DNA of 64,000 bases from Rhodocyclaceae bacterium. GTDB lineage: Bacteria; Pseudomonadota; Gammaproteobacteria; Burkholderiales; Rhodocyclaceae. The DNA lies in assembly GCA_026417115.1 (NCBI GenBank), contig JAOADW010000038.1, positions 28,702 to 92,701 on the forward strand, written 5' to 3'. Position 1 is the stretch's first letter; every line of letters starts with the position of its first letter. The notes under the pieces are model-generated. The model saw nothing but the letters and a program-made list of their open reading frames with translations. It did no database searches and was not told the origin of the DNA. A program made the position numbers and the translations under genes. Shown here piece after piece: positions 1-64,000 of this stretch.

Positions 1-135
1 CAGAAGGAAATCGTCGAAGCCGCGAGCAAGCTGATGGGGTGGGGGAAGGATGTCGCCGCCGAGCAGAAGGAAAACCTCGCTGACTTGATGGCCGAAGCCG
101 GCGGTGCGCCTACCCAGTCCGATAGCGCCGCATGA
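1..135 (+). CDS. C-terminal fragment of a small protein upstream of the HMA_2 gene
   Basis: Only the last 44 codons are inside the window; the reading frame is open from base 1 and ends at TGA 133-135. The visible tail is Ala/Glu/Lys-rich, contains a short motif LMGWGKDV, and is probably helical. Its stop codon overlaps the ATG of the next gene (ATGA), so it is translationally coupled to the metal-ATPase operon. Small DUF5132-like proteins occupy this position in some such operons, but the fragment is too short to assign. The start lies outside the window. Confidence 0.55.
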   Translation, partial: QKEIVEAASKLMGWGKDVAAEQKENLADLMAEAGGAPTQSDSAA

Positions 136-677
136 CGCCCATGGATGCCCGCGACGTCGAGGTCTTGGCGCGCGCCCCCGGTTTTTTGCGCCTGCGGCTG
201 CCGCTTGCCCTGCGCCGACCCGAGATCGGCCAGCGCCTCGAGGCCGAGCTCTCGGCGCTGCCCGGCATGCGTTACGTTTGCTGGCACACCCCCGAAGGCA
301 AGCTCGCGCTTCGTTTCGACCCACGCCGCCTCGAGGAAAAATGGCTTGCCGCGCGCCTCTTTGCCATGCTCGCCAAATACGCGGATCAAGAGCCGAGGGC
401 GGAAGACGAGCCTGTCCCCACTCTCGGCGAGCGGCTCGGCGATCTCAAGGCGCGGCTCATCACGCTCGCACCCCATCCCTTACGTCCCCTGATCGAACGC
501 GCAACCACGGAAAAAGCGCTGCTCAATTTCGCCAATGACGTCCTCCTCTTTTATTTGATTCGCGTGCATTGGAGCCTGATCAGCGAGCGTTGGCTCAAGG
601 CGCCCGCGAAGCATCTCGATGCCTGGCTTGCCGTGTTCTACCTTTTCTTCCTGCTCGTGCGATTTCGCAGATCGTGA
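132..677 (+). CDS. HMA_2-domain protein with C-terminal membrane segment
   Basis: The 181-residue product begins with a ferredoxin-like fold resembling a heavy-metal-associated domain without the CxxC metal site (HMA_2 type; motif APGFLRLRLPL). A linker follows, then one hydrophobic segment near residues 160-177 ending in a basic tail, so it is probably an inner-membrane protein with its domain in the cytoplasm. It overlaps the upstream stop by ATGA, and its own stop overlaps the GTG start of the ATPase (GTGA). This tight coupling implies a partner or regulatory role for the ATPase. The ATG at 132 is chosen because of this overlap. A direct metal-binding role is unlikely because the cysteines are missing; the exact function is unknown. 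Confidence 0.7.
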   Translation: MTPMDARDVEVLARAPGFLRLRLPLALRRPEIGQRLEAELSALPGMRYVCWHTPEGKLALRFDPRRLEEKWLAARLFAMLAKYADQEPRAEDEPVPTLGERLGDLKARLITLAPHPLRPLIERATTEKALLNFANDVLLFYLIRVHWSLISERWLKAPAKHLDAWLAVFYLFFLLVRFRRS

Positions 678-3133
678 GCCGCTACCGCCTCGTCCATCGC
701 CTACCCTGGCGATTGCGCCTGATCTCGCCGATCCTCGCGCAGGATGAGGAAAAAAGCTATCTCTTCGAAATCTTGCTGCGCAAGCATCCCGCCGTTCGGG
801 GCGTGCGCCTCTCGCCTCGCATCGGCTCGGCTGCCATCGACTACGACGCCCAGCGGCTCCCCGAGCATCGGCTGCTGGCCGTCGTCGATGCGATTCTCGG
901 CAATCTGGCAAGCGCAGCCCCCCGCCAGAGCTCCCGTTCGTCCGCGCCAATCAGACAAGACCAGCCCATACAAGAATACATGGCCGTGATCGAGGGTATG
1001 ACGTGCGCTTCCTGCGCCGCCCTCATCGAGTTGAGCCTCAAGCGCGATCCCCAGGTCATCGATGCGAGCGTCAATTACGCCGCCGAGACGCTCCATGTGC
1101 GCGGACGACTCGGCAAAGAGGAAGTTTTCGCCCACGTCGCCCGCTTGGGTTATCGCGCGCAGCCGATGGACACGCTCAGCCAGCGGAAACTCGCACGAGC
1201 GCGCGAGAAGGCGCGCATCGAAGCCGCCAAGAAACGATTCCTCTCGGCCGCGATCGCATCCGCGCCCGTCTTGCTTTCCGGCATGCTCATGCATCGACAG
1301 CCCTTGTTGCGCCTCTTGGAATTCATCTTGACGAGCTACGTCGTGCTGGGGCCGGCACGTCCGATCTTCACCAAAGCCTTGGCGCTCGCCCGCCAAGGCG
1401 AAGCGAACATGGACACCCTGATCGCTTTGGGGTCCAGCGCCGCCTACCTTTACAGCTTGCCGGGTCTTCTGCGCCCGCACCAGCATGTTTATTTCGAGTC
1501 GGCCGCGGCGATCCTCGCTTTCGTGCTCGCCGGCCGCTATCTCGAAGAACGCGCCAAGGGCAAAGCCTCGGAAGCGATCCACAAGCTCATTGCCTTGCAG
1601 CCGGCTCAAGCCACGCGGGTAACGCCCCAGGGCGACGAAACGGTCGCGATCGACGCCATCGTTGTCGGCGATCTACTGCGCGTGCGCCCCGGCGAAAAAA
1701 TTCCCCTCGATGGCGTCGTCATCGAGGGGGAAGGGCAAGTCAATGAATCTCTCGTCACCGGCGAAGCACGCCCCGTGACGAAAAAGGCGGGCGATCTCGT
1801 AATCGGCGGCACTTTGAACATCGCCGGCAGTTTCTTGCTGCGGGTATGCGCCGTAGGCGCTCAGACGGTGCTCGCCGGCATCGTACGACTCGTCGATGCA
1901 GCACAGGGCGCAAAACTTCCCGTGCAGAAACTCGCCGATCGCATTTCCGCACGCTTCGTGCCGACAGTGGGCTTCATTTCCGCGGCAACCCTGATGGGCT
2001 GGCTACTCGCTGGACGCCCCTTCGCCCTGGCGCTCGCGCACGCCGTCGCCGTTCTCTTGATCGCCTGCCCATGCGCTCTTGGGCTGGCCACGCCAACGGC
2101 GATCATGGTCGGCATGGGAGAAGCAGCGCGGCGAGGCATCTATCTGCGCAAAGGCGAAGCGCTCGAGCATGCGGCCAGACTCGACGTGCTGGTCTTCGAC
2201 AAGACGGGCACGCTCACCGAAGGCCATCCGCAGGTCACCGATTTCCTCGTCGCAGCCGGCGAAGACGAGCAGCGCTTGCTCGCGCTCGCGGCCGGCGTCG
2301 AACGCCATTCCGAGCATTACCTCGCGCGCGCGATCGTCGAATGGGCTCACGCCCGCCAAGTCACCCCCGCCGCACAAATCCTCGATTTCTGCGCCGTGCC
2401 CGGCGCCGGCGTCGTAGCGAGGATGGAGGAAGCGCCTCTGCGGCTCGGCTCAGCCAAATTCCTCGCGGACGCCGGCATCGATGTCGCACCTTGGGCGCAA
2501 GCCGCCGAAGCCTTTGCGCGTCAAGGCAAGACGCCCGTCTATCTCGCCCAAGGCGCGCGCTGTCTCGGCCTCTTCGCGATCGCCGACGCGCCACGGCCAC
2601 AGGCCCAGGCCATGATCGAGCGGCTACATCAGATGGGTATCGAGACCATCCTCGCCACGGGCGACGTCCCTGCCGTTGCGCACCATATCGCTGAGCTCGT
2701 CGGCATACGGCATGTCTATGCGCGCCTTTCTCCCGCCGACAAGCAAAGACTCGTGATGCGCCTCAAAGAAAGCGGCCGCAGAGTCGGCATGATCGGCGAT
2801 GGCGTCAACGACGCGCCGGCGCTCGCCGCTGCCGACGTCGGCTTTGCCGTCGGCGGCGGCTCCGACATCGCCGTCGAAGCCGCGGACGTTTCGCTGATCG
2901 CCGGCGACATCGGCCGTGTCGCCACGGCAATTGAACTGGCGCGCGAAACCATGGCCATCATCCGCCAGAATCTGTTTTGGGCGCTCGGCTACAACGTCAC
3001 GGCAATCCCCATCGCAGCAAGCGGAAAACTCACCCCTATGATCGCCGCCGGCGCGATGGCGCTCTCCTCTTTTTCGGTGGTTGCCAATTCGCTCCGCCTC
3101 CAGAGACGGTCATGGATCACTCCGCCCATTTGA
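674..3133 (+). CDS. Heavy-metal P1B-type ATPase (CPC class), with HMA_2 plus HMA N-terminus
   Basis: The 819-residue membrane pump probably exports Cu+ or Ag+ from the cytoplasm using ATP. The N-terminus carries a cysteine-free HMA_2-like domain (about residues 1-80), then a classical HMA domain with CxxC at Cys111 and Cys114. The CPC transmembrane metal site is at 465-467, the phosphorylated Asp is D509 in DKTGT, and the hinge motif GDGVNDAP follows. GTG 674 is preferred as start because it overlaps the preceding stop; an in-frame upstream extension has no homology-like sequence. The nucleotide-binding HP signature reads SEHY (546-549), where the family normally has SEHP. The gene overlaps the next one by 22 bases. 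CPC suggests monovalent copper or silver, but the metal is inferred. Confidence 0.9.
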   Translation: MSRYRLVHRLPWRLRLISPILAQDEEKSYLFEILLRKHPAVRGVRLSPRIGSAAIDYDAQRLPEHRLLAVVDAILGNLASAAPRQSSRSSAPIRQDQPIQEYMAVIEGMTCASCAALIELSLKRDPQVIDASVNYAAETLHVRGRLGKEEVFAHVARLGYRAQPMDTLSQRKLARAREKARIEAAKKRFLSAAIASAPVLLSGMLMHRQPLLRLLEFILTSYVVLGPARPIFTKALALARQGEANMDTLIALGSSAAYLYSLPGLLRPHQHVYFESAAAILAFVLAGRYLEERAKGKASEAIHKLIALQPAQATRVTPQGDETVAIDAIVVGDLLRVRPGEKIPLDGVVIEGEGQVNESLVTGEARPVTKKAGDLVIGGTLNIAGSFLLRVCAVGAQTVLAGIVRLVDAAQGAKLPVQKLADRISARFVPTVGFISAATLMGWLLAGRPFALALAHAVAVLLIACPCALGLATPTAIMVGMGEAARRGIYLRKGEALEHAARLDVLVFDKTGTLTEGHPQVTDFLVAAGEDEQRLLALAAGVERHSEHYLARAIVEWAHARQVTPAAQILDFCAVPGAGVVARMEEAPLRLGSAKFLADAGIDVAPWAQAAEAFARQGKTPVYLAQGARCLGLFAIADAPRPQAQAMIERLHQMGIETILATGDVPAVAHHIAELVGIRHVYARLSPADKQRLVMRLKESGRRVGMIGDGVNDAPALAAADVGFAVGGGSDIAVEAADVSLIAGDIGRVATAIELARETMAIIRQNLFWALGYNVTAIPIAASGKLTPMIAAGAMALSSFSVVANSLRLQRRSWITPPI

Positions 3134-3810
3134 TCGCCCCCTGGTCCTGGGGCGCAGCCTTCCTGGCCGGTCTTTTCGGCGCGGGTCACTGCCTCGGCAT
3201 GTGTGGCGGACTCGTTTCGGCCTTTTTCATGCGCCTCCAAGCCAAAGGGCCTTGGCCTTACCTCGCCTATCACGGCGGGCGGCTCTTTGTCTATGCGGCG
3301 ATCGGCGCCCTTGCTGCGGGAATGGGCCATGCATTGGTCGGCATGGGCCGCTTCGGGCTGGCGCAGGGCCTCTTGCAAATCCTCGCGGGCGGCTTCGTGA
3401 TCCTCCTGGGTTTCGATCTTCTGGGACTCTCGCCCATCCGCAATCGCCTCGGCTTTGCGCCATTTTCCTGGCTGCGCGAACGTTTCCTGCGCGCCACGCA
3501 GCGCGGCCCGATCTTGGGCGCAGCGATCGGCGGCATCCTGAACGGCCTGATGCCCTGCTCGATGACCATGGCCATGGCCGTACAAGCAACCACTGCAGCA
3601 AGCCCTGCAGGCGGTGCGCTGCTACTCATCAGCTTTGGCATGGGCACGTTACCGGCCATGCTTTCTGCATCCTTTCTCTTCGCCAAGTTGAGCGCAAAAA
3701 TCCGTGGGCTTTTCCTGCGCATCGCTGCATTCACCGTGATCCTGCTTGGCGTCTCGACGCTCTGGCAAGGCCTACGCTATTTTTTCGTCATGTTTCGGCT
3801 GGCCGCCTGA
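3112..3810 (+). CDS. DsbD_2/TauE-SafE-type integral membrane protein
   Basis: The 232-residue protein has about six membrane segments and the family signature GAGHCLGMCGG near its N-terminus, plus a second conserved stretch GLMPCSMTMAMA. These are the two half-repeats of the DsbD_2 family (often annotated sulfite exporter TauE/SafE). Members are frequently encoded beside copper ATPases and cbb3 oxidase assembly genes, and may move reducing equivalents or metal across the inner membrane; the substrate is not established. The ATG at 3112 lies inside the end of the ATPase gene (22-base overlap), consistent with coupled expression. A related protein is encoded at 21167-21844 beside the second copper ATPase. 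Confidence 0.8.
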   Translation: MDHSAHLIAPWSWGAAFLAGLFGAGHCLGMCGGLVSAFFMRLQAKGPWPYLAYHGGRLFVYAAIGALAAGMGHALVGMGRFGLAQGLLQILAGGFVILLGFDLLGLSPIRNRLGFAPFSWLRERFLRATQRGPILGAAIGGILNGLMPCSMTMAMAVQATTAASPAGGALLLISFGMGTLPAMLSASFLFAKLSAKIRGLFLRIAAFTVILLGVSTLWQGLRYFFVMFRLAA

Positions 3811-4119
3811 CTCACCTGGGCAGCAGCCCTCGAAAAGTCTTCGCATGCGGACATGCGCAAGCCCGCAGCATTGCGGGGGCATCCATGCCATGCTGAAATG
3901 CATGAAATCCCGCAGCGAAGAATCGTCTTCCTCCTCAGCCGCCGCGAAAAGCAGCCTTGACGAGAGCGCGCGGCGCACGGAATCGCTGCCCATGAAAGGG
4001 TCGAATTCGCCTTTGAGAGAGCCCTCATCTCCTCGCAGGGTCTTCACCTCGAATTCCAAGGCCGCCATATCTTCTCTGAAGAGGGCCACATCCTCTTTGA
4101 GCACCCGCAGCAAGCACAA
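3772..4119 (-). CDS. Possible small hypothetical protein, Glu-rich
   Basis: This 115-codon frame would use a TTG start with a weak AGGA site about six bases upstream. The N-terminal half has a heptad-like pattern rich in Leu, Glu and Asp that could form a coiled coil; the C-terminal half is Cys- and Pro-rich. It overlaps the end of the convergent membrane-protein gene by 39 bases. I do not recognise it. The coil-like start makes it the best coding candidate in this gap, but it may be a chance open frame. Confidence 0.28.
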   Translation of the reverse strand: MCLLRVLKEDVALFREDMAALEFEVKTLRGDEGSLKGEFDPFMGSDSVRRALSSRLLFAAAEEEDDSSLRDFMHFSMAWMPPQCCGLAHVRMRRLFEGCCPGESGGQPKHDEKIA

Positions 4120-4687
4120 AACGGTCCTAAGAAAAGCAATAACACCCGCCGTGCATCGCGCTGATCAATTCAAGACGTCAGGCCCAGCCTGAGGAGAATG
4201 CTGAAGAAAACCCCTCGAGCGGGCAAAGCGTGCGGCAGCCGGAAGGTAGCGACCGAGACGCCAGAAGAAGTTGCCCAAAGGAACAAGCGCTTCGCAACAC
4301 CGACATCCGTCCACGCAGCCGATTTATTCAGGGTTTCCTTAATTCCTTACCGGCTTGCAGCTTACCCCGAAAGGTCTGTCGCACCGCGGTCAGCACAAGG
4401 ATCGCATGCCAGGATGATCCCGGGCTAGGCTGGTAGGGTTTCGCCAGCCGACTCATCGGCTGGGCTCGTCCGCCGCCTCATGCATCGAGCAAGATTTTTG
4501 CACCCGCCCCACGCCGCGCACTGACCAGCCGCGTGCTAGGAATTCACATGCCCTTCTTCTCCCGATCTGACGTGACCCAGATCCTCCCTCACGCAGTAGC
4601 TGCGACATCATGCCGCATCTCTCGAACAAGGCCATTTCCTAGAATGGCCACCATTTTCCAGCCAATTGACGATGAGGGAGGACGTTC
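4120..4687. other. Long intergenic region upstream of the copper receptor
   Basis: No convincing gene is visible. At 4444-4463 there is a perfect 8-bp hairpin (CCAGCCGA / TCGGCTGG, loop CTCA). At about 4325-4340 the sequence TTATTCAGGGTTTCCTTAA resembles one end of the small repeat elements at 37.5 and 60.3 kb, but no second end was found. A TGCGRC-N5-GYCGCA repeat is at 4601-4617. The receptor gene's ribosome site GAGGGAGG is at 4674-4681. Confidence 0.5.
4601..4617. promoter_or_regulatory. Inverted-repeat operator candidate, TGCGRC-N5-GYCGCA (copy 1)
   Basis: The sequence TGCGACATCATGCCGCA is an imperfect inverted repeat 71 bp before the ATG of the NosA/OprC-type receptor gene. Near-identical repeats lie at similar distances before the second TonB receptor (12552-12568) and the first nosL gene (14605-14621), with a weaker copy before ccoN (36980-36996). 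The regulator is unknown. Confidence 0.5.
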
Positions 4688-6985
4688 ATGCCGCGCGCCA
4701 TGAAAATGCAAAAAGTATTGTTGAGTAGCGCAGCTTTGCTGCTTGCATGCCAAGCACAGTCCGCCGAACAAACACTTCAGGACATAGTCATCAGAGCCAG
4801 GAAAGAGAGGCCGCCGGTAGGCGTAACCATCGAAAAAGACACGCTTGGTGCGCTGCGCCCGGCAACCAGCGATACCGCGTCCCTATTGCGCGATGTGCCG
4901 GGTGTCAGCCTTTATGGCGCAGGCGGCGTCTCTTCGTTGCCGGCTATCCATGGCCTTGCAGACGAGCGAATACGGCTCACCGTTGACGGCATGGATCTCT
5001 ACGCCGCCTGCCCCAATCACATGAATACGCCGCTCTCCTATCTTGACCCAAGCAGTGTCGCAGCGGCCAGCCTCTGGGCCGGTATCGCGCCCGTTTCCGC
5101 AGGCGGTGACGCCCTAGGTGGAGTCATTCAAATCGATAGCCCGCCGCCTCTGTTTGCCTCACCGGGACAAGGTCGCTTTTTCACCGGGGAAGTAGGCGCT
5201 TTCTATCGCAGCAATGGCGGCGCCTATGGCGCTAACGTCGCCGTCCTTCACGCCACCGAAGCGTTCAGCCTGGGTTATCGAGGAGCCTTTGCCGAAGCCG
5301 ACAACTACCGAGCTGGCGGCACATTCAAAGAACGCCTGTACGCCAACCCGGCCAACGCCCCATTTACGGGCCGAGCCGGACATACCTTGCCGCTCGACGA
5401 AGTCGGCTCTACGGCTTATCGCACACGTAACCACATCCTCTCGGTCGCCTGGCGCAACACGGACCAACTCATCGAAGCAAAGGCTCATGTCCAAGACATG
5501 CCGTATCAACTCTACCCCAATCAGCGCATGGATCTTTTGGGTAACGAAAGCTACAAACTGAATCTTCGCTACCTGGCTTCTTTGGCGTGGGGAACGCTCG
5601 ATCTGCGCCTATGGCATGAAAAAGTCGAGCATTACATGGATTTCGGCGCCGACAAACGCTTTTGGTATGGGTTGAGCTCCGGCGGGCCCAGCGCCATCAA
5701 CGCCGCGCCTTGCACGCCGATCAGCGCAAGCTGTGCTGCAGGCATGCCGATGTACACACAGAGTATGACAGATGGTGTAAAGGTCAAAGGCGATGTCGCG
5801 CTATCTTCCAACAGGCTGTTGCGCCTGGGCGCAGAATGGCATCGTTTTGCGCTCGACGACTGGTGGCCTCCCTCTGGCGGCGGCATGTGGCCCGGCACCT
5901 TCTGGAACATCCGTGATGGGGTGCGTAGCCGTCTGGCATTTTTTGGAGAATTGGAGAATCAGCTTTCACCCACTTGGCTTGCGCTTGCCGGGCTAAGATA
6001 TGAATATGTCAAGACGAACGCCGGCCAAGCCATTGGCTATAACCCCAACGGTGGCGGCAATCAAGGACGAGACGCCAATCTCTTCAATGCGCGAGACCAC
6101 AAACGGGCGTTCAACAACTGGGATATGACCGTAGTTGCACGCTATATGCCTCATCCAACATTCGAGCTAGAGTTTGGGTTCGCACACAAAGAACGCGCTC
6201 CTGGACTTTACGAGCTCTATCCGTGGTCTACTTGGCAGATGGCTGCGTTGATGAATAACTTCGTTGGCGACGGCAATGGCTATATCGGCAATCTCGACCT
6301 CAAAGCGGAAAAAGCCAACACGCTCTCGGCGACATTCGATTGGCATGACGAAAACCGCTTCTGGGAATTCAAGGCCACGCCGTTTTACACGCGTGTTGCG
6401 AATTACATCGATGCCATACAGTGGGATGCCACGGCAAACGCTCCCCGTGTAACGCCCATCACGAACAATTTTACCGTGCTCAAATATGTGAATCAGTCTG
6501 CCCGTCTCCATGGCATCGATCTCTCGGGCAAGATCCTTTTGGGCAAAACGCACTTGGGCGAATTCGACATAAAGGGGGTGCTCAATTACACGCGCGGAAA
6601 GAATCTCGAGAGCGGCGACGATCTCTACAACATCATGCCATTGCATGCCAAGTTATCATTGGCGCATAGGGTGGGCAAGTGGGACAACGCGCTCGAAGTC
6701 GTACTGGTCAAAGGAAAGGACAATGTCTCCGACGTGCGCAACGAGATCAAAACGCCAGGCTATGGTCTGGTCAACGTGCGCGCAAGCCACAGCTGGAAAC
6801 AGGCGCGGCTCGATTTCGGCATCGAAAATCTCTTCGACCGGCTCTATTTTCATCCCACCGGCGGCGCCTATCTAGGACAAGGTACGACGATGACCATCGG
6901 CGCCCAAGGCGTGATTCCTCAATGGGGGACGGCGGTTCCGGGGCCAGGCCGCTCGCTGTATGCGAGCCTACGCTATACCTTCTGA
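4688..6985 (+). CDS. nosA: TonB-dependent copper receptor, NosA/OprC type
   Basis: This 765-residue outer-membrane receptor has a signal peptide (cleavage after ...ACQAQSAE), a plug domain and a 22-stranded barrel ending in an aromatic C-terminus (LRYTF). The plug carries the characteristic Cys/Met/His-rich stretch CPNHMNTPLSYLDP, typical of NosA and OprC, which bind copper and in denitrifiers supply the copper enzyme nitrous oxide reductase. Energy would come from the TonB-ExbBD set at 12775-14563. The start is fixed by a strong GAGGGAGG site 7 bases upstream. A UUCG-loop hairpin spans the stop codon (6984-6997) and an intrinsic terminator follows. The copper role follows from family knowledge; substrate specificity here is inferred. 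Confidence 0.88.
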   Translation: MPRAMKMQKVLLSSAALLLACQAQSAEQTLQDIVIRARKERPPVGVTIEKDTLGALRPATSDTASLLRDVPGVSLYGAGGVSSLPAIHGLADERIRLTVDGMDLYAACPNHMNTPLSYLDPSSVAAASLWAGIAPVSAGGDALGGVIQIDSPPPLFASPGQGRFFTGEVGAFYRSNGGAYGANVAVLHATEAFSLGYRGAFAEADNYRAGGTFKERLYANPANAPFTGRAGHTLPLDEVGSTAYRTRNHILSVAWRNTDQLIEAKAHVQDMPYQLYPNQRMDLLGNESYKLNLRYLASLAWGTLDLRLWHEKVEHYMDFGADKRFWYGLSSGGPSAINAAPCTPISASCAAGMPMYTQSMTDGVKVKGDVALSSNRLLRLGAEWHRFALDDWWPPSGGGMWPGTFWNIRDGVRSRLAFFGELENQLSPTWLALAGLRYEYVKTNAGQAIGYNPNGGGNQGRDANLFNARDHKRAFNNWDMTVVARYMPHPTFELEFGFAHKERAPGLYELYPWSTWQMAALMNNFVGDGNGYIGNLDLKAEKANTLSATFDWHDENRFWEFKATPFYTRVANYIDAIQWDATANAPRVTPITNNFTVLKYVNQSARLHGIDLSGKILLGKTHLGEFDIKGVLNYTRGKNLESGDDLYNIMPLHAKLSLAHRVGKWDNALEVVLVKGKDNVSDVRNEIKTPGYGLVNVRASHSWKQARLDFGIENLFDRLYFHPTGGAYLGQGTTMTIGAQGVIPQWGTAVPGPGRSLYASLRYTF

Positions 6986-7007
6986 CGGTTCGCCGTCCGT
7001 CTGCATA

Positions 7008-7033
7008 GGCCAGCCCCAGAGGCCGGCTTTTTT
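7008..7033 (+). terminator. Intrinsic terminator after the copper receptor gene
   Basis: A stem formed by GCCAGCC (7009-7015) and GGCCGGC (7021-7027), with one A-C mismatch and loop CCAGA, is followed directly by six T residues (7028-7033). It sits 23 bases after the receptor stop codon and separates that gene from the Sel1-repeat gene. Confidence 0.8.
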
Positions 7034-7061
7034 CTCACTTACTCGCCGAGTATTCGACTGT

Positions 7062-7087
7062 GGCAAATCGTCGCGCGACGATTTGCC
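7062..7087. promoter_or_regulatory. Perfect 26-bp palindrome upstream of the Sel1-repeat gene
   Basis: GGCAAATCGTCGC (7062-7074) is followed immediately by its exact reverse complement (7075-7087). The palindrome lies between a terminator and the next gene, 56 bp before its ATG and 41 bp before its ribosome site. There is no T-run after it, so it is more likely a protein-binding operator than a terminator. The binding protein is unknown. Confidence 0.55.
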
Positions 7088-7142
7088 CAATTTACCGTCA
7101 GATGTCGAGGGGCTAGCATCCGGCCTCGAGGGAGGCAGACGA

Positions 7143-7760
7143 ATGATGCAGAAGGCCTTTTCTACGCATCTCGCATTTGTTTTGATCCTGTGGGGCCAGC
7201 TAGCGTATGCGGAAGCGACGGATCTCGCCGACGCTTTCGCCGATGCAGCGCGGCGGCATCGTTGGGGACAAACCCACGAGGCGATCGCGATCTGGACACG
7301 GCTTGCCGAACAAGGGCATGTGGATGCCGCCTACAATCTTGGACTCATTTACCAATATGCCGGTGGCGTACCTTACCAACCCCAAGAGGCTGCGCGCTGG
7401 TACCGCTTGGCGGCCGAAGCTGGCGACAAGGCGGCGCAATTTCGCCTGGGGGCAATGTACTTGAGGGGCGAAGGCGTCCGCAAAGACGAACATCTCGCTC
7501 ATGAATGGTTTACACGTCATCGTCGTGCGCATCTTCTCCATCATCATGACGCTCGATTCACGCGCTGGCAAGAAGAAGCGAAGCGACTCATCGAAGCGCG
7601 TGATCGACACGAAGCGCGCGTTGCAGCGCTGACGGACGCCGAGCATACGTTCGCGCGGATTAGAAGCAGCGCTCGCGCGGCCTGCGCCCGAGGCAATACG
7701 CGTCGCTCAGCGGACGAATCCCAGGAATCCACCCGTGGCCTACCCTCACACCCGCAGTGA
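7143..7760 (+). CDS. Secreted Sel1/TPR-repeat protein
   Basis: The 205-residue protein has a signal peptide (hydrophobic core LAFVLILWGQLAYA) and two Sel1-like repeats near residues 50-125, recognisable from AAYNLGLIYQYAGGV and AQFRLGAMYLRGEGV. Sel1 repeats are helical scaffolds for protein contacts; the periplasmic partner is unknown. The C-terminal third is Arg- and Ala-rich and not recognised. The ATG at 7143 has a strong GAGGGAGG site seven bases upstream, the same spacing as in the receptor gene before it. It is convergent with the CcdA-like gene, leaving a 6-base gap. Confidence 0.75.
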   Translation: MMQKAFSTHLAFVLILWGQLAYAEATDLADAFADAARRHRWGQTHEAIAIWTRLAEQGHVDAAYNLGLIYQYAGGVPYQPQEAARWYRLAAEAGDKAAQFRLGAMYLRGEGVRKDEHLAHEWFTRHRRAHLLHHHDARFTRWQEEAKRLIEARDRHEARVAALTDAEHTFARIRSSARAACARGNTRRSADESQESTRGLPSHPQ

Positions 7761-7766
7761 TTGCTG

Positions 7767-8447
7767 TCAGACGGCTAGAAATAGCCGCTGCAATCCGAGG
7801 CCCATCAACACGATGGCTGCCATCAACAAAAGCCAACGACGCAGCCAGTAGCGTCCGTGGACCAGTCGCCCTCCCAAGTGGCCAAGCAAGGGTACGAACA
7901 GCCATAAAGGGGTCGTTGCCGCGCCGAGGCCAAAAAAGAAGCCGTACCCAGCGCCAAGCGGCCAGCTGCCCGCCTGTGCTGCCAGAGCCAGCAAAGAAGC
8001 CAAGGGCGCACAAGGAACCAAGGAAACCGAGGCGCCCAAAAATATGACGGGCATGGCGTCACGACGAGGCCGCTGAAATCTCAGCGGCTGGGGTGCAGGC
8101 TGCGAACGCGCCTTTTGAGAAACGGCAGAAAGGCGATAAAAAAGCCATAGTCCGGCGAGAAGGCTCGCGCCACCGATCATCCAATTTCCCGTTCGCATAC
8201 CCAAAGCCTCGGTGAGCCCCCTGCCGAACGAGGCCGAGAAGGCGCCGAGCAGGGTGTAACTCACCAGTCGCCCCAGCACGAAGGCGAGCGTATGCTGGAA
8301 TGCTTCCGAGCGCCCGCCTGCTCGCCCGAACGTCCAAGCGCCCAGAAAAGGCAGGCACGTCGCGGCACAGGCAGTGAGTCCCAAGGAGACGCCCAACAGC
8401 CAGACGGCAGCAAACGCGAGCTCCTGGGAAGCGGTCAGATCAAGCAT
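7767..8447 (-). CDS. CcdA/DsbD_2-like membrane protein
   Basis: The 226-residue protein has about six membrane helices. It contains the paired-Cys motif CAATC (Cys27, Cys31) near the N-terminus and a second conserved VSLVPCAPLASLL half, the arrangement of CcdA/DsbD_2 proteins that pass electrons across the inner membrane. It is the last gene of a four-gene operon (TonB receptor, DUF4198-like, polyferredoxin, this protein) and overlaps the polyferredoxin gene by 8 bases. In that setting it may move reductant to the periplasm for metal reduction or cofactor assembly; this role is inferred. Confidence 0.72.
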   Translation of the reverse strand: MLDLTASQELAFAAVWLLGVSLGLTACAATCLPFLGAWTFGRAGGRSEAFQHTLAFVLGRLVSYTLLGAFSASFGRGLTEALGMRTGNWMIGGASLLAGLWLFYRLSAVSQKARSQPAPQPLRFQRPRRDAMPVIFLGASVSLVPCAPLASLLALAAQAGSWPLGAGYGFFFGLGAATTPLWLFVPLLGHLGGRLVHGRYWLRRWLLLMAAIVLMGLGLQRLFLAV

Positions 8448-9495
8448 CGCCCGCTGTGCTCCGCGTCATGAATCTGAGCGGGCGCGGCGCGCCATCGGGC
8501 AATTCACGGCTAAGCCGCTTCTTGGAGTATTCGCGGCTTGACGAAAACAGCACGAAGGGACCCCATTGGAGACGAATCACACCGTCCTGAGGACAATACT
8601 CTACGCAGCGACCGCACAGCGTGCAGTCTTCGTTGTAAGCGCGTCGGCCGGCCTCCCGAGAAATCTCGGGGATGTCCAGGGGACAAGCCTCGCTGCAGAG
8701 CGTGCACTTGCCGCATTTTTCACGGACGGGCTTGGAAAGGCGCAATGGCGAGAGGCGTTGGAACGCCGCATTCAGCGCCAGCAACGGGCAGACGCGGCAA
8801 AATGGCTGACGTAGTGCGAGCGCAGCGACGAGCAGAAAGCCCACGAGCACATTGGCAAAAGCGCCAAGCGCAAAGGCTATGCCGTCATTGAGGCGCACGG
8901 CAAGCTCTTGCGTGCTGCCCGAGAACAAGGTAGTGAGCACGCGCGAAGGGCAGATATCGCAATAGGGGTTGCCGAGGCTATGGGGCGTATAGCCCAGACC
9001 CGTCAGCAAAGGCAACAAGAAAACGAGTCCGATCAACAAAAACCATTTCACCCAGCGCAAGCGCGTCGCCTCGGGGAGGTCGGCGCCATCGAGACGCCGT
9101 GCGGCAAAGCCAAGTCGCCGACCAAGCTTGCCGATGAGCTCCTGCAGCGTGCCCAGAGGGCAGACCCATCCACAGAATGCCTTACCCAGGAAAAAGAAAA
9201 AAGCAAAAAAGCTGACGAAGGTCATCACCAGCGGCAACACCATGCCAAGCGTGATTTCCTTGGCGCGCACGATCGCTTCGCCAATGCGATGATGCAACTG
9301 ATGTTGCGTCGGCACCAATACGCAGTAACCACCATTCATCGAATCGTAGGCGCAAGAAAGCGCTGGCAGCGCGTTGGAGATCTTGTCTGCCAGGTAATGA
9401 CCGACCAGGACGCTGCCATAGACGGTGAGAAAGAACATCACCAGTTGCACGCCCAACCGAATTTTTCCCAGAGGCAGCCCTTTCATGTCAAACAT
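8440..9495 (-). CDS. Membrane-bound polyferredoxin, NapH/NosR-C-terminus/CcoG-like
   Basis: The 351-residue protein has about five membrane helices, two membrane-associated Cys-Pro motifs (CGWVCP and CRVCP), and C-terminal twin 4Fe-4S sites (CGKCTLCSEACP and CTLCGRCVEYCP). This is the architecture of NapH, the NosR C-terminus and the cupric reductase CcoG, which carry electrons from the quinone pool. The ATG at 9495 follows a GGGAG ribosome site; a longer upstream frame is mostly the end of the preceding gene read in another frame. It overlaps both neighbours by 8 bases, so it is an integral operon member. A metal-reduction role beside a TonB receptor is plausible but inferred. Confidence 0.82.
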   Translation of the reverse strand: MFDMKGLPLGKIRLGVQLVMFFLTVYGSVLVGHYLADKISNALPALSCAYDSMNGGYCVLVPTQHQLHHRIGEAIVRAKEITLGMVLPLVMTFVSFFAFFFFLGKAFCGWVCPLGTLQELIGKLGRRLGFAARRLDGADLPEATRLRWVKWFLLIGLVFLLPLLTGLGYTPHSLGNPYCDICPSRVLTTLFSGSTQELAVRLNDGIAFALGAFANVLVGFLLVAALALRQPFCRVCPLLALNAAFQRLSPLRLSKPVREKCGKCTLCSEACPLDIPEISREAGRRAYNEDCTLCGRCVEYCPQDGVIRLQWGPFVLFSSSREYSKKRLSRELPDGAPRPLRFMTRSTAGDA

Positions 9496-10378
9496 TGTTT
9501 TCTCCCTGTTTGCTGGAGGGTCGAGACGTGCGCAGCAGGGGCACGCCCAATGCCATGCCCACACAAAGAAAGAGGGCGCCCCAGGCGAGGCTACGCTGAC
9601 GGTCGGGATCTTCGCCATAGACATGATTGAACGCCGTCAAGTAGCGGCGCCCATCCGCCTCGTGAGCGACGGAAAGCACGAAATTCGCACGCCTTGGCGC
9701 GTGACGAGAACGCCCTTCTTCAGCGATCGTGCGGAAATCACGTGGGAAGGTGATGATGACCCGGCCTTCGCCGTCCGCAACGAAGCGGACATGACTCCCG
9801 AATTCCGTATCCAGTCGCACCGAGGCGCCAGCCAGGGGCTGTCCCAGGAAACGCACGAGAAAGCGCCACTTTTCACTTTCGCGATAGCTCGCATGCTCAC
9901 GCGGTAAGGGATCCGGCACGATCTCGAGTTCGTGTTTCGCCTGCGCGAGCAGCCTCTGCGGGGACTCCCCGGGATTGCTGAAATACCAGGCCGTCGAGGC
10001 TACGCGCACTTCATCGACGTGCTCTTCGCGCGCGACCAGCCAATGGTAATTGCCGATCTTTGGAGAAGCGGACTCGATGCGCACGCGTCCTTGCGCCACC
10101 TCATACGCGACGCGCCGCCGCGCCTCCTCCCCTGCAGCGGCGAAGACTTCGACCTTCGGCGCGGCAATGCCCGCCAGGACCAACTCGGCGCGGCTGCGCT
10201 CGCCGTGCTTTGCGCGCGCCGGCAGGAGCAGAGGCGCATCCGTCCATTTCAAGGCGCTCGATTTGGCGAGCGCTGTCCGCATGTCTTGGTCGGCGGATGC
10301 GGACTCATGACGATGCATGGTCTGGCCATGCGCCGAAAGCGATGAAGCAAAGATCAGCCACAGAATCAGGCGCCCCAT
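9488..10378 (-). CDS. Periplasmic DUF4198-like protein with C-terminal membrane anchor
   Basis: The 296-residue product has an N-terminal signal peptide (LILWLIFASSLSAHG), a His-rich mature start (MHRHES), and two beta-rich parts. The second resembles the Ig-like domain of DUF4198/CbiK-type periplasmic metal-uptake proteins (PLAGASVRLDTEFGS, then EGRVIITFPRDF). One membrane helix follows near residues 262-280. The early His residues could bind metal. It lies between the TonB receptor and the polyferredoxin in one operon, fitting a periplasmic metal-handling step. The family match is by pattern only and the metal is unknown. Confidence 0.6.
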   Translation of the reverse strand: MGRLILWLIFASSLSAHGQTMHRHESASADQDMRTALAKSSALKWTDAPLLLPARAKHGERSRAELVLAGIAAPKVEVFAAAGEEARRRVAYEVAQGRVRIESASPKIGNYHWLVAREEHVDEVRVASTAWYFSNPGESPQRLLAQAKHELEIVPDPLPREHASYRESEKWRFLVRFLGQPLAGASVRLDTEFGSHVRFVADGEGRVIITFPRDFRTIAEEGRSRHAPRRANFVLSVAHEADGRRYLTAFNHVYGEDPDRQRSLAWGALFLCVGMALGVPLLRTSRPSSKQGENNV

Positions 10379-10387
10379 GACCAGCCC

Positions 10388-12484
10388 TCAGCGAAAATCG
10401 TAACGATAGGTCAGGGCCATCATTCGAGGCGCCGCCGCCATATAGGTGACTTTGCCGCTCGTGTCTTTCTTGACCTCGACCGCATAGCGCTTGTCGAAGA
10501 GATTTTCGGCGTTGAATGTCAGCGAATGTCCGCTCCATTGATAACCGAGCGAGAGATTCGTGACCCATTTCCATCCTTCGTATTGCTCGGAATTGGCGTT
10601 GTCGAGCCAGTATTTCCCCCAACTGTTGGCCGAAAGGCGCGCGCGCCAGCCTTGACCTTGCCAGCCGAGGAACACGCCATATTGATGGCGCGGAATGAAA
10701 GGCAGATAGTTGCCAGCGCGATTGATATTCACGGTCGTATTGCCTATCCGCACCGGCTCGCTGAATTCCGCATATTTATAGCGCGTCAGGCTGTAATAGC
10801 CGCCCGCCTCCCACTGGCGCGCAAAGCGGAACTGGCCTGCGAATTCGAAACCCTTCTTGTCGGTCTTGCCTGCGTTGAGATAGGTCGTCACGCCGCCATT
10901 CGTCTGCTGGACGATCTCCTTCGAGACGGGGTTGTAATAGAGGCTCGTGTCGAATTGCCAATCCGCACCACGCCCTTTTAGACCGATCTCATAGTTTTGC
11001 GCGATCGGCGCCTCAAGCGCGGGGTTGTTGGAAATTTCCGACTGTGAGGGAATCTGGCCCGCCTGCGCCGCCATGGCGAACAGGCTGAGCGTGGGCGTCA
11101 ACCGGTAGCTTGCGGCTAGCTTCGGCGCGGGCAAGCGAAACGTCTTCGACAGCGTGGTCAAGCCGGCGCCGGCGACATATTTCCCCGTCGCATAATCGTA
11201 TTTCCAGATTTGATTGTTGCGATCGGAAAAGTCCACGACGTCATAGCGCAGGCCTAGGTCGACGATCCAACGCTCCGAAGGTCGCCAAGACTCCTGGAGA
11301 TAGAAACCGGTCAGTAGCGTCTTGGCGTCGTCGATCTCGGCCAGCGTTCCTTTGGCGTCAGATCGGGTCGCGACGATACGACCGCCGGGGCCGGTCGTCA
11401 CATCCCGATACTGATACTTGCGTGAGTCGGGCGTGCGTTCTTGGCGCACCGTGACGCCCCCCACCAACACCCCGCCCGCATGGCGCCAGTGCGCTTCCAA
11501 ATCGGCGCCCAGGTTCCAGACCCAGTCCTGGGTTTCGTTGATGACGCCGGTGACCGGGTGATAGTGATACCAGGTGTTGTAGTAAAGGCGCGGTTTGAAA
11601 CTGAGGTCGCCCCGCTGCATCTCGTAGCGTGTGTTGAAAAACCAAACCTTGGAGTAGCGGCCCGAATGTTTCCAAGCTTCCGAAGTTCCCTGTTGCTCGC
11701 CGGTCGAAAGAAAGCGGTCAAACAGCGTTTTGTCCATCACTCCAGGCAGCTGCACGTTGGCTTCGGCGTAGGAGATCTCGCTTTCCCAGGCATCGCCGGC
11801 GGCAAGCAATAGGCCGTGTTTGAGCGAGATTTGGGTGGTGTCGAACTGATTCCAGGAACGCCAATCGTTGTCGATCTTGCGGTATGTGGCGGTCAGCGCG
11901 AGCGCTTGATTCTGCGTCATCATGCCGCCATAGCGGAGGTGATAGTTCTCCGTTCCCTCGTTGCCAAGCCCGACTTTCAGGTTATTGGCCGTTTCGTCGA
12001 AAACCGATTTGGAGAGAACCTGAATCGTGCCGCCCGTCGACCCCACAGCGAATAGATTGCCCGGCCCCTTGGCGACCTCGATGCGCTCGATGTCTTGGGT
12101 ATCGACGAAATCGAGTCGCGTGAAGCTATCGGGATCGGTAAGCGGCACGCCGTCGCGCAGGATCATGATCTCGCGAATGCCATATGGCGCCTTGAGTCCG
12201 GCCCCGCGGATGATCAGCCGGGCGTCGAAGCCGCCGTTTTTGCTGTCGATCAATACGCCAGGGATCTCTTGCAGCGCCTCCTTGGCGTTATACATTTTCT
12301 TGTCCTTGAGCGTCTCCTTGCCGACGACGGCGATCGCTTGTGGCACGTCGAATGTGGCGCGCGCTTCACGCGTCGCGGTGACGCTCACCTCATCGAGTCG
12401 CGCCTCTTCGCCCCTCGCTGACTGGACGGCGAAAGTCAGCGCCAGCATGGAGAACCAGCATTCATAATGAATTTTTCTAGGCAC
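10388..12484 (-). CDS. TonB-dependent outer-membrane receptor
   Basis: The 698-residue product has a signal peptide, a TonB-box-like start (DEVSVTATRE), a plug domain (ALQEIPGVLID, then LRDGVPLTDPDS) and a long beta barrel with an aromatic last residue (RYDFR). The plug style is that of siderophore or ferric-chelate receptors, not NosA/OprC; the ligand is not evident. GTG at 12484 is chosen as start because a strong GAGGGAGG sits five bases upstream, as for the copper receptor gene; in-frame ATGs at 12505 and 12499 precede that site. It heads an operon with DUF4198-like, polyferredoxin and CcdA-like genes, and its promoter carries the operator shared with copper-uptake genes, so copper or a copper chelate is a reasonable guess. 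Confidence 0.85.
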   Translation of the reverse strand: MPRKIHYECWFSMLALTFAVQSARGEEARLDEVSVTATREARATFDVPQAIAVVGKETLKDKKMYNAKEALQEIPGVLIDSKNGGFDARLIIRGAGLKAPYGIREIMILRDGVPLTDPDSFTRLDFVDTQDIERIEVAKGPGNLFAVGSTGGTIQVLSKSVFDETANNLKVGLGNEGTENYHLRYGGMMTQNQALALTATYRKIDNDWRSWNQFDTTQISLKHGLLLAAGDAWESEISYAEANVQLPGVMDKTLFDRFLSTGEQQGTSEAWKHSGRYSKVWFFNTRYEMQRGDLSFKPRLYYNTWYHYHPVTGVINETQDWVWNLGADLEAHWRHAGGVLVGGVTVRQERTPDSRKYQYRDVTTGPGGRIVATRSDAKGTLAEIDDAKTLLTGFYLQESWRPSERWIVDLGLRYDVVDFSDRNNQIWKYDYATGKYVAGAGLTTLSKTFRLPAPKLAASYRLTPTLSLFAMAAQAGQIPSQSEISNNPALEAPIAQNYEIGLKGRGADWQFDTSLYYNPVSKEIVQQTNGGVTTYLNAGKTDKKGFEFAGQFRFARQWEAGGYYSLTRYKYAEFSEPVRIGNTTVNINRAGNYLPFIPRHQYGVFLGWQGQGWRARLSANSWGKYWLDNANSEQYEGWKWVTNLSLGYQWSGHSLTFNAENLFDKRYAVEVKKDTSGKVTYMAAAPRMMALTYRYDFR

Positions 12485-12551
12485 AGCATCCTCCCTCATC
12501 GCCATCGGATGTCACGGGAGCGGATGCTAGTTGCGATCTTGCCTAAGGCAT

Positions 12552-12568
12552 AGTGACAAAACGCCGCA
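12552..12568 (-). promoter_or_regulatory. Inverted-repeat operator candidate, TGCGRC-N5-GYCGCA (copy 2)
   Basis: Read on the minus strand the site is TGCGGCGTTTTGTCACT, matching 14 of 17 positions of the copy at 14605-14621, including the full CGTTTTGTC core. It ends about 67 bp before the GTG start of the TonB receptor gene. The spacing is nearly the same as for the other copies. Confidence 0.5.
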
Positions 12569-12774
12569 TGCGACGATTGGCCGCATGCTCGTGATGGGCG
12601 GCCGCCGTCGGCGAGAAAGCGTGGCTTCCATCAAGCATGCATGGGGCGCGCACGCGCCCCCTTCACGTCGGCGGGCCTCGCCCATCGGCGCCGCTTACGT
12701 TTCTCGTCGACCTTGGCGGAGAACACATCCGCCCAGACGATCAGCGCTTCCCCCCCGCGAAACGAGGCCGCTCC

Positions 12775-13188
12775 TTAGGGCCGCGGCGCTTCGGTGACAA
12801 AAGCGATCTTGACGATGCCATGGCGCTGGGCGAGCGCGAGGACTTCGGCCACGCGCTCATAGCGCACCTCGCGATCGGCGCGCAGATGCAATTCGGGATT
12901 TTGCGCGCCCAGGCTCGCGAGATGCGCTGCAAGGGCATCATGCGCAGTGCGTTGGCCGTCGAGATAGAGTTGTCCGTCGCGATCGATGGCGATCTGGATG
13001 GTCCGTGGTTTTTCATCGAGCCGCGCGCTCGCCACGCGCGGCAAATCGACCGGCACGGCCTGAGAAAAAAGCGGTGCGGTGATGATGAAGATCACGAGCA
13101 AGACGAGCATCACATCCACAAGCGGCGTGGTGTTGATTTCCGCCATGGGCGTCGCTTTTCCTTCCGTTTCGAAGCTGCCGAACGCCAT
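12775..13188 (-). CDS. exbD: ExbD, TonB-system proton-channel subunit
   Basis: The 137-residue protein has a short cytoplasmic start, one membrane helix around residues 23-42 (VDVMLVLLVIFIITAP) bearing the conserved Asp that takes part in proton flow, and a periplasmic domain. With ExbB it powers TonB to open outer-membrane receptors. It follows exbB by four bases and tonB lies upstream in the same direction, so the order is tonB-exbB-exbD. The location between two receptor operons suggests a set dedicated to metal uptake. Confidence 0.93.
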   Translation of the reverse strand: MAFGSFETEGKATPMAEINTTPLVDVMLVLLVIFIITAPLFSQAVPVDLPRVASARLDEKPRTIQIAIDRDGQLYLDGQRTAHDALAAHLASLGAQNPELHLRADREVRYERVAEVLALAQRHGIVKIAFVTEAPRP

Positions 13189-13192
13189 CTCG

Positions 13193-13876
13193 CTACCCTT
13201 GCCAACGTTCGCCCGTCACGAGCCAGGCGTGCAAATCATGCGCAAAGCCGTCGAGCTCTGCCAGCACCAAGCGATTGGCGCGCACGAGCGCGTTGTAGGC
13301 GAGCACCGCCGGAATCGCCACGAAAAGGCCGGCCGCCGTCATGATCAGGGCTTCGCCGACGGGCCCGGCAACCTTCTCCAATACGACCGTGCTGGCGCCG
13401 GCCAGACCCACGAGCGCATGGTAGATGCCCCAGACGGTGCCGAAGAGGCCCACGAAGGGGGCGGTTGCGCCCACCGACGCCAAAAAGGTCAGTCCCGCTT
13501 CGATCTGCGCCTGGGCGCGGGTGATTCGCTGACGCAGGGCGCGCGTGACGAATTCGGAAAGCGAGACGCCCGCGCCGATGCCGCCTTCATGTCGGCGGTG
13601 CGCATGCGCCGCTGCGATTCCCGCCTGCGCGAGGCTCGTGAAAAGTCCGCTCTTGTCGTTCGCCGCGAGCGCGGCCAGCGCCGACTCCGTATCCGGCGCC
13701 GCCCAGAAGCTCACTGCAGCGCGCTCTACCGCGCGATTGAGCCGCAGCTGCGCGACGAAGCGGGAGAGGATGATCATCCAGCTCGCGACGGACATCAGGA
13801 AAAGCACGATCGCCGTGCCTTGAATCACGGCGTCAGCCTGTTGCCAAAAATGGGACAAACCAAATTGAATCGACAT
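13193..13876 (-). CDS. exbB: ExbB, TonB-system motor subunit (MotA/TolQ/ExbB family)
   Basis: The 227-residue protein has three membrane helices (about 17-38, 125-150 and 165-190) and the family motif GLFGTVWGIYHAL after the conserved VGATAPFVG stretch. ExbB pentamers surround ExbD and convert proton-motive force into TonB movement. The gene begins three bases after the tonB stop and is followed by exbD after four bases, indicating co-translation. Which receptors it serves is inferred from position. Confidence 0.93.
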   Translation of the reverse strand: MSIQFGLSHFWQQADAVIQGTAIVLFLMSVASWMIILSRFVAQLRLNRAVERAAVSFWAAPDTESALAALAANDKSGLFTSLAQAGIAAAHAHRRHEGGIGAGVSLSEFVTRALRQRITRAQAQIEAGLTFLASVGATAPFVGLFGTVWGIYHALVGLAGASTVVLEKVAGPVGEALIMTAAGLFVAIPAVLAYNALVRANRLVLAELDGFAHDLHAWLVTGERWQG

Positions 13877-13879
13877 ATG

Positions 13880-14563
13880 CTAGCTTTCGAGATTGAACAC
13901 GATCGGCACCAACACCCACGCCGCGATGGCCTCGTCGCCGCGCCGCGCGGGAATGAAGCGCCATTTTTCCACCGCCGCGCGCGCTGCCGCGTCAAGACGC
14001 GGATAGCCGCTTGAGGTCTTGATTTCGATGCTTTCGGGACGGCCATCGGGCAAGACATGGACGCGCAGCACGACCCTCCCTTCTTCTCCCAGGCGACGAG
14101 AGGCGGGCGGATAAAGGGGTTTGGGATTGTCGAGATAGGCCGCGTCGAAGCGAGGCGGCTCGATTGGCAAGGCGTCGGATTTCGTCCTTGCCTCACCCTC
14201 GGGCTGCGCAGCTGCCGGCTCCACACTCGCGGCAGTCGCCACGGGGGGCAGAGGGGCAATAAAAGAGGTCTCCATGGCGGGAGAGGGCTGTTTTACCGCA
14301 AGAATGCGCGTCGGCTGCGCTGCCCGTGGCTGCGGCTCGGGTTTGGGCGGCGCAGCCTTTTCGCGAGGACGCTCTACGGCCGGGGCTTCGACCAAGCGCA
14401 CCCTCATCGGACGCGGCGCCTCGCGCGCGTGTTCCTGACCACCGTGCGAAAGCCAGCCCGCCAAGGCCGCCACGTGCAACGACAGCGCGAGGAACGCGAA
14501 GCCAAGCCGGCTGCGCGTGGGGAATAGGGGCAGACGGGCGCGCGTAGGAAACAATAAGCTCAT
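13880..14563 (-). CDS. tonB: TonB energy transducer
   Basis: The 227-residue protein starts with a basic cytoplasmic tail and a single membrane anchor (FAFLALSLHVAALAGWL, with the conserved His of the TonB SxxxH motif). A Pro/Lys-rich periplasmic spacer follows, then the C-terminal TonB fold (PLYPPASRRLGEEGRVVLRV and VEKWRFIPARR), which contacts the TonB box of receptors. The ATG at 14563 is preferred over an upstream frame whose extra 23 residues are basic and unlike the family. It is divergent from nosL with a shared 129-bp promoter region containing operator copy 3. Confidence 0.9.
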   Translation of the reverse strand: MSLLFPTRARLPLFPTRSRLGFAFLALSLHVAALAGWLSHGGQEHAREAPRPMRVRLVEAPAVERPREKAAPPKPEPQPRAAQPTRILAVKQPSPAMETSFIAPLPPVATAASVEPAAAQPEGEARTKSDALPIEPPRFDAAYLDNPKPLYPPASRRLGEEGRVVLRVHVLPDGRPESIEIKTSSGYPRLDAAARAAVEKWRFIPARRGDEAIAAWVLVPIVFNLES

Positions 14564-14604
14564 GATAGCGCCTAGATTATCGTCTGTTCCAGCTGCCAAG
14601 GAAC

Positions 14605-14621
14605 TGCGACGTTTTGTCGCA
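14605..14621. promoter_or_regulatory. Inverted-repeat operator candidate, TGCGRC-N5-GYCGCA (copy 3, perfect)
   Basis: TGCGAC-GTTTT-GTCGCA is a perfect 6-bp inverted repeat, extended on the outside by GGAA/TTCC with one bulged base. It lies in the divergent promoter region, 72 bp before the first nosL gene and 42 bp before tonB, so one bound regulator could control both directions. Confidence 0.55.
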
Positions 14622-14692
14622 TTCCTTCGCATGATCGAGTGCGTATAGTGCGTAGGTTCGATGATCCCCTGATTTGAGGAAAGGAGGACGCC

Positions 14693-15313
14693 ATGGATCG
14701 CCGCTCTGCCCTGAAAATCACGCTACTCGCGGGCGCCGGGCTCGCCGCTGCGCCTGTCCGCGCGAATCAATGCCCTCATGACGGCACGCCCATGCAATTC
14801 ATTCCCAAGAAGCCAGCGGACCCCCAAGCGCACGTCAATGACATCGAGAAATACGCGAAATGTCCCTATTGCGGCATGGACCGCAAACAGTTCCATCATT
14901 CGCGCATGCTGATTCAATATTCCGACGACCTGCCCGACGGCGTATGCTCTCTGCATTGCGCGGCGATTTCCCTTTCGCTCAACATCGATCGCGAACCCAA
15001 AGCAATCTGGGTCGCCGACAATGCGTCCAGCGCCGAGATCAAGCCGCTCGTCGAAGTCGACAAAGCAAGCTTTCTGGTCGGCAGCAAGATCCCCGGCGTC
15101 ATGACCGCACGCAGCAAGGTCGCTTATGGCAGCGCCGACGCTGCGAAAGCCGCGCAGGCCACGCATGGCGGCGAGCTAACGAATTTCGACGGCGCCTTGC
15201 TTGCCGCTTACACGGACATGGCCAAGGACGTCGCCATGATCCGCAAGCGCCGCGCCGAGCGGCGGCAAAAAGCCATGGAGCAATCCGGCAAAGCCGCGGA
15301 GCACAAGCATTGA
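14693..15313 (+). CDS. nosL: NosL-family copper-binding protein, first paralogue
   Basis: The 206-residue exported protein starts with a twin-Arg-like signal (MDRRSALK followed by a hydrophobic Ala/Gly stretch). The NosL copper motif is CPYCGMD, with Cys57, Cys60 and Met62. A second CxxxxxC-like pair (Cys-Ser-Leu-His-Cys) lies near residue 86, and the tail is rich in Arg, Lys and His. NosL delivers Cu(I) to nitrous oxide reductase. No signal-peptidase II lipobox is evident. It overlaps the second NosL gene by TGATG and has a strong GGAAAGGAGG ribosome site. No nosZ is in the window, so either the enzyme is encoded elsewhere or the protein serves other copper targets. Confidence 0.85.
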   Translation: MDRRSALKITLLAGAGLAAAPVRANQCPHDGTPMQFIPKKPADPQAHVNDIEKYAKCPYCGMDRKQFHHSRMLIQYSDDLPDGVCSLHCAAISLSLNIDREPKAIWVADNASSAEIKPLVEVDKASFLVGSKIPGVMTARSKVAYGSADAAKAAQATHGGELTNFDGALLAAYTDMAKDVAMIRKRRAERRQKAMEQSGKAAEHKH

Positions 15314-15816
15314 TGGACCGCCGTCGCTTTGGCCTGCTAGGGTTGTTGTGGATCGGCGGCGCGCTGGCGCAAGGCAAGCTTCCCACCCCCTCAGCGCCGA
15401 GGATTCCCAAACCGGGCGCGAAAGACATGTGCCCGGTGTGCGGCATGCTCGTCGCCAAGTACCCGCATTGGGTCGCGACGATAGTCTACCAGGATGGGCA
15501 TGCGCATTTCTTCGACGGCGCCAAGGATATGTTCAAGTTCTATCATGATCCGCCCAAATATGCGCCGGGCCATGCACGCGCGCAAATGGTCTCGCTCTGG
15601 GTCACCGAGTATTACACTGTGCAGCCGATCGAAGCACAGCGCGCTCATTACGTGATCGGCTCCGACGTTTTGGGGCCGATGGGGCACGAATTCGTGCCGC
15701 TCGCCACGCGTGCGGATGCAGAAGCCTTCCTGCGCGAACACAAAGGCAAGCGCATCCTACGTTTCGAGGAGGTGACGCCGGAACTTCCCGCCAAGCTCGA
15801 CGCCGGACGCTTCTAG
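15313..15816 (+). CDS. nosL: NosL-family copper-binding protein, second paralogue
   Basis: The 167-residue product has a short export signal (MDRRRFGLLGLLWIGGALAQ) and the motif CPVCGMLVAKYP with Cys40, Cys43 and Met45, the NosL Cu(I) site. The rest follows the NosL fold (HFFDGAKDMFKFY, then GPMGHEFVPL). Its ATG overlaps the preceding stop, so the two NosL proteins are made together, perhaps as donor and acceptor in copper transfer. The gene ends one base before the convergent glnB stop. Confidence 0.87.
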   Translation: MDRRRFGLLGLLWIGGALAQGKLPTPSAPRIPKPGAKDMCPVCGMLVAKYPHWVATIVYQDGHAHFFDGAKDMFKFYHDPPKYAPGHARAQMVSLWVTEYYTVQPIEAQRAHYVIGSDVLGPMGHEFVPLATRADAEAFLREHKGKRILRFEEVTPELPAKLDAGRF

Positions 15817-15817
15817 C

Positions 15818-17784
<1,967 letters not shown>

Positions 17785-17790
17785 CGCCAC

Positions 17791-18339
17791 TCAAAATGCA
17801 GGCTTTTCCTTGGCGGCCTGGTAGCGAGCCACACCCTCCATGATCTCTCGCTTGGCCTCCTCGGGACCGACCCAGCCCTCGACTTTGACGAACTTGCCGG
17901 GCTCGAGATCCTTGTAATGCGCGAAGAAATGCGCAATCTGATCGAGCAGGATCTGGGGGAGATCACGGGGGGATTCCACCGCACGATACATCGGCGTGAG
18001 CTTGTCGACCGGCACCGCCAAGAGCTTGGCGTCTTCGCCCGATTCATCGACCATCTTGAGCATCCCGATCGGCCGGCAGCGCACCACCACTCCCGGCGGC
18101 AACGCAAACTGCGAGACCACCAAGACGTCGACGGGGTCGCCATCGCCAGCGATGGTATGCGGAATGTAGCCATAGTTGCAGGGATAATGCATCGCGGTAG
18201 ACATGAAGCGGTCTACGAAGATGGCGCCCGATTCCTTGTCGACTTCGTATTTGATCGGCTCGGCATGCATCGAAATCTCGATGATGACGTTGAAATCATT
18301 GGGCAAATCCTTGCCGGAAGGCACGTCCTTCAAAGCCAC
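17791..18339 (-). CDS. ppa: Inorganic pyrophosphatase (family I)
   Basis: The 182-residue cytoplasmic enzyme hydrolyses pyrophosphate and drives biosynthetic reactions forward. The family I signature DGDPVDVLV (metal-binding Asps) and the substrate-binding stretch NYGYIPHT are intact, and the length fits the bacterial hexameric type. It is separated from nadE by only a few bases. The region between ppa and copZ is 36 bases, with a modest GGAGTC ribosome site before ppa. Confidence 0.96.
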
Positions 18340-18375
18340 GGCTGACTCCTTGGAAAAGCCCCGATTATAGGGGGA

Positions 18376-18582
18376 TCAATGGGCTTCGAATCCCGCTTCT
18401 TCGATCGCCGCGACGAGCGCTGCGCGAGCAACCTGCGCCGCGTCGTACTCCACGACCGCCTGCCCTGGCGCGAGGGTCACCGCCACTCTGCCCACGCCAG
18501 GCAAGGCCATGAGCGCCTTCGTGACGCTGCTTACACAGCCTTCGCAGGCCATGCCTTCGATCGCGATCGTCGTCGTTTCCAT
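18376..18582 (-). CDS. copZ: CopZ-like copper chaperone
   Basis: The 68-residue protein is a single HMA domain with the metal site GMACEGC near residues 10-16. Such chaperones carry Cu+ to copper ATPases. It is nine bases downstream of copA on the same strand, which supports delivery to that pump. The length is typical for free-standing HMA domains. Binding of Cu+ is expected from the CxxC site but other soft metals are possible. Confidence 0.9.
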   Translation of the reverse strand: METTTIAIEGMACEGCVSSVTKALMALPGVGRVAVTLAPGQAVVEYDAAQVARAALVAAIEEAGFEAH

Positions 18583-18591
18583 CTGCCTGTC

Positions 18592-20763
18592 TTACCTTTC
18601 TGGTCGCCAACGTTTGAGCAACAACGAATTGCTCACCACCGATACCGACGAGGCTGCCATCGCCGCCCCTGCGATGATGGGATCCAGCAACCCCAACGCT
18701 GCTGCAGGAATCCCGATCACATTGTAGATGAAGGCCCAAAAGAGGTTCTGGCGAATCTTGGCCAAGCACGCCTGGGAAAGAGAAATCGCATCGGCCACGC
18801 CCTGGAGGTCGTTTTTGATCAAGATGATATCGGCCGTCTTCAAGGCGACATCGGAGCCTGCTCCCATGGCGAAGGAGACGTCCGCACTCGCCAGGGCAGG
18901 CGCATCGTTGATGCCGTCTCCCGCCATGCCAACGATGCGCCCTTCGCGCTTGAGCGCTGCCACGTGCTGCGCTTTCTCAGCCGGCAAAACACGGGCGAAA
19001 TAGCGCACAATGCCGGCTTCTGCCGCGATCGCCTTGGCCGCCGCCTCGTGATCGCCTGTCAGCATCACCACCTCGACGCCCAACCGTTTGAGACGCGCGA
19101 CGGCATCCCGCGCGGTCTTCTTGAGAGGGTCCGTCACGGTCAATCGCGCGATGACCTTCCCGCCGACGGCGACGGCGATCTCGCTTGCCTCGGTGTTTTC
19201 GCGCGCAAGCCCCAGCCATTCGGGTGCGCCGACCGCAACCTCCACGCCCGCCACGCGTCCGCGAATCCCTTTTCCCGCCTCATTGACCACCGCCTCGGGA
19301 ATCGCCAAGGACACGTTGCGGCGCTTGGCCTCTTCGACCACAGCGAGCGCCAAGGGATGCGTCGACGCGCTTTCGAGGCTCGCTGCCAGCTGCAGCACCG
19401 CTTCTTCGGACCAGTGCGGATTGCTCACCTCGATCGCAGTCAAGGCAGGCCGGCCTTCGGTCAAGGTGCCCGTCTTATCGACGGCGAGAATCGCCATCTT
19501 CTCGGCGAGCTCCAGGGCTTGCGCGTTGCGCACCAAAATACCGGCGCGCGCAGCCTGCCCCGTCCCGACCATGATGGCGGTCGGCGTAGCCAAGCCCAGC
19601 GCACAGGGGCAGGCGATCACGAGCACCGCGACGGCGTTGATCAATGATTGCGTGAAATCGCCGCCGATCAGCCACCAGGCGGCAAAGGTCAGCAAAGCGA
19701 TGAAAACCACGGCAGGCACGAAAATCGCCGCAATGCGGTCGGCAAGCCGTTGCACGGGCGCCTTCGACCCCTGCGCCTCCTCGACCAAACGCACGATGCC
19801 AGCAAGCAAAGTATGGCGCCCGACGCCGAGTGCTTCGATGCGCAACAGTCCCTCGCCATTGATCGTGCCGGCATAGACCAAGTCGCCTTCTTTTTTCGCC
19901 ACACGCCGGCTCTCGCCCGTCAGCATCGCCTCATCGAGGTGAGACGACCCTGCGAGGATACGCCCATCGACGGGAACCGCCTCACCCGGACGCACTTGCA
20001 CACAATCCCCAGGAATCAGGCTCTTGACTGGCAATTCGACGAGGACGCCCGCCTTTTCGACATGAGCCGTCGCAGGTTGCAAGCGCACGAGCGCCTCGAT
20101 CGCCTCGCCGGTTTTCGCCTTTGCACGCGCCTCCAGGATCTTGCCGAGCAAAACCAAGGTGATGACGGTCGCCGAGGCTTCAAAATACACATGGCGATGC
20201 CAATCCAAGAGCCAGACGACCGTACTGTAGGCCCAGGCCATCGTCGTCCCAAGCGCGACGAGGACATCCATGTTGCCAGAGCCGCCCCGGATCGCCTTCC
20301 AACCGCCCACGTAGAAACGTGCGCCGATCCAAAACTGCACCGGCGTCGCGAGCAGGAACTGGAGCCAGCGAGGCAGCCAATCATCATGCACGCCACCGCC
20401 CGCATAGACCATGTAGGGCATTTGCGCCACGAGCGGCAGGGTCAGCAACGCAGCGATCCAGAAGCGGCGTTTTTCCTGCAGTAAGGCGGCCTCCTTGCGC
20501 GCCTTCTCTTCCTGCCGGCTCTCCTCGCTCGTCGGCGTGGCGGAAAATCCTGCCTTGACGATCGTGTCGATGATCCTACCCAGATCCACTCGGCTTACGT
20601 CGAAGCGTACATGAGCACGCTCGGCGGCCAGATTCACCGTCGCCTCGACACCCGGCAGCTTATTGAGCTGGCGCTCGATGCGCGCCGAGCAGGCGGCGCA
20701 GGTCATGCCGCCGATCGCCAGCTCGGCAGTCTCAAGCCTCGGCGCTGCAGTCGATTCGCTCAT
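18592..20763 (-). CDS. copA: Copper-exporting P1B-type ATPase CopA
   Basis: The 723-residue pump has one N-terminal HMA domain (GMTCAAC, Cys22 and Cys25), eight membrane helices, the CPC metal site (IACPCALGLATPTAI), phosphorylation motif DKTGT, an intact HP signature (STHPLA) and GDGINDAPAL. It expels Cu+ from the cytoplasm, and in some bacteria supplies periplasmic proteins. The order on the minus strand is TauE/SafE-like, rhodanese, copA, copZ with gaps of 22, 0 and 9 bases, consistent with one operon. It differs from the ATPase at 674-3133, which has an extra HMA_2 domain and SEHY, and from CcoI at 37.6 kb. Confidence 0.94.
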   Translation of the reverse strand: MSESTAAPRLETAELAIGGMTCAACSARIERQLNKLPGVEATVNLAAERAHVRFDVSRVDLGRIIDTIVKAGFSATPTSEESRQEEKARKEAALLQEKRRFWIAALLTLPLVAQMPYMVYAGGGVHDDWLPRWLQFLLATPVQFWIGARFYVGGWKAIRGGSGNMDVLVALGTTMAWAYSTVVWLLDWHRHVYFEASATVITLVLLGKILEARAKAKTGEAIEALVRLQPATAHVEKAGVLVELPVKSLIPGDCVQVRPGEAVPVDGRILAGSSHLDEAMLTGESRRVAKKEGDLVYAGTINGEGLLRIEALGVGRHTLLAGIVRLVEEAQGSKAPVQRLADRIAAIFVPAVVFIALLTFAAWWLIGGDFTQSLINAVAVLVIACPCALGLATPTAIMVGTGQAARAGILVRNAQALELAEKMAILAVDKTGTLTEGRPALTAIEVSNPHWSEEAVLQLAASLESASTHPLALAVVEEAKRRNVSLAIPEAVVNEAGKGIRGRVAGVEVAVGAPEWLGLARENTEASEIAVAVGGKVIARLTVTDPLKKTARDAVARLKRLGVEVVMLTGDHEAAAKAIAAEAGIVRYFARVLPAEKAQHVAALKREGRIVGMAGDGINDAPALASADVSFAMGAGSDVALKTADIILIKNDLQGVADAISLSQACLAKIRQNLFWAFIYNVIGIPAAALGLLDPIIAGAAMAASSVSVVSNSLLLKRWRPER

Positions 20764-21144
20764 CTAATCGAAATTGATCGGCTCTGGCTTTTCGACAGGC
20801 CGCCCTTCATGGCTCCACGCTTCGAAGCCACCTGCCATCGATACGACATTGGTATAGCCGATCTTTTGCAATTGCACGGCCGACAATGCCGCACGGCCGC
20901 TGGTGCGGCAATAGAGCAGCACGGCGCTGTCCTTGTTGGCGCACTCAGGCACCATGCCGATCTTAAATTCCAAGATGCCGCGTGGAATGTTGATCGCGCC
21001 CGGCAGATGTCCCGCAGCATATTCGTCGTATTCGCGCACGTCGATGACTACGCATTGGCCAAGCAGGGACTGCGCCACAGCCGGCGTCACTTCTTTGATG
21101 TGCGCCTTCGCTTCGACGACCAGATCGTGAGGAGTCAGTGCCAT
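20764..21144 (-). CDS. Rhodanese-domain protein
   Basis: The 126-residue protein is a single rhodanese domain with the active-site loop CRTSGRA (Cys79) and the conserved VIDVREYDEYAAGHLPGA stretch. It could transfer sulfane sulfur or serve as a thiol redox partner. Its stop lies directly before the copA start, so it belongs to the copper operon, where a sulfur- or thiol-linked role in copper handling is possible but unproven. No signal peptide is visible, so it is cytoplasmic. Confidence 0.85.
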   Translation of the reverse strand: MALTPHDLVVEAKAHIKEVTPAVAQSLLGQCVVIDVREYDEYAAGHLPGAINIPRGILEFKIGMVPECANKDSAVLLYCRTSGRAALSAVQLQKIGYTNVVSMAGGFEAWSHEGRPVEKPEPINFD

Positions 21145-21166
21145 CGTATTCTCTCCGTGAGGTTTA

Positions 21167-21844
21167 TTAGGGATTTCTTATTATCTCACGAGCCAGCCAA
21201 AACAGCCCTGCCATGCCAAAAGCCATGATCAACGCGCCAGCAGCGCATCGCAGGGCTCTGGCTTGCAAGAAGCGTCGTGCGCGCTGCGCCAACATCCCCA
21301 TCAGCAAGAGATGAGGCAGCGTGCCCAAACCGAAAGCCAACATCGCCAGCGCGCCACGGCCTGCAGACCCTTGCGTCATCGCCACCGTCAAGGCGCCATA
21401 GACCAACCCACAAGGCAACCAGCCCCACAGCATGCCCAACGGCAGCGCTTGTCGCACCCCTTGTACGGGCAAGAAACGTTTAGTCAGCGGTTGCAGCATG
21501 TGCCAGAGCCGTTGGCCGAGCTTTTCCAACCAAGCCAGCGACGCCGTTGCCCCGCAAAGATAGACGCCCATCGCGATCAGCATCGAACTCGCCAGAAACT
21601 GCAAGAAGCGTTGCCAAAAGACGAGCTCCGCGACGATCCCGCCCAGGGCGCCGGCAATGGCGCCGGCCGCCATGTAGCTCGAGAGGCGTCCGAGATGATA
21701 CGCCAGATGCACGCGCGGCGCGGCTTTGCCCGCGGGCGCCGACAAGGCAAGGGCGCTGATGATGCCGCCACACATGCCGGCGCAATGCGCGGCGCCGAGA
21801 AGGCCCACCAGCGCAAGGGCAAGAGGAGAATTGTCCGCGACCAT
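21167..21844 (-). CDS. DsbD_2/TauE-SafE-type integral membrane protein
   Basis: The 225-residue protein has about six helices, the signature GAAHCAGMCGG near its start and a second half with GWLPCGLVYGAL. It belongs to the same family as the protein at 3112-3810. Members next to copper ATPases and hemN/cco genes have been linked to cbb3 oxidase assembly, but the substrate is unknown. It is the first gene of the apparent operon with the rhodanese gene, copA and copZ, and hemN lies just upstream on the same strand. Confidence 0.82.
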   Translation of the reverse strand: MVADNSPLALALVGLLGAAHCAGMCGGIISALALSAPAGKAAPRVHLAYHLGRLSSYMAAGAIAGALGGIVAELVFWQRFLQFLASSMLIAMGVYLCGATASLAWLEKLGQRLWHMLQPLTKRFLPVQGVRQALPLGMLWGWLPCGLVYGALTVAMTQGSAGRGALAMLAFGLGTLPHLLLMGMLAQRARRFLQARALRCAAGALIMAFGMAGLFWLAREIIRNP

Positions 21845-21886
21845 GTGCGGATTCTACGCGCCGTCCGCAGAAGGCCGCCAAGGCTT

Positions 21887-23278
21887 TCAGATCACTTTCG
21901 AGTAACGGGTGCGCTCACGATCGGCGCGCAGATATTTATCGAACGCCATCGCGATCACGCGCACCAAAAGGCGGCCTTTCGGCTGCACGGTAATCCATTG
22001 GTCATCGATCGTCAGAAGGCCCGCCTGCTCCATCTCACGTAAGGCCGCGAGCTCCGGGGCGAAATAGGACTTGAAATCGATCAAATGCGCGATTTCGATC
22101 GATTCGATGGAGACCTCGAAATGACACATCAGGGCTTGGATGATCGCGCGCCGCAACAAATCGTCGGCCGTGAGCTCGATTCCTCGCATGACCGGCAATA
22201 GCCCCTGATCGAGCGCATCGTAATACTCGTCGAGCGTGCGAAAGTTCTGGCTATACGTCGGGCCCACCTTGCTGATCGCGGAGACGCCGAAAGCCAACAA
22301 ATCAGCCTCCGCATGCGTTGAATACCCTTGAAAATTGCGATGCAGACGCCCCTGGCGCTGGGCGATCGCGAGTTCGTCGTCGGGCTTGGCGAAATGGTCC
22401 ATGCCGATGAACACATAGCCGGCATCGGTCAGCCGCCGGATCGCCAATTGCAGGATCTGCAGCTTTTGCTCGGGAGTAGGCAAATCGGCCTCGTTGATGC
22501 GGCGTTGCGGCTTGGCGAGATTCGGCAAATGGGCATAGTTGTAGATCGACAGGCGATCGGGTGCGAGCTTGATCACTTCGTCGAGCGTATGATTGAAACT
22601 GATTACATTCTGTTTGGGCAAGCCGTAGATCAAATCGATGGCGATGCCCTTGAACCCGAACTCGCGCGCCGCCTCGATCACCTGCCGGGTCTCCTCGATG
22701 CTTTGGATGCGATTGACGGCCTGTTGCACACGCGCATCGAAATCTTGCACGCCGACGCTCATGCGATTGAAACCGAGTTCGGCCAAAAGCCTCACCGTTT
22801 CATGATCGACCTTGCGTGGATCGACCTCGATCGAATACTCCCCCCCAGGCAGCAAGCGGAAGTGGCGCTGGGTCATCTCCATCAGCCGGCGCATCTCCTC
22901 AGGAGACAAAAACGTCGGCGTTCCGCCGCCCCAATGGAGCTGGATCACCTCATGGGGGCCATCGAGCGCTTCCGCCTGCAGCGCCAGCTCTTTGCCCAAA
23001 TAGCGCAGATACTTCGCTGAGCGACCATGATCCTTCGTGATGATCTTGTTGCACGCGCAGTAATAACAGATCGTGTTGCAGAAGGGGATGTGAAAATATA
23101 ATGAAAGCGGTCTTGCATTGCCGCCCACTGTGCGCTTACCCAACCAAGCACGATAAGCCTTCTCGTCGAAGGCCTCGACGAATCGATCGGCAGTTGGGTA
23201 GGAGGTGTAGCGTGGGCCGCTCACATCGAAGCGGCGGATGATTTGAGGGTCGAAGATTAATTCTTGATAATGGCTCAC
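21887..23278 (-). CDS. hemN: Oxygen-independent coproporphyrinogen III oxidase
   Basis: The 463-residue radical-SAM enzyme converts coproporphyrinogen III to protoporphyrinogen IX without oxygen, for haem synthesis under low oxygen. The 4Fe-4S motif Cys67-x3-Cys71-x2-Cys74-x-Cys76 in FHIPFCNTICYYCAC is typical for true HemN rather than HemW. The GGGTP motif and HemN C-terminal domain are present and the length is standard. The neighbouring divergent fnr gene and the FNR box between them suggest oxygen-dependent control, though the box lies 141 bp before hemN. Confidence 0.95.
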   Translation of the reverse strand: MSHYQELIFDPQIIRRFDVSGPRYTSYPTADRFVEAFDEKAYRAWLGKRTVGGNARPLSLYFHIPFCNTICYYCACNKIITKDHGRSAKYLRYLGKELALQAEALDGPHEVIQLHWGGGTPTFLSPEEMRRLMEMTQRHFRLLPGGEYSIEVDPRKVDHETVRLLAELGFNRMSVGVQDFDARVQQAVNRIQSIEETRQVIEAAREFGFKGIAIDLIYGLPKQNVISFNHTLDEVIKLAPDRLSIYNYAHLPNLAKPQRRINEADLPTPEQKLQILQLAIRRLTDAGYVFIGMDHFAKPDDELAIAQRQGRLHRNFQGYSTHAEADLLAFGVSAISKVGPTYSQNFRTLDEYYDALDQGLLPVMRGIELTADDLLRRAIIQALMCHFEVSIESIEIAHLIDFKSYFAPELAALREMEQAGLLTIDDQWITVQPKGRLLVRVIAMAFDKYLRADRERTRYSKVI

Positions 23279-23418
23279 GTGACGTCACAGCAATGGGTCA
23301 ATGGACGGCGCTCGAGGCGTAGAGGCCGCTTCTTCCTTTCGAACAGAGCTAGCGCCGCGGTTCGATCGGATCTTCAGCAGATACGCAGAAAGCATGCCAA
23401 AAGCGCCGACACGGTGTG

Positions 23419-23432
23419 TTGACACAGATCAA
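23419..23432. promoter_or_regulatory. FNR box in the hemN-fnr intergenic region
   Basis: TTGAC-ACAG-ATCAA matches the FNR consensus TTGAT-N4-ATCAA at nine of ten positions. Its centre is 24.5 bp before the fnr ATG, a position that fits autorepression better than activation of fnr. It could also influence the divergent hemN promoter. Confidence 0.7.
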
Positions 23433-23449
23433 ACCCCCCTCAACCCCCC

Positions 23450-24208
23450 ATGGCCTCGCATCTGACTGCCGTCAAGCCTCTTGCCGCCTTGCGTGAGGCA
23501 TGCTCGCAATGCAACTTGCGTGAGCTTTGTTTGCCCGTTGGCCTCAGCGCCGACGAATTGGGCCAAATCGACGAGCTCGTCAAGCTCAGGCGGCGCATTC
23601 TGCGCGGTCAGAGCCTCTACCGCACCGGCGAGCCCTTTACCGCCTTGTATGCGGTCAAAACCGGATTTTTCAAAACCGAGATCCTGCTCGCAGACGGGCG
23701 CGAACAAGTGACCGGCTTTCAAATGGCTGGCGAGCTCCTCGGGCTCGATGGCATCGGCATGGAAAAGCACGCCTGCAACGCCATTGCGCTCGAGGATTCC
23801 GAGGTCTGCGTGTTGCCTTTCGCCGATCTCGAACGCTATTTCCATGAGATCGCCGCGCTCCAGCATCATTTCCATAAGGTGATGAGCCGAGAAATCGTCC
23901 GCGACCAGGGCGTCATGATGCTCTTGGGAGTGATGCGCGCCGAAGAACGGCTCGCGGCTTTCCTGCTCAACCTCTCGCAACGTTTCACGGCGCGCGGCTA
24001 TTCGCCGCACGAATTCAACCTGCGCATGACGCGCAATGAAATCGGCTCTTATCTTGGGCTCAAACTCGAAACCGTCAGCCGTGTGCTGTCTCGTTTTCAG
24101 GAAGAGGGGTTGATCCAGGTTCACCAGAAGCATATTCGCATCATCGACCCCGCAGGCCTCAAGAAAGTTCTCAGCGCACGCCAGGACTTCACCGAACGCC
24201 ATGGTTGA
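23450..24208 (+). CDS. fnr: FNR-type oxygen-sensing transcription regulator
   Basis: The 252-residue Crp-family protein has four candidate cluster ligands, Cys18, Cys21 and Cys27 in CSQCNLRELC plus Cys109, as in E. coli FNR. It also has a cyclic-nucleotide-like core and a helix-turn-helix recognition region, ETVSRVLSRFQEEGLI. It should bind a 4Fe-4S cluster without oxygen and activate anaerobic genes through TTGAT-N4-ATCAA sites, one of which precedes ccoN perfectly. The DNR-type regulator gene follows after 54 bases. The ATG is embedded in a C-rich stretch without a clear ribosome site. Confidence 0.93.
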   Translation: MASHLTAVKPLAALREACSQCNLRELCLPVGLSADELGQIDELVKLRRRILRGQSLYRTGEPFTALYAVKTGFFKTEILLADGREQVTGFQMAGELLGLDGIGMEKHACNAIALEDSEVCVLPFADLERYFHEIAALQHHFHKVMSREIVRDQGVMMLLGVMRAEERLAAFLLNLSQRFTARGYSPHEFNLRMTRNEIGSYLGLKLETVSRVLSRFQEEGLIQVHQKHIRIIDPAGLKKVLSARQDFTERHG

Positions 24209-24262
24209 GCAGCCGTTGCGAGATCACCGGCATACCCCCTGTTTTTTCCACGAGGAAGACTC

Positions 24263-24964
24263 ATGAGCCACGCTCATCACCATACCCTCGACATCCCTGC
24301 CCTGCTTTCCCGTCTGCCTTTGTTTCAAGAAATATCGCCGCAACACATCGCCTACCTGGCCGCCCACACCCGCGAAAAGCGGCTCGCCAAAGGAGAGATG
24401 CTGTTTCAAAAAGGCGACCAGCCCCGGGGTTTCTATTTGATCGTTTTTGGCCAAATCAAACTGGCCTTCCCTTCCTCGACCGGGCATGAAAAGGTCGTCG
24501 ACATCATCGGTCCGAAGCAAAGCTTTGGCGAAGCCGTCATGTTCATGGATCGCCCTTTTCCCGTGTTCGCCGAAGCCCTGGCCGATACTCTGCTTTTGCA
24601 TGTCGCCAAGGATGCCGTCTTCGAACTGTTGGAAAAGGATCCTCTCTTCGCCCGCCACATGCTTGCCGGGCTTGCCTTACGGCTACATTCGCTCCTGCAA
24701 GACGTCGAATCCTATAGCCTGCGCTCGAGCGCGCAGCGGGTGATCGGCTATCTCTTGCAGCATTGCCCCTCGGAAGGGCAATGTGTCGGGAAGGTCGAGA
24801 TCACGCTTCCGACCTCGAAACAGATCATCGCCTCGCGTCTGAATCTCACGCCGGAAACCCTCTCCCGCATCCTGCACGACCTCGTTGAAGCCAATTTGAT
24901 CACGGTGCAAGGCAAACACATCACCATCAACGATCTCGGGCGCTTGCGCGAATATGATCTCTGA
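24263..24964 (+). CDS. DNR/NnrR-type Crp-Fnr regulator, probable NO sensor
   Basis: The 233-residue Crp-family protein lacks the FNR cysteine cluster, has a His-rich start (SHAHHHT), a cNMP-type barrel and a recognition helix, TPETLSRILHDLVEANLI. This profile fits DNR/NnrR proteins, which sense nitric oxide through haem and control nir, nor and nos genes. It follows fnr in the same direction. Its last 38 bases overlap the convergent NnrS-like membrane gene. NO sensing is inferred from type and the neighbouring nitrosative-stress genes. Confidence 0.8.
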   Translation: MSHAHHHTLDIPALLSRLPLFQEISPQHIAYLAAHTREKRLAKGEMLFQKGDQPRGFYLIVFGQIKLAFPSSTGHEKVVDIIGPKQSFGEAVMFMDRPFPVFAEALADTLLLHVAKDAVFELLEKDPLFARHMLAGLALRLHSLLQDVESYSLRSSAQRVIGYLLQHCPSEGQCVGKVEITLPTSKQIIASRLNLTPETLSRILHDLVEANLITVQGKHITINDLGRLREYDL

Positions 24965-26222
24965 AGCGCCGGTAACGCCGCGCAACCTGAATCAGATTCG
25001 CGCCGAGCCACGCGCATTCGAGCGCCAGGGCAAGGCCGGCCGTCTGCGCGAGCGCGGGCCAAAAGATGGCTGCCGCCAAAAACGCCAACGCCGCCCAATG
25101 CGCATAGAGCTGGCGGCGCATCGAAGATTCCTCGAGCAGCTGATTCATCGTCGGCGGCATCATGCCGAAGCGGCAGAGACGCTGGAGGTGAAGCCAGCTC
25201 ATGAAGGGCGCGATCTTGTAAAGCATGCCCTCGATCGCCGAGACGAAGACGCCATGAATCGCGAAGACCCCCAAGAAGACGGCCACTTTGGGCTCGTCCG
25301 CGAAAACGGACATCGCCTCCAGGATGCCTCCCAGCGCAAGCGCCAACAGCGACAGCATCGCCGTGCGAAAAAAAAGGAAGGTTGCATCCACCTGACGACG
25401 GCGACGTTGTGCTTGCAGTCTGAGCGTCACCATGGCATAACCAGCGGCGAGAAGCAAAGCGATCGCACGCACCCATTCGGCGACGAGGGGCGCGGCCCGC
25501 AAAGCAGCCGTGGCGAATACGAGCACGAGCGAAAACGCCCAGGGAAAGACACGAGCAAACCACGCCGGGTAAGCGGGCGTGAGCTGAAACATCGGCACTA
25601 CATAGAAAGAAACGCCCACGAGCAACACCAACGCCCAACCTCCCAACCCCCAGCTCGCGTGCACATCCGTGAGTTCGAGATAGGGAAGTTCCCAGCCCAA
25701 GCCGAGTCCAAGCGCCAGGGTTGCGCCCAGGAAAGCAGTGATCATGAGCGCGGCAAGCGCCAAACGCAAGCTCCACAGGGTCGGCGTTTGAAGCGCCGTG
25801 CGGAACAAGGCCACCAACACCACGAGCGCGAACGCAAGCCCGGTGGGGGCGAGCAGAAGCGCCGCGATGAGGTAGCCGGCGGCTGCCTGCGTCAAAAAGG
25901 CGAAGACGAGCGCCAGCGCGCCCAGCGCCGCCGCAGGATGCACGACGTTTGCGACCCAAAGCGGGCGCCAAATGTTTCCCCCAATGGCGACGGGCACGAA
26001 CTGCATGAGCGCGCCCGCCATCGTCTGCAACATGAACCCCAGCACGAACAAATGCACGAGGGCCAGGGTCTCTGGCATCCAGCGGCTCTGCAGCGCGCCT
26101 GGCCCAGCCCAACAGAGCAGGACGCCTGCGACGACCCCGAACCAAGGCGCCGTGAGAAAAAAACGCATCGGCGCCGACCAAGGGGGCGCCTGCTCGAAGG
26201 AAAGGTTGGGATGAATGGCCAC
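24927..26222 (-). CDS. Polytopic membrane protein, NnrS-like
   Basis: The 431-residue protein has about twelve hydrophobic helices and little outside the membrane. Conserved-looking segments include LVHLFVLGFMLQTMAGAL and ASWGLGGWALVLLVG, with His residues that could hold haem or copper, as proposed for NnrS proteins. NnrS-like proteins protect denitrifiers from nitrosative stress. Its convergent overlap with the DNR-type gene and the neighbouring DUF2249 and hemerythrin genes support that setting. The family assignment is by general pattern only; a distant relative of haem-copper oxidase subunit I is an alternative. Confidence 0.6.
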   Translation of the reverse strand: MAIHPNLSFEQAPPWSAPMRFFLTAPWFGVVAGVLLCWAGPGALQSRWMPETLALVHLFVLGFMLQTMAGALMQFVPVAIGGNIWRPLWVANVVHPAAALGALALVFAFLTQAAAGYLIAALLLAPTGLAFALVVLVALFRTALQTPTLWSLRLALAALMITAFLGATLALGLGLGWELPYLELTDVHASWGLGGWALVLLVGVSFYVVPMFQLTPAYPAWFARVFPWAFSLVLVFATAALRAAPLVAEWVRAIALLLAAGYAMVTLRLQAQRRRRQVDATFLFFRTAMLSLLALALGGILEAMSVFADEPKVAVFLGVFAIHGVFVSAIEGMLYKIAPFMSWLHLQRLCRFGMMPPTMNQLLEESSMRRQLYAHWAALAFLAAAIFWPALAQTAGLALALECAWLGANLIQVARRYRRFRDHIRASARDR

Positions 26223-26234
26223 GCCGGCCCTCGA

Positions 26235-26480
26235 TCACGACGAAGGAGCGTGCCGGATGGTGATTTCGTGCGTGCCATCCTCCGCGACCCGCTCCTCCCA
26301 AACGAAGCCATTGTGGCGCAAGATATTGAAGAGCGGCAGCGGGTGGCAATACAGCAGCATCACGAGCTCGCCATCGACAGGCAGGCTGTCGAGCGCCATC
26401 AGCGCCCGTTCGAGCGGTTCCGGCGGCTGCATTTCGCGTCCATCAATGACGATGCGCTCACCCACCCGCAACCTCCTCAA
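26235..26480 (-). CDS. DUF2249-family protein
   Basis: The 81-residue protein matches the DUF2249 pattern: an opening strand with ..VIDGREMQPPEPLERAL.., then a short strand (GELVMLLYCHPLPLF) and an aromatic-rich end (GFVWEE). The fold is TusA-like. DUF2249 genes commonly sit beside hemerythrin and NO-response genes in denitrifiers; the biochemical role is unknown. It overlaps the hemerythrin gene by four bases and is 12 bases upstream of the NnrS-like gene. Confidence 0.75.
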   Translation of the reverse strand: MRRLRVGERIVIDGREMQPPEPLERALMALDSLPVDGELVMLLYCHPLPLFNILRHNGFVWEERVAEDGTHEITIRHAPSS

Positions 26481-26941
26481 ACGGCGCAGAAAGACGCCGC
26501 AAGCCGCTCATTTACCTGCGCCGCAAGGCTCGCTTCCTGTGCGGCGAGCGCGCGATCGAGCATCGGATAAAGGATGTTTTCTTCTTTCAGGTTGTGTTGC
26601 TGCATCATGATCAATAGCGTCTGCGCGGCGCCTAAAAAATCAGCCTCGTCTTTTCTTTCCAGCGCTGCGCGCATGGCCGCAACGAGCTCGCGCATCTGCC
26701 GATGTTCCATGCGCATCACTTGCGTCGGCCCGGCTATCATGCCGGTAGCGTTTTCGAACGCAGGGAACAGGAGTTCTTCCTCGGCGCGAAAATGATCCTC
26801 CAGTGCGCGCACGAAAAACGCGCACTGTTCTTGCGCTTGCGTCCAGTCGCACTTGCTCGCCGCCGCTTCTGCCGCCGCGAACGCCTCGTCGCAATGCTTG
26901 TGGTGTCGTTGCATCAAGAGAGAAAACGTCATGTAGCTCAT
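26477..26941 (-). CDS. Hemerythrin-like (HHE domain) protein
   Basis: The 154-residue protein is a four-helix HHE domain with His and carboxylate ligands in RHHKHCDE, DHFRAEEELLFP, MEHRQM and QQHNLKEENILYP. These can hold a non-haem di-iron centre that binds O2 or NO, as in YtfE/RIC-type and bacteriohemerythrin proteins. It leads a probable operon with the DUF2249 and NnrS-like genes. A repair role for iron-sulfur clusters or NO scavenging is likely but inferred. Confidence 0.85.
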   Translation of the reverse strand: MSYMTFSLLMQRHHKHCDEAFAAAEAAASKCDWTQAQEQCAFFVRALEDHFRAEEELLFPAFENATGMIAGPTQVMRMEHRQMRELVAAMRAALERKDEADFLGAAQTLLIMMQQHNLKEENILYPMLDRALAAQEASLAAQVNERLAASFCAV

Positions 26942-27001
26942 TCCATGGGGTTGAGGTTTATATATTTTGCCTTCTCTAACGGGCGAGCGCCTTGAGGCGG
27001 G

Positions 27002-28255
27002 TCAATCCGTGGGCGGAAGAGCGATGGTGTCCCCCACGCTGAACTGATAGTCGCGAAAGACATGCTCGGCAGAGAGCAATTGATAACTGCCGTCGGGCAG
27101 GCGACGTGACGTATCCTTCAGACGATAAGCCGTTGCGCCGCAGGTCCAAATGTCGAAATTGCGCATATGCGTGCACAGGCACGTCTTGTCCCAGACTTGG
27201 ATTTTCTTCGCATCGGGATGACGCGCGACTTCGCGGTTGTAGGCCTCGATATAGGCGCAATTGCCTTGGGCGTCGAGCAAATAGCCATACGCCTCACAAT
27301 TGGGACGAATGCCAGAGCCGATGCCTGGGCTTTTCTTCAGCATGCGCATAGGATATCCCGTCGGCGAGATGGTATTGACCTCGATATCGTCGCGCTCGCA
27401 TTTGAAATATTCTTGCTTGACGTGATCGGGCAAGCCGCATTCCTTGGTGACGGTAAAGCGCGTGGCCACTTGTACGGCCGCAGCGCCGTTTTCGAGAAAG
27501 GTCACCGCATCGCCGCCGGTAAAGATGCCGCCCGCGGGGATCAAGGGAATCGCAAGCCCTTCTTGCTGTAGCCATGCGCGGATCTCCGCAACGATGACGG
27601 CCAGATCGTATTTGGCCCAGTCCATGCCGAAACCGAGATGGCCGCCCGCCAAGGGACCCTCGACGACGACATAATCGGGCAGCCGGCGCGTTTTGGCGCT
27701 CTTTTTCAGGAAAAGTTGCAAGGCCCGCAAACTCGAAACGATGATGCCGAGTTTGGCGTCGCGAAAGCGGGGATGTTCCTCCATCAAGGCGAAAGAGGAC
27801 AGGTGCAGCCCCGCCGCAAGGGTGATGCCATCGATGCCCGCAGACAGCGCGGAATTGAGCCGCACGCGCAGGGTCTCTTTGGGGGCGTTCATGGTCAGCT
27901 TCTCCATGCAATTGAGAAACACCAGCCCCGGCCCACGCTTCGCCTCCATGACCTTGCGCACATGGTGCTCGGTAGCCTCAGCCAGCAGGCCGAGGTCGAA
28001 GCGCACGATGGATTTGTCGTTATTCGCGACGTTGAATTTATATTGCTTGAGTTTGTCCTTGACGTAGCGGGTATGGTAGCGCCGGTCCGACACCGTCGGC
28101 AGCATGGCGTCGGAGATATGGCCTATGCCCCCGAGGCGTGCGGCCTCGAGGGCAAGTTCGGCCGTCGAAATATCGACCCCCATGCCCCCGATCACGATGG
28201 GCACGAGTTCGTGCCGGCCTAGCTGCAAGCGGAAATCATCGACCCGTTTCATCAT
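27002..28255 (-). CDS. Nitronate monooxygenase-like FMN enzyme
   Basis: The 417-residue TIM-barrel protein has the flavin-binding features of the NMO/2-nitropropane dioxygenase family: the start PIVIGGMGVDIS, the loop VVEGPLAGGHLGFG, and IPAGGIFTGGDAV with a following GAAAVQVATRF. It is longer than typical NMO proteins because of a Cys-containing C-terminal part (CEAYGYL, then CLCTHMRNFDIWTCG), which could bind metal or a cluster. These longer relatives are annotated as nitronate monooxygenases without proven substrate. The gene stands alone on the minus strand. Confidence 0.78.
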   Translation of the reverse strand: MMKRVDDFRLQLGRHELVPIVIGGMGVDISTAELALEAARLGGIGHISDAMLPTVSDRRYHTRYVKDKLKQYKFNVANNDKSIVRFDLGLLAEATEHHVRKVMEAKRGPGLVFLNCMEKLTMNAPKETLRVRLNSALSAGIDGITLAAGLHLSSFALMEEHPRFRDAKLGIIVSSLRALQLFLKKSAKTRRLPDYVVVEGPLAGGHLGFGMDWAKYDLAVIVAEIRAWLQQEGLAIPLIPAGGIFTGGDAVTFLENGAAAVQVATRFTVTKECGLPDHVKQEYFKCERDDIEVNTISPTGYPMRMLKKSPGIGSGIRPNCEAYGYLLDAQGNCAYIEAYNREVARHPDAKKIQVWDKTCLCTHMRNFDIWTCGATAYRLKDTSRRLPDGSYQLLSAEHVFRDYQFSVGDTIALPPTD

Positions 28256-28376
28256 TCAATCATCGCGAGACCGCTCGCGGGTTTGTCCGCTGCGCAGCCT
28301 TTCATCAAACTGCAATGATAGCCGATGCTGGATCGTCTGAGACGCTCCCATACGCCGATGACGCAAAGCTAGACGC

Positions 28377-30098
28377 TCAGCGCGCCAGTACATAGGCGCC
28401 CGGCGCATCGTCGAGCGCCGGATATTCCTCGCTGTCGAGGCGCGGCGCAGCGGGAGGTGCGGAGAGCGTCGCCAGCCAACTCGTCCAATCCTCCCACCAA
28501 CTGCCTGGCCGGTGCTCTGCGCGCTCGAGCCACTCCTCGGCATCCTCGTGTCGGGCGGCGCTGGCGACCCAGAACTCTCGTTTGGGCGGCGTCACCGGCG
28601 GGTTGACGATGCCGAGCACGTGTCCGGAGCTCGAGAGCACGAAACGCACCGGGCCATTGACATGCCGGGCGAGGCGAAACGCCTCTTTCCAGGGCGCGAT
28701 ATGGTCATCGACCGCGGCGACCGCATAGATTGGCTGAGTGACCCAAGAGAGGTCGATCGGCGTGCCATCGATGACGATCGCATCCTTGCGAATCAATTTG
28801 TTCGCCAAGTAAAAATTGCGCAGATACCACGCGTGCATGCGCGCCGGCATGCGCGTCGTATCCATGTTCCAGTAGAGCACATCGAAAGGCGGCGGACTTT
28901 CGCCATAAAGATAGCCATGGACGACGTAATGCCATATCAGGCTGTTGGAACGCAACAAGCGGAAGGCGGCAGCCATTTCTTTGCCGTCCAAATAGCCTCG
29001 CAAGGCCATCATCCGCTCCAAATAGCGGATGCTGCCTTCATCGAGGAAGACCTCGATGTCGCCGGGCTTGTGGTAGTCGACGAGGGTGGTGAAGAAAGTG
29101 GCGCTTGCAGCCACCGCTTCATTGCGCCGATTCGCCCATGCCAGCCAGGTCGCGAGCGCAGCCCCGCCCAGACAATAGCCCGTCACATGCAACGTCGGGC
29201 TGAGAGAGATGGCGCGCACAACTCGGGCAGCTTCGCCGATGCCGTCGCGCAAATAATCATCGAAGCCGAGCTCTCGATCACTCGCCTGCGGGTTTTTCCA
29301 GCTGATCATATAGACATCGAAACCCTGCTCCAACAAATAACGCACTAGGCTTTTCTGGGGCGTGAGATCGAGCACGTAGTATTTGTTGATCCAGGGCGGC
29401 ACGATCAGCATGGGCGTTGCATACACCACCTCCTTGAGCGGACGATAATGGATCAGCTCGAACAAAGCATTGCGAAAAACGATCTTGCCCGCTGTCGTCG
29501 CCAAATTGACGCCGACCTGGAAATCCTCTGGCCGCGTCATGCGTATCGTGCCAGCCGCCAAGTCCTCGAGAAAATTCTTCCAACCGCGCAGCAGACTCTC
29601 TCCACGCGTTTCGAAGGCTCGACGCATGGCCACGGGATTGGTCAGAAAAAAATTCGTGGGCGCTATGGCGTTGAGCCACTTGCGCCACCAAAAAGCCGCG
29701 CGACGCGCTTCCCGCCCCGACAACCCCGGCGTTTCATACAACATGTCCTGAATGCGATGGGTCATCGCCAGATACCATTCCTTGACGATGTCCCAGGTTG
29801 CCGACTCGCTCCAGATGGGGTCTGCGAAACGCTTATCGTCCGGATGCGGACGCTCGACATCTTCACTCGGCAGCCCAACCAAACGCCGCCAGGTATGCCA
29901 GCCAAGTGCGGTGAAATGGCCTGCGGATTCTGCGATTTTTTGGCCCAGCTCCTGCGGATGAACGAGCCATGCGAGTTGGGCATGCAAAAGCGGCATGAAG
30001 ACGCCCATCGGATCGACCCCTGCCTCGAACGTCTGGTGCCACGTCGCAATAGGGTCGGTCCAGGCCTTTTCCGGGGCGCTCTTTCGTCGAGTATTCAT
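28377..30098 (-). CDS. phaC: Class I poly(3-hydroxyalkanoate) synthase
   Basis: The 573-residue enzyme polymerises 3-hydroxyacyl-CoA into PHA granules. The lipase-like box is GYCLGG with catalytic Cys309; the general base His lies in SSGHVLGIVNPP. The N-terminal PhaC domain (about 60-230) and alpha/beta-hydrolase fold are complete, and the length fits class I synthases. No phaA, phaB or phasin gene is adjacent; the SDR and fatty-acid genes at 40 kb and 56-60 kb could supply monomers. It is divergent from the universal stress gene. Confidence 0.92.
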   Translation of the reverse strand: MNTRRKSAPEKAWTDPIATWHQTFEAGVDPMGVFMPLLHAQLAWLVHPQELGQKIAESAGHFTALGWHTWRRLVGLPSEDVERPHPDDKRFADPIWSESATWDIVKEWYLAMTHRIQDMLYETPGLSGREARRAAFWWRKWLNAIAPTNFFLTNPVAMRRAFETRGESLLRGWKNFLEDLAAGTIRMTRPEDFQVGVNLATTAGKIVFRNALFELIHYRPLKEVVYATPMLIVPPWINKYYVLDLTPQKSLVRYLLEQGFDVYMISWKNPQASDRELGFDDYLRDGIGEAARVVRAISLSPTLHVTGYCLGGAALATWLAWANRRNEAVAASATFFTTLVDYHKPGDIEVFLDEGSIRYLERMMALRGYLDGKEMAAAFRLLRSNSLIWHYVVHGYLYGESPPPFDVLYWNMDTTRMPARMHAWYLRNFYLANKLIRKDAIVIDGTPIDLSWVTQPIYAVAAVDDHIAPWKEAFRLARHVNGPVRFVLSSSGHVLGIVNPPVTPPKREFWVASAARHEDAEEWLERAEHRPGSWWEDWTSWLATLSAPPAAPRLDSEEYPALDDAPGAYVLAR

Positions 30099-30181
30099 TC
30101 CACTCCCTTGTTTCGATCTGCGCGCTATGATTGTAATGAGGTTTGGCCGTTACGTCTGATCCGTTGATGCGGGAGAACACC

Positions 30182-30625
30182 ATGTTCAAGCATATTCTAG
30201 TCCCCACCGATGGCTCATCGCTTTCGCATGAAGCCGTCGTGCGGGCCGTTGACTTCGCCCGGGAAATCGGGGCAAAGATCACTTTTTTCTATGCGCAGCC
30301 AGAATTTCCCGTCGCTTTCTACGGCGAGGGCGCCTTCATCGACACCACCACGCCGGAGAAGTTCGCCGAAATGACGGAACAGCAAGCACAGTCCATCCTC
30401 TCTCCCTGCCTTGCCTTGGCTCAACAGGTCGGCGTTGCCTGTGATGCCGCTACCTCCGTGAGTGACGCCCCCTATGAGGCGATCATCGAAACGGCCACAC
30501 AGCGGGGATGTGATCTCATTTTCATGGCCTCTCATGGGCGCCGGGGCTTAGGGGGACTCCTGTTGGGGTCAGAAACCCAAAAGGTGCTCACGCATACGAA
30601 AATCCCTGTCCTCGTCTATCGCTAG
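30182..30625 (+). CDS. Universal stress protein (UspA family)
   Basis: The 147-residue protein has the Usp fold start MFKHILVPTDGS and the ATP-binding glycine motif GRRGLGGLLLGSETQKVL near the C-terminus, so it is likely the nucleotide-binding subtype. The ATG at 30182 follows GCGGGAGAACACC, a good ribosome site. It lies four bases before a hemerythrin gene, suggesting a stress- or oxygen-responsive pair. The specific trigger is unknown. Confidence 0.9.
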   Translation: MFKHILVPTDGSSLSHEAVVRAVDFAREIGAKITFFYAQPEFPVAFYGEGAFIDTTTPEKFAEMTEQQAQSILSPCLALAQQVGVACDAATSVSDAPYEAIIETATQRGCDLIFMASHGRRGLGGLLLGSETQKVLTHTKIPVLVYR

Positions 30626-30629
30626 CACG

Positions 30630-31247
30630 ATGCAAAACCGCGCGCTCTCGATCATTCAGGACGAACATCGCTGCCTGGGCGCCGTGCTCCATGGTCTGCG
30701 CTATGTGATCCGCAGCTTGGGTGGAAACGGCAAACCGCCCGATTTCAAACTGATCTGGGCCATGCTCTATTACATGGATGCTTTTTCCCAGCGGTTGCAC
30801 GACCCCCGTGAAGAAGCCTATTTATTTGCGCGCCTGAAGCAGCGCACGCACGAAGCCGACGAAACCATCGCGGCCTTGTGTCAGGAGCATGCCGAAAGCG
30901 CGCAGCGCATGCGCGCACTCGAGCAGGCGCTGGGCCGTTTCGAGGCGGGAGTCCCCGGCGCTGCCGAAGCATTTGTCGAGGCCGCTGAGGCCCAAATCGA
31001 AGCTGCGTGGCGCCACATGGCCACCGAGGAACGGGTGATTCTTCCCTTGGCCAAACGTTACCTGCACCCTGAGGACTGGGCAGAGATTGCCGAGGCCTTT
31101 GGCGAGAAAGGCGATCCCCGCTTCGGGCCCAAGCCTGCCCATGAATTCCGCGAGCTCTTCACGCGGATCGTCAATCTCGCGCCACCGCCGATTGGCGTAG
31201 GCCCGGGCAGCGAAACGGCAGTCGACTCTTCGGAAAACGCTGCGTAG
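30630..31247 (+). CDS. Hemerythrin HHE-domain protein (second)
   Basis: The 205-residue protein contains an HHE four-helix domain with IIQDEHRCLGAVL, a helix with HDPREEAYLF, and HMATEERVILPLAKRYL, which supply likely di-iron ligands. It is longer than the one at 26477-26941 and has a Pro-rich tail. It is coupled to the universal stress gene. Oxygen, NO or iron sensing are all possible; sequence alone does not decide. Confidence 0.8.
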   Translation: MQNRALSIIQDEHRCLGAVLHGLRYVIRSLGGNGKPPDFKLIWAMLYYMDAFSQRLHDPREEAYLFARLKQRTHEADETIAALCQEHAESAQRMRALEQALGRFEAGVPGAAEAFVEAAEAQIEAAWRHMATEERVILPLAKRYLHPEDWAEIAEAFGEKGDPRFGPKPAHEFRELFTRIVNLAPPPIGVGPGSETAVDSSENAA

Positions 31248-31383
31248 GGCCTACCCCGCCCTCGCGAGCGCCGCGCAAGAGGCGTGCCTCTTCGCAAGCC
31301 CCCTGGCGGGCGTGCGATGCGGTCGCTTCCTCACCGCGAGGGGTCGGCGTAACTTCCGCGTAACCGCTCGCAGCCATCGCCTC

Positions 31384-31406
31384 GGCTTGCCGCGAAGCGG
31401 CAAGCC
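31384..31406. terminator. Strong hairpin between hemerythrin and DUF3149 genes
   Basis: GGCTTGCCGC and GCGGCAAGCC form a perfect 10-bp stem with loop GAA, nine bases beyond the stop of the minus-strand DUF3149 gene. No T-run follows on either strand, so it may act as a Rho-independent-like barrier or an mRNA 3' end stabiliser. Confidence 0.5.
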
Positions 31407-31415
31407 CGCGAGAGA

Positions 31416-31541
31416 TCATTTGTTGTCCATCTGCTTGCGCACGAAGTTGTAGATGAACGTCACGATGCCGATGGCGACGACCACCGTAAATACGCTCAAA
31501 AGGCCGATGTCGGACGAAAACAGCTCTTTGATGGCTTGCAT
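31416..31541 (-). CDS. DUF3149 small membrane protein
   Basis: The 41-residue protein begins MQAIKELFSSDIGLLSVF, has one membrane helix (VFTVVVAIGIVTFIYNF) and a Lys/Asp/Asn end, matching DUF3149 proteins found near cbb3 oxidase genes. The ATG at 31541 has a clear AGAGGGAG ribosome site 8 bases upstream; a longer in-frame reading extends into the 5' region without support. It follows ccoH by 56 bases and is probably the last gene of the cco locus. Confidence 0.78.
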   Translation of the reverse strand: MQAIKELFSSDIGLLSVFTVVVAIGIVTFIYNFVRKQMDNK

Positions 31542-31597
31542 GTGAGTTCTCCCTCTTTGGTTGAAAAACGTTGCTCGTCTCTCCGTCTGGGGATTGC

Positions 31598-32131
31598 TCA
31601 ATTTTCGCCTATGATGATTTCCTCTTTCGCCGGCAACAAGACGCTTGCCAGCAAGCGCCATTGCCGTGCTTCGTCCTCGATCAGGATCAGCCAATGACCT
31701 GAGGCCGGCAGTTCGAACCGACCTTGATAGGTCTCACCTGTGCGCAAGAGCAGGCTTTCACGATCCAGGCCAGCCCGCGTGGGATGAGACAAGGTCAGCC
31801 GCAAGGCTTGTGGAGGTGTAAATCCCTCGGCGCGCGCCGAAAGAACGACCCTGGCGCGCTCGCCGCTTATGTGCATGCGCGCCGTCAGACCCAGTGCGGC
31901 GGCGCGCTCGCTTCTAGCGACCGTCTCGCCGGCGCGCAGGCCTTCCTGATAGTAGTTTTCGGTCACCAGCCCATCGCTGGTATGCACCGCCAGATAAAGG
32001 GTGACGAAGCCAGCAATCACGACCACCAAGGGGCCAGCCATGAGCAGCCACGGCCAAGGCTCACGATACCAAGGACGCGCCGGCATTTTGCCAGCCGCTC
32101 GATAAGTGGTTTCGATACGGTTTTCGATCAT
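31598..32131 (-). CDS. ccoH: CcoH/FixH-family cbb3 oxidase assembly protein
   Basis: The 177-residue protein has one N-terminal membrane helix (LLMAGPLVVVIAGFVTLYLAV) followed by the FixH periplasmic domain (VTENYYQEGL, then GHWLILIEDEARQWRL). CcoH interacts with CcoN and stabilises the cbb3 complex during assembly. Its ATG overlaps the ccoG stop by four bases. The assignment rests on family pattern plus its place after ccoG. Confidence 0.9.
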   Translation of the reverse strand: MIENRIETTYRAAGKMPARPWYREPWPWLLMAGPLVVVIAGFVTLYLAVHTSDGLVTENYYQEGLRAGETVARSERAAALGLTARMHISGERARVVLSARAEGFTPPQALRLTLSHPTRAGLDRESLLLRTGETYQGRFELPASGHWLILIEDEARQWRLLASVLLPAKEEIIIGEN

Positions 32132-33549
32132 GGCACCAGGAATGTCGTTTTTTCATGCACGTGCGCCTTCGCATCGACAAGCGAGCGCACATCGAAATAA
32201 ATGACATGCGACCCTTTGCCCACGGCGTCAGGCGGTATGCGAACAGAATAGGAAAACGTGCGCGTCGTCGCCGGCGGCACCTCGATTTCAGGGCTGCCGA
32301 CCAACTCGATGCCTGGAATGCCACTGACTTCGAGCTGGTAGCGGTGCGCTTTTTCACTCACATTCATCACTTGCAGGCTATAGACATTTTCGATCATCCC
32401 TTCGACCTCGCGCGCGAGCACGCCGCGATCGCGGATCACGTCGACGCGCAGGTCTTTTTTGTTCCATAGCCCCCAGGCGAGCCCTGAGACGAAGGCGGCC
32501 AGGATGACGGTATAGACGAGGATGCGCGGTCGCACCACGTGACGCAAGATTTCTTTCTTGCCCCAATGAAAGGCCATCGCATTTTCCGTCGTATAGCGGA
32601 TCAGGCCGCGCGGGTAGCCCATCTTGTCCATCCCTTCATCACACGCGTCGATACAAGCCGCACAGCCGATACATTCATACTGCAGGCCATTGCGGATGTC
32701 GATGCCGGTCGGACAAACCTGCACACAAATGCTGCAATCGATGCAATCGCCCAGCCCCATGCTTTTGGGATCGACGCCTTTTTTGCGCGCGCCTCGCGGC
32801 TCCCCACGCTCGACATCATAAGTGATGATCAGCGTGTCCGGATCGAACATCACGCTCTGGAAGCGGGCATAGGGGCACATATAAAGGCAGACCTGCTCGC
32901 GCAAATGTCCGGCGAATACATACGTGAAGGCGCCATAGAAAAAAATCCAAAAGGTTTCCCACGGGCCGAGATTCCAGGTCCAGAAGGCATCCCAGAGTTC
33001 GCGAATGGGCGTGAAATAGCCGACGAAGGTAAATCCGGTCCACCACGCGACCAGCGCCCAAAGCAGATATTTGGTCGCCCGCAGACGGAATTTGCGCGCA
33101 TCCATCGGCGCGGCGTCGAGTTTGATGCGGGCAGGCCGTTCTCCTTCGACGAGCTTTTCGATCCACATGAAAATTTCCGTGTAGACCGTCTGAGGGCAAG
33201 CATAGCCGCACCACAATCGCCCTGCCACCGCGGTGAAGAGGAAGAGCGCATAGGCCGAAATGATCAACAAAATGGCCAGAAAGAATACGTCTTGCGGCCA
33301 GAGGACAAGGCCGAAAAGATAAAACTTGCGCTGTACGAGATCGAAGAGTACCGCTGGCCGGTCTCCCCAAGTTAGCCACGGGAGACCATAAAAGATGATC
33401 TGGGTCAGCCAGACGAAGATCCAACGCCAGGTCGCAAATCGCCCGGTCGCCGTGCGGGGATGGATTTTCTTGTGTTTTTTGTAGAGTGTGACGACCTGTT
33501 CCGTCGCCGCCTCTAGCTTTGTCGAATCGGGGGTGGGATGCGTGCTCAT
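32128..33549 (-). CDS. ccoG: CcoG, membrane polyferredoxin of cbb3 oxidase assembly
   Basis: The 473-residue protein has about five membrane helices, the CGYACPQTVYTEIFMWIEK motif, two 4Fe-4S sites (CIDCSICVQVCP and CIGCAACIDAC), and a C-terminal Ig-like FixG domain. CcoG is reported to reduce Cu(II) to Cu(I) for cbb3 biogenesis. ATG 33549 is preferred over a GTG 12 codons upstream because family members begin near MSTxP. It is separated from ccoP by 120 bp holding a strong hairpin, and is coupled to ccoH. Confidence 0.93.
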   Translation of the reverse strand: MSTHPTPDSTKLEAATEQVVTLYKKHKKIHPRTATGRFATWRWIFVWLTQIIFYGLPWLTWGDRPAVLFDLVQRKFYLFGLVLWPQDVFFLAILLIISAYALFLFTAVAGRLWCGYACPQTVYTEIFMWIEKLVEGERPARIKLDAAPMDARKFRLRATKYLLWALVAWWTGFTFVGYFTPIRELWDAFWTWNLGPWETFWIFFYGAFTYVFAGHLREQVCLYMCPYARFQSVMFDPDTLIITYDVERGEPRGARKKGVDPKSMGLGDCIDCSICVQVCPTGIDIRNGLQYECIGCAACIDACDEGMDKMGYPRGLIRYTTENAMAFHWGKKEILRHVVRPRILVYTVILAAFVSGLAWGLWNKKDLRVDVIRDRGVLAREVEGMIENVYSLQVMNVSEKAHRYQLEVSGIPGIELVGSPEIEVPPATTRTFSYSVRIPPDAVGKGSHVIYFDVRSLVDAKAHVHEKTTFLVP

Positions 33550-33632
33550 CTGTGGGTTCTTTTGGGCAAGAAAAAGTTTCAGCACCTAGACGTCGTCTCG
33601 CGCGCCCCCTACGCGCTTCCAACGCACGAAAG

Positions 33633-33657
33633 TCCGGCCGGGGGCAGCCCGGCCGGA
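33633..33657. terminator. Strong hairpin between ccoP and ccoG
   Basis: TCCGGCCGGG and CCCGGCCGGA form a perfect 10-bp stem (loop GGCAG) 12 bases after the ccoP stop on the minus strand. Only a short CTTTC follows in that direction, so termination may be partial and would lower ccoGH output relative to ccoNOQP. Confidence 0.6.
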
Positions 33658-33669
33658 GAATGACTCATT

Positions 33670-34644
33670 TTATTTCTGTTCTGTCGCTGCAGGTTGCTCG
33701 GCTGCTACGGGAGCGGCCGCCGGCGCAGGTTTCTGACCACCGCCGAGCCCCCAGACATAGGCCGTGAGCAGATGCACCTTGGCTTCGCCGAGGAATTCGC
33801 CAAAAGCCGGCATCTGGTTGGTTATGCCCTTCGTCACGATCTCGATCTGTTTGGCTTCCGAGGAGCCATGGAGCCAGATCTTGTCGGTCAGATTGGGATA
33901 ACCAGCGTCGGGATTCCCCTTGGCGTCGGCGCCATGGCAGGCCGCGCATGCCTGCTGGAAGAGCTCGGCACCCCGCTGAGCGCGCGCAGAATCATTGGAT
34001 AGACCCGAAAGCGAGCGCACATAGTGGACGACATCTTTGACCTGTTCGGCGTCCATGTCGGGCTTCACCCCTTTGGGCGTCATCACGCCCGTCCGCCCAT
34101 TGACGATGGTCTCTTTGATTTTCTCAGGCGTACCGCCCCAGAGCCAATCGCCGTCCTTGAGATTGGGGAAGCCGGGACCGCCCCCTGCATCGGAACCATG
34201 GCACTGCGCGCAATAGGTCAGAAACAGACGCTGACCCATTTCACGCGCTTCGGGGTTGGCCGCCACCGTCATCACATCTTGCTTCAAGAATTGGTTGAAC
34301 TTCGGCCCATAGGTCTGCTCGGCTTTTTTCATCTCCATGTCGTATTGATCGCGCATGGACCAGTTGAAAAAGCCTTTGTAACCGCCATAGCCCGGATAGA
34401 GCAGGAAATAGACGAAGCCGAAGATGACGGTGATGTAGAAGAGATAGCGCCACCAGTTGGGCAGAGGATTGTTGTACTCCGAGAGATCCTCATCCCACAC
34501 GTGCCCTGTCACCTCATTGGCCTTGAATTTGGCTGCTCCTTGGATCCAAAGGAAGATGGCGCAGCCGACGACGCTGACGAGCGTGACCACGAGCACGAAC
34601 ATGCTCCAGAAGGCCGGTAAATCGAGCGTGTTGTTCAAATTCAT
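33670..34644 (-). CDS. ccoP: cbb3 oxidase subunit III, di-haem cytochrome c
   Basis: The 324-residue subunit has two N-terminal membrane helices and two c-type haem motifs, CAQCH and CAACH, with downstream Met ligands (GVMTPKG and QMPAFGEF). It accepts electrons from soluble cytochromes and passes them to CcoO and CcoN. The ATG at 34644 follows AAAGGGA at good spacing; an in-frame ATG eight codons upstream is less likely. A Pro/Ala/Glu-rich tail ends the protein. The order is ccoN-O-Q-P with short gaps. Confidence 0.95.
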   Translation of the reverse strand: MNLNNTLDLPAFWSMFVLVVTLVSVVGCAIFLWIQGAAKFKANEVTGHVWDEDLSEYNNPLPNWWRYLFYITVIFGFVYFLLYPGYGGYKGFFNWSMRDQYDMEMKKAEQTYGPKFNQFLKQDVMTVAANPEAREMGQRLFLTYCAQCHGSDAGGGPGFPNLKDGDWLWGGTPEKIKETIVNGRTGVMTPKGVKPDMDAEQVKDVVHYVRSLSGLSNDSARAQRGAELFQQACAACHGADAKGNPDAGYPNLTDKIWLHGSSEAKQIEIVTKGITNQMPAFGEFLGEAKVHLLTAYVWGLGGGQKPAPAAAPVAAEQPAATEQK

Positions 34645-34664
34645 CGCAAATCCCTTTCGTGTGC

Positions 34665-34835
34665 TCAACGCCCTGCGTGCTGACCCGTCGTGGGGGGCTC
34701 GTCGTCTTCAAGCGGCAAGCGCGCGGCTTCGTCGAACACGGCTTTTTGCCGACTAGACCAGGCCCACGCCACGATGCCGATGAACGTGACGAACGCCAAC
34801 ACTGTGATCACGCTACGCAGGTCGTTGATGTCCAT
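34665..34835 (-). CDS. ccoQ: cbb3 oxidase subunit CcoQ
   Basis: The 56-residue protein has one membrane helix (VITVLAFVTFIGIVAWAW) followed by an acidic cytoplasmic tail (RLPLEDDEPP), the usual form of CcoQ. It stabilises the cbb3 complex in oxygen. It lies between ccoO (12 bases upstream) and ccoP (20 bases downstream). The ATG at 34835 follows a purine-rich stretch, GGGAAATCGTC. Confidence 0.92.
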   Translation of the reverse strand: MDINDLRSVITVLAFVTFIGIVAWAWSSRQKAVFDEAARLPLEDDEPPTTGQHAGR

Positions 34836-34847
34836 GACGATTTCCCT

Positions 34848-35459
34848 TTAGCGGCTCTGCTTGAGCGCGCCACCTAGACCTTGGAGATAGGCGATCAGCG
34901 CTTCGAGTTCGGTCTTGCCCTCGAGCATCTTCGGCGCCTCGTTGATCTCCTGATCGGTATAGGGCACGCCCACGGCGCGCAGCGCGCGCATCTTCGCTTG
35001 GATATGCGGATCCTTCAGCGGACGATCCAGCCACGGATAGGCCGGCATGTTCGACTCGGGCACGACGTCACGCGGATTCAACAAGTGGATCCGATGCCAC
35101 TGATCCGAATAGCGCCCGCCGACACGATGCAGATCCGGCCCTGTGCGCTTCGACCCCCATTGGAAGGGATGGTCATAGACGTATTCGCCCGCCACCGAGT
35201 AGTGGCCATAGCGCTCGGTCTCGGCGCGGAAAGGACGAATCATCTGCGAATGGCAGTTATAGCAGCCTTCGCGGATATAGATGTCCCGTCCGGCAAGCCG
35301 CAAGGCGTCATAGGGCTTCACTTTGTCATTGACGGGCTTGGTCAGCGATTCCTGGAAAAAGAGCGGCACGATTTCGACGATGCCGCCGACCGCGACGACG
35401 ATCGCGATCAGGAAGATCATCCAGAAATTGCTGCGTTCGATTTGCTCATGCGTAAGCAT
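34848..35459 (-). CDS. ccoO: cbb3 oxidase subunit II, mono-haem cytochrome c
   Basis: The 203-residue subunit has an N-terminal membrane anchor ([23 protein letters not shown]) and one haem c site, CYNCH, in [15 protein letters not shown], with a downstream SNMPAYPW Met ligand. It relays electrons from CcoP to the catalytic subunit. It is 18 bases downstream of ccoN and typical in length. Confidence 0.96.
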
Positions 35460-35477
35460 CTCAACGGCTCCTTTCGA

Positions 35478-36917
35478 TCAGTGGGCATGGGCAGGGGCGA
35501 GCACCGGCGCGTTATCCACGGCGCGGCCCGAGGCGATGGTCTTGAACATGTTGTAAGCCATCAGGATCATGCCCGCGAGATACAAGAGGCCGCCTACCAC
35601 GCGAATCGTCCAGAACGGATAGGAAGCCTTGACCGACTCGACGAAGGCATAGGTCAGCGTGCCGTCCGGGTTGGTCGCGCGCCACATCAGACCCTGCATG
35701 ACGCCGGAGATCCAGAGCGCGGCGATATACAGCACGGTGCCCAACGTCGCCAGCCAGAAGTGGACGTTGATCAGGCGCACCGAATACATTTCGGTTTTGC
35801 CAAAGAGACGCGGGATCAAGTAGTAGAGCGAGCCGATCGACACCATGCCGACCCAACCCAATGCGCCGGAGTGCACGTGGCCGACGGTCCAGTCGGTGTA
35901 GTGCGAGAGCGCATTGACGGTCTTCACGGACATCATCGGACCTTCGAAGGTCGACATGCCATAGAAGGAGAGCGAGGTGACGAGGAACTTGAGGATCGGA
36001 TCGTCACGCAACTTGTGCCAGGCGCCCGAAAGCGTCATGATGCCGTTGATCATGCCGCCCCAGGAGGGAGCCAACAAGATCAACGAGAAGATCATGCCGA
36101 GCGACTGCGTCCAGTCGGGCAGCGCCGTGTAGTGCAAGTGGTGCGGGCCCGCCCACATGTAGGTGAAGATCAGCGCCCAGAAGTGAACCACCGACAGCCG
36201 ATAAGAATAAACGGGGCGCCCTGCTTGCTTGGGCACGAAATAGTACATCATGCCCAAAAACGCAGCGGTGAGGAAGAAGCCAACTGCGTTATGGCCATAC
36301 CACCATTGCACCATCGCATCCTGCACGCCCGCATAGGCCGAATAGGACTTCGGCGTCAGAATCCCCGCCTCGAAGACCGGAATCGCAGCGCTGTTGACGA
36401 TGTGCAAATACGCGACGGCGATGATGAAGGCGCCATAGAACCAGTTGGCGACGTAGATGTGCGGCGTCTTGCGCGTCGCGATGGTGCCGAAGAAAACGAT
36501 CGCATAGGCCACCCAGACGATCGTGATCAAGAGATCGATCGGCCACTCAAGCTCGGCATATTCCTTGCCGGAGGTGAAGCCCAGCGGCAGCGAGAGCGCA
36601 GCGAGCACGATGATGAGCTGCCAGGCCCAAAAAGTAAAGGTCGCCAGCCCCGGCGCGAAGAGTGGGGTGTGGCACGTGCGCTGCACGATGTAGTAGGACG
36701 TCGCAAACAGCGCCGAACCGCCGAACGCGAAAATCACCGCATTGGTATGCAATGGTCGCAGGCGGCCATAGGATAGCCACTCATGGACGTTGAGCTCGGG
36801 CCAGACCAACTGGGCGGCGATGATGACGCCGACCAGCATGCCGACGATGCCCCAGATCACGGACATCACGGCAAACTGGCGCACGACCTTGTAGTTGTAA
36901 GTCGCTTGCGTTTGCAT
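35478..36917 (-). CDS. ccoN: cbb3 cytochrome c oxidase catalytic subunit I
   Basis: The 479-residue subunit has about twelve helices with the His ligands for haem b, haem b3 and CuB ([30 protein letters not shown] and HVHSGALGW). It reduces O2 to water with high affinity and pumps protons. The ATG at 36917 has GAGAGGTGAGAACC upstream. A perfect FNR box is centred 104 bp before the start, and a weak copy of the copper-gene operator lies 63 bp before it. Expression should rise at low oxygen. Confidence 0.97.
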
Positions 36918-36979
36918 GATGGTTCTCACCTCTCTCGATTGAAAAGACCACAACGTTGAAAAGGTTTTGCGCTACAACC

Positions 36980-36996
36980 TGCGACACGATACCGCA
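36980..36996 (-). promoter_or_regulatory. Weak copy of the TGCGRC-N5-GYCGCA repeat before ccoN (copy 4)
   Basis: TGCGAC-ACGAT-ACCGCA matches the repeat seen before the copper-uptake genes except for one position of the second arm. It is 63 bp before ccoN, near the transcription start predicted from the FNR box. Such four-base half-site pairs can occur by chance in GC-rich DNA. Confidence 0.3.
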
Positions 36997-37014
36997 GCTT
37001 GGCCCTTAGGCATT

Positions 37015-37028
37015 TTGATTCAAATCAA
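37015..37028 (-). promoter_or_regulatory. Perfect FNR box controlling ccoNOQP
   Basis: TTGAT-TCAA-ATCAA is an exact FNR consensus palindrome. If it is centred at -41.5, transcription of ccoN would start near 36980, leaving a leader of about 63 bases. A -10-like TATCGT is found at the right distance. An fnr gene is present at 23450-24208. Confidence 0.9.
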
Positions 37029-37098
37029 ACTTTCTCATCAATAGTCGTTTTCATCCCGCGAAAAGAGAAACTTATGACTGAAAAACGCCCAGGAGAGC

Positions 37099-37126
37099 AA
37101 AAAAAAGGGTGCGCTCTCGCGCACCC
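37099..37126 (-). terminator. Intrinsic terminator after ccoS
   Basis: On the minus strand, GGGTGCGC and GCGCACCC form a perfect 8-bp stem with a GAGA tetraloop, followed by eight T residues. It lies about 65 bases after the ccoS stop and before the ccoN promoter, so ccoIS and ccoNOQP are separate transcription units. Confidence 0.92.
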
Positions 37127-37190
37127 CCAACCCCAACAGAGAGACTAACCAAGCCAACGCCCAGCGCGTTGTTGGAATGAAGTTTGCGCA

Positions 37191-37415
37191 TCAGGAACGC
37201 CTTCCGCTTTGATCTGGGTCAACAGATGCGCATTTTTCCCTCCCATCAGCAGGGGTATTGTGCGACCGCGGGGGGGTATCGTCGTCCATCAGGATCCGAT
37301 AGGCCGGCCCTTCGAGGTCTTCGAGCTGACCGCTCTTGAGCGCCCACCAAAAGACGACGCCAATGAGAAAGACTAGGCCGACAGAAATCGGGATCAACAA
37401 AAAGAGGATTTCCAT
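37191..37415 (-). CDS. ccoS: CcoS, cbb3 oxidase maturation protein
   Basis: The 74-residue protein has one membrane helix (MEILFLLIPISVGLVFLIG) and the CcoS signature WALKSGQLEDLEGPAYRIL. CcoS is needed to insert haem and copper cofactors into CcoN. The ATG at 37415 is chosen over an upstream one because it follows GGAGAAGG and gives the family start. It is 223 bp downstream of ccoI; that gap contains a small repeat element. Confidence 0.92.
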   Translation of the reverse strand: MEILFLLIPISVGLVFLIGVVFWWALKSGQLEDLEGPAYRILMDDDTPPRSHNTPADGREKCASVDPDQSGRRS

Positions 37416-37492
37416 CACCTTCTCCTCGCAAGACCAACATCCCATCATCCAAGCGGGCTTGGCGACACCGCATGCCTCTCGCCCACTTTCGC

Positions 37493-37642
37493 CTAAGAAA
37501 CCTCTGAATAACCTGCTGCGCGGCCGGATGGCTGCGTTGCGCGATGCTCGCTGTCTCGCCTCACCTTTGTGATGTCTCGCTCACTGCGCACCCGACGCCT
37601 TGCCCCTAAGCCGCTCGCCACGGTGTTTCAGGGTTTCCCTAA
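37493..37642. repeat. MITE-like element, copy A (about 150 bp)
   Basis: The ends are imperfect inverted repeats, CTAAGAAACCTCTGAA on the left and the complement of CTTAGGGAAACCCTGAA on the right. Forty-four bases inside the right end match copy B at 60302-60370 at 39 positions. No coding capacity is seen. The element abuts ccoI so closely that its terminal CTAAG supplies the ccoI stop codon (TAG). Confidence 0.6.
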
Positions 37643-40092
37643 GCAACCTTTTTCTGCAAGCGCAAGGCATTGACGACGACGAGCAAAGAGCTTGCTGACA
37701 TGCCAATGCCAGCCAACCATGGCGTGACTAAACCCGCCATCGCTAAGGGGATCGCCGTAATGTTGTAGGCGAATGCCCAAAGGAGATTCTGCCTGACGAT
37801 GGACAAAGTGCGGCGAGCCAATCTCACGGCGGCGGCTAGACGTGTCAGATCGTGGCTCAGCAACACGATGTCCGCATGAGCGCGCGCGAGTTCTGCACCC
37901 GTGCCTAGGGCAATCGACACATGCGCCTGGGCGAGCACGGGCGCGTCATTGACGCCATCACCGACCATCGCCACCGTCTTTCCCTGCTGCTGCAATGTCT
38001 TGACGAACGCATGCTTTTGTTCCGGTGTCTGCGCGCCATGAAAGTCCGCAATGCCGAGCTCCTGCGCCAAGACGGCCACCGTGGCCGGCGCATCGCCCGA
38101 GAGAATCGTGAGCTGCACGCCCAGTTTCCTCAGCGCATCGATCGTCGTTTTCGCCTCTGCACGCAAGGCATCCGCAAGACGAAACCAAGCCAGCCACCCT
38201 TCTTCATCGCCGAGCGCCACGACCGTTTCGCCTTGCGCGCGCCAGGAGAGCACCTGGGCGGGCATCGGCTGAGCATGCAATGCAGCAACGAAATCGGGGG
38301 CGCCGATGCGCACGCGTCTGCCCGTTTTTTCTCGCGCCTCGAGTCCTTGGCCGGTGACGGCGAGAAGGTCGGTCAGCGATGCCGCCTCTCCCGCACCGAC
38401 TTTTTCTTGCAACGCGCGAGCAAGCGGGTGCTCCGATCCAGCCTCGAGCGCGCGCACCAAGCCTTGCACGCGCGCAGGCTCGACATTTTCCCCAATCACC
38501 ATATCCACGACCGTTGGCCGGCCGACGGTGAGCGTGCCGGTCTTGTCGAAGATCCAGTGATCGGCGCGCGCCAAGGTTTCGATCGCATGGCCGCGCGTAA
38601 TCAACACGCCCAACCGCGCCATGCTACCCGTGGCTACGGTCAAGGCAGCCGGCGTTGCCAGCGAAAGCGCACAGGGACAGCTCACCACCAGCACCGCGAC
38701 GAAGATCCAGAGCGCCTGCGACGGGTCGGCATGCCACCAATAGGCGGCCGTCACTGCGGCAAGCAGCAAGAGCGCGCCGACGAAGCGCGCCGCGACGCGA
38801 TCGGCGAGCACGACGAGGCGGGGCTTTTCCGCCGCGGCCTCTTCCATCAGCCGACGAATGGAAGCCAGGCGAGTCGCTTCACCAACGCGCGTAAGCCTCA
38901 CGATCAAAGGACTCTCGACATTGACGCTGCCACCGATCACGGCATCGCCCGGGGCTTTCGCAATCGGGCGACTTTCGCCGGTAAGCAAAGATTCGTCGCA
39001 GCTCGACCTCCCTTCGAGCACGACGCCATCTCCGGGCACCGTCTCCCCAGGTTTGACGCGTACGACGTCATCGACAGCCAAATCCGCGACGGCCACCCGC
39101 TCGCTGACATAGGTCGCTTCGGCTGGACGCCAACCTGAAAGCCTTTCCGCGAAGGTCGGCATGATCTTGGCGAGTTCCTCGACGCCGCGCACGGCCTTTT
39201 GGCGCGCCATCATCTCGAGATAGCGTCCAGAGAGCAAGAAGAACACGAACATCGTAACGGAATCGAAATACACCTCGCCGGAGGCGGTGAGCGTGGCCCA
39301 GACGCTGGCAAGAAAGGCGCTCGCGAGACCCAGCGCCACGGGAACGTCCATGCCGATACGCCGCCACTTGAGATCGCGCAAGGCCGAAACGAAAAAAGGC
39401 GCGGCCGAATACACCATCACGGGGAGCGTCAGCACGAGACTCGCCCATCGCATCAGCTGCTCGATTTCGAGCGGCATGTCGTCGCTGGCGAGATAAACCG
39501 GCACCGCATACATCATCACCTGCATCATGCCGAAGCCAGCAACGAACAAGCGCCACAACGCCGCACGCCTTTCCTTGCGCGCCAAAGCCTCGGCGCGCGT
39601 AGCGTCATAAGGATGGGCGCGATAGCCGATGGCCTGGATCGCGGCCAAGAGATCGGAAAGTTTGGTGATGCGCGTATCCCAGCGCACACGTGCGCGCCGC
39701 GTCGCATAATTGATGTCCACGGCAGTCACGCCGGGCTGTCGGGCGAGGTGCGTTTCGTTGAGCCAGACGCAGGCTGCACACGTGATGCCCTCGAGGATCA
39801 GCGACGCTTCCGCCTCATGCTCGCCGATCGGCCGCACGAAATTCTTTTGCACTTCCGGCCGATCGAAAAGCCCGAGTTCCGAGAGCGCAAGCGGCAGCGC
39901 TTCGCGGGGACTTTCCGGCAGTGCATCTCGATGGCGATAGTAATCGGCAAGACCATTGGCCACGATCGCCGTGGCGACGGCCTCGCAGCCAGCGCAGCAC
40001 ATGCGGCGTGGCGCGCCATCGATCTCGACGACGAAATCGACACCCGCCGGAATCGGCAAGCCACAGTGATAGCAGGATTCTTCGTGCGCCAA
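37639..40092 (-). CDS. ccoI: CcoI, copper P1B-type ATPase for cbb3 assembly
   Basis: The 817-residue pump has an N-terminal Cys-rich domain (CYHCGLPIPAG and CCAGCEAVA), an HMA domain with GITCAAC, eight helices, CPC in SCPCALSLATPAAL, DKTGT, an intact SEHPLA motif and GDGVNDAPVL. CcoI/FixI ATPases export Cu+ slowly to the periplasm to load the CuB centre of CcoN. ccoS follows. Its stop codon is formed by the end of a repeat element, so the C-terminus (LQKKVA) may have been trimmed or extended by insertion. Confidence 0.94.
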   Translation of the reverse strand: MAHEESCYHCGLPIPAGVDFVVEIDGAPRRMCCAGCEAVATAIVANGLADYYRHRDALPESPREALPLALSELGLFDRPEVQKNFVRPIGEHEAEASLILEGITCAACVWLNETHLARQPGVTAVDINYATRRARVRWDTRITKLSDLLAAIQAIGYRAHPYDATRAEALARKERRAALWRLFVAGFGMMQVMMYAVPVYLASDDMPLEIEQLMRWASLVLTLPVMVYSAAPFFVSALRDLKWRRIGMDVPVALGLASAFLASVWATLTASGEVYFDSVTMFVFFLLSGRYLEMMARQKAVRGVEELAKIMPTFAERLSGWRPAEATYVSERVAVADLAVDDVVRVKPGETVPGDGVVLEGRSSCDESLLTGESRPIAKAPGDAVIGGSVNVESPLIVRLTRVGEATRLASIRRLMEEAAAEKPRLVVLADRVAARFVGALLLLAAVTAAYWWHADPSQALWIFVAVLVVSCPCALSLATPAALTVATGSMARLGVLITRGHAIETLARADHWIFDKTGTLTVGRPTVVDMVIGENVEPARVQGLVRALEAGSEHPLARALQEKVGAGEAASLTDLLAVTGQGLEAREKTGRRVRIGAPDFVAALHAQPMPAQVLSWRAQGETVVALGDEEGWLAWFRLADALRAEAKTTIDALRKLGVQLTILSGDAPATVAVLAQELGIADFHGAQTPEQKHAFVKTLQQQGKTVAMVGDGVNDAPVLAQAHVSIALGTGAELARAHADIVLLSHDLTRLAAAVRLARRTLSIVRQNLLWAFAYNITAIPLAMAGLVTPWLAGIGMSASSLLVVVNALRLQKKVA

Positions 40093-40860
40093 TTACTTCG
40101 GTTGCATGCGGATCGCGCCATCGAGGCGGATCGTTTCGCCGTTGAGATAGGCGTTTTCGATGAGTTCCGTCACGAGCGAAGCGAACTCTTCGGGACGACC
40201 GAGTCGCGGCGGAAAGGGCACCATTTTCGCCAAGGATTCTTGGATTTCAGGCGCCATGCCTTCCATCATCGGCGTCTGGAAGATGCCTGGGGCGATGGAA
40301 AGCACGCGGATGCCATACCGTGCGAGATCACGTGCGATAGGGAGAATCATGGCGATGACGCCGCCTTTTGCCGCCGCATAGGCGGCTTGGCCAATCTGCC
40401 CCTCATAGGCCGCGATCGAGGCCGTAGCAATGATGACGCCCCGCTCGCCCTCCTCGTTCGGCGCATTTGCTGCCATGGCTTCGGCAGAAAGCCGTATCGC
40501 GTTGAAGGCGCCAATCAAATTGACCTCGATCACACGCCGAAAGCTTTCCAGCCGATGCGGCCCCTCCTTGCCGAGCGTTTTTTCCCCCATGACGATGCCG
40601 GCGCAATGAATCAGGCCATGCAGCGCACCAAATGCCGTGCGCGTTGCCTCGAGGCATGCTTTCATATCCGTTTCAGAAACGACATCCGTCGCGAAGAAGC
40701 GGCAACAGGAGCCAATTTCGGAAGACAACGCCTCTCCCCGCGCGCGATCGACGTCGGCGATCATGATTCTCGCGCCGCGCGCCGCAAGATATCTCACCGT
40801 ACCGGCGCCAAGTCCGGAGGCGCCCCCCGTGACGAGAAAGACATTACCGTCGATGCGCAT
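40093..40860 (-). CDS. Short-chain dehydrogenase, 3-hydroxyacyl-CoA dehydrogenase type
   Basis: The 255-residue Rossmann enzyme has the NAD-binding motif TGGASGLGAGT, the NAG-like HCAGI segment, and the catalytic Ser in TASIAAYEG plus the YAAAK motif. The overall style matches HSD17B10-like type II 3-hydroxyacyl-CoA dehydrogenases of beta-oxidation. ATG 40860 follows AGAGGGGGG; an in-frame start ten codons upstream is less typical. Its stop is directly before ccoI on the same strand, which looks like chance proximity rather than shared function. Confidence 0.85.
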   Translation of the reverse strand: MRIDGNVFLVTGGASGLGAGTVRYLAARGARIMIADVDRARGEALSSEIGSCCRFFATDVVSETDMKACLEATRTAFGALHGLIHCAGIVMGEKTLGKEGPHRLESFRRVIEVNLIGAFNAIRLSAEAMAANAPNEEGERGVIIATASIAAYEGQIGQAAYAAAKGGVIAMILPIARDLARYGIRVLSIAPGIFQTPMMEGMAPEIQESLAKMVPFPPRLGRPEEFASLVTELIENAYLNGETIRLDGAIRMQPK

Positions 40861-40996
40861 GCATCGCCCCCCTCTAACACGCTTACTCACTCAAATGATT
40901 TTTCCATTTTAGGGTGAAAGCCTGCGCTCTCGTTTTTTCGCGCAGCTCCTTTCGTTATGATACAAACCTTATACGGAACTGTCTTCCACTTAGGAC

Positions 40997-41542
40997 ATGA
41001 AGCCACGCATTCATCCCACGGGCGTCGAAGTCAATTTTTCGCCCAATGAATTCATCGTCAGCAAGACCGACACCACGGGCCGCATCACTTACGCCAATCG
41101 CGTCTTCATGCGCGTCGCCGACTATCCCGAGGAAGCCTTGCTCGGCGTCCAGCACAACATCGTGCGTCATCCCGACATGCCGCGCGGCGCCTTCAAGCAT
41201 CTCTGGGATACGCTCGGCCGCGGCGCCGAATGGTTCGGTTTCGTCAAGAACATGACCTCGAAAGGGCACCATTACTGGGTCTTCGCCAACGTCACGCCCG
41301 ACTATGAAGCCGGCCGACTGATCGGCTATTACTCGGTGCGCCGACAGGCGCCGCGGGTGGCCATCGACTTTCTCTCGCCGATTTACGCCGAAATGTTGCG
41401 CATCGAACGGGAAGCCGGCGCGGCGCGCGCCTGTGAAGCCTCTCTGAGTTGGCTGACCGGACAACTCACCCAGCTCAACACGAATTATGAGACGCTGGTT
41501 TTGGGCCTCTTCCATGGCGAGCTGCCCCGCAGCGCATGCTAG
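40997..41542 (+). CDS. PAS-domain protein, Aer-like
   Basis: The 181-residue protein holds one N-terminal PAS domain with Aer-style motifs (NEFIVSKTDTTGRITYANRVF, shown here in part, and NIVRHPDMPRGAFKHLW), followed by a helical tail. Aer PAS domains bind FAD and sense redox state for aerotaxis. It has no membrane or signalling domain of its own and is followed 30 bases later by an MCP gene, so the two products may form a split aerotaxis receptor. Haem is an alternative ligand. Confidence 0.85.
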   Translation: MKPRIHPTGVEVNFSPNEFIVSKTDTTGRITYANRVFMRVADYPEEALLGVQHNIVRHPDMPRGAFKHLWDTLGRGAEWFGFVKNMTSKGHHYWVFANVTPDYEAGRLIGYYSVRRQAPRVAIDFLSPIYAEMLRIEREAGAARACEASLSWLTGQLTQLNTNYETLVLGLFHGELPRSAC

Positions 41543-41572
41543 AAGCCAAGATCTCGAAAAGGTTGTGAAAAA

Positions 41573-43084
41573 ATGGACGACGCCAGCACGCTGCTCAAGC
41601 CGACGAGCCCCGCCAGTCACGGCATTCCCTTTCTGCGCCATTCCCTGCGCACGCTGCTGATCGCCTTTCTTCTACTCTTTGCGGTGAGCCTTGCCTATGC
41701 AAGTTGGCAGGGCGGGTTTTCTTGGCCTTATGCGGTGTTTTTCCTGCTGGCGCTTGTGCTTGCCTGGTTGGCCGACCGGCTATGGGGAAGGCCGCTGGCG
41801 ACGCTCGCCCGCATCCATCATGCGCTGTCGTTGGCCAAGAGCGGCCAACTCACCGTGCGCATCACGCACACCAAAGGCCTTGGCGAATTCGGCAAGATCG
41901 TCTGGGAGCTCAACGACTTCCTCGACCTCGTGGAAGCCTTCTTCAAAGACGCGGAAACTTGTTTCGCACGCGCCTCGCGCGGCGATTTTGTGCGCTATGC
42001 GTTCGCTGAGGGCATGCCTGGCATGATGGGCACGGCCATGAACAACATCAACAAGGCGCTTGCGGCCATGCGCGCTGCCGACGAATTCGCACGCAAGAAC
42101 CGCCTGTCGAGCGAATTGCATCAGCTCAACACGGGCAATTTGCTCAAAAACCTGGCGGGCAACCAGGCCGATCTCGTCGGCGTCGCCGACGAGATGGGGC
42201 AAGTCGTCGCCGTCGCCGAAACAAATGCGCAAGGCGCCAGCGCGAGCCAGAAGACGGTGGTGGCGATGGCCCGGTCATTGGCCGAGATTGAGCGCCACAT
42301 GGGACAGATGTCGGAAACCGCGGCGGCCCTGGGACAAGCCAGCAGCCAGATCGACCGCGCCGTGCAATTGATCGCCGACATCACCGAGCAGACCAATCTC
42401 CTTGCGCTCAACGCGGCGATCGAAGCCGCACGCGCAGGCGAAGTCGGCCGTGGTTTCGCGGTCGTTGCCGACGAGGTCAGGAAACTCGCTGACCGCACGC
42501 GTGGAGCCACCGTTGAGATCGCCGGCATCATTGCAAGCTTCCGCACGCAAGTCGAGCGCATGGTGCAACAAACCGACGTCCTCGGCGAAGAAATCCACAA
42601 AACCAGCGGCAGCATCGCCGGTTTCGAAGAGCAGTTTGCAGCCGTGGCGCTGAGCGCGCAACAGACGATCGCCGCGCTTACAAAGGCCAAGGACCTCGCC
42701 TTTGCGTCGCTGACGAAACTTGACCACGTGATCTACATGCAGCGTGCCTACACCGCGATCGAAAAAGGCGGCGAGGGCGAGGAAGCGAAAGCCGTCGCCG
42801 TGGCGCCCACCCAGTGTCGTCTTGGCAAATGGTATTACGAAGGGCACGGCAAGGCAGCCTTTTCCCAGCTGCCGGCCTATGCTGCGCTCGAAGCGCCGCA
42901 CCGTCGAGTCCATGAAGGCGCGCAGGCGGCACTGGCTGCTGCCCAGGAGGATTGGCTCCACGATGAAGCCGTGCTGCAACGCATCGTCGATCACATGCGC
43001 AGCGCTGAAGAGGGCTCTCAAGGCGTAATCCGCCTGATCGACGAGATGATGAAGCAGAAATATACGCCCGTCGTCAAACGATGA
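41573..43084 (+). CDS. Methyl-accepting chemotaxis protein with CZB domain
   Basis: The 503-residue protein has two nearby N-terminal membrane helices (about 25-65) with almost no periplasmic domain, a HAMP-like segment, a coiled-coil signalling domain with the hairpin tip [20 protein letters not shown], and a C-terminal zinc-binding CZB domain. The CZB ligands are visible in [20 protein letters not shown] and [12 protein letters not shown] domains respond to zinc or hypochlorous acid. The lack of a periplasmic sensor suggests it acts with the PAS protein encoded just upstream. It overlaps mnmA by 11 bases, tail to tail. Confidence 0.92.
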
Positions 43085-44147
43085 CGCCGCCGCCCAAGCA
43101 GACGTTCGACTCGTAGAGCACCACGGATTGGCCAGGCGTCACCGCCCACTGCGGCGCGGCGAAGGCCACTTCGCAGCGTTCGTCATCGACGTATTCGATC
43201 TCACAGGGCGCATCGGGCATGCGGTAACGCGTCTTCGCCGCATAGACCCAATGCGGATGCGGCGGTTTGCCCGCGATCCATGAAAGCTTTGTCGCCACCA
43301 GTCGGTCGCGCAGAAGCGCGGGGTGATCATGGCCTTGCACCACATAGAGGATGTTGCGCGCGAGGTCTTTCTTCGCCACATACCAGGGCGCCTCGCTTCC
43401 CCCCTTGACGCCGCCGATTTTCAATCCCTCGCGCTGGCCGATTGTGTAATAGGCGAGCCCCTGATGCTCGCCGAGCAGATAGCCGTCGTCGAGGCGACGG
43501 ATTTCGCCGGGCGTCTTGGGCAAGTAACGGGCGAGGAATTCACGAAACCGCCGTTCGCCGATGAAACAGATGCCCGTCGAATCTTTTTTGGCGTGGTTTG
43601 GCAAGCCCGCCTGGCGTGCGATCTCCCGCACTTCGCGTTTATAGAGGCTGCCCAGGGGGAAAAGCGTGCGCGCAAGCTGCTCTTGGGTCAGCCGATAAAG
43701 GAAATAGCTCTGATCCTTCGTGCCGTCCTCGGCCTTGAGGAGCTGATAGTGTCCCTGGAACTTGCGCACTTGGGCGTAATGTCCGGTGGCGATGTAATCA
43801 GCACCCAAGGACAGCGCGTGATCGAGAAAAACTCGAAACTTGATTTCGGCATTGCAGAGCACGTCGGGGTTGGGCGTGCGGCCTGCCTCGTATTCGCATA
43901 GAAACTCGGCAAACACGCGCTCGCGGTATGCAGCGGAAAAATTGACGGCTTCGAGGGGGATGCCGATGACGTCGGCGGCCGCCGCCGCGTCGATCAAATC
44001 CTGCCGAGAAGTGCAGTAAGCATCTGTATCGTCGTCTTCCCAATTCTTCATGAACAAGCCGACGACCTCAAAGCCCTCTCGCTTGAGCAGCAACGCGGCG
44101 ACCGAGGAATCGACGCCGCCGGACATCCCGACGATGACACGGCTCAT
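43074..44147 (-). CDS. mnmA: tRNA 2-thiouridylase MnmA
   Basis: The 357-residue enzyme puts sulfur at U34 of Lys, Glu and Gln tRNAs. It has the ATP pyrophosphatase loop [15 protein letters not shown], the catalytic Cys in NPDVLCN and the second in [12 protein letters not shown], and a conserved C-terminal barrel. The length is standard. The Nudix gene overlaps its start by four bases (ATGA). Confidence 0.97.
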
Positions 44148-44608
44148 GGTGCGCCCGAATAATGATGGATCAGCTCGAGCGGATACCTTCGTCCCGCCAG
44201 ATAGTCCTCAATGCAGCGCCACACCAACGGGCTGCGATGCTGTGCGCGCCGCGCCGCGATTTCCTCGCGCGCAAGCCACACGGTGCGCACGATGCCCACG
44301 TCGAGCGGGCGATCGGCCTCGTATGGGCCGAGCTCGCCTGAAAACGCGAAGCGCAAGTAGGTGACGCCGCTCTCCGGATTGCGCCACTGATAGACGCCAA
44401 TGAGCGCTTGGGGCTCGAAATGATAAGCAGTCTCCTCGAGCGTTTCCCGCTGGCAACCTCGCCAGAGCGACTCGCCTTCATCGAGATGTCCCGCCGGCTG
44501 ATTCAAGCGCAGCCCTTCGGAAGTTTCCTCTTCGACCAACAAAAAGCGTCCATCGCGTTCGATGACCGCGGCCACCGTCACATGCGGGCGCCAGATATGC
44601 TCGTTCAT
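44144..44608 (-). CDS. Nudix hydrolase, NudJ-like
   Basis: The 154-residue protein has a Nudix box around residues 40-62 (GHLDEGES, seven residues, then RETLEET), the start [23 protein letters not shown], and an overall match to NudJ-type thiamine-pyrophosphate or nucleotide hydrolases. Genes of this type often lie beside mnmA in proteobacteria, and here they overlap by four bases. Substrate unknown. Confidence 0.9.
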
Positions 44609-44672
44609 GGCTGCGCATTCTACAGGCGGCTGCTAGAATTCCACAGATTTTTCATTGCACGGAGAAACCGCC

Positions 44673-45593
44673 ATGTCCATGGCCGATCGCGACGGCTATA
44701 TCTGGTTCGACGGCAAGCTCGTGCCCTGGCGCGAAGCGACCATCCATGTGCTCACCCATTCCCTCCATTATGGTCTCGCCGTCTTCGAGGGACTGCGCGC
44801 CTACAAGACGGCCAAGGGAACGGCGATCTTCCGCCTCAAGGAACATACCGAGAGGCTCTTCAATTCAGCGCACATCTATCGCATGGCCATGCCCTTCGAT
44901 CGGCAAACCCTGATGGAGGCGCAAAAGGAAGTGCTGCGCGCCAATGGCCTCGAAGCCGGCTACATTCGGCCCATCGCCTTCTACGGTTCGGAAAAGATGG
45001 GGTTGTCGCCCAAAGGCTTGAAGACGCACGTCGCGATCGCTGCCTGGCCCTGGGGGGCCTATCTCGGCGAGGAAGGGCTGGAGCAGGGCATCCGCGTCAA
45101 GACCTCGAGCTACGCGCGCCACCACGTGAATGTCTCGATGTGCCGCGCCAAATATTCGGGCACGTATGCCAATTCCATACTCGCGAGCATGGAGGCGACC
45201 GATCATGGCTATGACGAGGCCCTCCTGCTCGACGTGGATGGTTTCGTGGCGGAAGGCGCCGGCGAGAATCTCTTCGTCATCAAAGACGGCGTCATTTACG
45301 AGCCGGAGATTGCGTCCGCCTTGATCGGCATCACGCGTGCGACCGTCATCACCTTAGCCAAGGAGCTTGGCTATACGGTGGTTTCCAAGCGGCTCACGCG
45401 CGACGATGTCTATATCGCCGACGAAGCCTTCTTCACCGGAACCGCCGCGGAAGTGACGCCGATCCGCGAGCTCGATGGCCGCACGATTGGCGAGGGACGC
45501 CGCGGTTTGATCACGACGCGCATTCAGAGCCGTTTCTTCGATGTCGTCAATGGTCGTGTGCCCGAGCACGAAGACTGGCTAACCTATGTCTGA
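44673..45593 (+). CDS. ilvE: Branched-chain amino acid aminotransferase
   Basis: The 306-residue class IV PLP enzyme makes Val, Leu and Ile from their 2-oxo acids. The PLP Lys is K160 in CRAKYSGTYANS, and the fold-type signature EGAGENLFVI is present. The ATG at 44673 follows GGAGAAACCGCC. It overlaps the zinc-finger gene by eight bases. The length and motifs fit IlvE better than D-amino-acid or aminodeoxychorismate enzymes. Confidence 0.94.
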   Translation: MSMADRDGYIWFDGKLVPWREATIHVLTHSLHYGLAVFEGLRAYKTAKGTAIFRLKEHTERLFNSAHIYRMAMPFDRQTLMEAQKEVLRANGLEAGYIRPIAFYGSEKMGLSPKGLKTHVAIAAWPWGAYLGEEGLEQGIRVKTSSYARHHVNVSMCRAKYSGTYANSILASMEATDHGYDEALLLDVDGFVAEGAGENLFVIKDGVIYEPEIASALIGITRATVITLAKELGYTVVSKRLTRDDVYIADEAFFTGTAAEVTPIRELDGRTIGEGRRGLITTRIQSRFFDVVNGRVPEHEDWLTYV

Positions 45594-45801
45594 GGTCATC
45601 ATGCCCACAATCGACGAAACGCGCCGCGAAGTCAGCGTAACCGCCGCGGATCTGCCTCTCTTTTGCCCGCGCGCAGGCGCGCCGCTTTGGGCGCGTCATC
45701 CGCGCGTCTATCTCGATGTCCTGAAGACGGGTGCCGCCACTTGCCCCTACTGCAGCACAACCTACCGCTTCACCGGCGCAAAGCCCAAGGGACATCACTG
45801 A
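45586..45801 (+). CDS. Zinc-finger CHCC-type small protein
   Basis: The 71-residue protein has the zf-CHCC arrangement: Cys in LFCPRAG, His in WARHPRVYLD and the CPYC pair in CPYCSTTYRF. Related proteins are the bacterial counterparts of the complex I subunit NDUFS6 and are often encoded by ilvE-waaF loci in betaproteobacteria. Its start overlaps the ilvE stop, and the heptosyltransferase start follows 10 bases after its stop. The function is unknown. Confidence 0.85.
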   Translation: MSEVIMPTIDETRREVSVTAADLPLFCPRAGAPLWARHPRVYLDVLKTGAATCPYCSTTYRFTGAKPKGHH

Positions 45802-45811
45802 AACTCCTCGC

Positions 45812-46804
45812 GTGAAAATCCTCATCGTCGCCCCCTCCTGGATCGGCGATGCGGTGATGACGCAGCCGCTGCTTGCGCGGCTTGCCGCCATGAGCCCAGC
45901 GCTCGAGATTCACGTCCTCGCCCCTCAATGGTGCGCGCCGCTTTTTGTGCGCATGCCCGAAGTCAAACGCGTGCTGGCCAACCCTTTCGGGCATGGCGTC
46001 TTCGATCTCGCCGGGCGATGGGCATTCGCTCGTGGCCTGCGCGATGAGCGTTTCCTGCGCGCTTACGTGCTGCCCAACTCATGGAAATCGGCGCTGATTC
46101 CTTTCTTTGCCGGCATTCCCGAGCGCATCGGCTATCGCGGAGAAGCGCGTTACATCCTGCTCAACCGCGTTCTACCCAACAGCCGACTGCCTCGTCTCGT
46201 CGATCGTTATCTCGCATTGGCAGGCCCCCTGCCGGATGAAACGCCACGCCCCCATCTCGTTTCCACGCATGCACAACAGCAACAGACGCGCCGCTTGCTG
46301 GGCCTTTCTCCGCCCACAGAGCCCATCGTCTTTTGCCCTGGCGCGGAATATGGGCCAGCCAAACGCTGGCCCGCAGCCCATTTCGCTGCCTTGGCCCGCC
46401 TCGTCGGGGAACGCCTGCAGCGGCCGGTCTGGTTGTTGGGAAGCGCCAAGGACGCGCCAGTCGGCGCCGAAATCGCCCGTATGGCACAGGAGTACGTGAC
46501 CGATCTCACGGGCCGCACCACACTCTCGCAGGCCATCGACTTACTCGCCGGCGCGTGGGCGGTCGTCACGAACGATTCTGGCCTCATGCACGTCGCCGCA
46601 GCGCTCGATCGTCGGCTCGTCGCCCTTTTCGGCTCCTCGAGCCCCGCCTTTACCCCACCGCTGTCTCCTCATGCCAAAATAGTGAGCCTGGGCCTGCCCT
46701 GCAGTCCCTGTTTTCAGCGCACGTGTCCTTTACCCGGCAAAGCGCAACTGGCCTGCCTGACAGGCATCACGCCCACAGAGGTTTTCTCACATCTCTGCCA
46801 ATGA
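45812..46804 (+). CDS. waaF: ADP-heptose:LPS heptosyltransferase II
   Basis: The 330-residue GT9 family enzyme adds the second heptose to the LPS inner core. It opens with VKILIVAPSWIGDAVMTQPLL and has the donor-binding part PGAEYGPAKRWP and DSGLMHVAAALDRRLVALFG. The GTG at 45812 is chosen as the start because it gives the conserved first strand; an upstream in-frame ATG belongs to the previous gene's region. Its stop overlaps the ATG of the next gene. Confidence 0.92.
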   Translation: MKILIVAPSWIGDAVMTQPLLARLAAMSPALEIHVLAPQWCAPLFVRMPEVKRVLANPFGHGVFDLAGRWAFARGLRDERFLRAYVLPNSWKSALIPFFAGIPERIGYRGEARYILLNRVLPNSRLPRLVDRYLALAGPLPDETPRPHLVSTHAQQQQTRRLLGLSPPTEPIVFCPGAEYGPAKRWPAAHFAALARLVGERLQRPVWLLGSAKDAPVGAEIARMAQEYVTDLTGRTTLSQAIDLLAGAWAVVTNDSGLMHVAAALDRRLVALFGSSSPAFTPPLSPHAKIVSLGLPCSPCFQRTCPLPGKAQLACLTGITPTEVFSHLCQ

Positions 46805-47226
46805 GCCAAAAACCGATCTTCATCTCGCCTCAAGAAGCCGAAAACGCTTTCTATGACGCGCTCGAGCGGGGCGATCTCGACGCCATGATGGAAGTCTGGA
46901 GCGAAGACGAAGAAATTCTCTGCATCCACCCAGGCGGCATGCGCCTTTCCGGCTATGCGATGGTGCGCGAAGGGTGGCGGCGCATCTTTGCTTCCGGCTC
47001 GCGGCTCTTGGTCGAGCGCATGGCATTGACGGCGATTCCCGGCCCTTTCGTCACCGTCCATAGCTTGATCGAGCAAATCACCCTCCGCGGCGAAAAACAC
47101 CTCGCTGCGCCGGTCGTCGCGACGAACATCTATCAACGCGGCGCTTATGGCTGGCGCATGATCGTTCATCATGCCTCGCCCGTGCCGCCCGATGCGGTCG
47201 GCGACATGCCCGACGTCCTCCACTAA
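46801..47226 (+). CDS. SnoaL/NTF2-like protein
   Basis: The 141-residue cytoplasmic protein has an NTF2-like alpha+beta cone fold (AFYDALERGDLDAMMEVWSEDE, shown in part, then CIHPGG and WRMIVHHASPV), as in DUF4440/SnoaL-like proteins. It may bind a small ligand; no activity can be assigned. The ATG overlaps the waaF stop (ATGA) and the phosphomannomutase gene follows after 15 bases, so it is part of the same operon. Confidence 0.8.
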   Translation: MSQKPIFISPQEAENAFYDALERGDLDAMMEVWSEDEEILCIHPGGMRLSGYAMVREGWRRIFASGSRLLVERMALTAIPGPFVTVHSLIEQITLRGEKHLAAPVVATNIYQRGAYGWRMIVHHASPVPPDAVGDMPDVLH

Positions 47227-47241
47227 AAGGCAGCGCAATAG

Positions 47242-48633
47242 ATGCAGACCCTAGCCCCCGAGATCTTCAAAGCCTATGACATCCGCGGCATCGTCGGCAA
47301 GACGCTGACGACCCAGACCGCGTATTGGATTGGCCGCGCGCTCGGCTCGGAGGCCAGAGCAAGAAGGCAGCGCACGATCGTCATAGGCCGCGATGGGCGG
47401 CTTTCCGGCCCGCGCTTGGCCAAAGCGCTTGCCGAAGGCATTCGCGCCAGCGGCGTCGATGTGATCGACATCGGACGCGTGCCCACGCCCGTCACCTATT
47501 TCGCGGCGCACCACCTCGGCACGCACAGCTGCGTCTCGGTCACGGGCAGCCATAATCCCCCCGACTACAACGGCTTCAAAATCGTGCTTGGCGGAGAGAC
47601 CTTGGCAGGGGAACAGATTCAAGCCTTGCGCGCCCGCATCGAAAAAAGGCGCTTTTTGCACGGCCAGGGGAATGCCTGGCGCAAAGATGTCAAAAAGGCC
47701 TATCTCCACCGCATCGTGAGCGACGTGCAGATCGCGCGACCGCTGACGATCGCCATCGATTGCGGCAATGGCGTGGCAGGGGCCGTGGCCCCCGTCCTCT
47801 TCCGCCGCTTAGGCTGTCAGGTGATCGAACTCTTCAGCCGCGTCGATGGCCGCTTTCCGCACCATCATCCCGATCCTTCCCGGCCTGCGAATCTCCAAGC
47901 GCTGCAGCGCACGCTGCAGGAAACCGAGGCTGAACTGGGATTGGCCTTCGATGGCGACGGCGATCGCCTAGGCGTCGTCGCCAAGGATGGCGAAATCATC
48001 TACCCGGACCGATTGCTGATGCTCTTCGCCGCCGATGTCTTGATGCGCAACCCCGGCGCGCCGATCATCTTCGACGTCAAATGTAGCCGGCATGTCGCGA
48101 CGTCGATTCGCCATCAAGGCGGCGCGCCGCTGATGTGGAAGACCGGTCATGCCCTGATCAAGGCCAAACTCAAAGAAACCGGCGCCCCGCTTGCAGGCGA
48201 GATGAGCGGGCATTTTTTCTTCAACGAACGGTGGTATGGTTTCGACGACGGACTCTATGCCGGCGCGCGGCTGCTCGAAATCGTTTCTCGCTGGCCGGAC
48301 GGCAATTGGCCACTCAAGCATTTGCCCAAAGCCATCGCAACCCCAGAGTTGAATCTCGTCATGCAGGAAGGCGAACCTCATCGACTCATCGAGAAACTCA
48401 AGCGCGCAGGCCGCTTTCCAACGGCACGCGAGATCATCACGATCGATGGCGTCCGCGCCGAATACGACGACGGTTTTGGGCTCGCGCGTCCCTCGAACAC
48501 CACGCCGGTCGTCGTGCTGCGCTTCGAAGCGGATTCCCAGGCCGCGCTCATGCGCATCCAAGACGAATTCAAGACGGCGATGCAAGCCGTTTGGCCTGGC
48601 CTATGCGTCGACCTCGATCGAGATGAGCACTGA
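47242..48633 (+). CDS. Phosphomannomutase/phosphoglucomutase (AlgC/ManB type)
   Basis: The 463-residue enzyme interconverts hexose 1- and 6-phosphates for LPS and exopolysaccharide precursors. The phosphoserine is Ser103 in TGSHNPPDYNGFK, the metal loop is DGDGDRLG, and the sugar-binding loop GEMSGHFFF is present. The length fits the bifunctional AlgC type. It follows waaF and overlaps the start of the EAL-HDOD gene by 11 bases. Confidence 0.94.
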   Translation: MQTLAPEIFKAYDIRGIVGKTLTTQTAYWIGRALGSEARARRQRTIVIGRDGRLSGPRLAKALAEGIRASGVDVIDIGRVPTPVTYFAAHHLGTHSCVSVTGSHNPPDYNGFKIVLGGETLAGEQIQALRARIEKRRFLHGQGNAWRKDVKKAYLHRIVSDVQIARPLTIAIDCGNGVAGAVAPVLFRRLGCQVIELFSRVDGRFPHHHPDPSRPANLQALQRTLQETEAELGLAFDGDGDRLGVVAKDGEIIYPDRLLMLFAADVLMRNPGAPIIFDVKCSRHVATSIRHQGGAPLMWKTGHALIKAKLKETGAPLAGEMSGHFFFNERWYGFDDGLYAGARLLEIVSRWPDGNWPLKHLPKAIATPELNLVMQEGEPHRLIEKLKRAGRFPTAREIITIDGVRAEYDDGFGLARPSNTTPVVVLRFEADSQAALMRIQDEFKTAMQAVWPGLCVDLDRDEH

Positions 48634-49858
48634 GGAAATCTATCTCGCACGCCAGCCGATCCTCGATCGGCGCCATCGCCTCGTGGCATATGAGCTCCTT
48701 TTTCGCTCGGGCAAAGAGGCGGCCGCTGGCGCGATTCAAGACAACCTCGCCGCCACTGCGCATGTGATCCAGCATGCGTTTGCCGATCTCGGCCTCGAGG
48801 CCGCGCTAGGCCCTCATCGAGGGTTTCTGAACTGCGACGAAGCCATGCTCGTCTCGGACATGGTGGAAATCCTGCCACGCGAGAAAATCGTCCTCGAAAT
48901 CCTCGAAACCGTGGAACCGACGCCCACGATCGTCGAACGCTGCCGTGACCTCGCAGCGCAAGGGTTTACGCTTGCGCTCGACGATTTCACCGAAGTCGAG
49001 AAAAAGTGGCAGCCGCTCTTGCCCTCGATCGCGATCGTCAAGGTAGACCTCCAACCGCTGACCCCCGAAGCCCTGGCTCACGTCAGTCGGGAGCTCATGC
49101 GCTGGCCCGTGCAGCTGCTCGCCGAAAAGGTCGATCATCGAGAACAAGCCGAGCGTTGTCTCTCGCTCGGCTACAGCTTCTTCCAGGGCTACTATTTCGC
49201 CCGCCCGACGTTGCTTGCCGGCAAGAAGCTCGCGGCTTCACAGCTCGTCTTGATGCGTTTGCTCACACTCGTGCTCGAAGACGCCGACACCGCGCAGATC
49301 GAAGCCGTGTTCAAGGAAGAACCGGGCCTGGCGATGAATTTGCTGCGCCTTGTCAACTCGGTCGCCCTGGGCTTGACGATCAAGGTCACGAGCCTGCGCC
49401 ATGCGCTCGCCGTGCTCGGCCGGCGCCAGCTGCAACGTTGGCTCCAGATCCTGCTCTATGCGGGCGCAAGCCAGGAAGGCGTCACGAGCCCCTTGTTGTC
49501 GATGGCGGCTCTGCGCGGCCGCTTCATGGAGCTCATCGCCGCAGAGATCGGACGCGACCAGGAATTCGCCGATCACGCTTTCATGACCGGCGTGCTATCG
49601 CTGATGCCCGCCGTCATGAACGTGCCGCTTCCAGAATTGCTCAAAGGCCTGCGGCTGCCCGACGACATCGTCGTCGCCTTGCTCGATGCCGAAGGCGACC
49701 TCGGCCAGCTCCTGCTGCTCACGGAAGCGCTCGAAAACGGCAACGCCCTGCTTTGCCATGATCTCGTCGCGAAGATCCCCGGCCTCGATGCAAAGACCGT
49801 CAACCGCTGCGAGGCCGAGGCCTTGGCGTGGGTAGGGAACATCGGTCAAGAAGTGTAA
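48623..49858 (+). CDS. EAL-HDOD signalling protein (YuxH type)
   Basis: The 411-residue protein combines an EAL-like domain (about 1-200) with a HDOD domain (about 200-390). In the EAL part the signature is degenerate: ARQPILDRRHRLVAYELLFRSG has ELL where active enzymes have EAL or EVL with metal-binding Glu residues, so c-di-GMP hydrolysis is doubtful and a binding or scaffold role is likely. Such YuxH-type proteins link c-di-GMP and stress signalling. It overlaps the upstream gene and converges with the HD-GYP gene. Confidence 0.85.
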   Translation: MSTEEIYLARQPILDRRHRLVAYELLFRSGKEAAAGAIQDNLAATAHVIQHAFADLGLEAALGPHRGFLNCDEAMLVSDMVEILPREKIVLEILETVEPTPTIVERCRDLAAQGFTLALDDFTEVEKKWQPLLPSIAIVKVDLQPLTPEALAHVSRELMRWPVQLLAEKVDHREQAERCLSLGYSFFQGYYFARPTLLAGKKLAASQLVLMRLLTLVLEDADTAQIEAVFKEEPGLAMNLLRLVNSVALGLTIKVTSLRHALAVLGRRQLQRWLQILLYAGASQEGVTSPLLSMAALRGRFMELIAAEIGRDQEFADHAFMTGVLSLMPAVMNVPLPELLKGLRLPDDIVVALLDAEGDLGQLLLLTEALENGNALLCHDLVAKIPGLDAKTVNRCEAEALAWVGNIGQEV

Positions 49859-49877
49859 TGCCTGGGCCGCGCTCTCG

Positions 49878-50999
49878 TTAGTGAGTATCCGCATATTTCG
49901 CTGCGATTTCGGCATACTGAGGATGGATACGCTCGAAAACGTCGACGAGATCTGGGTCGAAATGCGCACCTCGTTCTGCGCGGATGATTTCCACCGCCTC
50001 CTCATGCGAGTAAATTTTTTTGTAAGGCCGAAAAGTCACCAAGGCATCATAGACGTCGGACACGGCCATGATTCGCGCCGCCAAAGGAATCGACTCTCCC
50101 TGCAAGCCGTCGGGATAGCCTTTGCCATCCCACCGCTCATGATGCGACTGGGCAATCTCGGCCGCCACCGCAAGGAATGAAAGAGCCGCATTGTCTGCTG
50201 CCATCCCATGATTTCTCGACAAAACCCGCTGCATGGCCAGACGAATGGTTTCGCCTCCGATGCGCGCATGGCGCTGCATCACGGCATACTCTTCAGCGCT
50301 GAGCTTGCCAGGCTTGCGGAGTATCTGATCAGGTATACCCACTTTGCCAATGTCATGGAGCGTAGAGGCACGAACGATCTTTTGTTGTAACGACTCTGAT
50401 TTTAGGGCGGCGTATTTTTCGTTTTTGGCAAGCTCGCTGACCATCACGGCTACATAAGTCTGCGTGCGATAGAGGTGTCCGCCGGTATCGGCATCGCGCG
50501 TCTCGGCCAATATCGCGAGCGCATGCAACGTGGCATCTTGGATCAACTCATTGTCGCGCATGCGGCGCTTGACTTCCGCCTCGAGCCAAGCATTCTTGTC
50601 TTTTAGGATGTCTTGTGCGCGTTTGTTTTCGAGCTGTACCCGCACGCGCGCCAGCACGATGGGCGGACTGATCGGTTTGGTGATGTAATCCGCCGCGCCG
50701 AGCTCCAGGCCATACTCCTCGTCGTATTCGGAGTCGCGCGCGGTGACGAACATCACAGGAATCTCGCGAGTCAGGGGGTTCTGGCGCAAGGCGCTCAGGG
50801 TCTCATAGCCATTCATCCCGGGCATCATCACGTCCAGCAGAATGAGATCCGGCTGTGGCTCCATTGCAGCAAGCTGCAACGCGCGCTCGCCTGTGGCAGC
50901 GACGCGGACACGATAATGCGGCTCCAGCAAATTACAGAGCACGGCAAGATTCTCGGGCTGATCATCGACGATCAGCAAAGTCGCAGAAGGCTCATTCAT
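49878..50999 (-). CDS. Response regulator with HD-GYP c-di-GMP phosphodiesterase domain
   Basis: The 373-residue protein has an N-terminal receiver domain with phosphoacceptor Asp56 (LILLDVMMPGMNGY) and a C-terminal HD-GYP domain with HDIGKVGIPD (His215, Asp216) and HHERWDGKGYPDG (286-298). It should hydrolyse c-di-GMP when phosphorylated, so this operon would act on motility or biofilm. It is the third gene of an operon with the binding protein and hybrid kinase genes, overlapping the kinase gene by four bases. Confidence 0.94.
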   Translation of the reverse strand: MNEPSATLLIVDDQPENLAVLCNLLEPHYRVRVAATGERALQLAAMEPQPDLILLDVMMPGMNGYETLSALRQNPLTREIPVMFVTARDSEYDEEYGLELGAADYITKPISPPIVLARVRVQLENKRAQDILKDKNAWLEAEVKRRMRDNELIQDATLHALAILAETRDADTGGHLYRTQTYVAVMVSELAKNEKYAALKSESLQQKIVRASTLHDIGKVGIPDQILRKPGKLSAEEYAVMQRHARIGGETIRLAMQRVLSRNHGMAADNAALSFLAVAAEIAQSHHERWDGKGYPDGLQGESIPLAARIMAVSDVYDALVTFRPYKKIYSHEEAVEIIRAERGAHFDPDLVDVFERIHPQYAEIAAKYADTH

Positions 51000-53900
51000 C
51001 TTGATCGCAAAATTCGCTTGGCTTCGTCGAAGTCAAAGCGGGCAATGGCGCGCTCCAGTTCGGCGAATTTCCTATCGTCTCCAAGGGCGGCAATGAGGGC
51101 AGCTTGTCGCGACTTTACCAGATGACGCGCACGGCTATCGCCTGCTTCGAGCAGCTCTTCCAACGCCTCGATCACTTCTCGTCGCTCTTCCCCTCTCGAC
51201 GCCTGTTGTGGCGACGGTGGCGGGGTTTGCTCGAAAGCTTGGCGAAGCGCAGGCAAGAACGCCGCCCAATATCGCTCGAGAGCGAGCAGTGCCTGGCGCA
51301 CCGCCTCTGGGCGGCGCCCCCGAAGCGCCTCGTGCAAGCCGCTAGCATAGGCAGACAACGCCACTGCGCCTAAGTTGCCCGCCACCCCTTTGAGCGCATG
51401 CGCTACTTGCTCGGCAGCAGCCCAATCGTTGTCCCCGATCAGCATCGTCAGCCGTTTGAGGTCATCGCCGTGATTCGCAACGAACATCTCGAGTAGCGCC
51501 CGGTAAGCATCCCACTTGCCGCGAGTCCGCGCCAATCCTGCCTGGAGGTCGAAGCCTTCGATCTGCCTCAGGCGTTCTGCGAGCGCATCGGTCTTGCCCC
51601 CTTCTGCGCGCGTCGTCGGCTGCCTTTCGGAAGGCGGCGTTTTCGCTTTTTGCGCGGGAGACGACGCTTCAGGCGGCAGCCATCTGAGCAGGGTCGCATA
51701 AAGCGCGCGCGGCTCGACTGGCTTTGCGATCAGATCGTCCATGCCCGCGCGCAAGGCAGCCGCACGATCCTCTTCGAAGACATTGGCAGTCAGCGCCAAA
51801 ATCGGTACCTCTCGATATTCTGGCATCTCGCGCAGCCGTTGCGCCGCTTGGAAACCATCGAGACTAGGCATCTGCAAGTCTAACAGCACGAGGTCGTATC
51901 GTCCCCGCGCCGCGCAATCGAGAGCCTCTTGTCCATCTTGTGCAGCATCGACCTCGAAGCCCATCTCCTGAAGGAGTTCTTGTGCGATCTCGCGATTGAT
52001 GGGATTGTCTTCGGCCAGCAAGACGCGCAATCCCTGGGCGCGCCGACGCAATTCTTCTTCGACATCCATGTCTTTAGCCATGGAATGAGGCAGCATCTGC
52101 TGGCCGCGCTTGAGGGGCACCATCAGCCAAAACACGCTTCCTTGCCCAGGGGTGCTTTCCGCGCCCGTCTGTCCCCCCATCAGCTCCACGAGGCGTTTGG
52201 TGATGGCAAGGCCCAGCCCCGTTCCTCCATAACGGCGTGCAGTCGACGCATCCGCCTGCGTAAATGGCTGGAAGAGTTCGTGCAGTTTCTCGGCAGCAAT
52301 GCCGATGCCCGTATCCCGCACTTCGAACCGCACGAGGCAACGCCCTTCCTCTTCGCCAAGCAGCTTTGCCGCCAGCGTAACCCGGCCTTGCTCGGTAAAT
52401 TTCACCGCGTTGCTGGCATAGTTGAGCAATGCCTGACGCAGCCGCATCATGTCGCCGCGCAACCAGAGCGGCACGTCGTCGCTTTCGATCGCGATCTCGA
52501 TGCCTTTTTGCCGAGCCGCCTCGGCAACCAACGAGCGGACTTGATCAAGCAACACGGTCAACGCAAAGTCGCTTTCCGCAAGCTCCAGCTTTCCTGCCTC
52601 GATCTTCGAGATATCGAGAATGTCGTTGATGATTGCGAGCAGGTGCTTGGCAGCAGCTTCGATTTTGCTCAAACGGTCGAGTTGGCGTGGCGTAGCTTCG
52701 TTGCGCAGGAGATGGACGAGGCCCAAGATTGCATTCAACGGCGTGCGGATCTCATGGGACATGTTGGCCAAGAAGCTGCTTTTTGCTCGATTCGCGGTTT
52801 CAGCCGCCTCCTTCGCGGCGAATGCTTCCGCAGTGCGCTGAGCAACGAGTTCTTCCAAGTGATCGCGGTGACGTATCAACTCCTCGCGCGAGCGCAACAA
52901 GTGTTCGGCCATGGCGTTGAATGCCTCGGCGAGCTCTTTGAATTCGTCACCAACCTCGCCGACATCGATGCGCGCATGCTCATTCCTCTGCAACGCCATG
53001 ACACCCGCTTTGAGCGCCTGTAGGGGCGCATATACCAAGCGCCGTGTCACCACGGCGCCCACGATCATGACGACGATGGTCAAGCAGAGCAGAGCCACGA
53101 GGGCGGTTGTGAGGAAGGGAAACGCCTCCAAATAGTGGCGCTGGTCGAAAAACAGAGCGACAAAAAGCTCGCCGCCAGTAATCAAATCAGCATGCGCGAC
53201 GACCGCCGGCACGCCGTTGATCTCGACGGGATGAGGTGCTTCCAGCCAGCGTCCAATCATTACATCATCGTAACGTGAAGGCGTTTTCAGGACGGGTATC
53301 TCGATTGGCTCCGTGCCTGCCGTGATACGCTGCGGTCCAATTTGTAGCACGATGGGGGATCGCGTCTTCAGGCGCCACTCCTCAAGCTCCCGAACGCCTA
53401 CACAGCGCCCAACGGAGAGGTGGCCGAATTCGCTTCCCCCTTCGTCACGCAGCGCCATTTCCCATTCAACGGCAACGCCTTCTCTTAGCGGACAAGGCTC
53501 GAGATGGGCGCCATCGTCATGACGGTGCCAGCCAGGGATGCCTTCGGCAAACCGTGCGGAAGGGCGGTAGTCGCGCTCGCTACGGGCGCTCTCCATGGCG
53601 GTTCTCCCGCCATGGTCAAGGACACGCCATATCACGCGATGCTCTGCGACGTAGGCTACTACCGGCCCGCCACGCGCCGACAACAATATCCATTCGGCAT
53701 TAGCATGGAGCGCCGCCAATTCCAGCCATTCCGCGAGTTGAGTGGCTGGGTACTCGAAAAGATAAGGGCTTTTCGCGAGTTCTTCGAAATAGTCATGGAA
53801 AAGCTTAATGTGGCCGAGTAGGCGCGAATCCTTGGCCAGGGCGTTGCCCGTTTTCTCGAGCTGCTCCTCGACATGACGCAAATCCTTGTCGATGAGGCCA

Positions 53901-54046
53901 AGCGCAGAGAGGAAAGCCTGTTCGCGTTCTTTCGCAATCAGTTCCCGTTCGATGAGCTTGAACGCTCCGCCGAGCAGAAGCAGTAAGGCGCAACTGGAAG
54001 CTACCCAAAGATAAAGCAGCTGCCTCGCGAGGGCCGCTTTTCGCAT
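50996..54046 (-). CDS. Hybrid sensor histidine kinase (HAMP, HisKA, HATPase, REC, HPt)
   Basis: The 1016-residue inner-membrane kinase has two helices (about 8-28 and 313-337) flanking a large periplasmic domain, a HAMP segment, HisKA with His431 in [12 protein letters not shown], an ATPase domain, a receiver domain ([12 protein letters not shown] and [11 protein letters not shown]) and a C-terminal HPt domain with [12 protein letters not shown]. That is a complete phosphorelay in one protein, with the HPt available for the HD-GYP regulator encoded just downstream. ATG 54046 is chosen over a GTG two codons upstream. It follows the periplasmic binding protein gene by six bases, which suggests that protein presents the ligand to the periplasmic domain. 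Confidence 0.93.
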
Positions 54047-54052
54047 GACCAC

Positions 54053-55012
54053 TCAAAAAATCGGTTCGACGGCTTCGACGTTCTCGCGCGTCACCATCAC
54101 CGAATCGAGGATGATTTCCTTTTTCTCGAGCTTTGCTCCTCGCAAGAGCTTGACCGCAGCCTCCGCCCCCTCTTTGCCAAAGGTCGGATAAGTGAATGTG
54201 GCATCCAGCTCACCCGCTCGGATCGCCTCCCGAGCCTCGCGGATATAGTCGATGCCGGTGATGGGGATCTTCTTGGGATCGAGCCCGGCTCTTTTCAACG
54301 CCAAGATCGCTCCCAATGCCATGCTATCCGATTGCGCATAGATGGCATCGAAAGGTATTTTTTCCGCGAGGGCTTGTTCGATCTTCTGGATGGCAAGCGC
54401 CCGTTGAGAATCGGCACGCAGAATGGCACTCACTTGGATGCCCGGATGTTTTGCAATCTCCTCGAGGAAGCCTTCGGTTCTGAGCTTTCCGGGCGTCGTC
54501 GTGGGAATGTGTTGCAGAATCAACACATGCCCCTTGCCGTTGAGCCTTTTCGCGAGATACTGCGCGGCGCGACGTGCAATGGCCCGATTGTCGGCCGCGA
54601 TGAATTGCGTGAACTCTTCTCCATTCACCCGGCGCGAGAGCAGGATCACGGGTATGCCACTTCGATAAACGCGGGCGATAGGCTCGCGCATCAGCTCGGC
54701 ATCGATGGGGCTCGTGATCAGGACGTCGACCTTTTGCGCGGCAAAGCGGTTGATATCCTCGATCTGCCTGACCACGTCTCCGCCTGCATCGGAAAAACGG
54801 AATTCAATCTCGGGATATGCGCTCAATGCCAAGCGTAGGTCGCGTACCTGCGCCGCCCGCCAATCATTGGCCAGCGTGTCTTGCGCAAATGCGACCACAT
54901 ATTTCGGCTTCTCGCCGGGGGTGGCATACACCGCCCCCACTCCTATCCATGCGAGGAAAAACCCCAAAACGCGCCGACGACTCTCCCTTTTTGTGCTTCT
55001 TGAAGGATCCAT
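54053..55012 (-). CDS. Periplasmic sugar-binding-like protein (type I, Peripla_BP_4)
   Basis: The 319-residue protein has a basic start and signal peptide (VLGFFLAWIGVGAVYATPG) and a two-lobe type I periplasmic binding fold of the ribose/galactose group (YVVAFAQDTLANDWRAAQV, DVLITSPIDAELM, IYAQSDSMALGAILALK). No ABC permease or ATPase gene is nearby. Instead it is the first gene before a hybrid kinase and HD-GYP gene, so it probably senses rather than imports a ligand, as LuxP does for LuxQ. The ligand is unknown. ATG 55012 gives the signal peptide; longer frames upstream have no support. Confidence 0.85.
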   Translation of the reverse strand: MDPSRSTKRESRRRVLGFFLAWIGVGAVYATPGEKPKYVVAFAQDTLANDWRAAQVRDLRLALSAYPEIEFRFSDAGGDVVRQIEDINRFAAQKVDVLITSPIDAELMREPIARVYRSGIPVILLSRRVNGEEFTQFIAADNRAIARRAAQYLAKRLNGKGHVLILQHIPTTTPGKLRTEGFLEEIAKHPGIQVSAILRADSQRALAIQKIEQALAEKIPFDAIYAQSDSMALGAILALKRAGLDPKKIPITGIDYIREAREAIRAGELDATFTYPTFGKEGAEAAVKLLRGAKLEKKEIILDSVMVTRENVEAVEPIF

Positions 55013-55022
55013 GGCTTGCCCA

Positions 55023-55688
55023 TCAACCCAGATGATGACCAAAGAAACGCATGGCCCTGTCGAAAGCGGTGCGACAGGAGGCCGCATCATAGACTTCGGG
55101 ACGGGCCTCGTTACAGAAGGCATGCTGAGCGTCATAGCGATAGATTTCCGGCGCGAGATCGGCGGCCAGCATTTCCTCTTCAAGACGCTTGACGGCTTCG
55201 GGCGTGCACCACGTATCGTGTTTGGCGAAGTGTCCCTGGAAAGGGATGCGGATTTGCGCGGGCGTAGCGAATTCCGCCGGCGGAATGCCATAGAAACAGA
55301 CGGCAGCCGTGACTTCGGGCACATGCACCGCAGCAGCGATCGTGAGCGCTCCGCCCATGCAAAAGCCCGTGATGCCGACTTTTTTCGTGCGCTCGCGCAA
55401 ATAACGCGCGGCACCCCGGATGTCCTGATGCGTGGCGCCCGCGAAATCGAGCCCGCTCATCAAATGGTTTGCTTCATCCGGGTCTTGCGTGACGCGTCCA
55501 TGATAAAGATCGGGCGCTAGCGCAGTAAAACCCGCCGCGGCAAATCGGTCGGCGACGCGCTTGATCTGGTCATTGAGCCCCCACCATTCTTGGATCACGA
55601 TCACGGCGGGACGACCCGGCGCCGCCTCTGCCAAATAGCCACCGCAGCGGGTGCCATCGGGACGTTCGAATTCGATCATTTTGCCCAT
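55023..55688 (-). CDS. Dienelactone hydrolase family protein
   Basis: The 221-residue alpha/beta hydrolase has a Cys nucleophile, Cys110 in GFCMGGA, with Asp in the HDTW region and His in DAQHAFCN, the triad of dienelactone hydrolases (Cys-Asp-His). It may cleave a lactone or ester; the substrate is not evident. It sits 12 bases after the SDR gene on the same strand and near fatty-acid genes, but functional linkage is unproven. Confidence 0.9.
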   Translation of the reverse strand: MGKMIEFERPDGTRCGGYLAEAAPGRPAVIVIQEWWGLNDQIKRVADRFAAAGFTALAPDLYHGRVTQDPDEANHLMSGLDFAGATHQDIRGAARYLRERTKKVGITGFCMGGALTIAAAVHVPEVTAAVCFYGIPPAEFATPAQIRIPFQGHFAKHDTWCTPEAVKRLEEEMLAADLAPEIYRYDAQHAFCNEARPEVYDAASCRTAFDRAMRFFGHHLG

Positions 55689-55700
55689 CGCAGTCCTCCT

Positions 55701-56477
55701 TTAGAAGGTCCCAGGGTATGCTCCCCCATCGATCAGGAAATTCATGCCCGTAATATAGCCCGCCTGCGCGCTGCACAAGAACGCACAGGCGGCGCCGAAT
55801 TCGGCTGGATCACCGATGCGGCCGGCTGGAATCGTCGCGACACGACGCGCGAGTGCTTCTTCATAACCGACGCCCATTTTCTCGGCCTGCGCCATGATCA
55901 CCGCGCGCACTCTGTCGGTGGCAAAAAAGCCAGGCAAGAGGTTGTTGATGGTCACGTTGTAGCGCACGGTCTGACGCGCAAGCCCAGCGACGAAGCCTGT
56001 TAGCCCCGAACGCGCGCCATTGGACAGCCCAAGCACGTCGATGGGCGCCTTGACGGCAGCGGATGTGATGTTGACGATGCGCCCGAAGCGGCGGGCGATC
56101 ATGCCATCGACGGTGGCTTTGATCAACTCGATCGGCGTGAGCATGTTGGCCTCGAGCGCGGCGAGCCAATCATCTCGCGACCACTGGCGAAAATCTCCCG
56201 GCGGCGGCCCGCCGGCATTGGTCACCAAGATGTCGGGTTCCGGACAGGCGGCCAGCGCCGCTTGACGTCCCGCGGGCGTCGTGATGTCGCCCACCACCAT
56301 GACGCCCTTTGCCCCCATGGCCTCGATGTCGGAAAGCGTCGCGCGCAAAGCGGCCTCGCCCCGCGCGACGAGGGTAACGAAGACCCCCTCACGCGCAAGC
56401 GCCAACGCACAAGCGCGTCCCAAACCTTTGCTGGCCCCACAGACGAGCGCACGTCGACCGGCAATGCCCAAATCCAC
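55701..56477 (-). CDS. Short-chain dehydrogenase/reductase without the Tyr-x3-Lys site
   Basis: The 258-residue protein has the Rossmann start GASKGLGRACALAL, the NAGGPPPG motif and the catalytic-Ser strand NITSAAVKAP. At the place of YxxxK, however, it reads GLSNGARSGLTG, so the usual Tyr and Lys are absent (Ser and Arg stand there). Many bacterial relatives share this form and are annotated SDR oxidoreductase; activity is uncertain. The gene lies between the acyl-CoA dehydrogenase and hydrolase genes in a same-strand group, with 11-12 base gaps. Confidence 0.85.
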   Translation of the reverse strand: MDLGIAGRRALVCGASKGLGRACALALAREGVFVTLVARGEAALRATLSDIEAMGAKGVMVVGDITTPAGRQAALAACPEPDILVTNAGGPPPGDFRQWSRDDWLAALEANMLTPIELIKATVDGMIARRFGRIVNITSAAVKAPIDVLGLSNGARSGLTGFVAGLARQTVRYNVTINNLLPGFFATDRVRAVIMAQAEKMGVGYEEALARRVATIPAGRIGDPAEFGAACAFLCSAQAGYITGMNFLIDGGAYPGTF

Positions 56478-56488
56478 TTCCTTCTCTC

Positions 56489-58288
56489 CTACTCGCCCAA
56501 GGCCTCTTGGTAGGCCATCCAGCTTCCCGCTTCGGCCTGGACGATCGCGTTCGCCAAAGCCTGCGCCTCGGGTAAGACGTGCTCTGCATAGAAACGGGCG
56601 CTTGCGATCTTGGCGCGATGAAAATGGCTAGCCTCAACGCTCTCTTCATGGCCGCGTTTCGCGGCCTGGGCGGCGCGGGCGAGCAACCAGCCGCCCACGA
56701 CGCGGCTCGAAAGCTCGAGGAAAGGCACCGCGCCGGCAAAGGTCACCACCGGGTTGTTTCGCCAGTTCTCGCGTAGCCATTGGCTGGCCGTACGCAAGGC
56801 GCCCAGCGCCTGGCCCAAGCCGGCGCCGATGGCGGCAAGATTGGCATCGGTGCTTGCGCCCAGCTCGCGGCACGTGCTTTCGATCATGCCGATCAAGCGC
56901 AAAAGCATCGCGCCTTCATCACGCATGAGTTTGCGCCCGACGAGATCGTTGGCTTGGATCGCAGTCGTACCCTCATAGATCGTGGTGATGCGTGCGTCGC
57001 GAAAATGCTGCGCCGCGCCGGTTTCCTCGACATAACCCATGCCGCCATGCACTTGCAAGGCCAGAGAGGTCGCCTCGAGGCTCATTTCCGTAGCGCCGCC
57101 CTTGACGAGGGGGATCAGCAGCTCGGCAAGCGACAACGCCGCCTCACGCTCGGCGGCATCGACATGATGGCGGGCGCGATCGAGCAGTCCCGAAGCATAG
57201 TAGGCAAGCGCCCGGGCAGCTTCGGTGCGGCTCTTGATGCGCATGAGCATTCTCTGCACATCGGGATGGCGGACGATAGGCACTGGTCCTTCTCCGCTGA
57301 GAAGATCCCGCCCTTGCCGACGCTCGCGCGCATAGGCCAGCGCCTGCTGATAGGCGCGTTCCGCGACCGCCACACCTTGTACGCCCACCGCGTGACGCGC
57401 GGCGTTCATCATGATGAACATGTATTTGAGGCCGGCATGCGGCTCGCCGAGCAAATATCCCACCGCGCCCCCCGCGTCGCCATATGCCATCGTGCATGTG
57501 GGGCTGCCGTGGATGCCGAGTTTGTGTTCGAGCGCCACGCAGCGCACGTCGTTCTTCGGGCCGAGCGAGCCATCGTCTGCGACGAGAAATTTCGGCACCA
57601 GGAAAAGCGAAATTCCTTTGACGCCCGGCGGCGCATCAGGCAAGCGCGCCAGCACCAGATGAATAATGTTTTCCGCAAGATCATGCTCGCCGTAGGTGAT
57701 GAAGATCTTTTGGCCGAAGATGCGGTAGCTGCCGTCGCTCTGCGGCTCGGCGCGCGTACGGATCAAGGCTAGATCGGAACCGGCTTGGGGCTCGGTGAGG
57801 TTCATCGTGCCCGTCCACGTGCCGGCGATCATCTTCGGCAAGTAACGCGCCTGGATCTCGGGCGCTGCCGCTACCCTCAGGGCGTCGATCGCGCTCGCGG
57901 TCAACATCGGGCAAAGCGCAAAAGCCATGTTTGCGGCATTCCACATCTCTTCGACGGCGACGCCGAGCGCCTTGGGCAGCCCTTGTCCACCATACTCGAC
58001 AGGCGCCGTGATGCCCCCCCAGCCAGATTCACAAAAGCGCCGATAGGCATCCTGCCATCCGGGCGGGGTGATGACGGCCCCATTCTCGAGGCGGCACCCC
58101 GTCTGATCCCCCACCCGATTGAGTGGCGCAAGCACCTCGCGTGCGAACTTCGCGGCTTCTTCCAAAATCGCCGCCACGACATCCTCGCTGGCTTCTTCAC
58201 ATCCGGAAAGAGCCCGAATCTCGCGCAAGCCCGCGATCTCTTCGATCAGAAAACGCATCTCTCGAAGCGGCGCTTGATAATCACCCAT
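56489..58288 (-). CDS. Acyl-CoA dehydrogenase, DmdC-like long form
   Basis: The 599-residue flavoenzyme oxidises acyl-CoA to enoyl-CoA. It has an extended N-terminus, the FAD-binding middle domain (MNLTEPQAGSDLALIRT, then FITYGEHDL), and a C-terminal acyl-CoA dehydrogenase domain of the DmdC/long-chain type. The catalytic Glu is probably in ARITTIYEGTTAIQANDL. ATG 58288 is preferred to the ATG 6 codons upstream because it has better spacing from GATGGAG. It precedes SDR and hydrolase genes, and fadD is the next gene upstream, giving a fatty-acid degradation group. Confidence 0.92.
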   Translation of the reverse strand: MGDYQAPLREMRFLIEEIAGLREIRALSGCEEASEDVVAAILEEAAKFAREVLAPLNRVGDQTGCRLENGAVITPPGWQDAYRRFCESGWGGITAPVEYGGQGLPKALGVAVEEMWNAANMAFALCPMLTASAIDALRVAAAPEIQARYLPKMIAGTWTGTMNLTEPQAGSDLALIRTRAEPQSDGSYRIFGQKIFITYGEHDLAENIIHLVLARLPDAPPGVKGISLFLVPKFLVADDGSLGPKNDVRCVALEHKLGIHGSPTCTMAYGDAGGAVGYLLGEPHAGLKYMFIMMNAARHAVGVQGVAVAERAYQQALAYARERRQGRDLLSGEGPVPIVRHPDVQRMLMRIKSRTEAARALAYYASGLLDRARHHVDAAEREAALSLAELLIPLVKGGATEMSLEATSLALQVHGGMGYVEETGAAQHFRDARITTIYEGTTAIQANDLVGRKLMRDEGAMLLRLIGMIESTCRELGASTDANLAAIGAGLGQALGALRTASQWLRENWRNNPVVTFAGAVPFLELSSRVVGGWLLARAAQAAKRGHEESVEASHFHRAKIASARFYAEHVLPEAQALANAIVQAEAGSWMAYQEALGE

Positions 58289-58370
58289 CATTTCTCCATC
58301 CCCCATCGTTTACGAAAAAACCACCGATTGGCCCGCCCTTTCCCGTCGGCCACACCCAGACGCGCATGTT

Positions 58371-60032
58371 TTACTCCTGGCGCGCTTTGAGTGCGCGACG
58401 CAAGACCTTACCGATATTGGTCTTCGGAAGTTCGGCGCGAAATTCGACATGTTTGGGAACCTTATAGCCGGTAAGCAGCGCTTTGCAGTGAGCAATCAGC
58501 GCTTCAGCGGTGAGGTTGGGATCCTTGCGTACGACGAAGATTTTGACCGCCTCCCCCGAATGTTCGTCGGGCACGCCGATCGCCGCGACCTCAAGCACCC
58601 CGGGATGCTGGGCCACGACTTCCTCCACCTCATTGGGATAGACATTGAAACCGGAGACGAGGATCGTGTCCTTCTTGCGATCGACGAGATAGAGATATCC
58701 CTGCCCATCCACATAACCCAGATCGCCCGTGCGCAAAAAACCCTCGGGGTAAAAGACGGCGGCCGTTTCCTCGGGATGCCGCCAATATCCTTTCATGACC
58801 TGCGGCCCGCGTACACAGATTTCGCCGACCTCGCCCACGGGAAGCTCGCGCCCATCGTCGGCGCGAATCGAGATTTCGGTAGAAGGGAGAGGCAAACCGA
58901 CCGAACCCGTAAACGCTTGCGCATCGAGCGGATTGACTGCCACTGCGGGCGAAGCCTCCGTCAAGCCATAGGCCTGGATCAGGGGCACGCCGACGGCCTT
59001 GCGCCAGCGTTCAGCGGTGGCCGCAAGCACCGCCATGCCACCACCCAAAGCGACTTTCATGGTCGAGAAATCGAGCCTGTGAAAACGCTCGTGGTTGAGC
59101 AGGGCATTGAACAGGGTATTGACGCCCGTGATGGCGGACACGGGATATTTCTCCCACTCCTTGACGAGACGAGGTATGTCGCGAGGGTTGGCGATCAATA
59201 GATTGCGGGCGCCCAACATCAAAAAAACCAGGCAATTGGCTGTCAGGGCGAAGATATGATAGAGAGGCAGGGCGGTGAGGATACATTCTTTGCCTTCTGC
59301 GAGCGTTTGCCGAACCCAGGCATGGGCTTGCATGATATTCGCGCAAACGTTGCCATGGGTGAGCATCGCACCTTTGGCGATGCCCGTCGTGCCGCCCGTA
59401 TATTGCAGGAAAGCGAGGTCATCGTGGCCCAAGGGGACATGCGCAAATCCATGGCGGCGCCCTTGCGCGAGCGCCGAGCGGAAATCGACCGCGCCTGGCA
59501 GATGCCAGCGGGGCACGAGTTTCTTCAGGCGCCGTACGACGAAGTCGACGAGCATGCCCTTGCATCCCAACATCTCGCCGATCGAGGTGACGACGACGTG
59601 ACGAATCGTCGTCTTGTCAATGACCGCCTGCAAGGTGGCAGCGAAATTTTCGAGGATCACGATCGTCTCGGCGCCCGCATCCTTGAGCTGATGTTCGAGC
59701 TCGCGCGGCGTATAAAGCGGATTGCAATTGACCACGACGGCGCCCGCGAGCAAGGCGCCGAACAGGGCCACAGGATACTGCAGGACATTGGGCAACATGA
59801 GGGCGACGCGATCGCCCTTGGCGACCCCCTGCGCTTGCAGCCAGGCGGCGAAGGCGTGCGCAGCATCCGCGAGCTCGCCATAGGACATGGCTTTGCCCAT
59901 CGAGAGATACGCGGTCTGGGTGCGAAACCTATCACAGGATTGCACGAATAAGTCGGCGAGACTTGCAAAACGCGTGGCATCGATGTCTGCCGGCACGCCG
60001 GCCGGATAGCTCGCAAGCCAGATTCTTTCCAT
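58371..60032 (-). CDS. fadD: Long-chain fatty-acid-CoA ligase
   Basis: The 553-residue AMP-forming ligase activates fatty acids to acyl-CoA. It has the P-loop motif YTGGTTGIAKGAML, the adenylate motif YGLTEASP and the hinge and C-terminal lysine region (KKDTILVSGFNVYPNEVEEV). The length is typical for FadD. It is the first gene of the degradation cluster, before the acyl-CoA dehydrogenase gene by 82 bases. It is the last core gene before the mobile island. Confidence 0.94.
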   Translation of the reverse strand: MERIWLASYPAGVPADIDATRFASLADLFVQSCDRFRTQTAYLSMGKAMSYGELADAAHAFAAWLQAQGVAKGDRVALMLPNVLQYPVALFGALLAGAVVVNCNPLYTPRELEHQLKDAGAETIVILENFAATLQAVIDKTTIRHVVVTSIGEMLGCKGMLVDFVVRRLKKLVPRWHLPGAVDFRSALAQGRRHGFAHVPLGHDDLAFLQYTGGTTGIAKGAMLTHGNVCANIMQAHAWVRQTLAEGKECILTALPLYHIFALTANCLVFLMLGARNLLIANPRDIPRLVKEWEKYPVSAITGVNTLFNALLNHERFHRLDFSTMKVALGGGMAVLAATAERWRKAVGVPLIQAYGLTEASPAVAVNPLDAQAFTGSVGLPLPSTEISIRADDGRELPVGEVGEICVRGPQVMKGYWRHPEETAAVFYPEGFLRTGDLGYVDGQGYLYLVDRKKDTILVSGFNVYPNEVEEVVAQHPGVLEVAAIGVPDEHSGEAVKIFVVRKDPNLTAEALIAHCKALLTGYKVPKHVEFRAELPKTNIGKVLRRALKARQE

Positions 60033-60301
60033 CCTCGTCCCCTCCTTCGTCGTGATTGGCGCACCAGCCGGGCGACAAGCCTAGGACACAAACGGCTTTC
60101 TGGCAACCCGATGAAACCGTCTTGCTGCCCGCAAATAAATTGTCCGGACTCGTAGCACATAAGATGCCCCGGTTTCACTGATGTCTGTGGGGGGTAGAGG
60201 AGACGGACCGTGTGGTTACGCAAGAGGCACAAGAAGCGGTTTGAGCAGGTATGCCGGGCTTGGCAGGTAGGAGACGAACACAGGAGGAAACGGCTGGCGG
60301 T

Positions 60302-60370
60302 GAGGGAAACCCTGAAAAACCGTTGCAAGCGGCTTATGGACAAGGCGAGGCTAGCTTCAGAGGTTCCCTC
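60302..60370. repeat. MITE-like element, copy B (69 bp)
   Basis: The ends are near-perfect inverted repeats: GAGGGAAACCCTGAA on the left and the complement of GAGGGAACCTCTGAA on the right. Copy A at 37493-37642 shares its first 44 inner bases at 39 positions but is longer, so copy B may be an internally shortened form. It lies in the junction region before the integrase. Confidence 0.6.
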
Positions 60371-60845
60371 AAGCGCTTCGGTCGAAAGCGGCGCCTCGGT
60401 GAGCCTCTTTGCCTACACCGGGGCGGCTTTCGCCGATGCTTCCGCCTTCGTGGTAAAACTCGCAAAGCGCCACCCCGCGGCCGGGCTCAGCATGATCGCC
60501 TACGCCTCGTGATCGACGCCAAGTTTTCTTTCCAGCTTTGCCGCGATGCTGATGCAGTTGGATGCACCGTGTCGCAAAAAATGGGAAAAAATGCGCCGAT
60601 AGGTCGGTGATCGCGCCGCCGTAAGACCTGCCCAAGCCCGCCCTCGCATTGGATTTCGGCTATTTTTGGGCGCCTGAAGAAATGCTGGCTGGTGCCCAGG
60701 AGAGGCACCTGAGCCGACAAAAATGAGGGCTTCTGATCACCCAAACAGCCACAATCCTCCCAATTAAAAAGCTCAATAATCAATTATTTATATAAAATAC
60801 TGGGTTCATAGCAGGTCAGGAGCGGAGGAGGGTGTCACCTTGTAG

Positions 60846-60866
60846 AATGTATACCGGAATGTATAC
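60846..60866. promoter_or_regulatory. Tandem AATGTATAC repeats upstream of the integrase
   Basis: AATGTATAC occurs twice, separated by CGG. Each copy contains the palindrome GTATAC. The pair lies 39 bp before the integrase start, a good place for an operator or an integrase arm site. Confidence 0.45.
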
Positions 60867-60904
60867 AATCAGAGGCAGATGGTTGCTGCCCAAGGTGCCC
60901 GATC

Positions 60905-62125
60905 ATGCCCAGGACCGTAGTTCCGCTGACGGATTCGCAGATCCGTTCGGCCAAACCGCGCGACAAGCGCTACTGGCTGCATGACGGGCGGGGGTTGCTG
61001 CTGCAGGTGTCCCCCTCCGGCAGCAAGCGGTGGGTTCTCCGTTATGACTGCAACGGACGGCAAAATTTCGTCGCGCTGAGAAATCCTGCGGGCTCCAACG
61101 AGTATCCGTACGTGAGCTTGGCGGAAGCCCGCCGATTGGCGGAGGAGGTCAGGGCGATGATTGCGCAGGGGATTGATCCGGCGCAGAAGCCCCGAGAGGC
61201 GGATCAGGACCCCGCACAGCGCACGTTCCGGGAGGTGGCCGAGGCCTGGCATCGTGAAAAGACGCCAGGGTGGTCCAAGGCCACACAACGTAAGGCCAGG
61301 ATGATCCTGGACACCTATCTGTACCCGCACTTGGCGGAGATTCCCGTTACCAGCCTCAATACTGCACAGGTCAAACCCGCGCTGGTGCTGCTGCACGACA
61401 AGGCCCCTGATCTTGCAGTCAAGGCCCGGCAATACTGCAACCAGATCGTCGAATATGCCATCCAGGAGGGTTTGCGCGAGGATGGTAGATTATTGATCCT
61501 GAAAGGCATATTCCCGCGCAGCGGCGGCAAGAACCACTATCCCGCTATCACGCGGGAAAACCTTCTGCCGAGCCTGGTGGAAGCCATCTCCAGGGTGCCG
61601 ACACTCAGAGTTCGCACCGCGCTATGGATGTGCGCTTACACCGTCCTGCGTCCGGGTGTGGTCGTCCGGGCGGAGTGGTCCGAACTGGACCTTCAAGCGA
61701 AAGAATGGCACATCCCGGCAGACAAGATGAAAATGGGCTTCGCCCACGTCAGCCCGCTACCCGTGCAGTTGGTAGAGAGACTGAAACTGTTGCAGGACCT
61801 GGCGGGGGAGGGCAGGTATGTCTTCCCGGGAAAACAGCATGCACAACACCTCAGTCGCGACAGCCTCTCCCAGGCCCTTCGCAAACAAGGACTCCGGGAC
61901 ATCCTCGTTCCTCACGGCCTGCGCGCGACGTTTCGCACCTTGGCTAGAGAACGGCTCCACATTGCACCGGAGGTCTTGGAGGCCCAGCTGGCGCACGCCA
62001 AGAGAGACGAAATCCAAGCCGCGTATGACCGCACCCAGCTGTTGCAAGAGCGGCATGTCGCCGTGCAGGCCTGGGCGGATTATCTGGCCAGAGTATCTCA
62101 GACCCAGGCTGCAGAGCAGGTCTGA
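60905..62125 (+). CDS. P4-type tyrosine recombinase (island integrase)
   Basis: The 406-residue integrase has the N-terminal DUF4102 arm-binding domain (LTDSQIRSAKPRDKRYWLHD), a core-binding domain and a catalytic domain with Arg249 (TVLRPGVV), the HxxR box His337-Arg340 (HGLRATF), His364 (LAHAK) and nucleophile Tyr374 (AYDRTQ). All needed residues are present, so it may be active. Its codon use favours CTG and GGG more than the core genes, which fits transfer. It marks the start of an island extending to the right. The neighbouring tRNA expected for this family is not in the window. Confidence 0.93.
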   Translation: MPRTVVPLTDSQIRSAKPRDKRYWLHDGRGLLLQVSPSGSKRWVLRYDCNGRQNFVALRNPAGSNEYPYVSLAEARRLAEEVRAMIAQGIDPAQKPREADQDPAQRTFREVAEAWHREKTPGWSKATQRKARMILDTYLYPHLAEIPVTSLNTAQVKPALVLLHDKAPDLAVKARQYCNQIVEYAIQEGLREDGRLLILKGIFPRSGGKNHYPAITRENLLPSLVEAISRVPTLRVRTALWMCAYTVLRPGVVVRAEWSELDLQAKEWHIPADKMKMGFAHVSPLPVQLVERLKLLQDLAGEGRYVFPGKQHAQHLSRDSLSQALRKQGLRDILVPHGLRATFRTLARERLHIAPEVLEAQLAHAKRDEIQAAYDRTQLLQERHVAVQAWADYLARVSQTQAAEQV

Positions 62126-62142
62126 GTCACGTCAGGGAATCG

Positions 62143-62180
62143 CCGTGCCGGGATGCTGCCGTGGCAGCACCCCGGCACGG
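62143..62180. terminator. Long hairpin downstream of the integrase
   Basis: CCGTGCCGGG/CCCGGCACGG (10 bp) and TGCTGCC/GGCAGCA (7 bp) form one long hairpin with a single mismatched A-C pair. On the minus strand the mismatch becomes a G-U pair, so that strand folds slightly better. It is 18 bp after the integrase stop. A T-run is lacking, so it may be a bidirectional terminator or a structured recognition element. Confidence 0.6.
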
Positions 62181-62608
62181 GTTCCGTATCCGTTCATCAA
62201 CCTTTCCGCGCTGCCGATTCATGAAGCCAACCCAGCGCAGGCACATAGGCCTGGAAGGCCAAGCAAAACCAAGAGTCACCGTAGGATGCAGGGCTGATTT
62301 TGCCGCACATCTCATCAGTCCGGTGAACCCGTAGACACCCCGGTGGGACAGGCCGAAGGATGGGGGATGCCGCTACCTCGGTGTGGCTTGCCCTCTTACC
62401 ACTCTCGGTATTGATACTATCCCAGCTGGAGCCGCCCGCCGCTGTCTTGGCTGAACTCGCCGGCACGAACTACCAGCCGCCGGCCGGCGAGATGGGGTGG
62501 TCTGAGGTACCGCTCAACCCGTTCGATCCGCGTCAGCGCCGGGCGGAACACAACAATGAGTGGTCGTGCGAGAACAGGGTGGCGTGCGCGGGTGTGCCGG
62601 GTATCGTC
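62181..62608. other. Island stretch without recognised genes
   Basis: Open frames exist on both strands (for example 62360-62797 plus, starting with a hydrophobic LLPLSVLILSQL segment, and 62197-62466 minus), but none has a ribosome site or recognised family and they overlap one another. It could contain decayed genes. Base composition is somewhat less extreme than the core. Confidence 0.35.
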
Positions 62609-62824
62609 TCATTCGTCCCTCACGACCCGGAGCAGTGGCCGTCCGCCGTTACGGCTGGCGGCGAGACGTCGCAAGGTCGCTGCGCAGGCGTCATTCGAGG
62701 CTGCCAGCTCTTCGGCAGCCTCTGCCCAGATGGCCCGATAGCGCGGGCTCAACATCAGCCTGAGCAGGACGATGAAGGCGCCAACATATTGGGCTAAGCG
62801 TACGATGACTCGTGTTTCCCGCAT
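62609..62824 (-). CDS. Possible small helical protein downstream of the structured RNA
   Basis: The 71-residue frame starts MRETRVIVRLAQYVGAFIVLLRLM and continues with a helix (AEAAEELAASNDACAATLRRLAA), suggesting an N-terminal amphipathic or membrane-associated helix and a soluble helical tail. No family is recognised. A promoter-like pair precedes it at 62857-62883. A ribosome site is not clear. Composition is protein-like, but the reading is tentative. Confidence 0.4.
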   Translation of the reverse strand: MRETRVIVRLAQYVGAFIVLLRLMLSPRYRAIWAEAAEELAASNDACAATLRRLAASRNGGRPLLRVVRDE

Positions 62825-62856
62825 CCGTAGCTGGTCACTCAGCTAACATTCGTTAC

Positions 62857-62883
62857 AGCATACCAGATGGTAGCGTTCGTCAA
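62857..62883 (-). promoter_or_regulatory. Sigma70-like promoter for the small minus-strand frame
   Basis: On the minus strand, TTGACG is followed after 15 bases by TATGCT, preceded by TGG (extended -10). The spacer is short, but the extended -10 may compensate. It ends 33 bp before the ATG at 62824. Confidence 0.35.
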
Positions 62884-63083
62884 GGTGGTGAAATTTCTGG
62901 ACACTAAATCGCACACGCCCATCCTGTCTTGTTTTGTAGGTGATGGTCCGGGGCGTTAAGCGCACGCCCCCGACCGGCAATCGGCGCCCCGTTTGAGGTC
63001 GGGGCCACACCTTGAATCAGGCGTGTCACAGCCACGCCGAAGCTGTCTTTCTCAGTGTTGACCTCCTTTCCGTTATCGCCGCC

Positions 63084-63163
63084 CACCCCGCCAAGGGTGA
63101 AGCTGCCTGTCACCGACGCCAATCGGTGATAGGCTGTTACCAGCAATCGCGCCGCCAAGCGCG
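63084..63163 (-). repeat. Hairpin array L: three stems, identical loop UUGGCG (minus strand)
   Basis: Three hairpins with unrelated stems share the same 6-base loop, UUGGCG on the minus strand. They are 63084-63099 (stem CACCC/GGGTG), 63105-63134 (12 bp, one wobble) and 63148-63163 (stem CGCGC/GCGCG). Constant loops on changing stems show that the structure and the loop are the conserved features. The loop is the exact complement of the loop of array R. Confidence 0.7.
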
Positions 63164-63816
63164 TCAAGTCTCGTTTACCCCTGCCGTCTTTCGGCCGCCG
63201 GTCGCCCGGCCGTCACCCACATGCTTCGACCACATCGCATGCAGGTTTCCGACGCCTACTCAACAGCGCTCCCGGTCTTCCGAACCGCTTTTGTCGGCGG
63301 TTCCGCCCCAGTGTCCGGTGCCACCCGGACGGCGTGAAGACCTTCCCACGTTAGCGTGTCGCTACTGCGTGAATGAACGCCACTGCCTCGCAATTGGGCC
63401 TAGCCTCGCGGCTCTCCTTGGATTTCCCCCGCCCGATGTTCCATAGCGGCTGGGGTACTCGGCACAATGCTTCCAGCTGTGGTCACCGCGGACTGATGCC
63501 GCGGAGATGGCTTTCATGCACTCCCGAACGCCTCCCCCTCGGAGGCGATTAGACGCTTGAGCTATCCTGCGATCTCGGCGGCTTGCGCCCCCGAGTACCA
63601 CCCGGTCCGCCTTTCGGCTTCCGGGCTCATCCGGGTCACCCCGGATGCGTGCAGCCCACGTCTCGGGCACAGGTTGTACGGTTTCCCGCACCCCCTGGGC
63701 GGTGCTGACATCCTCTTGTGGAGGACTCCCGCTTTCGCTTCACGCAGGGTCATTCCGGTCACCCGGATGCCCGTGTCCGTGTCGCCCAACATGCTCATGT
63801 CTTGGATTGGGTCGAA

Positions 63817-63988
63817 GGAGGTTGGCAGCCTCCAGCGCCCGTTGCAGCCGCGCCAGCCCGATTAGAGGCACGCGGCTACGGGGGTAAGACTCGGCAGTTT
63901 GGCGACTGCCGAGAGAGACACTTGCAGGGGGATGTCTGGCGCCATCCCCCTGCCGCTTGGCGGCTTGGGGGACGTTTGGCGCCGTCCC
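63817..63988 (-). repeat. Hairpin array R: four or five stems, loop CGCCAA (minus strand)
   Basis: Hairpins at 63890-63913 (9 bp), 63924-63953 (11 bp), 63952-63964 (5 bp) and 63969-63988 (6 bp) present CGCCAA, GCGCCAGA, CAA within CGCCAAG, and GCGCCAAA on the minus strand. A looser member is at 63817-63833 (loop CTGCCAA). The stems differ completely. The array may continue past the window's right edge. The loops can pair base for base with those of array L. Confidence 0.7.
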
Positions 63989-64000
63989 AGTGCTGATGTC

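Follow-up and report, generated by a model that had tools for sequence, protein, structure and literature searches.

The two hairpin arrays near the right-hand end of the window (the whole 64,000-nucleotide stretch of Rhodocyclaceae DNA analyzed here) are the 5′ end (array R) and the 3′ end (array L) of a single minus-strand RNA of about 1 kb. Judged by homology and anatomy, the RNA carrying both arrays is a circularly permuted (CP) group II ribozyme, and its loops are predicted to pair with one another, probably clamping the 5′ module onto the 3′ module. We infer that the loops kiss within one molecule and have several interchangeable partners, which would make the clamp multivalent. Overall, the element is a member of a known ribozyme class that elaborates its end-to-end pairing in a new way, and it provides a lead on a protein partner.

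Hairpin arrays at the end of the window

Since the minus strand is the RNA sense, arrays L and R of the preliminary description correspond to the 3′ and 5′ ends of the RNA, respectively. Array L was present as described, with three hairpins that share the exact plus-strand loop CGCCAA; on the minus strand, they read cgcgc-TTGGCG-gcgcg (t1, 63148-63163), tcaccga-TTGGCG-tcggtga (t2, 63110-63129), and ttcaccc-TTGGCG-gggtggg (t3, 63082-63101; same place in the relatives L104 and L126). For array R, at least four hairpins with the complementary loop had been claimed, of which three are clear and the fourth is doubtful. The clear ones are h4 (63890-63913; ctcggcagt-CGCCAA-actgccgag on the minus strand), which has the plus-strand loop TTGGCG, stands at the P2 position, and adjoins domain 5 (D5); h3 (63924-63953; gcagggggatg-GCGCCAGA-catccccctgc on the minus strand), whose plus-strand loop TCTGGCGC contains CTGGCG rather than TTGGCG; and the outermost hairpin h1 (63969-63988; gggacg-GCGCCAAA-cgtccc on the minus strand), which has the plus-strand loop TTTGGCGC and is found at the same place in L104, L004, L101, and L126. 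The fourth, h2 (63952-63964; GCCGC-CAA-GCGGC on the minus strand, GCCGC-TTG-GCGGC on the plus strand), has part of the hexamer paired within the stem and is a doubtful candidate for kissing; a GCCA word stands here in L104, L004, L101, and L126. Read as RNA, the loops have the sequence CGCCA(A/G) at the 5′ end and UUGGCG at the 3′ end. Two further hairpins were absent from the preliminary description, namely one at the place of domain 2 (D2; 63313-63330, minus strand, gtccgg-GTGGCA-ccggac; plus-strand loop TGCCAC), which belongs to the UGG loop set, and a degenerate fourth 3′ hairpin (63028-63046, minus strand, acagc-TTCGGCGTG-gctgt, with TTTGGCGTG in L104).

The word CGCCAA was common in the window, with 126 matches on both strands against 72 expected, and 12 of the 18 plus-strand hairpins with such loops lay elsewhere in the window. 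The total of 18 exceeded that in any of 100 dinucleotide shuffles (mean 8.1, largest 17), and six hairpins fell within 1000 bases, compared with a maximum of three in 100 dinucleotide shuffles. The clustering of the array hairpins is not due to chance. When folded in isolation, the 5′ array had a z score of −5.1, and its minimum-energy structure contained the 63890-63913 hairpin and the doubtful h2; h1 and h3, whose loops together with the closing base contain GGCGCC, were absent from it. The isolated 3′ array had a z score of −2.0 (9 of 200 shuffles folded as well), with all three hairpins formed and, within each loop, a pair between the outermost U and G.

The window comprises the last 64,000 bases of its contig, which stops at window base 64000, so array R cannot be followed further rightward. 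The 5′ array may be nearly complete, because the outermost hairpin of L126, L004, and L104 is preceded by a TATAC word roughly 30 to 40 bases upstream. Among the relatives, 52 of 84 RNAs have a TATA[CA] word upstream, part of these certainly coincidental, and 25 of 83 have a downstream terminator-like hairpin with a T run. No local promoter or terminator was found in 62850-63200 of the window.

Assignment to the CP group II ribozymes

A D5-D6-D1 profile built from nine sequences (two identical), with the plasmids pPNAP05 and pTT8 left out, matched pPNAP05 with an E value of 1.8e-19 and pTT8 with an E value of 4.6e-5. Both plasmids have been named as carriers of CP group II RNA (Roth et al. 2021, PMC8637638). 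In an alignment of 19 RNAs (A2), double changes occurred in 18 of the 23 predicted pairs of D5 and domain 6 (D6), and the bulged branch adenosine of D6 was invariant in all 19 and unpaired in the consensus. In the window, D5, with an AGC triad and a 2-nt bulge (63846-63877, minus strand), is supported by this covariation and by the two profile matches; it sits 5′ of D6 (63809-63840, minus strand) and D1, which is the CP group II order. D6 carries the bulged branch-point adenosine at 63812 and the loop CUGCCAA in a hairpin at 63817-63833. Two motifs described by Roth et al. (PMC8637638), NU at the 3′ splice site and GGGCG at the 5′ splice site, could be read in the window, where they bound the 18-nt linker between D6 and D1 (63788-63805, minus strand), the predicted RNA circle. 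The D1-D4 body (63165-63787, minus strand) was placed by homologue alignment and follows the published order (PMC8637638), D2 alone being individually assigned, by position.

This anatomy agrees with the earlier proposal that both arrays lie in one RNA and flank a central structured domain. The accompanying statement that no described element of such design was known was not supported, as the RNA is a CP group II RNA, for which Roth et al. proposed loop pseudoknots (PMC8637638). So far as the available part of that article goes, published CP group II RNAs and the window element share the order D5-D6-linker-D1-D2-D3-D4, the splice-site motifs, plasmid carriage, and, in relatives, acpG beside the RNA; the P2-D2 and P1-3′ end loop pairings proposed for the former may also form in the latter. 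The window differs in having three or four same-code hairpins per end, compared with a single P1 loop and a single 3′ segment in the available main text, and in a D6 loop that also carries UGCCA. Multiplication into arrays was not found in the available main text (PMC8637638), the supplement of which may show arrays. No further paper on CP group II RNA or AcpG was found among the matches listed for open-licence PMC.

Other assignments of this region were rejected. A coding reading was dropped because the RNA anatomy accounts for the 63000-64000 stretch, whose only frames of at least 100 amino acids are of 144, 109, and 102 amino acids. None of the 4227 families of Rfam 15, among which ROOL, GOLLD, and OLE are counted, matched the window above its gathering threshold, and at lax limits only weak matches were obtained (62131-62190, outside the RNA); a tRNA, a tmRNA, or an Rfam family was rejected for the array stretch. 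The homology to CP group II also led us to reject a new ornate RNA family. Like the window RNA, ROOL, GOLLD, and OLE are large ornate bacterial RNAs, and their homo-oligomers have been reported (PMC12286853, consulted in part), whereas the window RNA is a group II derivative that matches no Rfam family.

Relatives and genomic context

With blastn, relatives of the array stretch were detected in 25 plasmid records and, apart from its own genome, in 6 of 100 related genomes. Plasmid searches from two relatives returned 35 and 28 records in overlapping sets, one being Polaromonas pPNAP05. A covariance model (R1), the seed of which includes the window, matched 30 of 399 genomes in the order sample, 11 of 369 in the class sample, and 6 of 398 in the phylum sample, with genome G000 present in all three samples and G178 in two. 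A DNA pattern gave 56 stretches in the genome collection, part of them unconfirmed by the profile; no viral relatives were found with one pattern in viral_contigs and blastn of the phage collection. The pooled loci comprised 111 profile matches including D5 at an E value of 0.001, which were reduced to 88 distinct RNAs.

Over these 88 RNAs, the loops follow a general code, xyCCA at the 5′ end and UGGy′x′ at the 3′ end. At least one xyCCA hairpin on the 5′ side together with at least one UGGyx hairpin on the 3′ side was present in 64 of the 80 RNAs with full flanks, and at least two at both ends in 34 of the 80; at least two hairpins of one code faced at least two of its complement, D2 included, in 11 of 71 RNAs. 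The numbers of 5′ CGCCA and 3′ UGGCG hairpins showed only a moderate correlation (Spearman 0.33, p = 0.005). In the near relatives L104, L004, L101, and L126, four 5′ GCCA words, three 3′ loops, and the D2 loop are retained on stems that differ, and L093 keeps three 5′ words, the D2 loop, and two 3′ loops. That the loops are constrained while the stems are unrelated, as first described, is supported by the relatives, in which the stems change with pairing kept and the loops stay. The D6 loop UGCCA, which could pair with D2, is present in the window, L104, and G046 and absent from L101 and L126.

The surroundings of the RNA gene vary. In the Pandoraea plasmid pPO70-4, an IS256 element interrupts the RNA gene where D6 begins (L025, 7248-8513). 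Two CP group II RNAs are present on the Thiothrix plasmid pTunz1 (L015, ~16700-18150 and 32000-33600), each within a few kilobases or less of a replication gene. Integrase-like genes stand near the RNA in the window (60905-62125, by Pfam) and, by frame reading, in G046 (L016, 7952-9664), suggesting that the RNA also rides on integrating elements. A strong 18-bp inverted repeat of terminator-like shape directly follows the integrase gene of the window (62143-62180).

Complementarity and co-change of the loop codes

The word GCCAA fell within a hairpin loop at 93 of 155 places in the 5′ region, compared with 45 of 1016 in flanking DNA, and UUGGC did so at 121 of 166 places in the 3′ region, compared with 49 of 1018. 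Wrong-sense words were in hairpin loops in 1 of 7 and 0 of 23 cases. The preference for loops holds only for the correct word at each end. Complementary loop pairs numbered 169, in 64 of the 88 RNAs, which was ninefold the number obtained when the letters of the 5′ loops were shuffled (mean 18.6, largest 34). An exact code partner in its own RNA was present for 93 of 180 3′ loops, compared with a mean of 60.6 and a maximum of 78 when sets were exchanged among 71 RNAs; the remaining 87 lacked one. For codes other than CG and UG, 18 of 64 loops were partnered against 3.6 (largest 12), leaving 46 rare-coded 3′ loops without an exact partner.

The preliminary description had also raised the question of whether the loops of the two arrays change together among homologues. 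Codes of P1 and the 3′ tail matched in 36 of 76 comparisons and those of P1 and D2 in 11 of 27, and in neither case was any of 5000 permutations as good, relatedness being left in for the former. Co-change was less clear between P2 and the 3′ tail (32 of 5000 permutations as good) and weak between P2 and D2 (14 of 34 matched; 224 of 5000 permutations reached it). None was seen between P1 and the loops at +600 to +680 (3 of 15 matched; 3183 of 5000 permutations as good). When exchange was confined to strata of 0.40 divergence, 1 of 2000 permutations was as good overall and 8 of 2000 for the 3′ tail alone; in the same strata, the second code letter agreed in 152 of 168 cases, which was equaled in 0 of 2000 permutations.

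Within strata of 0.25 and 0.32 divergence, co-change was not significant (206 of 2000 for the second letter at 0.32). A nearest-pair contrast among close relatives gave 14 for, 7 against, and 14 ties (p = 0.09); for 3′ loops beyond +600, it gave 11 for, 5 against, and 17 ties (p = 0.11), which became 5 for, 3 against, and 25 ties when wobble pairs were counted (p = 0.36). The weakening among close kin may arise partly because the first letter toggles between C and U, the U being able to wobble-pair with G; a 5′ C facing a 3′ A, which would be a mismatch, was also common.

Individual RNAs with other codes carry matching words at the two ends, for example CUACCAA/CUGGUAA and CAACCAA/GUGGUU in L023 (Paraburkholderia), GGCCAA/UUGGCC and CUAACCA/GUGGUU in L032 (Komagataeibacter), CUGACCA/UGGUC in L117, and CUACCCA/UGGGUG with CUCACCA/GUGGUG in L077. 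In pTT8, inspected by eye only, two 3′ hairpins have the loop GGCCGUAC and a 5′ stretch has ACGGCC. The window itself holds complementary words for the P1 loop and the 3′ end; for P2 and D2, the complementarity covers four bases (GCCA/UGGC), with a C-A mismatch between h4 and D2 at the fifth pair. Independent variation of the L and R loops, which by the preliminary description would have refuted pairing, was not seen at long distance, where the two ends change code in concert; among close relatives co-change was undetectable.

Alternatives to pairing within one RNA

If the loops joined separate molecules instead, RNAs would be linked by their arrays into dimers or larger assemblies. Having several equivalent loops at each end would permit this, other large bacterial RNAs form homo-oligomers (PMC12286853, in the part available), and the self-complementary word GGCGCC occurs in h1 and h3 of the window. 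However, this word is inconstant, being present among six clade RNAs only in the window, L104, and L126, and the published effect of deleting P2 is explained by single-RNA folding in the available text of PMC8637638. We consider assembly between molecules unlikely.

Pairing within one RNA also accounts better for the loops than recognition by a protein such as AcpG, with the likeness of the loops reflecting a binding site. A constant loop on varied stems would fit such a site, and AcpG-like genes adjoin the RNA in many elements, but the two ends carry complementary rather than identical words in the RNA sense, wrong-sense words are nearly absent from the loops, and both ends change together across distant RNAs, all of which makes a protein site improbable. 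It is more improbable still that the hairpins are alike because the sequence is rich in G+C and they descend from a common ancestor. The over-representation of CGCCAA throughout the window and the undetectable co-change among close relatives speak for such an origin; against it stand the clustering above all 100 shuffles, the unrelated stems that change with pairing kept, and the placement of the words in the 5′ and 3′ regions as compared with flanking DNA. Least credible is a role of the hairpins in DNA, as single-stranded sites for plasmid transfer or replication, for although the PLSDB carriers are typed non-mobilizable in 25 of 25, 34 of 35, and 28 of 28 records (overlapping sets, with no PLSDB baseline) and coupling-protein-like or T4SS genes lie beside or near the RNA in 6 of 20 records (L014, L023, L024, L025, L026, and L033), the D5-D6 structure, the branch site, and the published RNA catalysis explain the element as RNA, and replication of pTT8 is unaffected by deletion of almost all of the ribozyme, a chromosomal copy being a possible source of complementation (available text of PMC8637638 and work cited there).

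A candidate partner protein

An acpG gene is a frequent but not an obligatory neighbor of CP group II RNAs. In the relative G046, acpG lies divergently beside the RNA; any AcpG of the window's element would lie beyond the contig end at 64000. An AcpG is encoded at L016 5103-5996 on the minus strand, with homologues in other elements. Fifteen proteins were picked by position as AcpG, of which those of L027 and L032 were unrelated and dropped, leaving a 13-protein profile; the short L030 protein was also left out of alignments A3 and A4. Predicted models of two divergent AcpG proteins aligned best with group II intron maturases, with borderline scores. Profile-profile comparison gave an E value of 0.31, though the matched stretch, as we read it, falls close to the X domain of maturases.

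For AcpG, nothing significant was returned by Foldseek, a PDB search by sequence gave no match at E values up to 1, and NCBIfam gave weak matches only, far below the cut-offs (best E value 0.0056). The Pfam reverse transcriptase and GIIM families gave none at E values up to 1 in the ten proteins at the acpG position (of which that of L027 is not AcpG). The catalytic YxDD is not conserved, a [YF]xDD string being present in 3 of 65 AcpG sequences; the eight reverse transcriptases compared with AcpG had been picked by a YxDD-type motif and hence are no control. Group II intron RNPs, which consist of a ribozyme and an intron-encoded maturase, resemble the present system in their catalytic domains and in that the predicted AcpG fold aligns best, at borderline scores, with their maturases. 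They differ from it in that the CP element is permuted and has no maturase frame inside the RNA, and AcpG is much shorter than intron maturases and lacks a conserved YxDD. On the basis of the predicted models, this small partner protein may resemble the proteins that assist ordinary introns and may possibly help the clamp.

Discussion

Roth et al. propose a pseudoknot between the P1 loop and the 3′ end and another between P2 and D2, and suggest that these act as staples after permutation; in the same work, a Thermus RNA without P2 appeared inactive at 20 mM Mg and reacted at 100 mM (PMC8637638, in the part available). In our model, the 5′ module (hairpins, D5, and D6) would be held on the 3′ module (D1-D4 and hairpins) by redundant kissing loops. 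For the window RNA, this would place three CGCCA loops opposite three UUGGCG loops, and the GUGGCA of D2 would have two possible partners, h4 over four bases and the D6 loop (UGCCA) over five. The ribozyme would then, like the published CP group II RNAs, link its branch adenosine at 63812 to the D1 boundary and free the 18-nt circle. The clamp would stand in for the continuity lost by permutation, and the halves would stay together if the 5′ splice site were cut by water instead of by branching. Repeated hairpins of one code at both transcript ends would form a multivalent staple that tolerates the loss of single partners, with AcpG as a candidate protein helper.

If AcpG does prove to be a reduced maturase, CP group II RNAs have a protein partner, and AcpG would join Prp8 as another group II intron protein that lost catalysis and serves an RNA in trans. 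More speculatively, CP group II might be a bacterial counterpart of the spliceosome core, in which the halves of an opened and re-ordered ribozyme are held by a redundant, evolving loop code at both ends that also lets each plasmid's RNA recognize its own half, and separately encoded AcpG, like Prp8, descends from an intron maturase and has lost catalysis; we hold this wider view only tentatively. CP group II ribozymes are catalytic in vitro and occur on plasmids of many bacteria. A multivalent loop clamp would account for the ability of a group II ribozyme to retain its shape after its domains have been re-ordered.
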